From NCBI GenBank assembly GCA_963971285.1, contig OZ020260.1, positions 10,264,798-10,328,797 on the forward strand: a stretch of 64,000 nucleotides of DNA. Direction: 5' to 3'. Origin of the DNA: Astropecten irregularis (Eukaryota; Echinodermata; Asteroidea; Paxillosida; Astropectinidae). The position numbers and the translations under genes are program-made. Below are positions 1-64,000 of this stretch, piece by piece. Positions within the stretch are counted from its first letter, which is position 1. The number at the start of each line of letters is the position of its first letter. The notes under the pieces were generated by a model. That model worked only from the letters and a program-made list of their open reading frames with translations. It was not told where the DNA came from and ran no database searches.

Positions 1-127
1 ATAGAGTAATGTATCCCAAAACTAGCAGCTTTCAAATTAAATATATAATTTAAGTAGTATCTGAGTAGTTATTTGCTGACATTATATTATAAGTAACAAT
101 GTTCTGTATGAGAATGGTAGTTGGTGC

Positions 128-222
128 CTACTTTGCTGAGATGGAGTCACCAATACTAGCCTGGACTCGCTTGGCATTGCGTGTGCTGTGGCCAAAGGTA
201 GTACCATAACGGAACTTCTGAC
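128..222 (-). CDS. CIMIP2B: CIMIP2B-like terminal exon 7
   Basis: Starts after CTCACAG, encodes QKFRYGTTFGHSTRNAKR and 12 more residues, and stops at TAG (128-130). This is the usual C-terminal signature of the family. Confidence 0.92.
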
Positions 223-3200
223 CTGTGAGATCAAACAAGAAATTGAACCGAACTTTAAATATGACCAATGAACAACTTGATCAATGTTGATCCCAAAATT
301 GCTCTAAAACTAGCTGGAATGGCTAAATGAGTCTTTTTAGTGAATAAGGAACATTATTATCTCCAGCATCCTAGAAAAGAATTCAATCAATACCAAGAAG
401 TGTAGTATGGAAATATACTAGTGTGTCACCTACCAGGAATGTGACCTGTATAGTGGGGCACCAGGCCAGACTCTGTTGGGTAGATCAGGTTGGGATCCAG
501 ACGAGGCAACTTAGTAAATCCTCGTACGACGGGCACCTCACCCTTTAATGTTTCCTGAAACTCAATAGAAAATGTTACAATGTTACATTCTTATATAATC
601 ATAGCATGTATAGATAGAGTTAACTAATCATATAGGGCAAAATAAACTAACGATGTCTGTTAGGGCTATTGCTATTGTTCCACTAAGTGGTTTATTCAAA
701 GTTTGCAACAGTCCCAATTGTCGTACAGGAAATGGGACCGAAAATTGGAGCTTTAATGCAATCTTTCCATGCATACCCTTCATATCTGTATTTTACTGTC
801 ATTATAAGCAGTGGCGTCGCCAAGGGGGGGCCAGGGGGGGCACGTGCCCCCCCTGGAAAATCTTGTGCCCCCCCTCGTGCCCCCCCATTTGAAATTTGGG
901 TTGGTGAAAAAAAATATAGTATATAAAACGTTTGCCCCCCCAACAATTGCTAGTGCCCCCCTTGTGCCCCCCCAGACTCAAAAGTCTGGTGACGCCACTG
1001 ATTATAAGCATGTAAACAATCTAAAACAAATGATAATGATTATGCATGAGCTCATGAATAACGCATGTAGCACCGACTAGCCGGCTTGTTTCATCAATAG
1101 AGTTCATCAACAGAAGAGAGCAATGCATAAAGAAGACACTTTATAACAGTAGACCTACTACTTACCAGAAAATAATGACATTATAGGTCATATGAAGTAC
1201 ATTTGATCACCTTTACCAATTAGTGGTGCCAATCAATAGGCCAAGTGCAACCTTATTAACCCTAAAAAGTTAGATTTTTAGCTTCTCGAACCCAAGGGGG
1301 AAGGGAATGTCCTCAAATTTTGACCAAACAATGATAGAATTAGGCTGAAATTAGCCATGGACATACAAAATGACCTGTTTATAATGTCATAATGTGTAAA
1401 ACGTATATTCTATATTGGCCAATTAGAGCTCTCTGAGGAATAACTAGGTTGAGGCTCAATCAAGTTATAGGTCATATAGCGGTACCTGTAAGCGACTCAT
1501 CGCATGGCTTGGATCACAAGTAAACTGGTTGAGAGCATGGTTTGTGATGATGGGATAACTCATTCCAATCAATCCACGTGCCTTAGGGATAAAGCCAGTA
1601 TAACCTGCAACCAGAAGAATTCAAACAATTGCCATTCAACAAATCACGTGCTGGCTCAGGTGGGATTCGAACCCACGCGATCTCCTGCGGTTGAGTATAG
1701 TTGGGTAGTGGCGTATCTGGAGGGGGCGAGTAGGCGGGCGCCACTTTTTAGGGGTTAATGGTAAGGTAGCTGTGCTGTTGAAGTTATTGGAAATCTAATC
1801 CAGCGAAGAAAGATTCCCATTTCAAATTGTTTGATTTGTTTTCTTTTTCATTGCTATCAGAAGTTGAAATTAAGGGCGCAGTTTTAGCTCTTGCCCTGGG
1901 CGCCGTTAATTGTCCCTAGATACACCGCTGTAGCAGTTGGCCAGTTTAAACTTCTTTTCCTCAAATTTTCGATGTTTAGTTTTTGTTTGTTTATTAACTA
2001 TCTTCTCAAAGCATTCTGCATATTCAAGGTCATTATTTGGGTTGATGAGCAGTTTGCCGTAGTTTATTACTTTGCTTTGTGTTCGTTTGTGTTTCAATTT
2101 GTGCCATGTTTGATATAGGCCTTCATGAATTGTCTTAATTTTGGTGGTTGCTTGCAATACTGTTTAAATTAGTTTAAGGTCGTTGTTCTTAAATTTGGGC
2201 AATTATTGTGAAATATATTTTGTTCCAATTGATGACTTGATCTTTATTTCATGCAACCCTTTGCTGTGCAGATACAAAGCAAATGTTATGTTTCACTTTA
2301 CCGGACATGAAGAATTTCTGGGGATTATGTTGTGCCATGTAGTACGGTGAGGTAGAGTGCTTCTGCTTGTTCGGTTTCCCATAGATCAGAGGAGTTATGG
2401 ATTTCTTGATGGGCTTCAATGGGCCACTGTGGCTCAGAGGTGAATCCTGAAGCAAAGAGCTTGAAAACGTTAGCATACGAGACTTGTATGGAATCAAAGG
2501 TAGTATCATACTTTGCCAATGAAATGCAGATTCATGGGCAGAGGTATCAAGAATGATACAGCAACAGTCATCTGTGAAATTCCTAGTAGGCGTATATGGC
2601 ATCCCTTTGAGAAAACAGTGCAAAACGCAGAATGTTTCTACCATCACAATCTTTATACCCTGTAAGTTATATGTAGATCTGTAAAGATTTCTGTTTTGGT
2701 TTCTTACCAAATTATGACAGTAGCCTACGTATAATTATGTCTTATTCATTTAGTCATTTTAAAGTTCATCAAATGATTTGGAGTTTGGGCAATGTGGTCT
2801 GCAACTATTTATACCCGCCCAACACACTCTATATATACATAGATTACATAAATTAAACAAGAAACATTTTTTAAACAATAATGAATCACAGCATCTGAGT
2901 GCTGATTATAGGCCTATGTATTGCCAATTGCGGGACATACAAAACTCGCATCATCACCTGTGTCAAAACCTTGACCTTGGTATATGATTGAGTTAGTGAA
3001 GTTTTTGCAGGACTTGCACTTCAGAGTCAATTTCTAACATCTCTCCTCTTTGAAATGTGAACAAAGAAAAATTGACTGGAGGGGGATTCGAACCGGCGAC
3101 AATCCTGAATATCGTACAGGTGATACAGCCCTGGTAGAGCGTTGGTAGAGCGCCTATACGGTATTCAGGAGATCACCGTTTCGAATCCCGCTCCAGACAA

Positions 3201-5199
3201 TTTTTCTTTGTTCACCTTTCAATGACTTAAACATTCAGTCGGTTTCCCTTGTGGTTGTTTGATTATTATCTTTCCTCTTTAACCGTTAGTAGATAAAACA
3301 ATCCCACTGTCATTATCTCTCACAGAAATGGCAAGGAGCTACATATAATATACCTTTTTCTCATGTTCCGTGGGTTTTACCCTGCCAGCCTGGATGTGTC
3401 TAGTCCGTTGCATAGCGGCAGCCTTTGCATTATGGCAATGTTGATCATGCTCAAAATCTGCGATGGCGTTGCGACAATTCTCAGCGTAACGATCCCCGAA
3501 ATAATGCTCACCTTTTGGAATATAACCTGCAAATAATATTGATTAATAAGACTTGTGACAGAAGTAAACAATACGTAAGAAATGAGAGTGAAATTTATTA
3601 TCATACACCCTTGTAGTTTCGGTATTTCTTAATTTCATAAAGTTCACACACACACCATTTTATTATATACAACAAAATATGAGCCCTAAATTTTGTCCAT
3701 GGCCTATATTGCATACTTTATGCTGGCTATTCTCATCAATGAAAAGCAACGTGAACATTTATGTTTCAGAATATTTGAAATATAAACGTATCAGTTTAAC
3801 AAAGCTACGTATTTACCGATTTACAACTCAAAGGCAATATCATACTTGGGTCAAAATCTTTGTCAAAGATTTACGGGCAAAATATCAAAAAGATACAGTA
3901 ACAGTCATTTGTGAAATCTGAAGTCCCATACGGTGCCCACTTTTGGAGGAAACAGTGAAAAACGGCAACACTATTTTAAAAACGTTTCACAGGATCTTTT
4001 ATCTTCCGAGGATCAAAATGGTTTTTGGTCATTGGTTTTACTCTTTTCTGAATAAATAGGCTACAGCATTTCAGACGGAAAGATTTTAAGTTTCTATACC
4101 ATCACCATCTTTATACCCTGTACATGTATATATAAGTTATAGGTAAACCTATGAAGATTTCTGTTTCTGTATACTGCCAAAGTATGATACTAAAAGAAAT
4201 TGCAATGGAGGAGTTGTGTTTTCTAAATTGTGAGATGTGCTTTTTACCTGTGTAGCCAGGTACCATTGTCTCTCCCAGTTTCTGATCTCCGAAGCTCGCC
4301 CGTCGACCTCCAAGTATTTCGGCCCGACCGGCGAGTCTCTTTGTCTCTGACATCCCCTGGGAATCAGGCCCCTTGATCGGTTCAATGTCGGCGAGTACGG
4401 GCCGCTTAGAGCAGGCCACGTTGGGATTCGTTAGCAGCCTGGATGTGGTGCGACCGAACGTCTCCCCGATTTGAAACTTGAACTGGGGACAAAATCCACA
4501 ATACCTGCCCGTGCCCAAAATGGAAAGTAAGTAAATTTGTGTGAGGGCTGCACTGGAATGGGTGTTTTGTCTCTTTGTATTAAATTGGCATCATAATGCG
4601 GACGGGCGAGTTTTGCATATTGTTTTTCAGAATAGGCCTAGGTGACAAGAACTTAAAATGGAAATGCAATATCTTGTTGCAGGAAATCAACATAAAAACT
4701 CAAGAAATTTGATAGCTGAAATGAAAAACCAACTGCACTACGCCTATAGATTAAGCCTTGGCAAATTTTGAAAAATCTAAGTGACAATCTCTCAAAATAA
4801 TCATAGGCTAGGCCTAACATTTCAATTTTGTTTTTGCCTGATGGAAGGTGGACATAAAAAAATCGGTAAAGGTATTTTCTTCAAAGTTCGCAAACTGAAA
4901 GTAAAAGTAATTGGATGCATTTTATTACGTCATCTGATATTCCAGTTTTCTCCGCGGTAAATCTTTTTAATTTCGGTTCCAGAAATCTCCAAGCGTTCGA
5001 CGCACACTAACTGGTGCATTTCTGTGAAATTCCTTTCTATCCATCCCCGGCCCCACAAAATAGATGTGTTATAATTATGCTAAGTGCAATTATTGTCTTA
5101 TAAACTGCAATCAAATTAATAATATCTCCCCTCTTACCCAGGTGTGTGATATGGGTCAGGGGTCATCAAGACACTTTTTCCTTTACTCCACTGCGGCAT
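128..5199 (-). CDS. CIMIP2B: Ciliary microtubule inner protein 2B-like (FAM166B family), 7 exons, complete
   Basis: Seven exons join in frame: 5138-5199, 4248-4504, 3354-3526, 2302-2446, 1486-1604, 434-554 and 128-222. They total 972 nt, or 323 aa plus TAG, and every phase matches (2,1,0,1,0,1). Family proteins are short, lie inside the lumen of axonemal doublet microtubules and stabilise motile cilia and flagella; that role is family knowledge. The sequence shows four copies of the family motif Y-x-G-x-x-P: Y22 (YCGFCP), Y105 (YTGYIP), Y214 (YTGFIP) and Y287 (YTGHIP). The first and last are followed by F-x-x-G-x-T-F-G, and the block QKFFMSGYTGFIPKAR is typical of FAM166B. There is no signal peptide or membrane segment. 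The start is the first ATG of exon 1 (MPQWSKGKS). The protein is somewhat longer than the human one as I remember it. Introns hold MITEs and tRNA-like elements. The B versus A/C paralogue assignment is less certain than the family. Confidence 0.92.
434..554 (-). CDS. CIMIP2B: CIMIP2B-like exon 6
   Basis: Encodes DPNLIYPTESGLVPHYTGHI and PG. Starts after GTTTCAG and ends CCTG|GTAGGT (phase 1). Confidence 0.92.
809..1000. mobile_element. Short inverted-repeat transposon with C/G runs
   Basis: Ends are CAGTGGCGTCGCC and GGTGACGCCACTG (inverted), enclosing runs of C and G. Lies in the last third of the CIMIP2B-like gene, in an intron. A non-autonomous DNA element. Confidence 0.7.
1486..1604 (-). 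CDS. CIMIP2B: CIMIP2B-like exon 5
   Basis: Encodes YTGFIPKARGLIGMSYPIIT and NHALNQF. Flanked by GTTGCAG and CAG|GTACCG. Phase 1 in, phase 0 out. Confidence 0.92.
1655..1700 (-). other. tRNA-like 3' half
   Basis: On the minus strand the block GTGGGTTCGAATCCCACC forms a perfect T-arm with B box. No matching 5' half is visible, so this is probably a SINE or tRNA relic. Confidence 0.4.
1706..1930. mobile_element. Inverted-repeat element with GTGGCGTATCT-type ends
   Basis: Left end GTGGCGTATCTGG and right end CCCTAGATACACCGC are inverted imperfect copies. The same family occurs at 29867-30570. Confidence 0.55.
2302..2446 (-). CDS. CIMIP2B: CIMIP2B-like exon 4
   Basis: Starts phase 0 after GCTTCAG and ends TCCG|GTAAAG. 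Contains SPYYMAQHNPQKFFMSG, the conserved block before the third Y-x-G-x-x-P motif. Confidence 0.9.
2496..2722. mobile_element. TTAA-type MITE, partial copy
   Basis: Left end AAAGGTAGTATCATACTTTG and right half ending near ACCAAATTATGACAGTA match the common MITE of this window (best copies 12675-13042 and 35148-35451). The middle is deleted. Upstream of exon 4 in an intron of the CIMIP2B-like gene. Confidence 0.7.
3050..3275. mobile_element. tRNA-like inverted-repeat element
   Basis: GACTGGAGGGGGATTCGAAC on the left is mirrored by GTTTCGAATCCCGCTCCAG on the right, followed by TTTTTCTTTGTTCACCTTTC. Each arm looks like the 3' half of a tRNA with B box. The same family is at 7335-7600, 14300-14535, 22860-23405, 30005-30430, 36755-37035 and 44030-44155. 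Confidence 0.7.
3354..3526 (-). CDS. CIMIP2B: CIMIP2B-like exon 3
   Basis: Begins after TTTGCAG and completes YTG|YIPKGEHYFGDRYAE. It continues with AIADFEHDQ, as in family members, and ends phase 0 at AAAAAG|GTATAT. Confidence 0.92.
3829..4197. mobile_element. TTAA-type MITE, diverged copy
   Basis: Internal landmarks of the family (CAGTAACAGTCATTTGTGAA, CATACGGTGCCCAC, TATACCCTGTA) appear in order. The ends are eroded. Confidence 0.7.
4248..4504 (-). CDS. CIMIP2B: CIMIP2B-like exon 2
   Basis: 85 codons between GGGCAG|G and ACAG|GTAAAA. Holds YCGFCPQFKFQIGETFGRTT near its start and ends VPGYTG, the first half of the second motif, which exon 3 completes. Confidence 0.93.
5138..5199 (-). CDS. 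CIMIP2B: CIMIP2B-like exon 1
   Basis: Encodes MPQWSKGKSVLMTPDPYHTP and ends GG|GTAAGAG (phase 2). DPYHTPG leads directly into YCGFCP of exon 2, as in family N-termini. It is too short to be found as an isolated ORF. Confidence 0.88.
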
Positions 5200-5259
5200 C
5201 TTCTTTGAGTTTCTTACACTCAAATTCCCTTAAAAATCGATTTAGTTGAAGCGAGTTCC

Positions 5260-5560
5260 TTTAGCTAGCTCCGCACAGGACTTGATGCCATACGCACGAT
5301 GAACACGGTTCCTGGCTGAAATAACGCGCGTAAAGTGAAACAAATCTTGCTGTTGCTTGGTATGACGTCACAATCGTCGTGACAAGACGGCGCGCGCTCA
5401 TTCAGAACGCGCGCGTCTACGTACCGTTGCGTGCGTGCGTTCGTTTTGCTTCCACAAGTCGACACGAGTCCTACTCGATGCGCCACCCTCTCGCTTGTTT
5501 TGGCTGTATACGCGACCATTCCCAGGTCAGTGCTGCCCCAAGGAAGCTAAACGAACGCAC
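5260..5560. promoter_or_regulatory. CpG-rich stretch upstream of CIMIP2B-like gene
   Basis: CG dinucleotides (CGCGCGC, GACGTCA, TACGTA) are dense here in an otherwise AT-rich region, starting about 60 bp upstream of the ATG at 5199. Position and composition fit a promoter for the minus-strand gene. No defined element is identified. Short ORFs across it look like composition artefacts. Confidence 0.35.
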
Positions 5561-5599
5561 CCATAATATAATTTCTTCGGCCATGAATTGAAGTATGAG

Positions 5600-6519
5600 C
5601 TGATTTGAGAAAGTACAAGTCCATGAATAGTGTAGATAGAAACTGAAGTATTTTTGAAACTAAATTGGTTTACAACGCAAACAAATTCAAAATCTTATGT
5701 TACCTTGACACAAGTGATGTTTTGACTATGTTTGTGTTTGCCAGTCATGGAAATTTGAGACCGTGATTACTGACTTATTCACAGGGCTTCCCGTAATCCC
5801 GTTAGATCCCATTAGATCATCTCGCTTGAGCCTGAATGAACACAACCATGTTGGGGTTATGACGTCCGTATGACGTGATTCTGACTCCGTATTTCCAGTT
5901 CCAAGGGCTCGTTCTGATCATCTCAAGTCTGAGCTTAAGCCGTCGCTTCTGTAGTAGAAAACTTTAATAACCTATTAAACATAAGCCGTGAAAACCCGTA
6001 GTACACGAGTTATAGCTAAACACTATAAGAGTTGAAATTACTATAGGTTGGCTTTCGGGGCCCTTAAAATGATTGAAACCAATGTAAATAATCTATAATT
6101 TTCCTCAGTTGTTGAAGTAAATAAGAAATTCTCTCAATTGTAACCCCACTGTTCGTTGTGACCATTCCTGTCCGTTGGAGTTATTTCTTGACTTTTAGTC
6201 TGAGTAGGCTGATGCAAGCATGGCCTGCAGCCTCCAATTATTGAGTTTGAGACAGAAAATGGACTCAACAGTTCGTAAACAGTGCAAACGGTCACCATGG
6301 GAAATCTTGGTTCATCAGAAACTGATGCTGGGGGTTTTCAAGGAAATCAAGATTTAGTGTCTTTTGAAAAGATCGTTCGGGTTAGCATTTCGAAAAACCG
6401 TAAAGGATTCTGAGGGGGCAAGATTATTTCGGCCGTTTTTCTGCTATTCAGATGAACAAAGCGTAAAAAGGTACATGAAACAACGTCTGTAGGGAAGCTT
6501 AAGACCTTTACTTCTGTTT
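5600..6519. other. Intergenic, no gene seen
   Basis: No exon-like ORF, tRNA or clear repeat border was recognised on either strand. Confidence 0.5.
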
Positions 6520-6520
6520 A

Positions 6521-6726
6521 AAGGTAGTATCATACATCTTTTAAAAGATCAAATTAAAATAAAAGAGAAAAAACTTAAGAAATACTGCGGGCGTTTTACA
6601 CCGTTTTTCAAAAAGTGGGCACCGTATGGGACTGACATTTTCACAGATGACTGTATCTTCCTTGATATTTTTGCCCATAAATCTGTAATTCCTTGACAAA
6701 AAACCAAAGTATGATACTACCTTTAA
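6521..6726. mobile_element. TTAA-type MITE, internally deleted
   Basis: Flanked by TTAA with ends AGGTAGTATCATAC and GTATGATACTACCT. About 150 bp of the usual interior is missing. Confidence 0.75.
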
Positions 6727-6772
6727 GTATCGAATTCAGCAAAAACGCACATCTTTGTAAATCCTATATCCT

Positions 6773-7112
6773 CCCTTTAAAGTACCATACTTTGGTAGCA
6801 TACCGAAACAGAAATCTTCACAGATTTACCTATAAATTACAGGGCATAAAGATGGTGATGGTAGAAACATGTATAGTTTAAGCTTTTCTGCCCGAAATGC
6901 TGTGTCTATAGAAAAAATTTGTTCTTTAAAAGATAAAAACAATAATGGTGACAAGATTTTACAAATACCGTGGGAATTTTTCACTGTTTTCTCAAAAAGT
7001 GGGCACCGTATGGGACTGGAAATTCGCAGATGACTGTTGCTGTATTTTCTTTGATATTTTTGCCCATGAATCTGCATTTTTTTGACAAAAACCAACGTAT
7101 GGTACTTTAAGG
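6773..7112. mobile_element. TTAA-type MITE, diverged full-length copy
   Basis: Ends TAAAGTACCATACTTTGG and CCAACGTATGGTACTTTAA. Inner landmarks GGGCACCGTATGGGACTG and CAGATGACTGTTGCTGTA match the family. Confidence 0.75.
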
Positions 7113-7334
7113 CCATCAACTCACACACCCACACACCGAGGAAGATCCAGAGAGACCAAACAAAAAGGGAGATAATAGTAATTATCATTGTATCATGATT
7201 AAGGTGCAATTTAATCCATTTTATCAAGACACACTAATTTGTGAAAATATGATGAATAGAACGATAAATTTAACATCAAAAAGTTAAACGTTAAAGTTTC
7301 CACAACGGAAACTGACTGAATTTAGAGTCATTGA

Positions 7335-7600
7335 AAAGTGAACTATGAAAAATTTACTGGAGTGAGATGCGAACCAGCGACCTCCTGAATGACATACCGG
7401 CGCTTTTATCAACTAAGCTATATAGCAAAATGTTAGTGGTGTCCCTAAATAGTCAATTATCCTTGTTCGTTTGGCAGTCGGAACACACAACCACAGGAAA
7501 ATTGACTCAGTTGGTAAGAGTGCCGGTCCGGAGTTCGCTGGTTCGAATTCCAATCCAGTCAATTTTGCCTGGCTCACCTTTCAATAATTATTAATTAAAA
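7335..7600. mobile_element. tRNA-like inverted-repeat element
   Basis: Opens with TTTACTGGAGTGAGATGCGA and closes with GGTTCGAATTCCAATCCAG plus a TTTTGCCTGGCTCACCTTTC tail. The two arms are inverted tRNA-like halves. Confidence 0.6.
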
Positions 7601-7998
7601 ATTCATTAGTTTGAACTAATACATTTTGACACATAAAACATGAATAATCATTTCAACCGTAAACCGGTCTTCACATTACACAAATTCAATTTTAAGCTGT
7701 TTGTTAACAAATAACATATTAAGTTAATAATTTAATGTCATAAGGCTTGTTCCACAGAGATGGCCTACATGAGAGAAAGCTCCACCTTCCCATTTATTAT
7801 GAGATTTAGGTACTTTTTTGCAATCCTGAGTTTTGCTATCTTAATTTAAGTCCGAGTTGAAGTATACTGCTTAACTCAAGACATATTGCATTGTGGAGCT
7901 GAGCCATTAATACAATGAAATAGTATTATAGATGTATTTGGAAAAGTATATGCGTTTATTGATCGGTATAACCAGTGGAGTGACTCTGAGAAAAGTGA

Positions 7999-8478
7999 TA
8001 TACAGTGTGAGTCAAAAGGAAATTGACCGGGATTTGTGGTGTTAAAAAAAGGAACAAAATGACACTCAAAAGTTCAGTAAGCATTCATTTAACAAGCACT
8101 CTCTCCTGCTTGTTAGAAAAAAATTAAACAAATTGACCATTCCTAAGAGGACTCGTGTCTATTTTAATAAAAAGTACTCATTTTACAAGCTGTCCACAAA
8201 ACCAATGTAAAGTTAACATTTTAGCCGTGTACGATGGCTAAAATTAATGACTCTTTAATACCCTTTGCTACTTACACAGGCTTTATATATATTAAGTCAA
8301 GCATTAACTTTCATGGACAGCTTGGAAAATGATTACCTTTATTGAAATGGACATCAGTCCTCTAATGATCACTTGTTAAAGTGTACTAAGAGTGCTTGTA
8401 TAAACATATTATGCTTTACTGAACTCTTGAGTGTCATTTTGTTTGTTTTGAAAAACATCACCAATCCCGACAACTTCT
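7999..8478. mobile_element. MITE with long inverted ends
   Basis: Left arm AAATTGACCGGGATT, then ATGACACTCAAAAGTTCAG. Right arm TGAACTCTTGAGTGTCATTT, then ATCACCAATCCCGACAA. A second copy is at 15452-15932. Confidence 0.75.
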
Positions 8479-8479
8479 T

Positions 8480-9725
8480 TATGACAATGCTTTTTCGAGA
8501 GAGTTACGATGCAGGCAGCAGAAATTAGAGGCTGATTTTGGGGTAAACTGTACAAAAGCGCATTACCACAGGCAGACCCTGATGATATCAGGTCATGAAC
8601 AATGTATTATCCTCTCAGTAGAACTACGAGTCACATATTTTTCAAATGAAGCCTAAATTACGTAACTGATGTCTGAGGCTGAATGACTTTGCAACATGCT
8701 GAATCTGTGGGGACATTATCATACTTGGATCCAGTGTAGTATCATTATCCATTTTTGGCTTCTACTTTTCCTCACTTTAATATGAATCATTTAATAGTTA
8801 TACTTTTTTCTGCTGGTAAAACCATGATAAAAATGCCAAAAAAACGTGTCAACATGAATACCAATATTAGTCTCTAAAAGATTCTGAGTTAAATATATAC
8901 GTGCATGACAGTCACTTGAAATGTGAATGAAAACATTTAGTTAGTGCGATATCTCGAGAACTATACATACGAACATAAGTATCACTGAAAATAATGGGCA
9001 AACGGCAAAGATTATGATAGTTCAGACCGGTCCAAGCCCCGTCATATATTAAAATACTGACCCAGCATAAAACACGATAAAGAAAATACTTATATTGGCC
9101 AAATTGTTTTTATGTCTTGTGGTGAAATTTCTTGACTTTTGCACAATAAAGCCACAATCGATAAAAAAAATCGTGTAATCTCGAAGGAATACTGAATTTA
9201 AGGGGCCACTCAAGTTTTTCAATGTTTTTCAATTTCGCTTTTTTTTTCAAATTTGTTTGACCCATATCCCCACCCCAGTTTCGATAAAAATAATTCATTT
9301 TTCATCGAGTACATTGTTCATGCATTTTTATTAAAACACATGCAAAAATCTATAATTAATGAAACACATTTATATTGAGATGATGGCTGGAATGTGCACA
9401 GGTGCCCTGGAAATTTTTTCAGGAAACCCACAGATATGACTCTGATTTGGACACGAAGTTGACAAAGATTGCATTTTTGGAATACTGGTGCATCGCGTGC
9501 GCTACAGTACATACATGTTTCAGGCAGAACAAATGCTAAATTTTTAATGTTATAGTGAATTTGGATTACCAGTTTACTTTAAAAAAAATTCTTGATCCAC
9601 CCACCCACTATTTCGAAAAAAAAGTACAAATTCAAAAACATTGACATTTTTTAGTTGCCCTAATACAAATCGCGAATAATGGAGATTGGAATCGATCCTA
9701 TTCTGATGTCTTCAAAAAGCAAATG
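8480..9725. other. AT-rich intergenic DNA, nothing recognised
   Basis: No exon, RNA gene or inverted repeat was recognised on either strand. Confidence 0.45.
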
Positions 9726-9729
9726 TGTC

Positions 9730-10060
9730 GCACTCAAACAGAAATCTTCACAGATTTACCTATAACTTACAGGATATGAATATGGTGACAGTAAAAACAT
9801 ACCGTTAAAATTATTCAGGCTGAAATGCTTTTTTTTCCAAAAGAGTAATAACCGAAAATAATTTTGATCTCAGGAATATTGAAACTCCTGTGCAAAAAAA
9901 ATTGAAAATACATTGAGCAGTTTTCACTGTTTTCTCAAAAAAGTGCATCGTATGGGACTGGAATTTCACAGGTAATATATCTTAATTGATATTTTTTTGC
10001 CTATGAATCTGCATCTCGTTGCATGGCAAAAACCAAAATATTTAATTACCTTTAAGACCT
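9730..10060. mobile_element. TTAA-type MITE, degraded copy
   Basis: CAGAAATCTTCACAGATTTA, TTACAGGATATGAA and CGTATGGGACTGGAATTTCA follow the family order. The left end is lost. Confidence 0.6.
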
Positions 10061-10292
10061 GTTTTTATTTATAATCAACTAAACAACTAAAGTCTACAGT
10101 GCGGAAAAAAATTTCTTGGCAATAAACAATCACAAGTTACATTTAATTAATATAAACAATTATGATTAATATAAATTTTAAATTCCGAATTTCTAAGTTC
10201 AGTCTTTGAACCTCAATTTTGGGTTCGTGTTTTTATATTCAAATCAGTTTGCTGTTGAGCAAAATGATTTGTCAGTTCCTTTGTTCAATAAC

Positions 10293-10589
10293 CTGGGCCC
10301 AATTTCATGTAATCCGTTAGCATAAGCAAAAGGTCTTCGCTTATCGTGGTAGCAGACTTTGTTGCTTACGGTAAGGTATTTCACGGGAGAGTTTTGGTAA
10401 CGGTAAGCAAGAACTTTCTGCAGAATGCATATATGTTGTGACTGTGCGTTTGCAGAAAAAAATAAAGGCTAGCCTAGAAATTTTTCTCTAACCGAAAGTC
10501 TTCCTTACGGATTCCATGAAACAGATTTCACTCGTAGCAGTATACCCGTAAGCACAAAATAAGCCATGATTCAATGAAACCGGGCCCAC
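10293..10589. mobile_element. MITE with TGGGCCCAATTTCAT ends
   Basis: Left TGGGCCCAATTTCATGTAAT and right ATTCAATGAAACCGGGCCCA are inverted. A second copy is at 24688-24985. Just downstream of the stop of gene A. Confidence 0.75.
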
Positions 10590-10721
10590 TTTTGTGTTTC
10601 TAAAATTCGAACCCAAATAATTAAGGAATAATATCTGATCAAGAGTATTATTAGCCTAAACTTCGGCCAGTACAGTTCGGCCGACAAGCAGAAGAAGTGA
10701 CGCTGAATAATTGAACACATA

Positions 10722-10851
10722 TTAGTGCGTGTCTGTATGTCCCCATCTCCTCTTGTAGTAGCGATGCATTCCTGTATAATTGCTATCAGATCTTGATCCA
10801 TATGAACCTCCGCTCGGATCTGCAGTAAGAACAAGATTGGATTGATTCACA
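10722..10851 (-). CDS. Gene A terminal exon
   Basis: Acceptor TTTGTAG with phase 2 entry completes an Asn codon. The reading frame continues NQSNLVLTADPSGGSYGSRS, then RYYKRRWGHTDTH and TAA at 10722-10724. Confidence 0.65.
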
Positions 10852-13800
10852 CTACAAACAAAGTACCAAATGAATACAAAATATGCGAACATGCAGGCTG
10901 GTTGTCTTATAAACTGCATCCAAACTTGAAACTGTTTAAGCTCCTTGATTCTTTTCATTTTTGACATCTCTGCGAAACAGGAGGAGACGGCCTGCTAAAT
11001 AGTCACCTATTGCCTCATTGAAAAGATATAGGGAAATCATAGAGTATAGAGTTTGAATCATAGAGTAGGGCATAATTGCTGTTTAGGCGAAGGAGATAAT
11101 GGTCACATTTCAAATAAGAATCATGATTGGTATGGGGAATGTGGCATAGGCATCCCCTTTAATCGCCACTCGCCAGTTTAATTCTGAATTTGGTCAAGGA
11201 AATGGGCATGGGGTTATAACAGTATAACATTATGTGCTATGAATACTCACTTTTCTCCAAGTTTGATCCAGTTATCGCTGCTAGCATTGTAGCAAGACAT
11301 GACATGTACACCTTGGATGTCGAAGTGGACCGATATACTGACGTTGACTTTCACTGCATCACCGCAGGTCTCAGGGGGGACTCCCCAGTCGTCAGCATTG
11401 ATTGAGCAAACGCCCTCTACCAACACGCCTGATGAACAAATAAAATGAAAGCAATTGAACTGTGATGGCATTATTTATTTAAGCCGACATAATAGTGTCG
11501 GGTCCTACTAAAAATCACGATGTTCTTTAACAAAAAGTGAGCAAAGAAAAATTGAATGGAAAGGAAAACCGACTGGATTAATTTTAGGAGGGCCTGTTTC
11601 GGCAGGTCATGTTTCGATACTAACAGGATCTTTCTCAAGCCTTCCAGAAAGATCCTGCTAGGATCGAAACGCGTCAGGCCCTACTAACTCCAAGCATTTG
11701 ATAAATTTCATGTCAATATTCTTGCTGATGAGCAGTTTGCAGCAGTTTAATGATCTTGTATAATTTTAAGTCACAAGTGAAGGTTGCAGCATTGTTAATG
11801 CTGCGCGTATCTTCAATGATCCTTGGGATATAACGGTATGTAAGTAGTTTTATAAATTTTACGAAGAGTTTATAGGCCTATCACCAGTAGGCACATTCAC
11901 ACCCGCAAAAGCGCGCATGAATTGCGATTCAAATCGGGATTATTTTGAGTCCACACACGAAAAAACAAAAATCGGTTTTTGAATCGCGATTCCAATCGAA
12001 TCAAATGTAGGCCTATGTGATATCATTAACAGGAGTGGTAAAGTGACAGCATCAGAAATATTTGTTATTTTGAGTTGGGGGTATGCTTATTGGGTCGGCC
12101 TCCAGGCTAGNNNNNNNNNNNNNNNNNNNNNNNNNNNNNNNNNNNNNNNNNNNNNNNNNNNNNNNNNNNNNNNNNNNNNNNNNNNNNNNNNNNNNNNNNN
12201 NNNNNNNNNNNNNNNNNNNNNNNNNNNNNNNNNNNNNNNNNNNNNNNNNNNNNNNNNNNNNNNNNNNNNNNNNNNNNNNNNNNNNNNNNNNNNNNNNNNN
12301 NNNNNNNNNNAACTATACGTGGACGTCGGACGCGTGCGTGTCATTTATATGAAAAATGGTTCGTGTTCGTATTTAAGGGGCATATCCTCTTTCCTATTGC
12401 AGTAGTGTAGACAAGTCCTCAGACATGAGGGTGACCCTGTAGCTGGGTCGTACGTTCATAATACGTTTGTGCACAAAAATATATATACTTAATAAATATT
12501 ATATGTATATGGGCATTTCCACGGTTTTAGGACTTTTTGTTACGTAAGTTACCTCTCCTTTTTTGCATATTTGCATGCATTTCAAGGAGCCATGTGGTAT
12601 ACTTTGCTGACTCAAAACATTTTTAAATTGATGTCTTTCAAAAAGATTGATCAGGGAATATGTCAAAGTCACTTAAAGGTAGTATCATACTTTGGTAAGA
12701 CACCAAAAGAGAAATGTTCACAGATTTACGTATAACTTACAGGGTATGAAGATGGTGGTGGTAGAAACATACCGTTAAAATTCTTCCGCCTGAAATGGTG
12801 TATTTATCCAGAAATTAGTAAAACAACCACCGAAAATCTTTTTGATCTTTTAAAAGATCAAAAATAAAAGAGAAAAGACTTAACTTGAGAAATACTGTGC
12901 CCGTTTTCCACTGTTTTGTCAAAAAGTGCGCACCGTATGGGACTGAAATTTTCACAGATGACTATTACTGTATCGTCCTTGATATTATTGCCCATGAATC
13001 TGTATTTCTTTGACAAAAACCAATGTATGGTATTACCTTTAAAAGGTAACTTACGTTACCGTGGAATTGCCCATATACAATATATACACAAAATGAAATT
13101 CATGGGGGTAACCCCCCCCCCCCCGGTATCTACGTCCCTGTCCTACTGGATCGGAATTTTGTAACTTGCGAATCAATAATAAGATTCTTGAAATATGTTG
13201 CTCTACAACAGTATTATTTGACGCATGCCATTTTATATTTCTGTACATTAACTGTTACAAAAATTATTGTAAATGCCGCTTGTTTTTATTGACTATACTG
13301 TATTGTATTTGTAACATTGGATGCCTACATCTTGTTTGGCTTTGCATTTCAACTTATCCTCATTAACGAAAACACAAGAGGTTTTACATACAGACTTCTA
13401 TTGGTTTAGTACTGGGATCACACACTGGTTTGATGTAATACTTTTGCATTCCAATGAAAGTCCCATCATCAATGATTCCTTGGCATGAACCTGCATGAGA
13501 GAAAATAGTATTTACATTGCTTGGCAAAGTCAGGTTTGCTATACAGTGTGTCCTTGTCTTTGGTTCCAATGCGTTTATGCACGAACACTGAAAATTGATT
13601 GTAACCAAATCTGCTTCAACTGAATCAAACCTTTCCCTGTATAGTCACAAAGGTACTATACTTTAGTAAAGTTGATAGAACAGACTCGATCGGTTCATAA
13701 TCTTATTTTTCAGGGAATAAAAACAAACCTGTGGAATTTTTCATCTCAATTGTTCTTTGAAAACACTTCAAAACGGTTGCAATTGGTACGCGAAATTATG

Positions 13801-16800
13801 AGGTATTTGTAACTAGGTTTTGATCTCGGGGGAAATTAACTTATTAACGTTAACTTATGTCACTGCCGGGACTTGCTCCGCTTTCTGAAGTTCAGTGGAA
13901 CTCTTAAAAAGGCGGCAGAATACTCAGGAGCGGATCCAGGATTTTCCAAAAGGGGGGCGTGGAAATAAAACGCACCAATAGCGACAGATGCATTTCGGGG
14001 TGATCAAAGCTAGCAAATTTAGTCTCCCCCTCTTTTTTCTTCTCTTTTTGAGTCGTTCTCCCTCCCTATATATTGTTTTCCTCTTTCTTTCTGTTTCTGG
14101 ATGGATCTCATGAAAATCATTACATTTGAAATTCTAATGAAAGTAATAACCCCACGGTAGATTCCGCGCTCTGAATTATAAGTAAAAGTGTAAAAGTGAT
14201 AATTCATAATATCCCAGGCCTCCGTTTGTTGTTTTAGTTTGTTTATTTGTTGGCTAATTTCTCTTAAAAAAACTGAATCTCTATGTTGTTCACAGAACAA
14301 TGAACAAATACAAATTGACTGGAGCCGGATTCCAACCTGCGATCACCGGAATACCGTACCGGTGTTATTTTACCAACTGAGCTATCCAGCCCTATGTTGG
14401 CGATGCCATCATTGCCATGCAACCACTACCGCATAGCCCAACGATCATTAGCAATGATCCAACCCGGTCAAGGCAATTTGTTTGTTCACGTTTCAATGAC
14501 TTATACAATTAATCCACTTAGGTTTCCCTAGTGGTTATTTGATGGTTTTATAATAATAATAAATGTTGTTTATTACCGTAATATTTGCAGTAATATGTCC
14601 CAGTTCCATTGCCGGGGTGACACGACGCTCCAAGATCACAAGGGTTGGAGTTACATGGGCCTTTGGAATAAACACGTTTTTGTATCATTTCATTATGACT
14701 TGTGTAATGGATTTTGTACACGGGTCATTGACGCAACACCGCAGACATTGCCATTAATTTGAAAGATTTTGTTCAAATCTCTTAGTTCTTAGGACAATGG
14801 CGTAATTATGAAGGAGTCCACACCGGCTTGCCTCGACCCGAGTCAGAGCAAGTCAAGTTTTGAAAATCATATTTTATTAAAATCATGGAAACGAAACAGA
14901 TTGTTCGCCAAATACGCAGGCGCGGTTCTATACGGGGGCTACAGGGGGCTGTAGCCCCCCACCCCCCTCCCCCCCCAAAAAAAAACAATTTTGTCTAGCC
15001 CCCCCCCCCTTCCTAAAAAAAAAACGCAATTGAAAAAAAAATGCTGGAAATTGGGATAATACTGGATCTTTTCAGTTATTACGCGCCAAATCCTTGACAA
15101 ACGCGCTGTGTAGGGCTATATAGGTTGCATTTCTACACCTAATAAGACAGCAGAAGAGAATATTGGAAGATGACGTCACGTGCGAAGGGTGTAGCCCCCC
15201 CCCCCCCCGAAAAAAAAAAAAAAAAAAAAAATTGTCTTCTAGCCCACCTAAAAAAATTGGCTCTCCTAGCCACCCCCCCCCCCAAAAAAAAAAATTAATA
15301 AATTACATATTGGCTCTTGAACCGCGCCTGCAAATACGGTGTCTGATAATGGCACGGGTTATCAACTTTATAGTAATTTCATAAATTTAACTAATACATT
15401 GCGAATAGAATTAAGCTGTCGAATATATACAAAACATTCATTATTGTTAATTGTACAGGATGAGTCTAAAAGAACTTGACCAGGATTGGTGAAGTTTTTC
15501 AAAAGAAACAAATGACACTCAAAAGTTCAGTAAAGCATAAAACAAGCATTCTCACCTGCTTAGTAGAAAAAAGGAAACTTTTAGTAGGACTTACGCTAAT
15601 GTATATTGTAATGAAAGTGCTAACTGTCCATTGAATACGTGACAAAATCAATGTATACGCATTTTGAGCTGTGTATGTATGTATAGCTAAAATGATTCTT
15701 TAATACCCTTTCAGATATTAAGATTCAATCAAGCATTAACATTCCATGGACAGCTTGCAAAATGAGTACCATTACTAAAATAGACAAACATGTACCTCCT
15801 CTTAGGAATGAATTTGTTTCATTGTTTTTTTTCTAATAAGCAGGATAGGGTGCTTGTAAAATATATGCGCTTTACTGAACTTTTGAGTGTCGTTTGTTTC
15901 TTTTGAAAATCGTCACCAATCCCGGTCAAGTTCATTTGGGCTCACAATGTATTTCTGTAAACATTTGCCAATTGGTGAGAAATAATTTATGGAAACCAAA
16001 CCGATTAAATGAATTATAATATTTACCGTACACGTCACAATGCTGTCCAGAGAAATCTGCCATACATTCACAGGTGTAGTCCGAGCTGGATCCATTCGAG
16101 GGGCGGCAGGTGCCTCCGTACTGGCACGGATTGGAAATACACGGGTCATCTGTAATGATGATAATTATAGAAGATTGTGACCATAGCTTTACGTGGCTGT
16201 AGAATGTCAAGTTCTATACAAAGAGTTTGGTCATGAGGCCTACGTCACATATCCAACAACCTCGTCCAGCCGATTTTGTGAATCTCCAGATAGTCGGGAG
16301 CCATTTGTCCAGCCTAACTTGCATTATTCTATTGATAATAATTATAATAGCCCTAGTCACCTTGGTTACGCGTATACATGTATATTCTTTAACACAGAAA
16401 ATGGCAAAACAACAAGGACTAGGGTGTTTCATAAAGCTTTATAATTAATCTTATCTCCAGAATTTCAATCTTATCTCCAAAATAATTAAGATTGATCTTA
16501 TGTCTGTTTCATAATGAAAGTTAAGATCAAAATCGATCTTATCTTCCCCTTGAATCAATCTTAACTTTACATACTGATCCAGATCAGTCTTAGGAGAAAA
16601 CTAATTTAAACTAACTAAAATTAATCTTAACTTTGGTTCGGGAAGTGAAGTATTAATATGCTGCAACAACACTGCTGTGTAGTCGCATGTTGCTTTCAAA
16701 ATAATGGCTTAAGTAAAAAATAATGTGTGAAGAAAGGGAACAGCAACAGTTACAAGCAATTTATTACGTGCTCAATATAATGCATCTTGTTTCGATGTCC

Positions 16801-19800
16801 ATACAAACAGATAAAATCTTACGCTCAGCAAGAACAACAAAATGCTAGAAAAAATGAAGGATGAAATGCCCCCAAAAAATGCACAGAAAATATGCTTTAT
16901 AACAACTGCGCTATCCAGCCCTAGTGTTGGCGATGCCATACAACCACTATACCGCTATAGCCCAACGACCATTTCAGATAGGGGACACGAGCTCAACGTT
17001 TATATAAATGCTGCAACCCGCTCAACTAAAAACAAATTGTTCACGTTTCAATGACCCCTTGTGGTTATTTGATGGTTTTATAATAATACTAAATGTCGTT
17101 TACTACCGTAATATTTGCAGTAATATGTGCCAGTTCCATCACCGGGGTGACACGACGCTCCAAGATCACAAGGGTTGGAGTTACATGGGTCTGTGGAATG
17201 AACACATTTTTGTATCATTTTATCACAACTTGCGTAATTCGACGCTGGGATGAAAGTTTCGTCGTAACACCGGCAGAGATTGCCATAAATTTGAAGGATT
17301 TTGTTCAAATCTCTAAAAGCCCTGGCCGATCTGACTCGCCGGAGCGATTTCATGTCGGTAAGAACGGTAGTACATCGGTAGGACGTCGGCGACAACATTA
17401 GCAACGGCAGGCGACGGTAAAAAGTTTTGAAAATGCTCAAAAATTTATGCCGATGCGCTGCCGGAGCGAGCAAAGGTACTGCAACGGTATTCATCGGCAG
17501 TATGGCTTCGTTAAGATCGGTAGAGCACCGGCACTGCCCCGTTAATGGATCGGTGGTTCAACTCTGCTCTCAATGTGTGCCGTACTGGAACCGATGTGAT
17601 ACCGTAGTCCCGCCGATGTCCTACCGATGTACTGCCGTTGTGAAACCGTAGTACTACCGTGCTAGCACTGATCCCCGAAAATCAACAAATTTGTGCCACG
17701 GTATCGCTCTGGCAGCCGCGGTTCTACGGGGGGCTAGAGGAGGCTGTAGCCCCCCCCCCCCCCCCAAAAAAATGCAATTGAAAAAAAGAAATTCTTGAAA
17801 TCTTTTCAGTTATTAGGCGCAAATTACATTAAAAAAAACTCGCAGTGTATGATATAGGTGCATGTTTTTCGACCCCTAATAAGACATAGGCCTAGCAGAA
17901 GCCAGTGTTAGAAGAACCAAAAATATTGGATATTCTAGCCCCCCAAAAAATAATGGCTCTTCTAGCCCCCAACAATATTGGCTCTAGAACCGCGCCTGCG
18001 CTCCGGTGAGTCAGATCGCCTAGGTGTGACAGGGCATTATTCAAGTGGCGTCTCGACGGAGCTCTGCCGATTTTCTCGCCGAATGATTAATTTTGTGCTC
18101 CGGTTTAGCTCCGGCGAGCCACATCGGTAGTGTGTGACAGGGTCTTTATCAAGTTCTCAGGACAATGACGTGAGTATTATGAAGGAGTCCACACCTGTAT
18201 GTATCAACCCGAGTCAGAGCAACTCAACTTTTACAACTCATAATAAATGACAAACATTATTTGCAAATAATTTTTCTGAAATTAAGAAAACGAAACAGAC
18301 TATTCGCCAAAAATGGTGCCCGATAATGGGACGAGTTACCTCGAGCTTTATAGTGATTAGTTTATTGAATGGAACATACGTACATGTATATACATACATT
18401 ACTGAACCGCTGGTTTTTACTGTTGCTTATTTTTCATTAATTCATCAGTTGCATATGGAGTGATCGGTTTTTAATTTTTCAGATTTTTGTAAACAAAAAA
18501 ACCATAGGCTTATGCAAATTTTTTTCAGCGCTGACCATAACAATTATGCCATAATAGGGTTAGGGTTAGGGTTGGGGTCCGGGTTAGGCTGAGGGTTATA
18601 GGGTTAAAGGGTTATGGGGGGCTGACTTTTTTTACGGGGATTTAACCGAGCCGATGGGTGAATGAAAAATGGGCAAATATTACCGGTTTCCGCACTTGGA
18701 CTTTTGACTCGGGTAAAGTGTCTCGGGAATTCTCCCTGGGCAGAAGTTGGCCGGTAGAAATACCCGCGCGGCTCGGGCAAAGTAACTGAGAGGTAGACTT
18801 CCTGAGACGTCCGCACTGGACTTAAAAATGGTAAAGTACCCAGCGTCTCGGGTACTTTGCCCCCAAAAAGTCCAGGTTGGACATGGCTTTAGAGGGTTGG
18901 GGTAAACATACAGATAAAATAAAAACCTGCAGAATATCGACTGTTATTATTTTTTATATATTTGTTCCTCTCTGAGGAGCAGAAGATAGGACGAATTGGG
19001 TGACCGTGTCGGGGCACTAGGGACCGCGGCCTTTGGCGGGCCGGGGCCGGGATGGGGTAATACAGTGTAAATTCCCTAATACTATTTCGTTTCGTTTCAC
19101 TATTTTGATGAATTCAGGCCCTGAAGTCGCTGCACTTTAATTGCCATGTTGTGGAATCACATAATCAAAGTCCGGGAGATTTAATACCGAATGTCGTTTG
19201 TCGTATTACGTGTTATGTGTGACCATTGAGACTGTCTTTATTCAAGTGTGAGTGATTTTAGGTGAATAGGGCATTGACAATCACTTCACGGCTAGATTCC
19301 ATGACGCCGTCAATACATTTCATATGACCGAGTGGTTCGGTAATGGGACTTCGAATTAGGTGTCCCGGGTTCGAGCCCTGATGCGATGCCCGCAATTTTG
19401 TTGAATGTTTTATTCCTATCAATTGCCTGGTATAAATAGTTTTAGAAAGGGCTGCGATTTCACCAACGCTTCGTGGCTCGGTGGGATAAGCGATGGTACC
19501 ACCCCTCAGACTTCCGGCAGTCTGGGTTCGATTCCCCGATCCTGACTCCTCTGATAATGAATGGAACATGGCATGTGCGGACCCTGGCACCGCGATGGTC
19601 CAGGGGCCGCCTTGTTTCTCCCTCTTAGTCCTTCAGAGCTTTGCATGTCAGGCTAAGGTCTCAATGGTGGGGAGGATATGCAGTAGTCGGCTTGCCAGTA
19701 AGCCTATGGGGACTATTATGGGAGCCGGTAAGCCGGGTGAAAGAATCCCGGTGAGTCGCGTGCCCCTGAACACCTGACGGTCTGCTTAACTCTTGCTCTT

Positions 19801-22800
19801 TTTTGGTTTGAAATGTCAGGAGGAATAGTTGAATAGCCTGTCTCCATGATTTTATTATTATTTTTTTTTTTTAACTCTGTCAAATTTCCTAGTTTTCAAG
19901 TTACGGTGTACACTGTACACTCAGCGGGCCGGGGCCGGGATGGGGTAATAGGCCTATATACAATACAGTCGTAAATCAAAAGACTGACAGGGAGACGTAT
20001 TATTTTGGTTGGAGCCTGTCAAATCTTCATAAAAAAATAATTTCTGGCTGAAATCTTTTGAAAAGATAGGAATCAAATGTATGTAATTATTCCCCTCATA
20101 AAACTATCCAATTTCCGTACTAATTAAAATGTAATGACCTCCAAAATGACCAGTTGCGGTACATTACACCCCACCCAATTGTTTGCGTGCGTCGTTTTGC
20201 CAAAGGCCGCGGTTCCAACAGCCCCGACACGGTCACCCAATTCCTCGTATCCATTGAACCTCTGCTCCACAGAGAGGAACAAATATACAATAATAAGTAA
20301 TATGTGTCTAAGAACTTCTCTTTTATTAACCACGAAAAATAATTATCACCAATGACATTGAAATGAATTGCCATGAAGTTTGCAATATTTCATAAACTGT
20401 TGAAGGGTTGGGTAAAATACATTGAAATATAGGTTATTAAATTTCAATGACCTGAATGTAGACATGTATCTCCATTTGTTTAATGTGCTGTGGCTTTTAG
20501 TGAAACATCTGAAACGGGACAAGTCTTGCATATTCAAGTGAGGGGCGTTGTCCTTTTGAACGGTCTGTTCTCTAATGAGGGTTAAAGTTTCCACAATAAC
20601 AGCTGTTAAACGGCTATAATTCCATAAACTTGTTTGTATAATTATTTTAGTTTGCTTGGGATGGGTTCACAAATTTAGGCTTCTTTGGTGCAAGTGGATA
20701 AAAGGAGTTAGTATCGCTTTATCAGGAGGGGTACCTGTCAAATGCAGCATCAACACCAAAAATCTTGTTTTTCAAGGTTAACCATTTACACAGCAGTTTT
20801 ACACACATGTTCTAAATACAACAAACGTCAGTTTGTAGGTAACTTAAAGTCATCACTAAATAGTAGTGTAAAATAAATAATGGCTGGAAAAAAGACACAT
20901 TGAAGTGCATGGTGTGACACTTATTTACAACACTACAAACACACGCAAGATTTTCCAGAAATACCAACAATATAATACAAAAGGAGTACGATTTACAGCC
21001 AGGTTGAAATTTCAGCAAATTACTCAGAGAACAAAATGTCAATGTCTCAGCCACTTAACGACATAAATCTTGAATTTTACCAGAAAACAAAAATCTATAA
21101 TTTAACATATTCTATGCAATTGACTGAACAAATAAAAATTAAAACTACAATAGGCACAGGTTTTATAACCAAAGGGAACACATGGAAGAAGATATAGCCC
21201 ATTTAAGATGAAATCAAAATTTTAAGTTATTGCCTCATAATGTCACTCATGGGTCAAACAACAGAATGACAAAATCCACAAACTGACAAGAACCACACTT
21301 TGACAAATGTTTATAACTCAGTCCACAGAGTGACAAATTGTTTATGTCAATATTGTCATTCTGTTGATGCTTATACAAATTGCTCAACCACTTACCATAG
21401 AGTAAGGAAGTTACTGACAGCTTGTACACCATAGGTGTCGATTTCTTTTCATGATTGGGGGGAGGGTGATGATTGGTGTTTTAATTGGTGTCCTATGCGA
21501 GGGATTGAAGCGACCGAGCGGGAAGGCTGTAGGAGGTGGGATACCCCCCTACCAAACCAGGGACTTTTTAATCAAAACAGAGTCGAAAAGTCGCATTTTA
21601 GAGCATTTAAAAGCGAATTCAACATACAATTCCCTGCAAAGACTAAAAAAAAAAAAACAGCAAGGATCATGTAATATTTCTATACAAGAAACTTGAATGA
21701 CATTCAACCTCGAAATATTGGGGGGATGATAATACACGCCATCCCCCCCACCTCAAATATTGGGGGGATATATCCCCCCACCCCCCGGGATCGACACCCA
21801 TGTTGTACATAAATGCATAGGCGATGTTTTCTTTCCAGGAATCAAAATAATATTTCGAAGGAATGAAATAATATTTCGGGGGAAATCATGTCGTTCCCGA
21901 AAACGACAGAAATTATTTCGAGGGAACCATTTAGTATTTCGGGGGAACGAAAAAGTGTTTCGAGGAAACGAAACTTTTTTACTTCTCCCCAACTTTGTTT
22001 GCATGTCCCCTTAGGGCTTCTTGAAGCACCTAGTGGTTTTAACCACTAATTACAACTATCTACCAGACTGGAGAACATGCCACTACACGCCACCCGCCCC
22101 GCCGCCGCGGTGGAACCACGTTTGAGGAATCAATAAATCATACCTAGCTGAAATTGATCACCAGAACGCTCTCTCTTGTTTTTCCTCTAGTTACATTTCC
22201 CTGTCTTTTGCTATTTGCGAAACCAAACGGAGCCAGCGTGGCTGGTTGTCAGGTACGTGTGCTTACTGTACGTGAGTACGTGACGATGTCCAATTTATCA
22301 TGACCTTCGTCAAGCACAGATCCTCCTTCGAGTTTGGTTATTTCTTCGATGTAATCGATTCATAGCTTTGGATCGTGTTCAACTGTTGCGTAGTGAGCTG
22401 AGTTGGATAACACTCAAGCTACTTCCACCGTGGCATGTTCGGGGTAGTTATTCGGTCAATCTTGAATTTTAGATTCGGGTTTGAGATTTCAGGTTTTGAA
22501 GTTTTGGATTTTGCCGCAAGTAGTTTTTTGTTTGTTTTGTTAAGCTCTCCGTATATTATGCGACAATGCATTTTTATTCAGTAACATTTTATAGGCCCTA
22601 TGTACAATATTACATTTTCAAATGAATAATGCATATTGGCTGAGATACGTAACTAATGAATCTCGACAAGGGTTTTTATTGACAGACATTGTCGAATTTT
22701 TCATGTATAACCTCAAATGAAAGCTATATAAAAACCTTCCCTATGCCTTCAGAAAATTCCATTTAAATTCTAAACTAAATTCAATGGTAACCTACTATCA

Positions 22801-25800
22801 TACTTTGGTAGTAAACCAAAACAGAAATCTTCACCTCAATAAAAAAAAGAAAACTAACCGTTAAGATATCTCATCGAAAAGTGAACAAAGAAAAATTGAA
22901 TGGAGCGGGATTCGAACCAGCGACCTCCTGAATACCGTGCAGGCGCTCTACCAACTGTATCCAGCCATTCGTTGATGGTGACCCCAATAGTCAATTATAT
23001 TTGGTCGTTTGGCAGTCAGAAGCCATGAAACCACACCGTCATTTCCCAAGTAAAATTTCATTTCCTCGATATATTACGCGCTGCAATGCAACCTGATAAC
23101 GGTATGGGGGATCACTCAAAGAGGATACAGCCTTTAATCATCAAATAACCACAAGGGAAACTGACTGGATTTAAAGTCATTGAAAAGTGAACAAAAACAA
23201 ATGACTGGAGCGGGATTCGAACCGGCGACCTCCTGAATACCGTACAGGCGCTCTACAAACTGAGGCATCCAGCCCTATGTTGGTGGTAACAAAAGTGTCA
23301 ATCTACAACTCAAATCAATAAAAAAATTATGTATTTAATGAATGGCTCAAATACCACTCAAGTAAATTGTTCTTTGTTCACTTTTCAATGAATTGAAATG
23401 TTAAATTTACAGACAATCCTTTTGTTTCCATATTTCTCCGCTAAACAATACATAGGCCTAAACAGAACAAACATGACGCTTCATAATTGTATCTACATGC
23501 CCAACAAACAATTGTCTTTATAAGCATACTTTCGTCTTTTCTCTTGATTTTCTACCCGTGACTATGCATGGTTTTACTCTTACCGTTACACACACTAGTC
23601 TTGTTTGAGCATTGACAACAAAAACAAGCCAAACCACACATTGCCATGCATAAACAAAGACACTGTTTGATTTGTTGTAAATGACTTGTAAATTCACACT
23701 TTAAATTAGAAAGAAAAAAATCAAGGTAATCCTAGAAATTCACGTCTTGCTTACGGATTCCATGAAATTGGGTATTATTTGCGTTTTCGTGTTGTGACTG
23801 TCACGAAGTGAAATAGATAAGAGGAGAAATTACTCTTGGGGTGCCTCTGCGAAACAAAATGTTATTTCATGTGGCCACGGCTAATTCTCACCGTACAAAA
23901 TGTGTATTAGCGAGCTTTCGTTTTACGACGGAAGGAATCTAGTACGGTAATTCGAGCCAAAGTTTGATCTGCGCATGCGCGAAAATCTGCAAGTCCCCGT
24001 ACCACTGAAATCTGCGACGGTAGTGAGGGGAAATAGCGTCCGGTCCAGCGGTCGGTACGCTCAGTGCATACAGTACATACTGTACAGTACACCACAGCTA
24101 GTGTACAGTGGTTACTGCAGTCTACTAAGGAGAAGTCGTAATTAGGAGTGACTGTTGAAATTTGTAAGCAAATACTTCATTGAGCGAATTGACCATTGTA
24201 ATTCAAGATGTGTTAAATGTGGTCAGGTGACTTTGTCAACTAAAGTGGTCTTTGAATAATGCAGTAAAAACCCACACTTTAAAAGATTGTAAGCAACTTT
24301 CCAGGTAACCATGCTTTTAGTAGTACTAACGTTAGTTGCTGAAAATTACCTTGAAAATAAAGGGGGGAAATGGTGGAATGGGAATCATCTGAAATGTTCT
24401 AATCATAGCTGCTGTGAAGGCAGTTTTCATTTCAATATTTAAGTTTTACGTGGAGTATTTGGCAAGCATAGGCAGCGACAAGACGAGTGGCCAAAGTGTT
24501 CCAGATACCCATGTGACATTATGTATTTGTGGCCTGCTTGTTTAATGCACAGGACACGAATCCTACGGATCCGGATCCCATTTTAGCGTACCCTGCATAG
24601 GAGGTGGATCCCTAAATATGGCATCCTTTGCATTAAACAAACACGCCCTTGGTTTCATGGTTTCTGACTGCCAAACGAACAAAGATAACTGGGCCCAATT
24701 TCATGGAATCCGTTACCGTTGGCAAAAATTCTTTGCTTACGGTAGCAACGTTTTTTGGGTTACGGTTAGCGTATTTCACGGAAGAGTTTCCTTTTTGGTT
24801 ACGGTAAGCAAGGAATTTCTGCAGAATGCATACAAAACGCGTTAGCAGAAAATGATCACGGTTACCCTAGAAATTCATCGCTAACCGAAAGGTCTTGCTT
24901 ACGGATTCCATGAAATAGATTCCACGCGTAGCAGTGCACGTAAGCACACAAATAGGCCGTAACGGATTCCATGAAATTGGGCCCTGGACACCACCACCAT
25001 AGGACTGAATGGACAGCAAAGTTGGTAAGAGCACCGGTACGGTATTCCGAAGGTCGCTGGTTCGAATCCCGCTCCAGTCAATTGTTCTCTTGTTAAATAA
25101 GACAGTTTCTCCGGGGAAAGGATACCTCTTGCCATTGGTCAGTCAGATTGATGCTTAGATGAACACTTGCTCGTGACGTCATGGCATGCAAGACAAAGAG
25201 ATCGAGTTGTCATAGGAACAGTTTCATTTCGCGAGGTTCAAAAACCGTTCTCGATCAAGGGATGAGGATATGTTGGGGTTGAGGGGGGTTGGGTGTGTCG
25301 TTTTTTCGTTTTGACGTCACGAGGAAATTCCGAGGACAGAGAGTCTTCAGCTATAGCCTCGATTTCCAACTATTGAGAGGTGAAGATAAAATGATAAACT
25401 TGTCTTCATTCATTCATTCATATTGGTTTATTTTAAGAGATATCGACAGAAAACGGCCCAACCCGGCAATGTCCGCCTCAGCGAACCACGCACGAAACTG
25501 GTTACAAACCTCGAGATCTCAAGGCCCAGGTTCCCACCCAAACTGTAAGGATAGTATTGTATAATAAAAGATGATAATGCATCCCATTGTTTGAATTACC
25601 ATTGCTGTGACAATGATGTGCTTTAAAGGTACAGTACAGGATTGGTAACATACCCATACCAAAATATTCACAGATTTACGTATACATTTCAGGGTATGAA
25701 GATGGTGCTGGTAGAAACATACCGTCAAAATATTCCCGCCTGAAATGGTGTATGTATCCCGAAATTAGTAAAACAAATACCGAAAACAGTTTTGATCTCG

Positions 25801-28800
25801 GGGTAAGATCAAAACCATTCTTTATGTTTTCTAAGGAAAATTGAGTAGAGTTTTCGCTATTTTTTCGTGATTCAGATTATTATTTCATGTACATGCTGGA
25901 TCGGACAAAGTGTGAGTACTGTTCTGTGACGTTTACCAATCATATTATGCCTCGAGGAAATACAAGTAGGCCTATTGTGTAAATATCTAAAAAAAAAAAA
26001 TAATAATAAAACAGCCACCGGTTGCAAGTAATAACCGCTAGGGCGTATTATCGGTGGCTTTCATTCGGCAACTATTTGTCATGACTATAGTGAAATTTAT
26101 TGAGAAACCCTTTAAAAGGAGGAGATCATAATTGTGAGATGAAATATTGCAGTGAAACTTGATGTTGAGAAATGGACATGGGCGTAGATCACGGTTTTCA
26201 CTTTATATAAAAATATAAAAATGTTTTTGTGCACAAACGTATATGGAAGAACGACCCAGCTACAAGGTCTGAGGACGTGTCTACACTAATGGAAATGGAC
26301 AATTGTATTTTTATATTCAGAGTCCTACTCTAGGAGAGTACATAAGCCGACCGCACCCCAGTCATCCCTATGGGTATGAAGGCAGGGGGACACCGCTTGT
26401 GAGGCTCGGTCTTGCGACGTGGACACGGTCTAGCGGTAGGACACGCCATCTTATGGAAATACTGGCATCGATGTACCCACCCGAGGGTGATCATCACCAA
26501 GTGAGCCAACCATGATGTGCACAAAACCATGAGAAATGTAGAGAGATACATAAGAGAAATCATTTTTATTCAATTAAGCGTGTATATTGACGTGATTATG
26601 CCTTCTCGGTTGAAACCGTCAATCGATTTCATTTTTATCCTCCATATCTAAAAAGCATCGCATGCACTTACATTCAACAATCGTTCAATTTGAAAAATCG
26701 TCATTCAATTTAGCAGGAATATCGCAAACAACGATTTATACCAGATCGTTACTTATGTTTTCGTTTTGGGACAACCAATTTCGCAAAATGACCAAACAAA
26801 TGCAAACCTCTTTATACGTATATTTTTTTATTTCTGTGTATATTGTGGTCAGTTTCCCTGCTTTCATTTATTTTTATATTTCTTTGATTTGCTATTTCTT
26901 CAATTACTGGCTTGCATCTGATTAAGTCTCAAGAGAGGATTGGTGTCATGGTTGTATTGCAAATCATGTTGTCGAATATCATCATCCATTTTTAAATGAG
27001 TTTCCCCTCCTCTGACCAACCTCTCTCTTCGTCCGGATCTCAAATAAGTTGCGACAATCGATTTTGATAAGGACCTGTTGATGTTGATGTTGAAATTTGC
27101 AAGCTCAATGTTATCTAAATCATTCGAATGCATCAATCAGCCATCCCGGATCAGCGTTAGATATTATCTCGTATAGCGACCGTAAGTTGTCACTCTGTTC
27201 GAGGAATCTTCAATTACAAACAATCGTGGTCAGGGGACATCACAAAAGTGACTCCCATACAATTAAAAGTGAAACACTACACTTTTTTTTCTTGCGGTAC
27301 ATTCATAATTGCAGATTAACAAAACGCCAAATTTGCTAAACAATTCGCAGAAATGCCTGCCCCAAACGAATTCGAATGACTACGCGCATGCCAAAAGCCG
27401 TTGTGAATCATAGATATAATAGAATAATAAAACCCACAGAATCAGGCAGGGACTTAAAACCCAATCCATTTTTGGACCGAGCCGGACTTGAACCCGGTCC
27501 GCAGAGGTGAAAGGCAAGGAAAGAACCGCTACGCCAACCTGACTCCCAATTACAAACAATCGTTGTCAAGGGACATCACCAAAGTGATTTCCCTACAAGA
27601 AGTGAACCATTTTCATACCATTTCTACTCTTCCGGTCATAGGTGTCGATTTCTTTTCATAATTGGGGGATGTTTGTTGGGTGATTTGGTGTCCTATGCGA
27701 GGGAGCGAATGGACGGAACGGGCGAAGGGTGCGGGAGGGGGACCCCCCCCCCCCTTACAAGGGACTTAAAAAGCAGAGTTGAAATGTCACATTGTAGACC
27801 ATAGAAAAACGATATTATAAGAAGAATTAAACACAGTCGCCTCACAAAATACCCACATCAAGATAATCAATGTATAATAAGAACGAGAAGTGAGAACAAG
27901 TAAAATGTATTGTCTTTCTACATTCCAAGCATGCTATTTTTTATTGTCGGTATACTTCAGATAATGTCGGTATTAAATGACATTCAGCCTCGAAATATTG
28001 GGGGATGATAATACACGCCATTGGGGGGATATATCCCCCACCCCCTCCCGGGATCGAGACCCGTACTTCCGGTACATCATTACAGATTAAAGGTAATATC
28101 ATACTTTGGTTTTTATCAAAGCAATACAGATTCATGGGCATAAATATCAAGACATATACACTAACAGTCATTTGTGAAAATTTCAGTCTCATACGGTGCC
28201 CACTTTTTGAGAAAACAGTGAAAAACAGCCACAGTATTTCTTAAGTCTTTTGTCTTTTATTTTTGATCTTTTAAAAAATCAAAAAGATTTTCAGTCGTTG
28301 TTTTTCTAATTTCTGGATAATACACCATTTCAGGTGGAGATATTTTAACGGTATGTTTCTACCACCACTATCTTCATACCCTGTAAGTTATACGTAAATC
28401 TGTGAAAATATCTGTTTTTGGGTTCTTACCAAAGTATGATACTACCTTTAACAAAACGCCAAATTTGCTGAACAATTCGCATAAATGCATGTCCCAAAAC
28501 GAATTTGAATGACTATGCGCAGATTGCGCACGCTACCAAAACCCGTTGGGAATTTGAATGCTGTTCGAATAGAATTTTAAATTGAAAGGCGATTCTATTT
28601 AATCGCCTGACGATAGTGAACATTATTTTGCTTGCACATGAAGTGAAATCGAATGACTATTTTGAGGTGCCTTGCAGTTTCACACGAAATGGAATGACGC
28701 AGCGTTTAAATTGTCCGCTCATTTGCCGAAAATGACCGGGAAAACCTATACTACCGTATCACACTTCTTTGTTTTGACAAAGTTTGGTCCATGAATAAAA

Positions 28801-31800
28801 TTTGTGAAATGAACCGTCTGGGAAATTTTCTTTTCAAGGAGTTATGGGTCCAACCTCTGGGGGCAGGCTGACCAACATTTCTTGAATGACATGGACAACG
28901 CAATTAGCGTAAAATTATCAAACATTCTGGGTAAAAATCAGGTAGAAATCATTATGTAGCTATAGCTCTCAGAATATCGGGCTGAATATTTAATTGCACC
29001 GCTATAACTCAAAGGACACATAATCAACTAACGGGGAAAAGTGTATGTTTCCTTAGAAATCGTGTAGGCCATATGCGATTTAATAAAGTGACTGGTTTTT
29101 ATGACCTCTACCACAACAGGTATCTCAATGGAATGGATATTCCATGGTGGAATATGTCGCCGGTGTAAGGGAATGGATCTGCAGCGGAAACAAAACATTA
29201 TGTCTTGACTTTGCTTGACAAACGAAGAGATTTTTGAGCAATCCTTTGAAGTGATATTGTTCGTTTCAAGCACAAAAAGAGGGTCAAATGACATGACGCT
29301 ATTTCCCATACATGTTTCAATGAAGCTTCCTCCAGAAACATAATGCCGTAAATGTTCAGAATTCAGAACAATAGAATGAGAGTACGAGCGCTTAATTGGA
29401 TTTGAACATGAACTCCAATAATGCTCATGTGATTATCACCAGCTCAGTTTACCTTGTTGAGATGCCACACCACATTGAATAAGCACCTTGTGTTCTAGTA
29501 TTATTTTCGTACAATAAAATGGCACATTTTGATTCTTACAATTGATTACTGAACACTATAAATTTACTGACTAGTCAAATAGATCACCCTATAACTATGG
29601 GTGATCTATAACTTTATTGTGCACTGTTTTTACTTTATCTTCTTTGTTCTAAAATGATTCCAGTGCAACGCAGCAACTTTTTCTTATTTTGAACACAACG
29701 CAGATATGCAAATGAACGTACATAAAACGTACAAAATTGTGTGCTTCCCATAGATTTATGCCACAAACATGGATGCGCCCAGCATGCAGGCCTCACTTTG
29801 TATACGGAGCTAGCGCTCTAGTAATTTTAATATAGCTCTATGGTAATATCATACTTATCAATTACGCAGCGGCGTATCTAGGGAAAACGGCGCCCGAGGT
29901 AAGCAAAATTGCGCCCCTAATTCCAACTTATGATGCCAATGGAAAAAATCAGACAATCTTAAATTATATTTTTTTTGGTTTTGTTAATTATTTGTTTCTT
30001 AATTGGCTTTATAATCATCAACCACAAGGGAAACACTGACATAAATTAAAGTCATTGAAAATTGAACAAAGAAAAATTGACTGGAGCGGGATTCGAGCCG
30101 GATAAAAATCCGGTTATTTATTGTGGTTATTTGATGATTATATTAATTAAAAAGCCGTATCCTCTTTGAGTGATCCCCCATGTACCGTTCTTGGGTTGCA
30201 GCATTGCTGCGTGTATCGATGAAATGATCCCTGGGATATGGCGGTGTGTGCATTGTTTCATGGTTTCTGACTGCCAAACGAACAAAGATACCGGTAATTG
30301 ACTATTTGGGACACCACCAACGTAGGGCTGGATGGCTCAGTTGGCAGAGCGCCTGTACGGTATTCAGGAGGTCGCCGGTTCAAATCCCGCTCCAGTAAAT
30401 TTTTCTTTGTTCACCTTTCAACGAATTTGAAGTCATTGGAAAGTTCGAACCAGCGATTTCAAATAACTTCAAACAATACAGCTCCCTTTTTTGCCTTTGC
30501 GTTTTTTGCGCCCCCTAAAATATGGTTCCCGGGGCACGTGCCCCTATACGCCCTCTAGATACGTCACTGCAGTTAGGTGGATTAAAGCAAGTACTTACCA
30601 GGTGGAGCTGGTGGTGTCTCGACCTTTCCTGAACAATTCTTCTTTCGTATTTGTGCCATGACTTGTTCCATCCAGTAATAGGGGTTAGTGTTACCTGGAT
30701 CAGGCGGAGGTGGTGGACCGAAGTATGATCTCATCGCACCCTCAACGGGGACAGTCGTCATATTAAGGACTATTGAAATAAAGAAATGGAAGTAAAAAGC
30801 CACTTAGAACTTACAAACGAAAAGGCAATATTATTCTCATTAAAGGCAGTAATTTTTAGACTGCATTTTCCTTCTTTATAACAGGGGAGGATTCGTTTGG
30901 AACATTAGGATAATGTTTGGAACTACTTTTGATGACCAATATGCCATTCATGGTATGGCACCAGCATACATTCAGGAACTTGTCCAGCTGAAATCATCAT
31001 CACGTTTATCAAGTTTGCGAAGTTCTGAAGACCGCACATTACTAAAATACCCATCTGGGAAATCAAAGATTACACTTGGTGACAGGGCATTTGTGTTTGC
31101 TGCTCCCAAACTGTGGAATAATATTCCTGTTTTAGTTTGGCAGGCTATCTCTCTAGATTACGGAAGAGTATAAGAAAAATATTTTTCGAGTTGCTATCTC
31201 GCCGCGGCGAGTTACTATCTTGCCGCGGCGAGTTACTATCTCCCCGCGGCGAGTTACTATCTCGCCGCGGCGAGTTATTGTCCTGAGTACGATCTGCATG
31301 TATCCGGTATTGCGATGGACACGACAATGTTTGTTCCTAAAAAGGAACTTACAGCACAATCGTACATGTTTAGCCGGCCTGTGGAAAGCAAACAAAGAGA
31401 GAGAAGAGGAATAAAGAAAGAGAGACATCTCAGTTTTTGCTTATTTTGCAGCACAGAAAATTAGAATATCCGGGATGCGCTCCAAAAGTCTTAAGAAGCT
31501 TTTATCAGTGTAGTGTATAGCGAGGTCAAAAAACGTGAAGAGGCATAGTGTTTAGTTCTAACTGAAAGTGGTTTATCAGGTGGTTGGGGTAGGGGTGGGT
31601 GGGGTGGGGGTTTGTTGAGGGGGAAAGGGGCAGATGAATGAAGAAAGGGGGGAAAGAAGAAATGGATACAGGGATCGGGAAAGAAAAATTTAGGTATTGG
31701 TTAGTTTGAGGTCAAGAGGTGGAAGGTAGGCAGATGGAACAGTGGGCAAACAAAACCATCATGTGGTGGGTCCAGGCTGAGAAGGGCAAACGGAACTTGT

Positions 31801-34800
31801 GTTAATAGGAAGAGTGGAATAGTATAGGGTAATTTGACATACCACCCGTCTATATAAGAGTATAATATATTTTGCAAAGACAGAGACAAATCCAACTTGT
31901 GGGCTGTTTAGCTGTATTGCACATGGGCGGAAATCCGGGGGGGGGGGACAGGGGGGGGGGGGGCACGTCCCCCCAATGATTTTGGAGCTGGGGGACATAA
32001 TGTCGATTGTCCCCTCCATGTTTTTAACCCTTTACCATGAGCAACTTTTTCTGTGGAATGCGCACTGACCGCTTGCTCATTCCCATGGGCGAATTTTGTG
32101 AACTGTCGTGTTTGCCATGCGACTCAAATCGACGACGTGCAGTTGAGATTCCCCCTGCATGGCCGGGCCGCATGCATATACACGTAACGTTTACTGCACT
32201 GCAACCGCATACAGTCTGCATACGTATACATTTTTGTGTATAGAAATCTGGTTACGCGTCTCCCGTTCCACTTGATCCATTAAAAACCGTTTGTTTCTCT
32301 ACAGCACCATGCTCAAATCCATCGATTTTGCACTGACTCATGACGGATTTAATCTCGTTCGTCGTCGGAGTTTCGCGTAACTTCTTCACTTATTCTTCAC
32401 ATGAAACTGCGTTTTGAATGAGGTTGCTTTATTCAAACTACATTTCTGAAGAATTCTCATATCCATACAAAAAACCGCAAGGTGCCAAAGTTGGAAATTT
32501 TAAGGTATATTTATATTTATTATTTGTAATCTATCATAACGTCTGTAATGAATGTAAAGTTCTCCTGATTTTTCTGTGGAATTACAGAATTTGATTACAA
32601 TAGATTACATTATAGAAGTCTACCTATATATGCCCATAAAAAACAGTGTCTTCAATTAAAAACTGAACTGGTTCACCCAAGTATTGTTTTCAGCTGAAGC
32701 AAAACATTTGCATTTTCTTCATTCAAAATATGTTTCTCATTTTGAGGTTTACATTTTTTGCTTCACCATAGGCATATTTCTAAATTCAAATATGTGACCT
32801 CACATGATCTTTTTAAGATCAAAAATGTTTTCTGTCGTTGTTTTACTAATTTCTTGATAAAGTACACCATTTCAGGCAGGACAATTGTTATGGTATCTAC
32901 CAGCACTATCGTTATACCCTGTAAGTAACAGGTAAATCTGTGAAAATTTCTGTTTCGGTTTTTCCCTACCAAAGTATGATACTACTCCTTTAATACCTTT
33001 GAAACCCGCAACTTGCGTGTTTTCTTAAACCACCCAGATCAATAACTGAAAAATAGAGGTTTGGACAAATTAGGAATTATAGGAGTACGTAGTGGTACTA
33101 TCTTTATTTATAATCATTTATTTTATGTTCTGTTTAGTAATTATGTGCTAAATAAATGGAGGTCTGATTAAAACCTTTTAAAATCTTTCAAAATCTTTCG
33201 CAGCAAAAGTCTGAGGAAAGTGGCCTGGAATTGCCTTAGAATGCACCACACAGCATCTAGAATCAAAATTATTTCGGGGCCCTTAAGCGGGCCCCGGACC
33301 CCACGCCGTAACTTGGGCTTCAAAAAGTCATAGGTTTGCGAGTGACCAGAGCATACTAGCCGGAACATCCAGTTATCATGCTCTTTTCAGACCAAAAACG
33401 TACTCACACAAAAGTCACATGGTGTTACAAAAAAGCCTGTTATGTACTTCTACCATGCAAGTCTGATTAAAATCTTTTAAACTTTCGCTAAAAAAAGTCT
33501 GAGGAAAGTGGCCAGAAATTGCCTTAGAATGCACTACAGAGCATCTAGAATCAAAATTTTCCCCGGGCCCTTAAGCGGGCCCCGGACCCCATACCGTAAC
33601 TTTAATTCTAAAACAAATGCATAGGGTGGAAGCCAACTACACCACACTGGCAGGAACATCGAGTGAACCGCCTCTTTGCAGAGCCACCCCATACTCACAC
33701 AAGAGTGTCACATGGTGTTACCAAAAAACCTGTGCTTCTACCAAGCATAGCTTCATATCTAAGTTTTAATATATTTGAAAGTTGGAGAATACGGTACAGC
33801 ATTACGTGTACAAACATGCAAGCGAATGCTAGGCCATAGGCATGGCACTGTAAACTGAAAGTTTATACTATCTTATGAAGTGTAAATTGATGTTCCCCCC
33901 ATGATCGAGGAGGGATTTCCGCCCATGGTATTGCACAAAGATCGGTTGAACAAATCAAAATGCATGCAAGAGGGAAACCAAGAAAAGGAAGGCGAAAGTC
34001 TTTCAAAGAACACATTTTCCGTTGATAATATGCTGATCCCTAGGATTTGTCCTTTTTTATGGAGGGTTCAAAGCATATTTTCTGACCTTTATTTTGCCGC
34101 ACTTCATCAGTCACCTTTTAACATTGTTGTTGTACTTTGACCAATCATAGATGCGAGATAATGGTTGTTATTTTTTTTGTGTTTTAGTCCACATAACAAC
34201 CAATTGAAAAAACTGTCATCCTGGTTTATTTTCTAATATAAAGAAATGAAAGGATCCATGGTTCAACTTCATATTAAATCCAGGGAGGTTGGTGTACTTT
34301 ACTGTTGCTCTTGCAATACCGGTAGTTCAAGAAATTTGCAAATTATGTTCGTTGCAGAATCCCTTTCGTGTTTGCAAATGCGTTTATATCTCGCCACTTC
34401 ACCCTTGATAACGCTGCCAAATACAGATTAAGGGTGAGCAGAATCCCGACTGAGCAAGATGAAAAGTGTCAATTTTGCCGAAACCTTGGGTATCCAGCTT
34501 CCGTCCTTTACTTCCATCTTTCTTTAATAAACCCTTGTCTTCCTTTCTTCTTTTCCCCCTTTCTTCATTCATCTCCCCCTTTCCTTCTCAACAAACCAAC
34601 ACCCCACCCATCCCACGCCTACCCCAACCACCTGATAAACCACTTTTGAACTATACACTATGCCTCTTCAAGATTTTTGACCTCGCTATACACTACATTG
34701 ATAAAAGCTTCTTAAGACTTTTGGGGCGCATCCCGGATATTCGAATTTTATGTGCTGCAAATATAAGCAAAAACTGAGGTGTCTCTCTGTCTTTATTCAT

Positions 34801-36159
34801 CAAATTGTTTGTTTTATGGTCAGACCATTGGGTCTTCTCTCTCTCTGTTTTTGCTTTCCACAGGCCGGCTATACATGTACGAATTTGCTGTTCCTTTTTA
34901 CACACAAACATTGCTGTGTCAATCGCAATACCGGATACATGCAGATGGTACTCAAGACAGTAACTCGACGCGGCGAGATAATAACTCTCCACGGCGAGAT
35001 AGTAACTCGCCGCGGCGAGATAGTAACTCGCCGCGGTGAGATAGTATTTCGCTGCGGTGAGATAGCAACTCGAAAAATGTTTTTGGCAGGTGGCCTTTAT
35101 ACTCTTCCGTATAAACTCTACCATACTAGATCAATTCAAAACCAGGTTAAAGGTAGTATCATACTTTGGTTTTGGTCAAAGAAATACAGATTCATGGGCA
35201 AAAATATCAAGGAAGATACAGTAAAAGTAATCTGTGAAAGTTTCAGTCCCATACGGTGCAAATTTTTTGAGAAAACAGTGAAAAATGGCCACAGTATTTC
35301 TTAAGTCTTTTCTCTTTTATTTTTGATCTTTTAAAAGATCAAAAAGATTTTCGGTTTCTATCAGCATCATCTTCATACCCTGAAAGTTATATGTAAATCT
35401 GTGAACATTTCTGTTTTGGTCTCTTACCAAAGTATGATACTACCTTTAAAGACCCATTTATTCAATGCAAAACATTTTCTTTGTATTATTAACTCAGTAT
35501 AAAACACCAGTGAAACTTGCCCGACATTAAAATGCAGTCCAATATCTGAAATAGGACTTTGTTATTATAGGCCTATTGCATTCAAATCTGAAAACTCCGT
35601 TCAATAATTCATTACTTTGTTTTCAACTGGAGTTTTGTGATTAAAGGTAGTATCATACTTTGGTAAGACACCAAAACAGCAATGTTCACAGATTTACTTA
35701 TAATTGACAGGGTATGAAGATGGTGGTGGTAGAAACATATACCGTTAAAATCTTTCCGCCTGAAATGGTGTATTTATCCAGAAATTAGTAATACAACGAC
35801 CGAAAATCTTTTGAAAGATCAAAAATAAAAGAGAAAAGGCTTAAGAAATACTGTGGCCGTTTTTCATTGTTTTTTCAACAAGTGGGCACCGTATGGGACT
35901 GACATTTTCACAGATGACTATTACTGTATCGTTCTTGATATTTTTGCCCATGAATCTGCATTTCTTTGACAAAAACCAATGTATGATACTACCTTTAAGG
36001 TGTTTGGTACAAGGCACATTAATTTTATGTTATGTTAAAGTTGAATTTGGTTTGGACAAATTCTGAAAACTGACGCAATGTGACTCACTTACCAATAACA
36101 GTCATGACCATTGTCGTCACAGCCAAATAGTGTGGCATCTTGGCAATCCTGCAGCACAT
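10722..36159 (-). CDS. Gene A: secreted EGF/half-EGF cysteine-rich mosaic protein, 8 exons
   Basis: Eight exons join in frame: 36093-36159, 30599-30769, 17107-17190, 16027-16149, 14577-14660, 13392-13490, 11251-11428 and 10722-10851 (936 nt, 311 aa). Internal junctions are phase 1 except the last (phase 2). Order: signal peptide (1 to about 27); Pro-rich linker with FGPPPPPDPG; half-EGF (80-107, four Cys); full six-Cys EGF (108-148, CECMADFSGQHC); half-EGF (149-176); SC module (178-210); C-terminal block with VCSINADDWGVPPETC; basic tail RYYKRRWGHTDTH. No membrane segment, so secretion is likely. Half-EGF and SC exons have exact-length counterparts in gene B, so A and B are one family. Introns of up to 13 kb are filled with repeats. 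The link across the largest introns (exon 1 to 2, 2 to 3) rests on phase only, and extra exons may be missed. I do not recognise a named protein. Confidence 0.72.
11251..11428 (-). CDS. Gene A C-terminal cysteine-rich exon
   Basis: Acceptor CATCAG, donor GAAAA|GTGAGT (phase 2). Encodes VCSINADDWGVPPETCGDAV, KVNVSISVHFDIQGVHVMSC and YNASSDNWIKLGE. No family recognised. Confidence 0.75.
12037..12110. mobile_element. Start of a foldback element cut by the assembly gap
   Basis: From GTGACAGCATCAGAAA to GGGTCGGCCTCCAGGCTAG this matches 43329-43395 closely. There the ~97-bp hairpin arm begins right after GGCTAG; here the Ns begin. Confidence 0.8.
12111..12310. other. Assembly gap (200 N)
   Basis: A fixed-size run of N. 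ORFs spanning it are meaningless. Confidence 1.
12675..13042. mobile_element. TTAA-type MITE, good full-length copy
   Basis: TTAA then AGGTAGTATCATACTTTGG, and at the other end CCAATGTATGGTATTACCT then TTAA. Has the central near-palindrome CTTTTAAAAGATCAAAA. In an intron of gene A. Confidence 0.85.
13392..13490 (-). CDS. Gene A SC-module exon
   Basis: 99 nt, phase 1-1, after CATGCAG: SCQGIIDDGTFIGMQKYYIK, then PVCDPSTKPIEV. The next Cys codon is split over the intron (T|GC). Gene B has the same 99-nt module, interrupted by a transposon. Confidence 0.75.
14577..14660 (-). CDS. Gene A half-EGF exon, copy 2
   Basis: 84 nt, phase 1-1: PCNSNPCDLGASCHPGNGTG and TYYCKYYG. Its acceptor (CCAAAG) is weaker than that of copy 1 (CCACAG). 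Directly upstream of the SC exon, as in gene B. Confidence 0.75.
14916..15331. mobile_element. C-run transposon with GCAGGCGCGGTTCTA ends, 6-bp TSD
   Basis: Ends GCAGGCGCGGTTCTA and TTGAACCGCGCCTGC, flanked by AAATAC on both sides. The paralogous unit at 18306-18340 lacks the insert, which confirms the AAATAC duplication. Contains long C and A runs. Confidence 0.85.
15452..15932. mobile_element. MITE with long inverted ends, second copy
   Basis: Same family as 7999-8478: left GACACTCAAAAGTTCAG, right TTTTGAGTGTCG and TCACCAATCCCGGTCAAG. Confidence 0.75.
16027..16149 (-). CDS. Gene A full EGF-like exon
   Basis: 123 nt, phase 1-1. DPCISNPCQYGGTCRPSNGS leads to YTCECMADFSGQHC: six cysteines in EGF spacing (C-x4-C-x5-C-x11-C-x-C-x8-C). 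It lacks the usual calcium-binding D-x-D/N-E start. Confidence 0.9.
16425..16640. repeat. Cluster of AATCTTA/TAAGATT words
   Basis: Repeated ATCTTATCTCC, TTAAGATTGATCTTA and ATCAATCTTAACTTT words in both orientations. Probably a degraded inverted-repeat element; no clear ends. Confidence 0.4.
17107..17190 (-). CDS. Gene A half-EGF exon, copy 1
   Basis: 84 nt, phase 1-1: DPCNSNPCDLGASCHPGDGT and GTYYCKYYG. It has the first four EGF cysteines and then stops at a donor (TACG|GTAGTA). Nearly identical to 14577-14660 through a local tandem duplication. Confidence 0.78.
17300..18145. mobile_element. ACCGATGT/ACATCGGT-rich repeat with nested C-run element
   Basis: Ends CGATCTGACTCGCCGGAG and CTCCGGTGAGTCAGATCG are inverted. 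The interior has many CGATGT/ACATCGG words. A C-run element with CCGCGGTTCTA and AACCGCGCCTGC ends (17711-17999) is nested inside. A second family member is at 49890-50410. Confidence 0.7.
18553..18612. repeat. Short telomere-like (TTAGGG) run
   Basis: GGGTTAGGGTTAGGGTTGGG followed by degenerate copies. Too short and internal to be a telomere. Confidence 0.75.
18965..20285. mobile_element. Inverted-repeat element enclosing a second insertion
   Basis: TTGTTCCTCTCTGAGGAGCA, then TTGGGTGACCGTGTCGGGGC on the left, mirrored by GCCCCGACACGGTCACCCAA and AGAGAGGAACAAAT on the right. Confidence 0.65.
19064..19924 (+). mobile_element. Retroposon-like element with two tRNA-like segments
   Basis: Flanked by ~27-bp direct repeats starting GCGGGCCGGGGCCGGGATGG (19037 and 19925). 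Inside are two tRNA-like segments with A and B boxes: GACCGAGTGGTTCGG with GGGTTCGAGCCC near 19325-19385, and TGGCTCGGTGGGATAAGCG with GGTTCGATTCC near 19472-19535. An inverted copy is at 44505-45200. Confidence 0.6.
20290..21425. other. Intron sequence, no feature recognised
   Basis: AT-rich DNA in the largest intron of gene A. No exon-like ORF with splice borders was seen. Confidence 0.45.
21432..21800. mobile_element. Element with ATAGGTGTCGATTTC ends
   Basis: ATAGGTGTCGATTTCTTTTC on the left, CCGGGATCGACACCCATG on the right, with ATTGGGGGGATATATCCCC near the right end. A related copy is at 27640-28075. Confidence 0.55.
21825..21990. repeat. Degenerate TTTCGGGGGAA tandem repeat
   Basis: TATTTCGAAGGAATGAAA, TATTTCGGGGGAA, TTTCGAGGGAACC and TTTCGAGGAAACGAAAC follow each other. 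The minus frame reads repeated FPRN, which reflects the repeat and not a gene. Confidence 0.6.
22860..23405. mobile_element. tRNA-like element, two tandem copies
   Basis: GGAGCGGGATTCGAACCAGC near 22902 and GGAGCGGGATTCGAACCGGC near 23208 each start a minus-strand tRNA-like block. TTTCAATGA and GTGAACAAAGAAAA flanks match the family. Confidence 0.65.
24688..24985. mobile_element. MITE with TGGGCCCAATTTCAT ends, second copy
   Basis: TGGGCCCAATTTCATGGAAT at the left and ATTCCATGAAATTGGGCCC at the right, with GCTTACGGTAAGC-type words inside. Confidence 0.8.
25624..25855. mobile_element. TTAA-type MITE, partial
   Basis: TTTAAAGGTACAGTACAGG opens it and GGGTATGAAGATGGTGCTGG follows. The right end is replaced by unrelated sequence that also appears near 45222. 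Confidence 0.55.
27478..27545 (-). other. tRNA-like SINE head
   Basis: On the minus strand TTGGCGTAGCGGTTC (A box) and ACCGGGTTCAAGTCCGG (B box, T-arm) are correctly spaced. The cloverleaf is imperfect, so a SINE is likelier than a working tRNA gene. Confidence 0.5.
28085..28455. mobile_element. TTAA-type MITE, full-length
   Basis: GATTAAAGGTAATATCATAC on the left, AAAGTATGATACTACCTTTA on the right, TTAA on both sides. Confidence 0.85.
28460..29865. other. Intron DNA, no feature recognised
   Basis: No exon or repeat border was recognised. ORFs here are short and without coding character. Confidence 0.4.
29867..30570. mobile_element. GGCGTATCTAGGG-type element with nested tRNA-like element
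   Basis: Left GCGGCGTATCTAGGG and right CCTCTAGATACGTCACTGC are inverted. Inside is a tRNA-like unit at about 30327-30398 with A box TGGCTCAGTTGG (30333-30344) and B box GGTTCAAATCC (30378-30388). Confidence 0.65.
30599..30769 (-). CDS. Gene A exon 2 (proline-rich linker)
   Basis: Acceptor TTTCAATAG, donor CCTG|GTAAGT, phase 1-1. Encodes AMRSYFGPPPPPDPGNTNPY, then WMEQVMAQIRKKNCSG and PPAPPG. Strong splice signals and a clean frame support it, but no family is recognised. Confidence 0.65.
30860..31158 (+). pseudogene. CR1-type LINE C-terminus, interrupted by two later insertions
   Basis: The frame reads MAPAYIQELVQLKSSSRLSS, then GDRAFVFAAPKLWNN and AISLD, a CR1-like ORF2 C-terminus. It breaks at CTAGAT (31153-31158) and resumes at 35126 (CTAGATCAATTC, LDQFKTRL). 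It breaks again at the MITE and resumes at about 35448 as KTHLFN. The split frame dates the insertions and fixes their target sites. Confidence 0.85.
31188..31278. repeat. 21-bp tandem array with CTCGCCGCGGCGAG palindrome, left
   Basis: Four units of GAGTTACTATCTCGCCGCGG plus C. The core is a perfect 14-bp palindrome in the best units. Confidence 0.9.
31915..32030. repeat. G-run / C-run block
   Basis: GGGGGGGACAGGGGGGGGG and CACGTCCCCCC. Related to the C-run transposons at 809-1000 and 14916-15331, but without clear ends. Confidence 0.5.
32800..32998. mobile_element. TTAA-type MITE, right half
   Basis: TTTTTAAGATCAAAAATGTT to CCAAAGTATGATACTACTCC. The left half is missing. Confidence 0.65.
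33165..33760. repeat. Two ~295-bp tandem copies
   Basis: AGTCTGAGGAAAGTGGCC, GCATCTAGAATCAAAAT, GGGCCCTTAAGCGGGCCCCG and CACATGGTGTTAC occur in order in both copies. CCCTTAAG is embedded in a GC-rich palindrome. Confidence 0.85.
34961..35071. repeat. 21-bp tandem array with CTCGCCGCGGCGAG palindrome, right
   Basis: Five units in inverted orientation to the left array; the outer two units have decayed. Confidence 0.9.
35148..35451. mobile_element. TTAA-type MITE inserted in the LINE ORF
   Basis: Left CCAGG-TTAA-AGGTAGTATC, right GATACTACCT-TTAA-AGACCC. Removing the element and one TTAA restores the LINE frame (TRL-KTHLFN), so the target duplication is TTAA. Confidence 0.88.
35640..36002. mobile_element. 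TTAA-type MITE, full-length, opposite orientation
   Basis: GATTAAAGGTAGTATCATAC and ATGATACTACCTTTAAGG. Ends 90 bp downstream of exon 1 of gene A, inside its first intron. Confidence 0.85.
36093..36159 (-). CDS. Gene A exon 1 (signal peptide)
   Basis: Encodes MCCRIAKMPHYLAVTTMVMT plus VI and ends ATTG|GTAAGT. The hydrophobic run LAVTTMVMTVIVL (completed by exon 2) fits a signal peptide. The second ATG at 36138 is an equally possible start. Confidence 0.65.
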
Positions 36160-36754
36160 TGCTGGCAGCCTACACTGCCTCTTTTCCTCGGAGTCCCTAG
36201 CCCTTCAAGTTGCTTGACCAAAGTAAAATAGTCAAACAGAAATTATAATCTTTCTTCGAACTTGTGCCTCGAGTTTAGCTATTTCGTGTGAAAAATGGTA
36301 CAGAACACCGGTGGTCTTCACTCCTTCGCCAGCTCCCGTCTGATGTAGATCGCTCACTGCTGCGGGCGTATATACCACCACCACCGCCTCAGCATGTATC
36401 GGAGACTGGGGTGTGACATTTCAACCAATGAAATTCGTTACATGTATTACTACGTTAAGGGGGAAATACATTCTGTTCCGATTGCAAGAAGATTGATATT
36501 GCATCTCGAAACTACTATATGGGATGAGATTGACCAATGATAGGCCTACAAATATCTGAAAACAACTGACAGGGATGCATAAAACATTTGAACTGTGAAA
36601 ATATCCCATACTTGCTTAATAATCATAAAAACAATGTGAATCAAGATGAAGCTATGATGTATCTCTTATCAATATCCTGAACTTTACTACAGTATATACA
36701 AATTGGCGGTGATCTCAGTTTGAAAGCCCAATCACAAACGACAATTATATTCAT

Positions 36755-37035
36755 CAAATAACCACAAGGGAAACTGACTGAATTTAAAATTATTGAAAAG
36801 TGAACTGTACGGTATTCAGGAGGTCGCCGGTTCGAATCCCCCTCTAGTCAGTTTTTCTTTGTTCACTTTTCAATGACTTAAAAATTCAGTCAGTTTCCCT
36901 TCTGGTTATTTGATGATTATATTAATTAAAAAGCCGTATCCTCTTTGAGTGATCCCCCCATGTACCGTATGAGGTTGCAGCATTGCTGCGCGTATCGGTG
37001 AAATGATCCTTGGAGTATGGTGGTGTGTGCGTGGT
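36755..37035. mobile_element. tRNA-like inverted-repeat element, truncated
   Basis: ACCACAAGGGAAACTGACTG, then GGTCGCCGGTTCGAATCCCC and TTTTTCTTTGTTCACTTTTC. Upstream of gene A's first exon. Confidence 0.6.
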
Positions 37036-37248
37036 TTCGTGGCTTCAATTGGTTTCAAATGGTATAGCCACACAACCCGTTTTACTTGAGGGTCCCGATG
37101 TTAAAAATGTTTAAGAACCGGGCAGAGTGATTTTTCCAGACAAAATGCAAAATGTTCTCGTTTTTACATGGACTCGTTTCTCAGTTGTAAATTAGTTCAT
37201 GTCGATTTGTACGAGAAACGGCCAGAGGTGAGCTCATAAGTCATACAA

Positions 37249-37490
37249 CTGGGGCCAATTTCAAAGAGCTGCTTAGCACAACAATTCGCTAAGCATGACA
37301 TTTGTCTTAGTTAATACAGGTTTAACAACCAAATTTACATGTGTTGTGTATCACTTGCAATTGTTCTTTGGCTGTTGTTCGCTGATCATGAATATCAAAT
37401 GGAATTTTCAATCATGGTTTGTTTTATTGGGCAAGCTATTATTGTGCTAAGCAATTTATTGTGCTAAGCAGCTCTATGAAATTGGCCCCT
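37249..37490. mobile_element. MITE with GGGGCCAATTTCA ends
   Basis: GGGGCCAATTTCAAAGAGCT against AGCTCTATGAAATTGGCCCC. Relatives at 41327-41545 and 46385-46595. Confidence 0.8.
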
Positions 37491-38640
37491 GACCATGTTC
37501 GAATTAGCTTACAGTCAGAGGAATGAGAGAATCATGTCAAAGTGTTTTGATACATGTATATGAACAAATTAAATCCCTCCAAAATAAAGACAATTCTCTG
37601 AAATATAACACCGGATGCGCACTTTTCAAAGTGTTGTCAGCCAAAGTAGAGTATTTTGTAACACCACAGAAAACACACAAATTGGACAAAATGTTCTCTT
37701 TTTTAATTGCTGTACTACTTTATTCACCTTTCCCTGGTAAACAACTGACATAGCATTGGAAAAGACCTCTAGCAAATTTCAAAATACTAACAACTTTGAG
37801 AAATAAAGTTTAAATTGCTTTTAGATTTTTTTTGCTAGACACAATATTAACTGCTCACAATTTCCCGCAAACCAACGATATTCAGGTTAGATTTTAACAT
37901 TTCTTCACGAATTTTTGTAACATGGAATATTATAATGAAGCAAACATGATATTTATTTTATTTTTTTAATTCATGTAATTTATGACCGAATACATCACAA
38001 ATGGTGAAACACCATATTTTTTTTTAGAATGATTTCAAAAACCCTGTTGAATTTAAGACCAAAAAACGATATACTTCCATATTGGATAGTTTCATGAATA
38101 CCCAGCTGTTACACTAACTTCAATTACAAGTATTTAATTTCATCAACCACTTTTATTAGGAATGTTTTCTAAAATTTGGATAGTACATATTTTGTATTCA
38201 ATGAAATACTATGCGATTCAACTACATGTGTTTATTACCATTACAGTTCATCAGCATGCAACAAGACCACAGATTTAAGAAAAACCTTTTTGTTTTTTCT
38301 TTAAAATACAATTACTGCTTGAGAATTTAAGTACAATTACATGAAATATTACTTAAACTTTGACATGAGGTTGTGACAGTAGAATATGGGTCCCTATACT
38401 CGATATCGAATCTTGAAAGTTGTTACAGGTTATATTAATATATACCATGTTATTTTCATGCAGTCACATTAGCTAACACCCACAGTACTGATATGCAATG
38501 TCAAACATCTGTTTCTTTATTATTACTCAATATTCCTAAATGAAATTCTTATGATTCAGAACAGCAACCAGAATATTGAAACCCTTTACGTCATAAATAT
38601 CCCCACAAAAAGCCATACAATTCAACAGTACAAGATTCAT
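37490..38640. other. AT-rich, nothing recognised
   Basis: No endonuclease-like ORF precedes the LINE reverse transcriptase, and no gene was seen. Confidence 0.5.
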
Positions 38641-38642
38641 GA

Positions 38643-40568
38643 AACAAGACTGCAACTGAAAACCTACAAACATGTTTTGATATCACAGACTGGGACCTAC
38701 TAACCTCTAGTGCTTCGAGTTTAGACGAAGCGGTTGGTATCGTAAACAGTTATATTCTTTTTTGTCAAGATTTACATATCGATCAGAAGGAGATTAAAAT
38801 CTTTCCGAATCAAAAACCATGGGTAAGAAAGAATCTTAAAGATTTGTTTGGTCAGAGAAATAGGGCCTTCATAGAAAATAGAAATCAAGATCTTAAAGAC
38901 ATTAACTTGAATATACAGAAAGAAATCGGTAAAGCCAAAGACAGATATAAACATAAGCTTGAAAACAAATTCAGGTCAAAAAACACTCGTGATGCCTGGA
39001 AATGCATGCAAGAAATGACTGGATATAAACAGAAATCAAAATCTCCTGTAGTCATGAACTCGGTTTATGATAAGGCCAATGAGTACAATAGATTTTATGC
39101 AAGGTTTGATGATAAATGTTTTTACGATGAAATTAACACAACTGTGAGTGATCTGGAATGTTTGAATGATACCCCTATTGAATGCCATTTTGCAGATGTA
39201 TGTAAATATTTTACCCGCATTAATCCTAGAAAATCCATGGGACCTGACAGTATCTGCGGGAAAGTGCTGAAAACATGTGCATGGCAACTAGCCGTTCCAT
39301 TTACGAGACTGTTTCAAGAGTCACTGAATCAAAACTGTGTTCCTAAATGCTGGAAAACCTCCACGGTCATCCCAGCAGCGAAGACACCCAGAGCCTCTGA
39401 GCTCAATGATTATCGGCCCATATCCCTCACTTCTCTAGTTATGAAAACATTTGAACGATTGATTCTCCAGAAGCACTTACTCCCACAAATACTGCCACTC
39501 ATAGACTCACATCAATTTGCCTACCAACCAAAGAAGTCTGTTAATGATGCCATCTTACTCTTAGTTCACACAATTGCCCAACATGTTGACAAGCTCGGTC
39601 ATTATGTTCGCACTACTTTTGTTGATTTCTCATCAGCCTTTAATACAATTCAACCCCACTTATTGATGGAAAAACTTAGTAAGATGAATGTCAAACCTTC
39701 ACTAATATTGTGGATGCATGCCTTCTTGACCGACCGAATTCAAAGGGTTCAATTACATAATGTGCTATCTGACTTTGTAACAACCAACACTGGGTCTCCA
39801 CAGGGGTGTGTGCTTTCTGCACCATTATTCATTCTTTATACTAATGATTGTATTTCATCTTCTGATAATGTATCTATTGTAAAATATGCCGATGACACGG
39901 CTATTATTGGTTTGATTTCAAGAAACAATGAACACAATTATCGCCACGAATTGCATGTTTTTGAAAAATGGTGTGATGAAAACTTCCTAGCCTTGAATAC
40001 AACTAAAACTAAAGAGATGATTACTGATTTCCGTTCGCATAAAGATAATCCTACAAATCCTGTAACAATGAAGGGCAATAATATAGAAATTGTGGACAGT
40101 TTTAAGTACTTGGGAACCATTATCGACAATAAATTATCATGGATCGACCAATGTCAGGCTGTTTATGCGAAAGCACAACAGCGTATGTACTTTTTGAGAA
40201 AGATGTATTCGTTCCACGTAGACAAGACTATCCTTAGGTTATTTTATAAATCAGTAATCGAAAGCGTCATTCTGTTCAGTTGTGTAGTCTGGTCTGGTGC
40301 CTGCAGGAAGGTAGATCTGGATAAACTGAATAGAATCCCCAGACATGCGCAGAAAATGATAGGTGAAAAGTCAAACCTAAATGAGGCATACACACTTCTG
40401 ATCCTGAAACAGGCGGAAGCCATATGGAAAAATCCCAATCACCCTCTCCATTCTTACTATACAATGATGCGATCAGGAAAACGCTTTCGTTCCATTCGAG
40501 CTCGTACAGGTCGTTTTGGGAATACTTTCATTCCACTCTCAATCCGGGAAACAAATAAACTGAAGTAA
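38643..40568 (+). CDS. LINE (CR1/L2-like) ORF2 with reverse transcriptase, 5'-truncated
   Basis: Open frame of about 640 codons from a stop at about 38640 to TAA at 40566-40568. It has RT motifs in order: DYRPISLTS, FVDFSSAFNTI (catalytic Asp), TGSPQGCVLSAPLFILYTND, KYADDTAII (the Y-A-D-D box) and KYLGTIID. The C-terminal part has HPLHSYYTMMRSGKRFRSIR and RTGRFGNTF, typical of CR1/L2-group elements. No endonuclease domain precedes it. The 3' end carries a (GAAT)n tail near 40776-40806, as in such elements. The frame is intact, so insertion is fairly recent. Catalytic residues are present, but a 5'-truncated copy should not be mobile on its own. Confidence 0.92.
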   Translation, partial: NKTATENLQTCFDITDWDLLTSSASSLDEAVGIVNSYILFCQDLHIDQKEIKIFPNQKPWVRKNLKDLFGQRNRAFIENRNQDLKDINLNIQKEIGKAKDRYKHKLENKFRSKNTRDAWKCMQEMTGYKQKSKSPVVMNSVYDKANEYNRFYARFDDKCFYDEINTTVSDLECLNDTPIECHFADVCKYFTRINPRKSMGPDSICGKVLKTCAWQLAVPFTRLFQESLNQNCVPKCWKTSTVIPAAKTPRASELNDYRPISLTSLVMKTFERLILQKHLLPQILPLIDSHQFAYQPKKSVNDAILLLVHTIAQHVDKLGHYVRTTFVDFSSAFNTIQPHLLMEKLSKMNVKPSLILWMHAFLTDRIQRVQLHNVLSDFVTTNTGSPQGCVLSAPLFILYTNDCISSSDNVSIVKYADDTAIIGLISRNNEHNYRHELHVFEKWCDENFLALNTTKTKEMITDFRSHKDNPTNPVTMKGNNIEIVDSFKYLGTIIDNKLSWIDQCQAVYAKAQQRMYFLRKMYSFHVDKTILRLFYKSVIESVILFSCVVWSGACRKVDLDKLNRIPRHAQKMIGEKSNLNEAYTLLILKQAEAIWKNPNHPLHSYYTMMRSGKRFRSIRARTGRFGNTFIPLSIRETNKLK

Positions 40569-40775
40569 CCATTAATCTTGCATTTATTTACAGTCAGATG
40601 TCCGATAATGTACTTAGGTTTTGTATCTACTTAATATAATTATGTGTTTCGTAATTGTCTTTTTGGATCTCTTAAAGCTCTTTCTTAATTATTATTGTCG
40701 TATTTATTTAAACACTATTTTTGTATTTGTTATACTTTTGTAAGCCAACGAAGAGAATTTCCTATTTTGGACCAA

Positions 40776-40806
40776 TAAATGAATGAATGAATGAATGAAT
40801 GAATGA
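40776..40806 (+). repeat. (AATG)n microsatellite tail
   Basis: Seven tandem AATG/GAAT units right after the LINE 3' region. Confidence 0.9.
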
Positions 40807-41118
40807 TACCACTTATATCGCTTAGTTGCTATTTAGAATAGTTTTAACTATTGATGAAATTGAAAAATTTCTTTTCACACTAACAAAAATCATGGATAGA
40901 GCGCCCTCTACAGCTGCAATGCAAGAGTACTATTTTTATGCAAATCAGCCATCAGGAATGCTAGGAAAGATAACAGGACTCAGTAATATAAATGGGAAAA
41001 GTGAACCTAAAATCTAACAGCTAAAACCACTGGAAAACAGGCTCATAATCTGCTCCTATAACCCACGCCCATAGATGGTGGGGTAGGGGTGGACTGGAGG
41101 TGCAGATTGTACCAGATG

Positions 41119-41244
41119 TTAGTTTTGGAACATGTCGAAGCTGAATTTGACATAGTCCAGGGCTCCTGGTATTTCTCGGCCCTTGGAATCTCGGTACGGT
41201 TCCATGCGTAGGATGCAGTACTCAGCCAGCTGTGTGGGTAGATT
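41119..41244 (-). CDS. Alpha-spectrin terminal exon
   Basis: 42 codons after CTTATAG: NLPTQLAEYCILRMEPYRDS, KGREIPGALDYVKFSFDMFQ, N, stop. Confidence 0.92.
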   Translation of the reverse strand, partial: NLPTQLAEYCILRMEPYRDSKGREIPGALDYVKFSFDMFQN

Positions 41245-41326
41245 CTATAAGACAAGGATAAGATTGACAAAATGGATTAATGAAATATTCTAAGAGAAAA
41301 GGTCCTGGATGAAGGACAAAACAGGG

Positions 41327-41545
41327 GCCAATTTCATAGATTTGCTTCAGCATGAAAAGTCTTCCTTGATCAAACAGGATTGCCAACCAAATTTCCATGT
41401 GATGTTTACTGCTTTGGACTTATATTCGGCCATCGTTTGCTGAGCATAACATTCACAGGGAGTTTTGGCTGGTATACTGATTTTATTTACCAAGGTTTTT
41501 GGAGCTTAGCAGATTTTGGTGCTTAAGCAGCTCTATGAAATTGAT
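41327..41545. mobile_element. MITE with GGGGCCAATTTCA ends, diverged
   Basis: GGGGCCAATTTCATAGATTT and TTAAGCAGCTCTATGAAATT. The right outer end has decayed. Confidence 0.65.
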
Positions 41546-42216
41546 TCAGTTCATTATGTGTAGTTGGCAAACAGAGCACAACAAATTAAGGTGAAGGCAA
41601 TAGTTGCAGCCTTGCTGTGGACTTGGTACCCCCTTCTAGTCCTACCTATACTGTAAAGAGACCATGGGTCTCATTTCAATGCTAGAAACTGATTTCTCCA
41701 CACCATCATTCACAGTGGAGGCATTAAATGCCTCATGGTAGGCAAAGCATGCCTTCGAGTCCTACTTGTACTGTAATAACAGCATCAACAGTGAATTGAG
41801 TGTTAGTGTTTCTTAACTCTTTCCTACTTAACCTACACCACACATTTAGCATGGTGTTGGTGCTTTTCATCACAAATTACAAGAAAAACCATGCTTGAAA
41901 GTAAGGTTACCTACAAAAACATCTACGCGTATCTGCATCATGACAATGTGACCAATTGCGCAACCAATATTTACATACCATCACCTTTTTTACATCTCAT
42001 TTTGTGCAGAACAGCAGTGGAAACAAGCAAAGAAGACTATTATATCATCCACATTCTCCTTTACACGTTTTCACTGCTGCTCTGTGCCAAATGAGATGTA
42101 AAATACCCACTGTGCGTCACGTGATGGTATGCCACGCAATCAGTCTATTCTCAACACTCCCAGATTAAGAGTCAGAACCTAATAATAAACATATTCAAGT
42201 AAGAGTATGGACTTAC

Positions 42217-42364
42217 CGCATACAGCTCGTGTTTGGTGACGTATGGTTTGCCCTCTGCACCGAGTGCACGGAACGCATTCTCAATCTCATCTCTAGAGTG
42301 TACATTCTCAGTCTCTCTGCTGATCATGAAGGTCATGTACTCCTGGAGTGATACAACTCCGTCT
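42217..42364 (-). CDS. Alpha-spectrin penultimate exon
   Basis: 148 nt, intact: (K)DGVVSLQEYMTFMISRET to TKHELYA, with acceptor GTACAG and donor GCG|GTAAGT. Very close to vertebrate alpha-II spectrin. Confidence 0.92.
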
Positions 42365-42769
42365 CTGTACAAACAAAACAACAAAACCACGATGACTTTA
42401 AGAAATATTACTCTTGGAATTGGACGTAAGACTGCAATCTCAACAGAATTTGTTAACAACAGTACTAATACACACTTGCAGAGGTAAAGAGTTGAAAATG
42501 TGTATATTTGAAAAAGTAATGACATTACATTGAATTTGTCAGTATAGTCCATAATAACACATTATTCTTGCACAGTAAGCCCGCTACTCCTAAAAAATAA
42601 TTTGTTTTTTCTTACATGTATACCAGAGTTCATATCAGGTTTTTGTTCCAGATGCAATACTTTTTGCTCTTCATTTTGGAGAAAGAAAAATTATGTCTGG
42701 TTCTGAAGTGGTTTTTTTTTGTACCAACATCTCATACATTTTCTTGAGAATTCCTGAACCTTTCCCATA

Positions 42770-42916
42770 GATTGTGCCTTTAAGGTTTCCTGAACTTTTC
42801 CCTTACTTGTTTGGATCCACTGTGTCTAGGATGGACTGGAATTCAGGATCTTCCATTCCTGCTTCCCATACGGGAAGGCCATAGCCCATAGATTCTTGTT
42901 CAAAGATTTTTCCTAT
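42770..42916 (-). repeat. Partial tandem copy of the spectrin exon 3' half
   Basis: A ~146-bp unit repeats 42917-43060 with flanks (GATTGTGCCTTTAAGGTTTC). It reads GMEDPEFQSILDTVDPNK with a good donor. The upstream residues have diverged (GYGLPVWEA) and there is no clear acceptor. Confidence 0.85.
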
Positions 42917-42954
42917 AGATTGTGCCTTTAAGGTTTCCTGAAAATTTCCCTTAC

Positions 42955-43147
42955 TTGTTTGGATCGACTGTGTCTAGGATGGACTGGAATTCAGGATCTT
43001 CCATTCCTTCTTCCACCATGGGAAGGTCGTAGCCAAGAGATCGCAAACAGGAACTCCTTGTGCTCCAGGAAGCCGGTCTTATCCTTGTCGAAATGCTTGA
43101 ACATCATGCTGAACTCCTTGAGTGACTCCTCACTGACTCCAGTGGTG
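42955..43147 (-). pseudogene. Alpha-spectrin first EF-hand exon, frameshifted
   Basis: DKDKTG loop of the first EF-hand is intact (D-K-D-K-T-G-F). The frame shifts by 5 missing bases before SLGYDLP. Donor CAA|GTAAGG, phase 2. Confidence 0.88.
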
Positions 43148-43325
43148 CTGCTGTAAATACAAAGAGCAAAGGCACCGATTCATGAGAAGAAAATATCTAG
43201 CAAAAGTGCTTTATAAAAGAGTATCGTAGGTTCAATGTAGAGGTCCAAATCTTTATCAATGTGCTGCACGCTCTATCTGGATACTGCTCGACGATTTCTT
43301 TTGAAGGTTATGTCGTACATTGTTT

Positions 43326-43640
43326 AAAGTGACAGCATCAGAAAAAAAAATTTATTTTGAGTTGGTGGGATGCTTATCGGGTCGGCCTCACGGCTAGACT
43401 TGGAGCCAAGTCTTTCGAAGTGGCGGTGATTGTCTCTACTTTCACGCAACTCTCGCGAAACCGCTCTACTTTCTCGCAAGACTCATGGCTACCACTCCCA
43501 AAGAGTGGTCCCGCGCCGAGAGCTGAACTCTCGCCGTAGCCATGAGTCTCGCGAGAAAGTACAGCGGTTTCGCGAGACCTGCGTGAAAGAAGAGACAATC
43601 ACCGCGACTTCGAAAGACTTAATTGGCTCCAAGTCTACCT
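43326..43640. mobile_element. Foldback hairpin element
   Basis: Arms 43396-43491 and 43537-43635 are inverted (GACTTGGAGCCAAGTCTTTC against GAAAGACTT-AATTGGCTCCAAGTC). The ~45-bp loop starts CCACTCCCAAAGAGTGG, itself a small hairpin. GTGACAGCATCAGAAA precedes it, as at the assembly gap. Confidence 0.9.
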
Positions 43641-43732
43641 CATGGCTTAAACGAAATACCCAGTGTTTTGATAGAGAGATACAGAGATTTTCGATCATGT
43701 ATAATGTTTTCGTGACATAAAAGACCTTATAC

Positions 43733-43972
43733 CTTGATTGCCCCATGACCAGTCGGTACTGGTTGGCGTTCGGCAAGCCACAATGTCAGTGAAGAAGTCC
43801 GTATTGGGTATACTCAGTGAGCTACACTGAGCATCACTCAAATGCCACTCTTTGTCAACGTATTGGCTCCTATCGCTGATAGAAAACCCCGTTACATTTG
43901 TTTCTTGACACACAATCGGCCCGTTGCTCACGATGGATGTAGGTGGGTTGCATTCACCAGGACGTGTATTGC
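43733..43972 (-). CDS. Gene B exon 5 (Cys-rich block)
   Basis: 240 nt, phase 1-1, acceptor ATTCTAG, donor CAAG|GTATAA. The split Cys (T|GC) joins the SC exon. NTRPGECNPPTSIVSNGPIV, CQETNVTGFSISDRSQYVDK and DAQCSS. Possibly related to gene A's 11251-11428 exon, but weakly. Confidence 0.75.
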
Positions 43973-46900
43973 CTAGAATGATACAAAAAAGGTTACCCGT
44001 CGTGTTCATAATAATTATATTCATTAAAAAATTGACTGAAGCGGGATTCGAACCGACGACCTCCTGAATACCGTATACGGTATTCCAGTCAATTTGTCTT
44101 TGTTCACTTTTGTTCACTTTCAATGACTTTAAATTCATTCAGTTTCCATTGTGGTTATATTATGTCTTCTTAAATAAAGCTAATAATTCATTGGTCAAGT
44201 TGTCTGTGGAATATACATGTACTTGACAAAACAAATTATATAAAGTAATCTTTACTTTATATAATTTTGCTAATTGTGCCTTTTGCTACTTACTCATATG
44301 TTTAGATTCAGTCAAGCCCTGTGTTCGTTTTCCAATAATAAAACGTAATAGATCACTTTTATTTTGATCTATATTCAATACTGTATTGCTGTGATCCCCA
44401 CATACATTAGAATAAAACATTAAAATGAAACAGGAACAGAAAAACAAACAGAAAACCCGACGGGGAGACATACAGATAAAATAGAATAAAATTAATTCTT
44501 AAAAAGGAAAGATTATCTAGGTGTACAGTGTACGCCGTAACTTTAAAACTAGGAAATTCGACAGAGTAAAAAAAAAAAAAAAAAACTAAATCATGAAAAC
44601 AGGCTATTCAACTATTTCTCCTGACATTTCAAACCAAAAAAGAGCAAGAGTTAAGCAGACCGCCAGGTGTTCAGGGGCACGCGACTCACCGGGATTCTTT
44701 CACCCGGCTTACAGGCTCCCATAATAGTACCCATAGGCTTACTGGCAAGCCGACTACTGCATATCCTCCCCACCATCGAGACCTTAGTCTATCATGCAAA
44801 GCTCTGAAGACTATTAAGAGGGAGAAACAAGGCGGCCCCTGGACCATCGCGGTGCCAGAGACCGCACATGCCATGTTCCATTCAATATCAGAGAGTCAGG
44901 ATCGGGGATCGAACCCAGACTGCCGGAAGTCTGAGCGGTGGTACCATCGCTTATCCCACCGAGCCACGAAGCGTTGGTGAAATCGCAGCCCTTTGTAACA
45001 CTATTTATATACCAGACAATTTAATGAGTAAAACTTTGAACAAAATTACTGACACCACGGAGGGGCTCGAACCCGGGACACCTAACTCGAAGTCCGGTTC
45101 CCGAACCACTCGGCCATATAAAATGTATTGACGGCGTCATGGAATATATCCGTGAAGTGATTATCAATGCCCTATTCACCTAAATCACTCAAGCGTGAAT
45201 GAAGACAGTTCTAAAACCATTCTTTGTGTTTTAAAAGAAATATTGAGTCGGTTTTTCGCTATTTTCTCGTGTCCCATTGAGCTCAAATTTTCGCAGATGT
45301 GTTATTCTATGTATACGTGTTGAATTAGACAAATCGTGAGTGCTGTTCTGTGACCTTATTACCAACCATGGGATCTCTGATTTTTGTCTGCAATATATTT
45401 ATTCAGAAACGTCTCAAACGTAATCACCTCATCCATCCACCGCCCTCTGTGCTCTGCTCACAGTCTGAATAGAAGAATCAGAAGATAAATATAATGATTA
45501 AGTTAATATGGACAGGTAAATTTACTCCAATGGTCCAATGGGAGACTTTTGGAGAGTCGGTCTTGAGTTAACAGCGCACGCGCAAACCATGCTTGCGCAA
45601 TATTTAGACTGGTTCCCGTTCCCTACAGTAGTCTCCTGACGTCTATCGTCACTCGAATGTAGGGACCGGTAGCGGGTAATACACGGGTTTACACCATGGC
45701 GGCCATCTTAGATTTTGATCGCAACTTCAAAACGAGGCACTATCACGCATGCGCTTTTTTCAAAGTGTAAACCCGTGTATGAATAGTGTCAGAATTCCTC
45801 CACTCCTATGTTAATGAGCTCCCATTATGCAACGGGGTTCTTTAAGTCTGATTCCCAGACCCAAAACATTGTATTCATACAGTTACGAGTATAGAGTGGT
45901 CCGTTGGCTCCCTTGTCTCCTGACGTCTGTGGGCGTTTACGAAACGGAGGCTTAGGCTCAGGCTCAGGCTCAGGCTCAGGCTCCAGCTATGACAACCATA
46001 TGCTGAAAATATAGGTTATAGTTTTTCACTGAAGCTGAAGCTCTGTTTTCCTTTTCAAACTAAAGAATCTACTTCCGTACCGCTGCCCAAAGCCTCTATT
46101 TTGATGCCAGTTATTTCAGAATTGATTCACGAAGTGGAGCCAGAGCCTGAAATGGAGCCTGAGCCTCCGTTTCATAAACGCCCTGAGTCTGTCACTTTTA
46201 CATAATTCATTGATTATTTTGTGCGCATGCGCAGAGCTGACCCAATCAGGAACCTTCATTTTATGTATTGGGACGAGAACCAGTCTAGCGCAATATTGTG
46301 AGCATGCGTTGTATTGCGCGTGCGTGCGCGTGTGCTGTTGACTCAAGACCGACTCTCCAAAAGTCTCCATAAAACTGTTAAACACAAACGTTTGCTAAGC
46401 ATGCCATTTCTGTCTTAATAAAAACAGGGTTAACAACCAAATTTCCGAGTGTTGTGTATCACTTGTGATTGTTCTTTGGCTGTTGTTCGCTGACCATCAA
46501 TATCAAATCCAATTTCCAATGGTTTGTTTTATTGGGCGAGACATTTTTGTGCTAAGCAAATTTTTGTGCTTAACAGTTTTATGAAATTGGCCCCAGTACA
46601 GCGTGTCCCAAAACAAAAACACTTTGTCGGGAACCATTATGCAAAAATTTAATTGTTTATTACTTCAAGGTTCAGCTATATGAATGTAAGCAACATCGGG
46701 CTGCAATTGGCAAAATATGACCAACTGCAAGAGTAGGCCTATATGTAAACAAATTTTCAGTATTCCACAATAAGTGGTCAATACACACATAATGTGTATT
46801 GAAAGAAAGATGAAAATCGGGTTTTGGGTAATTTGGGTAATTCAGTCTTAGATTTCCCCCTTAATTTCAGTCAAATTTTGCTCAAATTCTACATACATGT

Positions 46901-49900
46901 ACGACTGTCGTATACATCACAAAATGTGCGCAGATATTTGTGATGTGCGATGTCCCTCCTGCGCCACCATTCTAAAGGTGCTTTATAAATACCAATGATT
47001 ATTATTAATTATTGGTTTGTTGGAATTGCTGTCTGCGAGTATATTTCTTTCAATTCCATTGATAAAATTCAAATACTTGTATTCTATTTTTTGACGATCA
47101 ATCCCAGCCAAAATGAGTGTTGTACGTACAGGCATTGACACGATTACCAGAGGGATTGCATATTGGGTTCATGTAGTAAGTACCATCGCCTACAGAAGTC
47201 TATGGCGTGCAAAGTTAACATTTAATCGGGAATAGAGATATCTCTATTAACAATAGAGATATCTCTATTAACAATAGAGATATCTCTATTACAAGACGTG
47301 CCAAGTTAACATTTAATCCCGAAATAGAGATATCTCTATTAATAATAGAGATATCTCTATTATTAATAGAGATATCTCTATTAGTAATAGATATATCTCT
47401 ATTTCTAATAGAGATATCTCTATTATTAATAGAGATATCTCTATTAACAATAGAGATATCTCTATTATTAATAGAGATATCTCTATTGCGAAATAGAGAT
47501 ATCTCTATTACTAATAGAGATATCTCTATTTCTAATAGAGATATCTCTATTAATAATAGAGATATCTCTATTGTTAATAGAGATATCTCTATTTCGCAAT
47601 AGAGATATCTCTATTGCACAATAGAGATATCTCTATTTCGCAATAGAGATATCTCTATTATAATCAGCTTTCGACGTCAGCAGGTCGCCCTCTACGTTTT
47701 GTTTTGTTTAAATTTCTATCATCTTGAGGGGTTTCAAGTCGCGTCTTAATACTGTACTCCCGCAGTTGTTTACGCTGGGAAGTTTATGTATCTTTTTATG
47801 GTACCAGTCTGTCGAGATGTCGCCTAATCTGGCGAATTTCGCTATGTATGCGACGTTCCAAAACGGTCCTTAATCCAGCCATTATAAATTAATTGAAAGT
47901 GCCTGGGCATAATACATGTAATAACGAACATAATAAAATGACTTGATGCATGATGGGATATGATGCGCGTGCCCCCTGGCTCACTGAAACTTTGTGCGTG
48001 ACGTTACAACGACCACTCCGACCGGAAACATTAATAGAGATATCTCTATTAAAACCGGAAGTACACAATAGAGATATCTCTATTGTTAATAGAGATATCT
48101 CTATTGTTAATAGAGATATCTCTATTACTAATAGAGATATCTCTATTGCTAATAGAGATATCTCTATTCTTAATAGAGATATCTCTATTCTTAATAGAGA
48201 TATCTCTATTTCTAATAGAGATATCTCTATTCTTAATAGAGATATCTCTATTCTTAATAGAGATATCTCTATTGTTAATAGAGATATCTCTATTCCCGAT
48301 TAAATGTTAACTTTGCACGCCATAGAAGTCCCAGCATCGATGGTCGCACGGCATGACTCTGCATGATTAAAACAAATAAAGTATGAACGTGATGATGGAC
48401 AAAAGTAGGACTAATAACAGCGTATTAAAGGTAATATCATACTTTGGTTTTTGTCAAAGAAATACAGATTCATGGGCAAAAATATCAAGGAAGATACAGT
48501 CAAAGTAATCTGTGAAAACTTCAGTCCCATACGGTGCAAACATTTTAAGAAAACAGTGAAAAACGGCCAAAGTATTTCTTAAAGGGACCACGATACAGGA
48601 TTTAAATTGCATTATTCCTGCTTAAAACAATAAAGTACTATATATCTACAATGATATTTTGTGTCTCGAGCTAATTATTTGCTGGATTAAATATGAGAAA
48701 AAAAATGTTGAAAATGTTTGTCCAAGCTACTACGCCCCTTGAGTGGGACCCTCATTAACATAAATCTTCCCGAATGTGTGACGTAAATCGAGGAAGCTGC
48801 AGCCGCGCGCACGCGAGCCGGCGCCCCATTCACCGGCCGGTCACATTGTGTACATGCATGTCCTCGAAGCCTAAAATCGTTCATCAAAAATACTTTTCGA
48901 GAAAAAAGGCTTCAAAGATTTTACACACACCGCGTGTCGTAGTGCTGACTGACAGTTTTACGTTGGTCTGTGTGCGAGACGGATCACAATAGCAGCTTGC
49001 CGGGGGTCTGTGACCGCTCCGTGGACCGTGCAAGTTAAGATGTTTTCTAGACCTTCGATAAATTTCCGTTCCTCGATCTGCGTCACGAACAGCGCCCTCA
49101 ATTTGAGTCGCGGCAAATTCCCAAAAGGGGGAGGCAATTTTTGGGCGGCAAAAAATCATATGAAAAGTTTACTTGCACCAGTTTGGCTTTTAATTCACAT
49201 TTAATAAATGTAAATGAATTTATTTATGAAATAAAATGCGATACGCCCAGTTCACGCAGCTTGTTTCCTTTAAGTCTTTTCTCTTTTATTTTTGATCTTT
49301 AAACAGATCAACAAGATTTTCGATCGTTGTTTTATTAATTTCTGGATAAATACACCATTTCAGGCGGAAATATTTTAACGGTAGGTTTCTACCAGCATCA
49401 TCTTCATACCCTGAAAGTTATATGTAAATCTGTGAACATTTCTGTTTTGGTCTCTTACCAAAGTATGATTCAACCTTTAAAAGGCTTTTTCACACTGTAA
49501 GCTTTCAACCCGGGACGAACTACGAACTCCATTCCCGCCCTGGGTTGAAATTTGAATTTTCAACCCCGCGTTCAACCCAGCGTCGTTTCACACTTGCCTC
49601 TCACGAACCCACCTTCAACCTGGGGCGAACTCAACCCGATTCAATTCACACAGCCCTTTTCAACCCGCCCGGGGCGAAGGTTTCAACCCGGGGCGAAAAT
49701 CTCAACCCTGGTCCTGAGCAGGGTTGACTTCAACCCGTGTTGAAATCAATCTCGGGGTTGACGCGTGGTTCAACAATTTCTAGTGTGAATAGCCGCCGAT
49801 TTCAACCCCGCGTCAATCCCGAGATTTGTCCAGTGTGAAATGCAAACTGTATTTCCTTCACGATACTTTGGATATATCCACTGTAAAGGCCTTGTCACAC

Positions 49901-52900
49901 ACCACCGATTGGTTGAGTTCCGTCGAGAAAGCACTTGAACAATTAAAGTCCTGTCATACCTAGCCGATCTGACTCACCGGAGTAAGCACAATTGAGTCGA
50001 CTTTTCGGGGATCGGTTACTAGTACGGTAGTACTATGGTTTGATATCGGTAAGAAGCATCGGCAGGACTATGGCATCACACATTGAGGTACACCAGAGAT
50101 CTGCAGGTCCATTAACCGGGCGGTAACGGTGGTCTACCGATCGTTACGAAGCCACACCGATGTACGGCGATATATACGTTGCCGAACCGTTGCTCGCTCC
50201 GGCAGTGCATCAGCAGACATTGTGAGCATGTTTAACAAAATGTTACTGTCGCCTGCCGTTGCTATTTTTGTCGCTGATGTCCTACCGATGTACAACCGTT
50301 CTTAGCGATGTGAAACCGTTGTGTTGCCATATTATAGTACCGATCACCGAAAATCGACAAATTTGTGCTCCTGTATCACTCCGGTGAGTCAAATCCGATT
50401 GACAACAGGGAAAAGTAAACCAATGAAACGCAAACCAAAATCAACGTTGCTCATTACCGTAATATTGACAGGAGTAAGATGTACCATCATGGCCGGCATA
50501 GCATATGCCTCCACGTTCACAAGGGTTATGCTTGCATGGACCTGTCAAATTATATTTAGAAAAAAAAATAGTTTTCCCCGATACCATGTTGAAAATTAGA
50601 ATTACTTGATGCTTGAATGGCGCATTATCTACTGTAATATTCGACTGTTGTTGGTTGTTGCTATGATTTGGCATTGTTTATAAGATTGATTGTCCGGATT
50701 GTCGTATTATTCAATAATGAACAAGACTAGTTTTAAAGAAGATTTGAGGTTTTGCACGGTGACAATTGGTATGTGGATCGGTTTGCGGGAAGACCTGAAG
50801 ACCATGTAAGAATCGTTCGTGCTTTCGTGCTTCTTATTCCGTCGCACTTCTCGTTAGGTCTCAACGGGTAGGTCTCGGGTTTCGACTAGCCTGCTCCAGT
50901 CATCATCAGGAGACCGCGGGCTAGTCGAAACCTTACGAGAAGTGCGACGAAATAAGAAGTGAGAAAGTACGAGCGAATATGACACGGTGTTAAAGGTAGT
51001 ATCATACTTTGGTTTTCATCAAAGAAATACAGATTCATTGGCGAAAATATCAAGACAGATACAGTAACAGCCATCTGTGAAAATTTCAGTCCCATACGGT
51101 GCCCACTTTTTGAGAAAACAGTGAGAAACGGCCACAGTATTTCTTAAGTCTTTCCTCTTTGATTTGTGATCTTTTAAAAGATCAAAAAGATGTTTGGTCG
51201 TTGTTTGACTGATTTCTGGAAAAATACACCATTTCAGGCGGAAAAATGTTAACGGTATGTTTCTACCACCACCATCTTTATACCCTGTAAGTTACATTTC
51301 TGTTTTGGTCTCTTACCTTTAACGCAAACCAATCCCGAAAAAATAGTTTTACTTTTATTATCCACGCAAAGTCTTAGGCCGTCGAGGGAATTATTGTATT
51401 AAAGATATTCGTTCCTGGATGTTTGTAAATTTCCTTATGCTTAATGATTCAAAAACTGAATTTGTATGTTTTTCAGCTAAATCCAACATCAGTTTTCCGT
51501 ATTTATTTGTTGGAGACGATATTGTTCCTGTTTCTGCTGGTGCCAGGAACCTTGGGGTTTTGTTCGACTCTCAATTAAATATGAAGAGTCATATCACAAA
51601 AGTATGTCGTACTTCATATTGTTACATTCGTTCCATCAGTAGAATTCGTAATCTGCTATCTCAGTCTGACACGGAAAAACTTGTTCATGCATTAATTTTG
51701 TATCATCCCGATTAGACCAATGTAATTCCCTCCTGGCTGGACATCCTAGTTCTTCTCTTGAACCATTAGTCCGAGTACAGAGGTCGGCTGCTCGACTGAT
51801 TATGAAAATTAGGAAGTATGATCGGATTTCCAGTCATATGATGGATTTGCATTGGTTGCCAATTTCGCAAAGAATTGAATTCAAATTATTGTTTTTAACC
51901 TACACATGTCTATATGGTAATGCCCCTTCTTATTTGAAACAGCTTGTTAATTGGCACATTCCAAAGCGGAATCTTAGGTCTATGAATACTTATAAAGTTG
52001 CTGTTCCAGTAAATGTCAGAAATAAACGTAATTATTCTGATCGTGCGTTTGTTAATATATTAAAAGAATAGAATCGATGAATTTCTTCATTCTTGTAATA
52101 TCCCTGCAAACTTGATCGGTCGAATATTGTGCCATCATTTATGATTACAAAACCAGTCTATGCCCTTATATCAAAGGTCGTATAAATATAATTATTAGCT
52201 TAATATCTTTGCGTATACGTTTTCTTCATATAATTCGCTTATTTGCATCTTTAATAATTCATCTGATGGGATTCCAAGTGCTCATATAATTCTATTCTCC
52301 CTTTGCAAAAGCTGTACATGAGTTTGCTTAAACGACAATTAGGTAAATACAGTTTGAGTAATAAAACTCGTAGACAATATCGGGTGTGTTTGTGCATTGT
52401 TCAAGTATTCATATAATTTGAATGGTATTGAAAGTACCCATGCTTTTTCTTAAACAACATTTACAGACAGTTCAGTTCAGTTCAGACAAAATAAAGGAAA
52501 ATTTGTAGACAATAATGGAGTTTGTTCTTCGTATAGTTTCAATTTCACGAAGATACAGAACTGTGTATATTGGGAGAAGTATTACATTCCCGCTGTACAG
52601 CACGTAGCGAACCAACCATCAAAGTACTGTAATGGAAACATACTCTCAGTACAGTTGAGCAACTTCCGAATCTCCACTGGATCGTCGCTCAGCAGAAAGG
52701 TGTCATAGTACGTCACTTTGAAAGGTCTGCATGGGGTCCGGGTGTTGACTGAGCCCATTTGAACCTTGGTGCACTGACAGGGGTCCTCTATCGGGATGAC
52801 CCAGCGGTATTTGTTGTGAGAGTTGGGGTCAGGCTCCTTACCCATGTAGCATACCATAGCTGGAAAAGAAAAGACGACATTCGTGAAGGTTTACATATTC

Positions 52901-53201
52901 AATTTCAGAAAAGAATGAAGATCATAACTAATATTTTTTAAAGATTTCTTTTTCAAATCACCGTCGTAATGCATTTTAATAATGAAAGTCATTTTCATTT
53001 CAGTAGGGTGATATGGTTTGGTCCTTTGGATACGAAATCCTTTAATAAGTTAATAGTACGCATCTTCGTTTGTTAGACATCAACATGGTTAAAGTATTTT
53101 GCTGTAGTCTCAAGAATCATTCATTATGATGACTTACCATTTATTTCATTTGCCAGCACCGCAAAAACGACAAATGCGACGAATTGCAGCAGAATTTTCA
53201 T
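43733..53201 (-). CDS. Gene B: secreted domain-X / half-EGF / SC protein, disrupted, 3' end not found
   Basis: Exons in order: 53138-53201, 52644-52859, 50458-50541, the SC exon 47130-48358 (split by a transposon at 47201-48324) and 43733-43972. All junctions are phase 1. Product up to residue 234: signal peptide MKILLQFVAFVVFAVLANEI; domain X (22-93); half-EGF (94-121); SC module (122-155 once the insert is discounted); a further block with six Cys (155-234). It ends at CAAG|GTATAAG, so a terminal exon is expected but not identified. The SC exon insertion (1124 bp plus a 6-bp duplication) shifts the frame, so this copy is broken unless the exon is skipped, which phases would allow. It shares exons 1-2 with gene C and the half-EGF/SC pair with gene A. 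No function known. Confidence 0.75.
44030..44155. mobile_element. tRNA-like inverted-repeat element, short
   Basis: TTGACTGAAGCGGGATTCGA, GACGACCTCCTGAATACCGT and then CAATTTGTCTTTGTTCACTT, TTTAAATTCATTCAGTTTCC. Confidence 0.65.
44505..45200 (-). mobile_element. Retroposon-like element with two tRNA-like segments, inverted copy
   Basis: Reverse-complement counterpart of 19064-19924: GTGTACAGTGTACGCCGTAA at one end, GAACCCAGACTGCCGG and GGGGCTCGAACCCGGG inside. Confidence 0.7.
45530..46390. mobile_element. Three nested inverted-repeat elements
   Basis: Outer pair: ATGGGAGACTTTTGGAGAGT and ACTCTCCAAAAGTCTCCAT. Middle pair: GGGCGTTTACGAAACGGAGG and CCTCCGTTTCATAAACGCCC (about 45928-46184). A separate pair ATACACGGGTTTACAC and GTGTAAACCCGTGTAT (45691-45780) sits in the outer one. 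GGCTCA repeats at about 45955. Confidence 0.8.
46385..46595. mobile_element. MITE of the GGGGCCAATTTCA family
   Basis: TTGCTAAGCATGCCATTTCT left part, TTTATGAAATTGGCCCCAG right end. Closely similar inside to 37249-37490. Confidence 0.7.
47231..47659. repeat. Palindrome array, left (19 units)
   Basis: 19 copies of AATAGAGATATCTCTATT, 18 of them perfect, with 3- or 4-base spacers that vary (AAC, ATT, TCT, AAT, GTT, TCGC and others). A 32-bp subterminal-like segment (47291-47322) interrupts it after unit 3. Confidence 0.95.
48033..48294. repeat. Palindrome array, right (12 units)
   Basis: 12 copies of the same palindrome with variable 3-base spacers (GTT, ACT, GCT, CTT, TCT). A 16-base spacer follows unit 1. 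The plus frame reads (NRDISIx)n only because the period is 21. Confidence 0.95.
48424..49487. mobile_element. TTAA-type MITE interrupted by another TTAA insertion
   Basis: Left half 48424-48582 and right half 49270-49487 together form a normal copy (GGTAATATCATACTTTGG to CCAAAGTATGATTCAACCT). Confidence 0.88.
48583..49269. mobile_element. 687-bp TTAA-flanked insertion
   Basis: TTAA at 48579-48582 and 49270-49273 surround AGGGACCACGATACAGG ... GCAGCTTGTTTCCT. Removing it restores the host MITE (TATTTCTTAAGTCTTTTC). No transposase ORF. piggyBac- or Kolobok-type target site. Confidence 0.8.
49490..49850. mobile_element. TTCAACCC/GGGGCGAA repeat element
   Basis: Many TTCAACCCGGGGCGAA-like words. 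TTTCACACT near the left and AGTGTGAAA near the right suggest inverted ends. Confidence 0.5.
49885..50415. mobile_element. ACCGATGT-rich repeat, second copy
   Basis: TAGCCGATCTGACTCACCGG and CTCCGGTGAGTCAAATC ends. GTCCTACCGATGTACAACCG inside. Matches 17300-18145 in opposite orientation. Confidence 0.7.
50458..50541 (-). CDS. Gene B half-EGF exon
   Basis: 84 nt, phase 1-1: PCKHNPCERGGICYAGHDGT and SYSCQYYG. Four cysteines as in the half-EGF exons of gene A, same exon length. Confidence 0.82.
50990..51322. mobile_element. TTAA-type MITE
   Basis: TTAAAGGTAGTATCATAC at the left. The right end is shortened (CTGTTTTGGTCTCTTACCT-TTAA). Confidence 0.82.
51380..52071 (+). pseudogene. CR1-type LINE C-terminal fragment, frameshifted
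   Basis: LNDSKTEFVCFSAKSNISFP and GARNLGVLFDSQLNMKSHI, then after a frame break near 51710 VQRSAARLIMKIRKYDRISS, LHWLPISQRIEFKLLFLTY and RNYSDRAF. In intron 2 of gene B. Confidence 0.88.
52080..52580. other. AT-rich intron DNA
   Basis: Possible LINE 3' remnant after 52071. Nothing else recognised. Confidence 0.4.
52644..52859 (-). CDS. Gene B exon 2 (domain X)
   Basis: 216 nt, phase 1-1, acceptor TTTTCCAG, donor GAGA|GTATGT. YRWVIPIEDPCQCTKVQMGS, RTPCRPFKVTYYDTFLLSDD and EIRKLLNC. Five cysteines. Nearly identical to gene C exon 2. No known family recognised. Confidence 0.85.
53138..53201 (-). CDS. Gene B exon 1 (signal peptide)
   Basis: MKILLQFVAFVVFAVLANEI-N, donor ATG|GTAAGT, phase 1. 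Same 64-nt length as gene C exon 1, with high similarity. Confidence 0.85.
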
Positions 53202-53740
53202 AGTGAAATGATTTCTCGACAGTTGGTGTAGGCTCATCAGGTATTGTACATGTACATATAGCGACAGCCGTGGAAATAATGCATCTGAGCTGTTGCTCTG
53301 TAGGTTGACGATATTGAGCTTGGGCTGTGAACGTTCCTATGGCAACTTACCATATTCGATTTTCGCCATTTCCGTTTTGAAATGGTAGTGACAAAATTTC
53401 ATATGCAAGTAACTGTGTGTGCTATGAGATTCAGTGACCGTGTAATGATCTGCATGAAATTATATGCTAAATTCCTTGGAAACAACAAACCTTTATTGGG
53501 GAAAATGTATATCTCCGACGTTCCAATCCACCACGATTGTCTTATATTCTTGTTATTATTCAAGACAACAATAAGAATAATAAGCATATTACATGGATTA
53601 GGATCGTTGCAAATTTCATAAAAATTACTCCGCATTACATTTTGAGCAGTTGTATTTAATTTACTCTTTTTTTACCATCAAAATGTGTTGCATTTGGTTG
53701 CGAAACGATGCTAACATTTCTCAACGGTTGAGAGGATCAG

Positions 53741-54190
53741 AACATAGTATCTGACGTTTTGCATGCGGTGAAATATTGCCTTCTTTTTTCAATGCACTGA
53801 TTTTCCATTTCAGTGTAATTATAATATTTTGTCTAGCTGCGCTATATGAAGCACTGCAGGTTTCTATGACAGCTTTCTTCGGTAGGATGACATTCAGCTT
53901 GGTGTACACTTCTAAATTGGTTTCTGGGATACATTAGACGCCATCCACGCTCTGATTGAATTTTCGCTTCAATTCTTTTGACAGGAAATTGCGGCCGTCA
54001 GCATAATTTATCGAAACATACTAGAGATGCACAGTCATGGTGGTGCCTCATACCTGTGTGTGTTGACGAGGCTATGGAAGTGATGTATTTTTTCCAGTGG
54101 TACATGTATAAATTTCCGATATATGCAATAGACAGCAATGAGCAATCAGATACGGGTCAGATATGGTCATCTGTTTCCCAGATGGACTGA
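53741..54190. repeat. Upstream DNA of gene B, duplicated upstream of gene C
   Basis: GTGAAATATTGCCTTCTTTT, CATCCACGCTCTGATTGAAT, GACAGGAAATTGCGGCCG and AGATGCACAGTCATGGTG recur in order at 62085-62515. Likely holds the promoter and possible 5' UTR exons of both genes. Confidence 0.85.
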
Positions 54191-54231
54191 TGGACAAATA
54201 AACAAAATTGAATACCTCGAAATGAATAGGG

Positions 54232-54545
54232 GGCATAGGTGGCAAGTGCGTTAGGCACTCGCCTCTCACCAATGTGGCCCGGGTTCGAATCCGGCCTGGG
54301 TCATATGTGAGTAGAGTTGTGCGTTGGTTCTCTCCTATGCTACGAGGGTTTTTCTCCAGGTGATCCGGTTTTCCTCCCTCCACAAAAATCAAACACTTTC
54401 GATCTCAGGCTGTGCTCCGTGATCATATATGAGTTGATGTGGCTGGCTGCCAAAGGGCGCCCATGAAAGCCTGCTACTCGGTCACGTGTAGCACCATCCT
54501 TCTTAATTCAGCACCCCAGCTGCCAATAAGGATGATTAGCCTCCC
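54232..54545 (+). mobile_element. tRNA-derived SINE
   Basis: Head with A box (TGGCAAGTGCGTTAGGCACT) and B box (GGGTTCGAATCCGGC), then a body with TTGGTTCTCTCCTATGC, GGTTTTTCTCCAG and CCGGTTTTCCTCC, a core seen in many invertebrate SINEs. Confidence 0.75.
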
Positions 54546-55920
54546 AAATTATTATTGGCTTTTCCGCATAGTTGCGGAAAAGCTATACTGTTTGTTAAGA
54601 TTTTTTTTCTTTCTTCTTCTTCCTTTTTTTCCCAGGGCCCATAGACTTTGCACACGTTTTATTCTCCAGGACTTTTTTGCCATTAAACTTTATTTCACAT
54701 AGTTCAAAGTTTGTATAGGCATAGTACATACAGCATAGATGTGCCCGCGTGAATTACGTCATGATGACGTCATCAGGTGTCATGTGATAAGGTATTCAAA
54801 TTTAATAATAAAAATCTTTAAAAATCAACAAAAAATCAACCGTTTGAGATATTAAGTTCATTCTTTCGCCAAATATCAATGTTAGGCTCGGTCTTTCTTT
54901 CTGACACATTGCTTGACCTATGTGACCTCTACTTCCGGTCAAACAGGAAGTAGCTCCCCATTTAAAAGTGGTAAGAGCTAGGATCATGATTCTTTCACCA
55001 AATATCAATGTTAGGCTAGGTCTTTCTTTCTGACACATTGTCTGACCTCTGTGACCTCTACTTCCGGTCAAACAGGAAGTAGCTCCTCATTTAAAAGTGG
55101 TAAGAGCTAGGATCATGATTCTTTCACCAAATGCCAATGTTAGGCAAGGTCTTTCTTTATGACACATTGTTTGACCTCTGTGACCTCTACTTCCGGCCAA
55201 ACAGGAAGTAGCTCCTCATTCAAAAGTGGTAAGAGCTAGGATCATGATTCTTTCACCAAATGTCAATGTTAGGCAAGGTCTTTCTTTATGACACATTGTT
55301 TGACCTCTGTGACCTCTACTTCCGGCCAAACAGGAAGTAGCTCCTCATTCAAAAGTGGTAAGAGCTAGGATCATGATTCTTTCACCAAATATCAATGTTA
55401 GGCAAGGTCTTTTTTCGTGACACATTGTTTGACCTCTGTGACCTCTACTTCCGGTCAAACAGGAAGTAGCTTCTCATTTAAAAGTGGTAAGAGCTAGGAT
55501 CATGATTCTTTCACCAAATATCAATGTTAGGCAAGGTCTTATCTTTGTGATATATTGATTGACCTCTGTGACCTCTACTTCCGGTCAAACAGGAAGTAGC
55601 TTCTCATTTAAAAGTGGTAAGAGCTAGGATCATGATTCTTTCACCAAATATCAATGTTAGGCAAGGTCTTATCTTTGTGATATATTGATTGACCTCTGTG
55701 ACCTCTACTTCCGGTCAAACAGGAAGTAGCTCCTCATTTAAAAGTGGTAAGAGCTAGGATCATGATTCTTTCACCAAATATCAATGTTAGGCAAGGTCTT
55801 TCTTTGTGACACATACATATATGTAGATCTAATGTTGCATGGATTCATAAATTGATTTTTAAAACATGGAGCGGAAAAGCTCTATGCTCTGTTGCAGACA
55901 GACATAGAATCTCTAGTTAT
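54546..55920. mobile_element. Element with 129-bp central tandem repeats, copy 1
   Basis: Starts near TTGGCTTTTCCGCATAG, an inverted hairpin with TTGCGGAAAAGC. Ends near GAGCGGAAAAGCTCTATGC and GAATCTCTAG before (TTA)n. A CTAG end before T suggests Helitron/Helentron type (inference). Part of a 2.7-kb block missing from the gene C copy. Confidence 0.6.
54857..55815. repeat. 129-130-bp minisatellite, about 7.4 units
   Basis: The word GGATCATGAT recurs at 54981, 55110, 55239, 55368, 55497, 55627 and 55757. Each unit has the near-palindrome CTTCCGGTCAAACAGGAAG. Confidence 0.95.
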
Positions 55921-56245
55921 TATTATTATTATTATGAAACCGTGTATTGCAATGCATATAGAATGAGCCGTTATTGAGGATAAATTAACATGGCTTCTAC
56001 TCCTTCTTCGTGGATGTTGCAGTGCATGGAAACCACTGCTGGGACTTACCGAATAATGAATCTTCTGACTAACCGTGAATTTAATGGTTATTTATATACG
56101 AATGGAAGTCCCTGCGGTTAATATGAAAATTTAGTTTTATCCCAACTTTACAGAAAAGCTATCAACACCAAACAAAGCTTGTCATGCATTAATAAATGAT
56201 GCATGTGACATAAATGTCGTTGATAATGCAGGTAGAGTTTTTATT

Positions 56246-56890
56246 AGCTTTTCCGCATAGTTTTTTTCCCACGGCCCATAGACTTTGCACACGTTTTATT
56301 CTCTGCGCCACTTTTGTCATTTAACTTTGTTAGACATAGTTCAAAGTTTGTATAGGCATAGTACATACAGCATAGATGTGCCCGCGTGAATTGCGTCATG
56401 ATGACGTCATCAGGTGTCATGTGACAACATATTTGAATTTAATAATAAAAATCTTTAAAAATCAACAAAAAAACAACCGTTTCAGATATTAAGTTCATTC
56501 TTTCACCAAATATCAATGTTAGGCTAGGTCTTTCTTTGTGACACATTGCTTGACCTCTGTGACCTCTACTTCCGGTCAAACAGGAAGTAGCTTCTCATTT
56601 AAAAGTGGTAAGAGCTAGGATCATGATTCTTTCACCAAATATCAATGTAAGGCTAGGTCTTTCTTTGTGAAACATTGTTTGACCTCTGTGACCTCTACTT
56701 CCGGTCAAACAGGAAGTAGCTCCTCATTTAAAAGTGGTAAGAGCTAGGATCATGATTCTTTCACCAAATATCAATGTTAGGCAAGGTCTTTTTTCGTGAC
56801 ACATTGTTTGACCTCTGTGACCTCTACTCTCCGGTCAAACAGGAAGTAGCTTCTCATTTAAAAGTGGTAAGAGCTAGGATCATGATTCCA
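56246..56890. mobile_element. Element with 129-bp tandem repeats, copy 2 (3' truncated)
   Basis: TTAGCTTTTCCGCATAG and CCCATAGACTTTGCACACG as in copy 1, then about 3 units (GGATCATGAT at 56618, 56747 and 56877). Confidence 0.75.
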
Positions 56891-57004
56891 GAAGAGTAAT
56901 TTCCATGGTTTAATATAAAACCCCAATCACCCTCACTACCGCCGGTGAGTCAGTCAAAAAAGACCTACTTGTACCATTTTGTAGTTTAAATGATTCAACA
57001 TTGA

Positions 57005-58110
57005 AACAACAATAGAACTAAAGGAACAATCTTGACAACAGCAACACAACAAACAGACCAACCAGAAATAGAGTCTGAATAAGGGAACAATGAAACCGAT
57101 GCTTGACTTTTCTTAACTGGTGTTTTATTTTCTCTTAAGTCAACATATAACATTGGATTTGACAATAAATTGCTGTACTTCTTTTATTTATTGATTCAAA
57201 TTTATAATGCTAATAAAAATGAAAGGTGCAATACTAATAAAAAGATTTAAAGGAAAAAAAGAGCAAAATAAATAAATAAATAAATAACAAGTAAAACCAA
57301 AAATACAATCTAGAGTTTTCAATGCTGTGGGTAACTTACACCACTTTGCTTTACCAAATAACAATTTAGTTTCGGTCAGTACTTAAATCATCTTAAGCTA
57401 TTCACAAGAAAAGTTAACATAAAAAATATCATAAAGATTGAAAGTATTGAAATTAACAATTACAAAACGACCATAGATTATTTGTTTGTGAACCAAAATT
57501 TACGCTGTATTTCTCTTATCAGGTCAATTGACAAAATTTCACCTGTTACAAGATTAGATATATGGCTGATTTACAATGTTATCTTTGGCCAATAACACCT
57601 GTTTTAAAAATTGATTTCATAAATCTGGTTCATATAAAATCACAGCTGCATAAGATGCTTACATTTTAAGTTTTACATGTTTTTTGTTATAAAGTCAATT
57701 CTTACCGAAAACACAAACTGTACTTACTAAACTGCTTTAAATAATACAATGCTAAAAGATGAGGCAGAATGAATACAAATTCAGAAAAGTATGAGAATGT
57801 ATTATTATATTGTAGAAATGTAAGTATCGAAATAAAGGTTATATATAATACATTCTACCAAGACGTCAAAATATATTGTTCTCTCCTTGTAATTGGTGTA
57901 TGGCGAATGTGCAAGGTCTTTTGTACATACTCAAACTCGTACAACTCGTACTCCATTACAAAAAAAAAAACAAATTTGGCTCTAAAATCTACAACAATGA
58001 ACCAAAATATTTCATAAGTCAAATTTCTTAAAATATTTACAATGATAAATTTAATTATTGTTTTGATTTTGATACAACGTGACGACATAATAATATTATG
58101 CACTCAGAGA
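57005..58110. repeat. Duplicated far-upstream block (gene B side)
   Basis: GGGAACAATGAAACCGATGC, TTCTCAATGCTGTGG-type words, CATCTTAAGCTATTCAC, CATAAAGATTGAAAGT and CTAAAATCTACAACAA recur in order at 62580-63610. Confidence 0.8.
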
Positions 58111-59120
58111 AATAAACGTTTGTCCCGTTATTAACCAATAATTGAACAGCATCTTAGCAGGGTATGCCTCATGGCGGGTTTTCTTGGTCCTTTTTGCTAC
58201 ATCTTAGAAGCTGTAAATATAATAGTTATGGCTTTTACCTGATTAAAGCTCAGTTTTTGTTTTGCCTTTGCTTTGCTTTTCAATCAATAATAATATGAAG
58301 TATTATACTCTGAACTCGTTGCCAGTATCGGTTTTAATATTTGTTACTTGAAAATGATATTGAAAACGCATGCCGATGTTTCAAACGGGGAATTTATTTG
58401 CAAAACAGTCAATATTTAATTTTTTACATCCATGTCAGTGATTAATATCTTCAAATAAGTACTGCTATATACGAAACTTGATTAAATATATTCTTACGCC
58501 ACTTTACAAGTCTAATTGCTGAAAACATTGTTAAATTACCTTATAATCAGAGATACGTGCACTAACGCTATTAGCGTTACGAAGTAAAATGTACATTTAA
58601 CACATATTAAAAACACAAAGCCTGAAAAATAATAACTGTTCCTGTTTCAAGAAACGTTTAGTGGTTTTTATGTAGAATTTAGTTTTATACTTAACTTGAC
58701 ATCCATTTATGAATAATGTCAGCTTATTAAAAACAAGAAACAATCAGAGGCTTAGTCGGTAATCCGCGGACTAATGACGTTACCATTTGCATATTGCAGC
58801 AGCACATACCACGTGTCGCGTGGATACATGTTGTTTTCATATTTCCGTGGTAATTTGCCATTACTGGACCATTCAATCTTCACAAGTTGAACAGATAATG
58901 AATATTCATTAACTTGCAAATTACACTGATTGGTGAACCAGATTATTACAATGGAGTTTGTTTGTATCTTAAGGGCTTAATATTTCAATCACAGAATCTT
59001 TCAGGATTCGTTTCCGCGAGAAATTCTTAAGCTTTTGGCCAATTTGATTATTTCATGATGACAATAAGTAAAGTAAAGAAAGTAAGAAAGTCAAATCGCG
59101 TCAACAGATCATATTACTGT
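58110..59120. other. Downstream of gene C, nothing recognised
   Basis: AT-rich. A TTTATT (minus-strand AATAAA) near 58393 could be a poly(A) signal for gene C, but it is distant. Confidence 0.35.
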
Positions 59121-59127
59121 CAGTTAC

Positions 59128-59271
59128 TTACTCCTTGCAGCCGATGAGCTCAATGCGCATTGATGGCCAGTTGTTGTAAGCAGTGGGCCTAATGCGGATA
59201 TAGCGTGCATGGATCGGCTTGGCAAACGTGCTGGTCACTGGGGTAGTTTGGTCGCTGTTACCAGTGAACGT
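59128..59271 (-). CDS. Gene C exon 4 (F5/8C end)
   Basis: After ATTTGCAG: TFTGNSDQTTPVTSTFAKPI, HARYIRIRPTAYNNWPSMRI, ELIGCKE, TAA. Confidence 0.92.
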   Translation of the reverse strand, partial: TFTGNSDQTTPVTSTFAKPIHARYIRIRPTAYNNWPSMRIELIGCKE

Positions 59272-62039
59272 CTGCAAATATATGATCATTATGGGAGAAA
59301 AGAAATTAGGAACATTTGGAAACATTCTAGTAAATGTCACAGAAAAATTATAATATTAAAGCTTCCACTATACAGTGTGTCCTTCCAAAAAAAACGATAC
59401 CCATTTTAAACATAGGCCTTCTATGGAAAGAACAAATCTGTTGCATTTACTGTCAAAGTCAATTTTCTACCATTACAATAAGTGGCAATGTTGGTTATCT
59501 AGAATGGATTGCATTGGAATTGGGTCAGAATATGCCCAGTGAGAGAGTGAAAGGAATAGGCCTAGACTGCAAATGAAATACCTGGAAATAAACCAGTTAT
59601 TTTTATAATTTTTTTATAATGGGTATCTTTTTTTTTAGACACACTGTCGAGCATGTTATCTATGAATCTTAATGACTTCGCCTTCAAGTTACGATGGGTG
59701 CATTATCATAATAAGTTCCCTGCAAATTCCATGTACATCACTCTGAATAAAGTTTAAAACAATTTCATTTTAAACTGTTATTCCTTTCCATCTGAACTCA
59801 ATGAGGCCCATTGATTCCTGAATATGTCTTGATCATGGTGTAAATTCAATGATTAACATTCTCATATGCAAAACCTGTGTGAGATCTGTGCTCGAGGTCG
59901 TCATGAGTAATCCTATCAATGTTTGTAAATCTTCACCTACCTGTGCGTCATTCACATTGGTGTCATCAGTCACATACTGCCAGTTAGTATCATCATCACT
60001 GTACTGCACCTGGTAGGCAGTGACATACTGGACATAAGGGCCTTCTCTCCCCTGTATGATAACTCCTTCAACCTTTGTCAGATCACCCAAGTCCACCTGA
60101 AACCAAGGGGCTACTTTGTTTCCATCATCAGCGCACCACGCGCCGGCCATGCTGATGCCGGCCTGGTTGTTCAGCCGGCCGTCGCTCGTTGCGCAGTCCT
60201 GGTGTGTAGTGGATGCTGTGATACTTGAATCTGGAATGCTTCCACCTTCCGCTCCAAGTGGATCGCCACACAAATCTGTTATTCCTCCGGAAAAAAAAGA
60301 TGTATGGAATGATAATCATTAAACCAATAAACAATAAATGTAACACATCGACGCAATCTCGGTTGATCACTATACGACTGTTTTCATAGTCTATAGTTTT
60401 CATTGCTTATAGTATTAAGCCATGCCACATTAAAAGTCCTTTGAAGTGACCGTTTTGCTTTAATAATGGGTTGGTAAAAGAACGTTAACGTGTTCAGTTT
60501 AATTAAAAAGCGGAACCTGTTCGTGGTAGGTGTGGTTAAGTTGCAAGTTACTGAAGACAGATGGGGGACAAGGTTTCATAATTATTTTATGTCGCAAAAG
60601 AAACAACAAATGTAAGTTCGTATCGAAGTATTTTAAACAAAAGGCCTACCTTTAGTGCAGTTGAGCAACTTCCGAATCTCCACTGGATCGTCACTCAGCA
60701 GAAAAGTGTCATAGTACGTCACTTTGAAAGGTCTGCACGGGGTCCGGGTATTGACTGAGCCCATTTGAACCTTGGTGCACTGACAGGGGTCCTCTATCGG
60801 GATGACCCAGCGGTATTTGTTGTGAGAGTCGGGGTCAGGCTCCTGACCGATGGTGCACAGCATAGCTTGACGGGGAAATACGACATAGGGGTAGGTTTAC
60901 TTATTGTAGAAAAGAGTATACAATTCCATGAAGATTAAGCTGACCAAGATTAGCAATAATATTCAATATGAATTTGATGAAACTTATTACTCAAGGATAT
61001 TTGATATTACAAACAACCAAAGCGTGTACCTTACCAATGATAAATTGAACGAATGAATTTGCTTTTAACGTATTTTTGCCTGACAGTGAGTTTGTGGTTT
61101 GGTTGGTTAGATTTGGAATTCGTTGAAAACAAAAAGAAAGACCAGCATTCACTGAAAGATTGTTAGTTGGATACTACCTTCAATTATATTTTCATGTGAT
61201 CAACATGATTATAGGCCTATACAATGAATTCCCTTAACTAAGAAATGCCAATCTGCATCATTTGCTTTTCATAAAATAGGAAGAATACGCTCTTTCATAG
61301 ACAAAAACACAGCAGAACGTCCAGTTCATGCATTTGTCATGTGTCACATAGATTTTTGCAATAGTTTACTTCAAGGGTTACCAGTTCGGCAAATACAAAG
61401 ATTGCAAATTATCCAAAACTCAGCTGCTCGGTTAGTTTCCCGTTGCAGTAAACACCAATCTATATCTTCTGTCCGGCAGAATTTACACTGGCTACCAGTC
61501 CATTCTCGCATAAAATTTAAGATACTTTTACTTGCATATCAATGCTTCCATAACCTTGCTCCATCATATTTAGTTGAATTACTTAATCTGTATAAACCTG
61601 TAAGAAATGTACGCTCGAGTAAGCAAAACCTATTAATTGTTGTACCACAAGCCATTACTAAGACTTATGGTGAGCGTAGCTTCACTTATGCTGCTCCTGT
61701 TTTATGGAACACTCTCCCAGCTTCTATGAGGTCCATAAATTCAATAGAAGACTTTAAATCTAACCTAAAGACCTATTTATTTAATATGTCCTTGTAATTT
61801 TCCTGAATCATGTATGTACAGCAACTTTCTGTTTTTTTTTCTCGTCTAACTTTCTAAGCGCATAGAGACTTGCTCCGCAATGTGTTATGCGCTCTATAAG
61901 AACTGTTTATTATTATTATTATTATTATTATTAACATGAACAGAGTCACAAACTGAAGTCCTCTTGATTACTTACCATTTATTCCAGTTGCCAGCACCGC
62001 AATCACGAGAATTGCAACGGTTTGCAGCAGAATTTCCAT
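59128..62039 (-). CDS. Gene C: secreted domain-X + discoidin (F5/8 type C) protein, 4 exons
   Basis: Exons 61976-62039, 60650-60865, 59941-60275 and 59128-59271 join in frame (759 nt, 252 aa plus TAA). Signal peptide MEILLQTVAILVIAVLATGI (1-21); domain X (22-93); F5/8 type C domain (94-250) with CGDPLGAEGGSIPDSSITAS, APWFQVDLGDL, EGVIIQGR, AYQVQYSDD, ARYIRIRPTAYNNWPSMRIE and closing ELIGC, whose Cys normally pairs with the first. Such domains bind glycans, phospholipids or matrix proteins. Secretion is likely; no membrane segment. The end is ambiguous: the stop codon overlaps a perfect donor (GGA|GTAAGT), so the gene may continue into unseen exons. A LINE fragment sits in intron 1 and a MITE in intron 3. 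Confidence 0.85.
59371..59648. mobile_element. MITE with ACAGTGTGTC ends
   Basis: ACAGTGTGTCCTTCC and AAACGATACCCATT on the left, AATGGGTATC and AGACACACTGT on the right. In intron 3 of gene C. Confidence 0.85.
59941..60275 (-). CDS. Gene C exon 3 (F5/8C, N-terminal two thirds)
   Basis: 335 nt, phase 1 in, phase 0 out (CACAG|GTAGGT). GAWCADDGNKVAPWFQVDLG and EGPYVQYVTAYQVQYSDDDT are classic discoidin strands. Confidence 0.93.
60650..60865 (-). CDS. Gene C exon 2 (domain X)
   Basis: 216 nt, phase 1-1. Differs from gene B exon 2 at only a few residues, mostly near the start (LCTIGQEPDPD against VCYMGKEPDPN). Acceptor GTCAAG is unusual but aligned; donor AAAG|GTAGGC. Confidence 0.87.
61262..61932 (+). 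pseudogene. CR1-type LINE 3' end
   Basis: Open frame with IDFCNSLLQGLP, LQIIQNSAARLVSRCSKHQS, LHWLPVHSRIKFKILLLAYQ, APVLWNTLPASMRS and KSNLKTYLF, stop at 61795-61797. Then TTATGCGCTCTATAAGAAC and a (TTA)n tail. Inserted in intron 1 of gene C; absent from gene B. Confidence 0.9.
61976..62039 (-). CDS. Gene C exon 1 (signal peptide)
   Basis: 21 codons plus one base, donor ATG|GTAAGT. Hydrophobic core TVAILVIAVLA. Confidence 0.87.
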
Positions 62040-62059
62040 GCTGAAATTATTTCCAGAGG

Positions 62060-62520
62060 AACAGAAAGTATGCGACGTTGCCCCTGCTGTGAAATATTAC
62101 CTTCTGTTTTTCAATGCTATGATTTTTGCATTGCATGCAGTGTGATTATAATATTTCATCTGACTGCGCAATATGATGCGCTGGTGGTTTATATGGCAAC
62201 TTCCTTCGGCACGATGACATTCTGCTTGGTCTACCAAATATTGGCTTCGGCAATACACTGGACGCCATCCACTCTCTGATTGAATTTTCGCTTCAATTCC
62301 TTTGACAGGAAATTGCGGCCGCCAGCACACTTAATGGAAATATACCAGAGATGCACAGTCATGGTGTTGCCTCATACCTGTTTGTGTTGTCGAGGTTATG
62401 CAAGTGATATACATTTTGCAGTTGTTGTAATGGCTGATATATGCAACAAACTGCTAAGAAAAAACAGATACGGGTCAGCTATGGCCCTCTGTTTCCCAGA
62501 TGGATCAATGGACTTCAGCC
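62060..62520. repeat. Upstream DNA of gene C, duplicated upstream of gene B
   Basis: Counterpart of 53741-54190, here directly next to the start codon. The gene B copy has about 540 extra bases at 53205-53740. Confidence 0.85.
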
Positions 62521-62579
62521 AGTCAGTCAGTCATTAAGAGCTAGCTTTAGAAAACAAACTCTACAATCTTAACAACAGT

Positions 62580-63610
62580 GAATAAGGGAACAATGAAACC
62601 GATGCTTGACTTTTCTATACCACCACAGTGGTCTTTTTTATCTCTTGTTGTATAAGGTAACATTGAAAATTGACAATTAATGATGTACTACTTAAAAAAA
62701 TAAAAAATTAACAAGAAAAATAATTAAAAAGGGAAAAAAGGGAAAACAGAGAAAAAACCACAGGTAAAATAACAAACAATTAATATAGGGTTCTCAATGC
62801 TGTGGTTTACTTGCATCACGACTGTATGTTGCCAAATACATGTAACAATCTAGTTTCGTTCTTTTGGTAGCATCTTAAGCTATTCACGAAAAAAATAAAT
62901 AATATCATAAAGATTGAAAGTTTAAAATTCTTAATCACAAAAGGACAACAGATTATTTGTTTGTGAATCACATTTAAGCTGTATTTCAAGTATTTTCAAT
63001 GCAAATTTTTTTTCGTTCGTTCTTCAGGTTTACAGAGTAGATATAGAACTCATTAACAATATAATATTTGATTTTCTTTTTCAAATGACATGGAAGAAGA
63101 AAGAATTTAGTTGTTTCAAATTTGTCAAAAATTTTTACGGGTAACACATATTTATAACTACATGAATCTTTTACAGAGATCACAACTCGGTCAAATGCGT
63201 AGAATTCGAATTTTACAGATCTATTTTCTATTGCACAAAGTTAATACTCAAGTCAATTGTACTGACAACACAAGCTGTATGCTCTAACCAAAATTAATTA
63301 ATTAATAATACAGATTCAGGAAATTAGGGGTTTATATAAATATTCTTAAAATAAGAATCAAAATTAAAGGTATATAATCGTCAAAACGTCAAAATATCAC
63401 GAATAAATAAATAGGCAAGATTCTCTCATAAAATTCCTCTGAAGCATTTGCGAGGTCGTTTTACGTTATTCTTAAGGTCATTATTCCCAAAACAACTACA
63501 GAGAGAGTTGTCAGAGACAATTGCCCTAAAATCTACAACAACAAAATAACAAAGTAAAATTGTTTAAAGTACTCATATTAGTCCATTTAAATAAACGTAC
63601 AATTGACATT
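62580..63610. repeat. Duplicated far-upstream block (gene C side)
   Basis: Counterpart of 57005-58110, separated from the start codon by about 540 bp instead of about 3.8 kb. Confidence 0.8.
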
Positions 63611-64000
63611 TATACAACGTGCCGACATGCACTGTATGGTTCATTTTGATTGCGAAATATGGAAATACTTCCTTCAAGGTTTTAGCATTTGTACTGATAA
63701 TAATAAGATTCAATCTAAATCACGAAGTAATATTTATGGAAACGAAACGCTTCAGAACAAGTACAATCATGCAATTGACTATCAACAATATGTGGCGTGA
63801 CGGGGTTTGGGTCGGCCCTTTTCCTGTCCTCGGTTCAACACTCTGGATTCGGATTTTGATTTCATTCCATCACCTAAAATGTTTTGTATTTTCACTGAAT
63901 CAATGCTGTCTTCTTTTCTTTACCAGAAATATCCACTTCAAAGCTATAGCCAAGTCTTCATTACAATATTTAAAAACAAATTGCGCGTAGTGCAATTCAA
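63610..64000. other. Window end, nothing recognised
   Basis: The longest ORFs here show no family motif and no splice-bounded exon. Confidence 0.4.

Follow-up and report, generated by a model that had tools for sequence, protein, structure and literature searches.

A probably IS3EU-type, recently mobile transposon derivative with family-specific palindrome arrays in Astropecten irregularis

The 64,000-nucleotide stretch of Astropecten irregularis DNA analyzed here (the window) carries, at positions 47201-48324, an element of 1,124 bp with GAAGTC on either side (Table 1). The 18-bp sequence AATAGAGATATCTCTATT has 31 matches in the window, 30 of them exact, and these form two arrays of 19 and 12 units; in 100 shuffled versions of the window, the mean was 0.07 matches and the maximum was 1. 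The first-pass annotation of this DNA had listed the 31 palindrome copies (30 unmutated), the two arrays, the 1,124-bp element, and the GAAGTC duplication, all of which are confirmed. The perfect terminal repeats that it described are also present, but at a length of 71 bp rather than 69 bp, with mismatches first at position 72 and then at position 92. Within this terminal inverted repeat (TIR), unique sequence is confined to the outer 30 bp (TATGGCGTGCAAAGTTAACATTTAATCGGG), which did not differ at any of 1,140 bases among 38 ends of 19 copies, and the remainder is made of palindrome units. The spacers between units are 3 to 4 bases long, except for one of 32 bases and one of 16. The unit reads the same on both strands, so the inverted order of the two arrays is legible only from the spacers and the ends. 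The open reading frames (ORFs) overlying the element are readings of the palindrome arrays. The left array is interrupted by a degenerate second terminal sequence, which also occurs in the right end of a 13.8-kb element described below. When the window was divided into 5.2-kb tiles (positions 1 to 62400), all 11 other tiles held at most 2 related 16-bp palindromes, compared with 31 in the tile with the element.

Table 1. Coordinates of the features of the window element, the reading frame that it splits, and the second gene of its 13.8-kb relative (window positions unless a region is named)
Feature	Position	Strand	Remarks
Exon-like reading frame, 42 residues + stop	47098..48358	-	Split by the window element; coordinates by eye
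Target-site duplication GAAGTC, left copy	47195..47200	.	
TIR unique part TATGGCGTGCAAAGTTAACATTTAATCGGG	47201..47230	+	
Three palindrome units	47231..47290	.	AAC spacers; units 1-2 within the 71-bp perfect inverted repeat
Degenerate inner second copy of terminal sequence	47291..47322	+	Between units 3 and 4 of the left array
Sixteen palindrome units	47323..47659	.	Pitch 21 or 22 bp; one unit G>T at position 7
Internal part 1, 155 bp	47660..47814	+	99.4% identity to L073:6201-6355, adjoining right array of 13.8-kb element
Internal part 2, 222 bp	47811..48032	+	100% identity to L072:935-1156, adjoining left array of 13.8-kb element
Lone palindrome unit	48033..48050	.	Followed by 16-bp spacer AAAACCGGAAGTACAC (48051-48066)
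Eleven palindrome units	48067..48294	.	21-bp pitch
TIR unique part, right end (CCCGATTAAATGTTAACTTTGCACGCCATA)	48295..48324	-	
Target-site duplication GAAGTC, right copy	48325..48330	.	
HECT ubiquitin-ligase-like gene	L072:6896-7579 + L073:3-434		C18 parent; convergent to transposase

When the element and one GAAGTC are removed, an open stretch is restored on the minus strand, the last 42 residues of which follow the splice-acceptor-like sequence TTTTAATCATGCAG (by eye). These 42 residues have 15 matches in the genome, namely, the window and 14 elsewhere, and all 14 of the latter cross the junction without stops, at 38 to 56% identity; paralogues of the interrupted frame without the insert are therefore present elsewhere in the genome. 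The frame has no family match in a Pfam search. The earlier description of an insertion in a coding exon holds as far as it was tested, for a predicted, exon-like frame with 14 uninterrupted paralogous matches. Elsewhere in the window, an open frame of 641 residues at 38643-40568 contains a reverse transcriptase domain (RVT_1, 2.1e-30), and a 129-bp tandem repeat occupies 54860-55814 (7.4 copies) and 56497-56888 (3.0 copies).

The 475.7-Mb genome contains 843 exact copies of the 18-mer, and the terminal pattern TATGGCG..CGCCATA has 99 matches at up to 3 mismatches, 58 of which are exact; the reversed controls gave 0 matches for both. Forty regions were fetched, which hold 712 exact cores and, together with the 30 in the window, cover 742 of the 843 cores in the genome. 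For each of the 712 cores in the fetched regions, a TATGGCG-type terminus is no more than 1 kb away, which rules out plain satellite DNA for the cores covered. A genome-wide satellite without shared ends, which the first-pass annotation had named as the outcome that would speak against its mobile element, is thus not what was found. The 6-bp flanks were compared over 31 end pairings, corresponding to 30 elements, one of which has two candidate right ends: 21 pairings agree perfectly, 1 has one mismatch, and 9 have two or more, whereas the flanks agree in only 2 of 930 control pairings of ends from different elements. The share of pairings without a duplication (9 of 31) was counted against the best explanation. 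These sequences, which we call the A family, are a cut-and-paste transposon family and not a satellite, and the window copy is supported as a real mobile element with a target duplication. The pitch of the A-family arrays is 21 bp in 460 of 520 steps of 19 to 22 bp (18 copies), and the array length differs from copy to copy.

Copies with ends 13.8 kb apart lie at two places, one on C18 (L072/L073) and one on C15 (L070/L071), and carry a transposase of the Pfam family rva_4. The C18 copy (C18:19818021-19831855) retains both of its ends, is flanked by a perfect 6-bp duplication (CAAATT), and shares its ends and palindrome arrays with the window element. The halves of the two copies, about 6.9 kb each, align at 99.5% and 99.8% identity. 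For the C15 copy, there are two candidates for the right end, neither of which gives a matching duplication, and its outer flank is 98% identical to the flank of another copy (L050) over 600 bp, so it was regarded as rearranged, and the C18 copy was taken as the parent instead. In L071:6420-7292, the two right ends follow one another in tandem, and a short derivative appears to have supplied the outer one. About 24 kb separates the ends of a third copy, C1:12179892-12203890, which has CAAAAT on either side; when the arrays are disregarded, its identity with the C18 copy is 99.3 to 99.6% on the left and 98.6 to 99.2% on the right. One piece of it had appeared to be 72% identical by protein search, and it had been considered a diverged autonomous lineage; at 98.6 to 99.6% DNA identity, it is another copy of the parent element, and core conservation across that supposed divergence was dropped with it.

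The 373-bp interior of the window element consists of pieces of the parent's two subterminal regions, 222 bp at 100% identity and 155 bp at 99.4%, which overlap by 4 bp at the deletion junction. Because the interior is made of these two pieces with a short overlap, the window element descends, on the evidence of these alignments, from a 13.8-kb transposon that is still in the genome, through a recent internal deletion. It is MITE-like in that its interior is parent derived and the parent's genes are absent. The interior is 371 to 373 bp long in 15 of the 19 short copies compared, pointing to a single deletion that afterwards spread.

In the parent, rva_4 spans three exon-like ORFs, with E values of 4.6e-7 (L072), 7.9e-44 (C15 copy, L070), and 2.1e-18 (both copies), and splice signals link the first two in frame (by eye). 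IS3EU elements have TA..TA termini and duplications of usually 6 bp (PMC10045372), and the fungal IS3EU families that bear TET genes have 6-bp duplications, TIRs over 30 bp, and TAYGG..CCRTA ends (PMC12730594), as stated in the available parts of both sources. The A family shows the 6-bp duplications (21 of 31 pairings perfect), the ends TATGGCG..CGCCATA, a perfect TIR of 71 bp, 30 bp of which lie outside palindrome units, and autonomous partners, the 13.8-kb copies, whose rva_4 transposase is of the DDE integrase-like type. The D, D, and E residues are common to the A-family transposase and to that of a sister family, T (picked by eye), with the last two 34 residues apart in A and 36 in T. 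We infer the link from rva_4 to IS3EU, since Pfam itself does not name rva_4 as IS3EU. The TATGG..CCATA ends and the 6-bp duplications point to a place for the parent in the IS3EU superfamily. The proposal of an undescribed kind of mobile element was consequently given up, as the ends, the duplication length, and the type of transposase indicate this known superfamily. The HTH-like exon of the A family has no Pfam match, and its transposase core has only a chance-level match among PDB sequences (E = 0.47).

Other placements were tried and rejected. Polintons/Mavericks, which also make 6-bp duplications, carry a protein-primed DNA polymerase and capsid genes; a scan of 9 + 9 parental ORFs or parts of ORFs found no domains of a Polinton/Maverick or of another large virus-like element. 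Kolobok, Sola, and piggyBac elements target TTAA or other 4-bp sites and are ruled out by 6-bp duplications of varied sequence. Helitrons and HINEs have neither classical TIRs nor a target duplication and are ruled out by the presence of both. An approximate tRNA-derived SINE motif had no match.

The parent also encodes a HECT-like ORF opposite the transposase (Pfam E value, 1.6e-8 for the L072 part only). This ORF has 24 matches in the genome, 19 of which lie within 15 kb of a transposase match, where about 0.05 would be expected by chance. All 19 paired matches are downstream of and convergent to the transposase match, at a distance of 2.5 to 7.9 kb. In the TET-bearing fungal IS3EU elements, the transposase is paired with an opposed alpha-kinase gene, according to the available part of the source (PMC12730594). 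The convergent HECT-like gene raises the question of why a transposon carries a ubiquitin-ligase-like protein.

In the genome, 34 sites match the A-family transposase exon, and the upstream DNA was read at 11 of them, which comprise A copies and four relatives. The transposase exon of the T family is 46% identical to that of A. Two T copies start with TATGGGGCGCC precisely where their alignment begins, and the palindrome CATGGTTTATAAACCATG is present in both left ends and in the single right end that was read; the duplications are TGGTAT and GTCATG. A resolvase-type HTH_7 domain (3.2e-7) lies in an ORF upstream of the core ORF, and we infer that this ORF and the catalytic ORF belong to one protein. 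Compared with the PDB, the T-family ORF has a single weak integrase match (6qbv; E = 0.007). The G family (39%) has the ends TACGGTGGCTG and arrays of TAGGGCGTTATAACGCCCTA at both ends. Its 11.4-kb copy is flanked by the duplication GCATTG, three short copies are flanked by GTATAA, GTGACA, and GAAGTT, and a fourth is flanked by GATCTC/GATCCC. In the H family (37%), the alignment of two copies begins at TATGAAGCCC, and at the one end read they have a 21-bp repeat, with 26 units in L079; the unit is only imperfectly palindromic, and all 24 steps are 21 bp. For the fourth relative, L077 (50% identity), no array was found within the 5 kb searched, and its ends were not located. For a further family, E, the genome contains 147 matches to its termini; this family has the ends TACGGAAGAG, units of CTCGCCGCGGCGAG at both of them, a 21-bp pitch in 16 of 19 steps, and duplications in all three copies read (TTAACG, CTTTTG, and GTCCCA). 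An older E-family element also lies in the window at 31159-35111; TACGGAAGAG stands at 31159, and the complement of this sequence ends at 35111. This element has 21-bp arrays around CTCGCCGCGGCGAG at 31187-31277 and 34955-35072, its arms are 88 to 90% identical, and it has no matching target duplication.

Among the five other families, therefore, T, G, and E have clear arrays of unrelated palindromes at both ends, H has a near-palindromic array at the end read, and the L077 relative has none that was found. All three with clear arrays have TAYGG ends and 6-bp duplications, and two of them, T and G, are linked to rva_4 transposases. A 21-bp pitch is not general: the steps are mostly 37 to 41 bp in T, with others of 14, 32, and 51 to 52 bp, and they vary from 20 to 23 bp in G, which counts against the explanation favored below.

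The near identity of the cores calls for an explanation of its own. Since amplification, the cores of 19 young copies have accumulated 17 changes in 10,944 bases and the unique internal region of 15 copies has accumulated 7 changes in 5,593 bases; the cores changed as fast as the interior and so have had no extra protection since the family spread. The cleanliness of the cores within one copy is thus mostly youth. This agrees with the view that the arrays are neutral, satellite-like expansions by tandem duplication whose identity reflects youth only, as do the differences in array length between copies and an old copy, L043:601-1700, 16 of whose 26 units share a core variant, C at position 9 (by eye), so that the variant itself has multiplied. 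Within the window arrays, however, units differ by 0.0036 per site in the cores and by 0.54 in the 3-base spacers (0.41 when corrected for orientation), so the spacers are over 100 times more divergent, with the correction too. The order of the spacers is common to the copies, with a mean longest common subsequence (LCS) of 0.86 among 17 copies, compared with 0.44 after shuffling (largest, 0.73). Spacers that have diverged in an order common to the copies mean that the units had time to diverge, and palindromic arrays also stand beside the ends in families with unrelated units; we therefore consider neutral expansion very improbable. The contrast between cores and spacers within the window arrays is older than the spread of the copies, and selection on the copies that were still mobile fits it best.

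The active homogenization suggested by the first-pass annotation, whether by gene conversion or by hairpin repair that keeps the cores identical in place, would agree with the 30 identical cores out of 31. It is hardly credible given that old copies have decayed cores, with 14 of 40 exact units in L060 and 1 of 26 in L043, which is the observation that speaks most directly against it, and given that the spacers adjoining the cores were not homogenized; core changes at the rate of the interior and the retained order of the spacers, which homogenization would have wiped out, also tell against it. Binding by a protein, from the same annotation, is still the best candidate and is strengthened by the different palindromes of the sister families.

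We therefore favor, with a probability of about 0.68, the reading that the window element is a nonautonomous, recently mobile derivative of an IS3EU-type transposon and that its family-specific palindromes serve as protein-dimer sites. The palindromes are most likely multicopy binding sites, specific to each family, for an element-encoded protein, which is probably the transposase. In such a model, the transposase of the parent would move the short element in trans and cleave at TATGG/CCATA, leaving 6-bp duplications. Each 18-bp palindrome would be the binding site of one protein dimer, the mostly 21-bp spacing (about two DNA turns) would set the dimers on one face, and the dimer-loaded arrays may prepare the two ends for pairing, synapsis, and cleavage. 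The binding protein would most likely be the transposase itself, acting via an N-terminal helix-turn-helix, and in each sister family the recognition domain would differ in step with the palindrome. That the cores of an array are identical would then go back to earlier selection on mobile copies, with no ongoing homogenization on site.

The palindromes could instead be sites for a host protein, such as a transcription factor or chromatin protein, that serve expression, nuclear positioning, or escape from silencing, with the transposase using the outer terminal repeat only. Two 80-bp copies, L057:601-680 and L062:601-680, consist of the two ends and one palindrome unit, and each has a perfect 6-bp duplication (CAAAAT and CGTGGG, respectively); single-unit copies thus appear to have moved, as this alternative allows, and, unless their arrays became shorter after insertion, they suggest that an element can do without a long one. 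Host sites within a transposon have a precedent in zebrafish, in which EnSpmN6_DR carries p53 sites, according to the available part of the source (PMC3485254). Three further families with unrelated palindromes would, however, require several host factors, and the arrays adjoin the termini at both ends in four families and are not just beside a promoter, which makes a host protein unlikely.

A role of the palindromes as DNA structures, forming hairpins or cruciforms in excision, replication, or repair, is quite improbable. Almost every A unit of the young copies is a perfect inverted repeat, as are many of the units in T, G, and E, which fits such a role. In addition, the spacer block TCGC-GCAC-TCGC in one array of L065:601-1643 is repeated in inverted form as GCGA-GTGC-GCGA, which suggests template switching at palindromes and is what this alternative predicts. 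Self-complementarity alone, however, predicts drift with compensating changes, whereas the A unit is constant while the spacers vary.

If the palindromes are the sites of each family's own transposase, which remains our preferred reading, at least three matched pairs of enzyme and site, with unrelated site sequences and recently mobile copies, exist in one genome (A, T, and G), and E is likely to be a fourth; these would suffice to trace how recognition changes under a constant mechanism. A wider proposition, to which we would give somewhat less than even odds, is that animal IS3EU elements in general have ends built with subterminal arrays of a family-specific palindrome of 14 to 20 bp, in many cases spaced by two DNA turns, where it acts as a dimer site for the element's own transposase, and that a convergent HECT-like gene is their usual second gene. 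If true, this would offer a natural series of matched enzymes and binding sites. IS3EU is a poorly characterized superfamily of animals and fungi, and the portions of its literature examined report no cis-acting sites beyond the terminal repeats. Routine pipelines may annotate such palindrome arrays as scattered satellite.

Among known systems, IS3EU, together with GingerRoot, resembles the A family in its 6-bp duplications, TAYGG..CCRTA ends, TIRs, integrase-core DDE-type transposase, and opposed second gene. The differences are the family-specific palindrome arrays and the HECT-like second gene, which the examined portions of the IS3EU literature do not mention; a literature search, with Repbase and subscription papers outside its range, returned no report of subterminal palindrome arrays or a HECT gene in IS3EU, and where palindromes are mentioned in the portions available, the word has another sense. 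Links between IS3EU and satellite DNA have been published, in the available parts of two further sources: oyster satellites of 690 bp and 129 bp appear in a list of sequences resembling IS3EU (PMC8268682), and a Tribolium repeat is similar to IS3EU-1_TC over half of its length (PMC5844308). CACTA (En/Spm) elements, with 3-bp duplications and CACTA ends, are unlike the A family. Their subterminal repeats are bound by a small element protein, but these are not 18-bp perfect palindromes, and the CACTA transposase is unrelated. Foldback/TU-type elements (Tetris and sea urchin TU) have long inverted arms of short tandem repeats and are tied to other transposases and duplication lengths, whereas the window element has a defined IS3EU-type parent here. 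DINE-1 elements and Helentrons have neither target duplications nor classical TIRs, and the window element has both. What DINE-1 and the oyster Helentrons share with it, in the available parts of their descriptions, is the form of a dispersed, nonautonomous element with short tandem arrays (PMC4067079 and PMC7492417).
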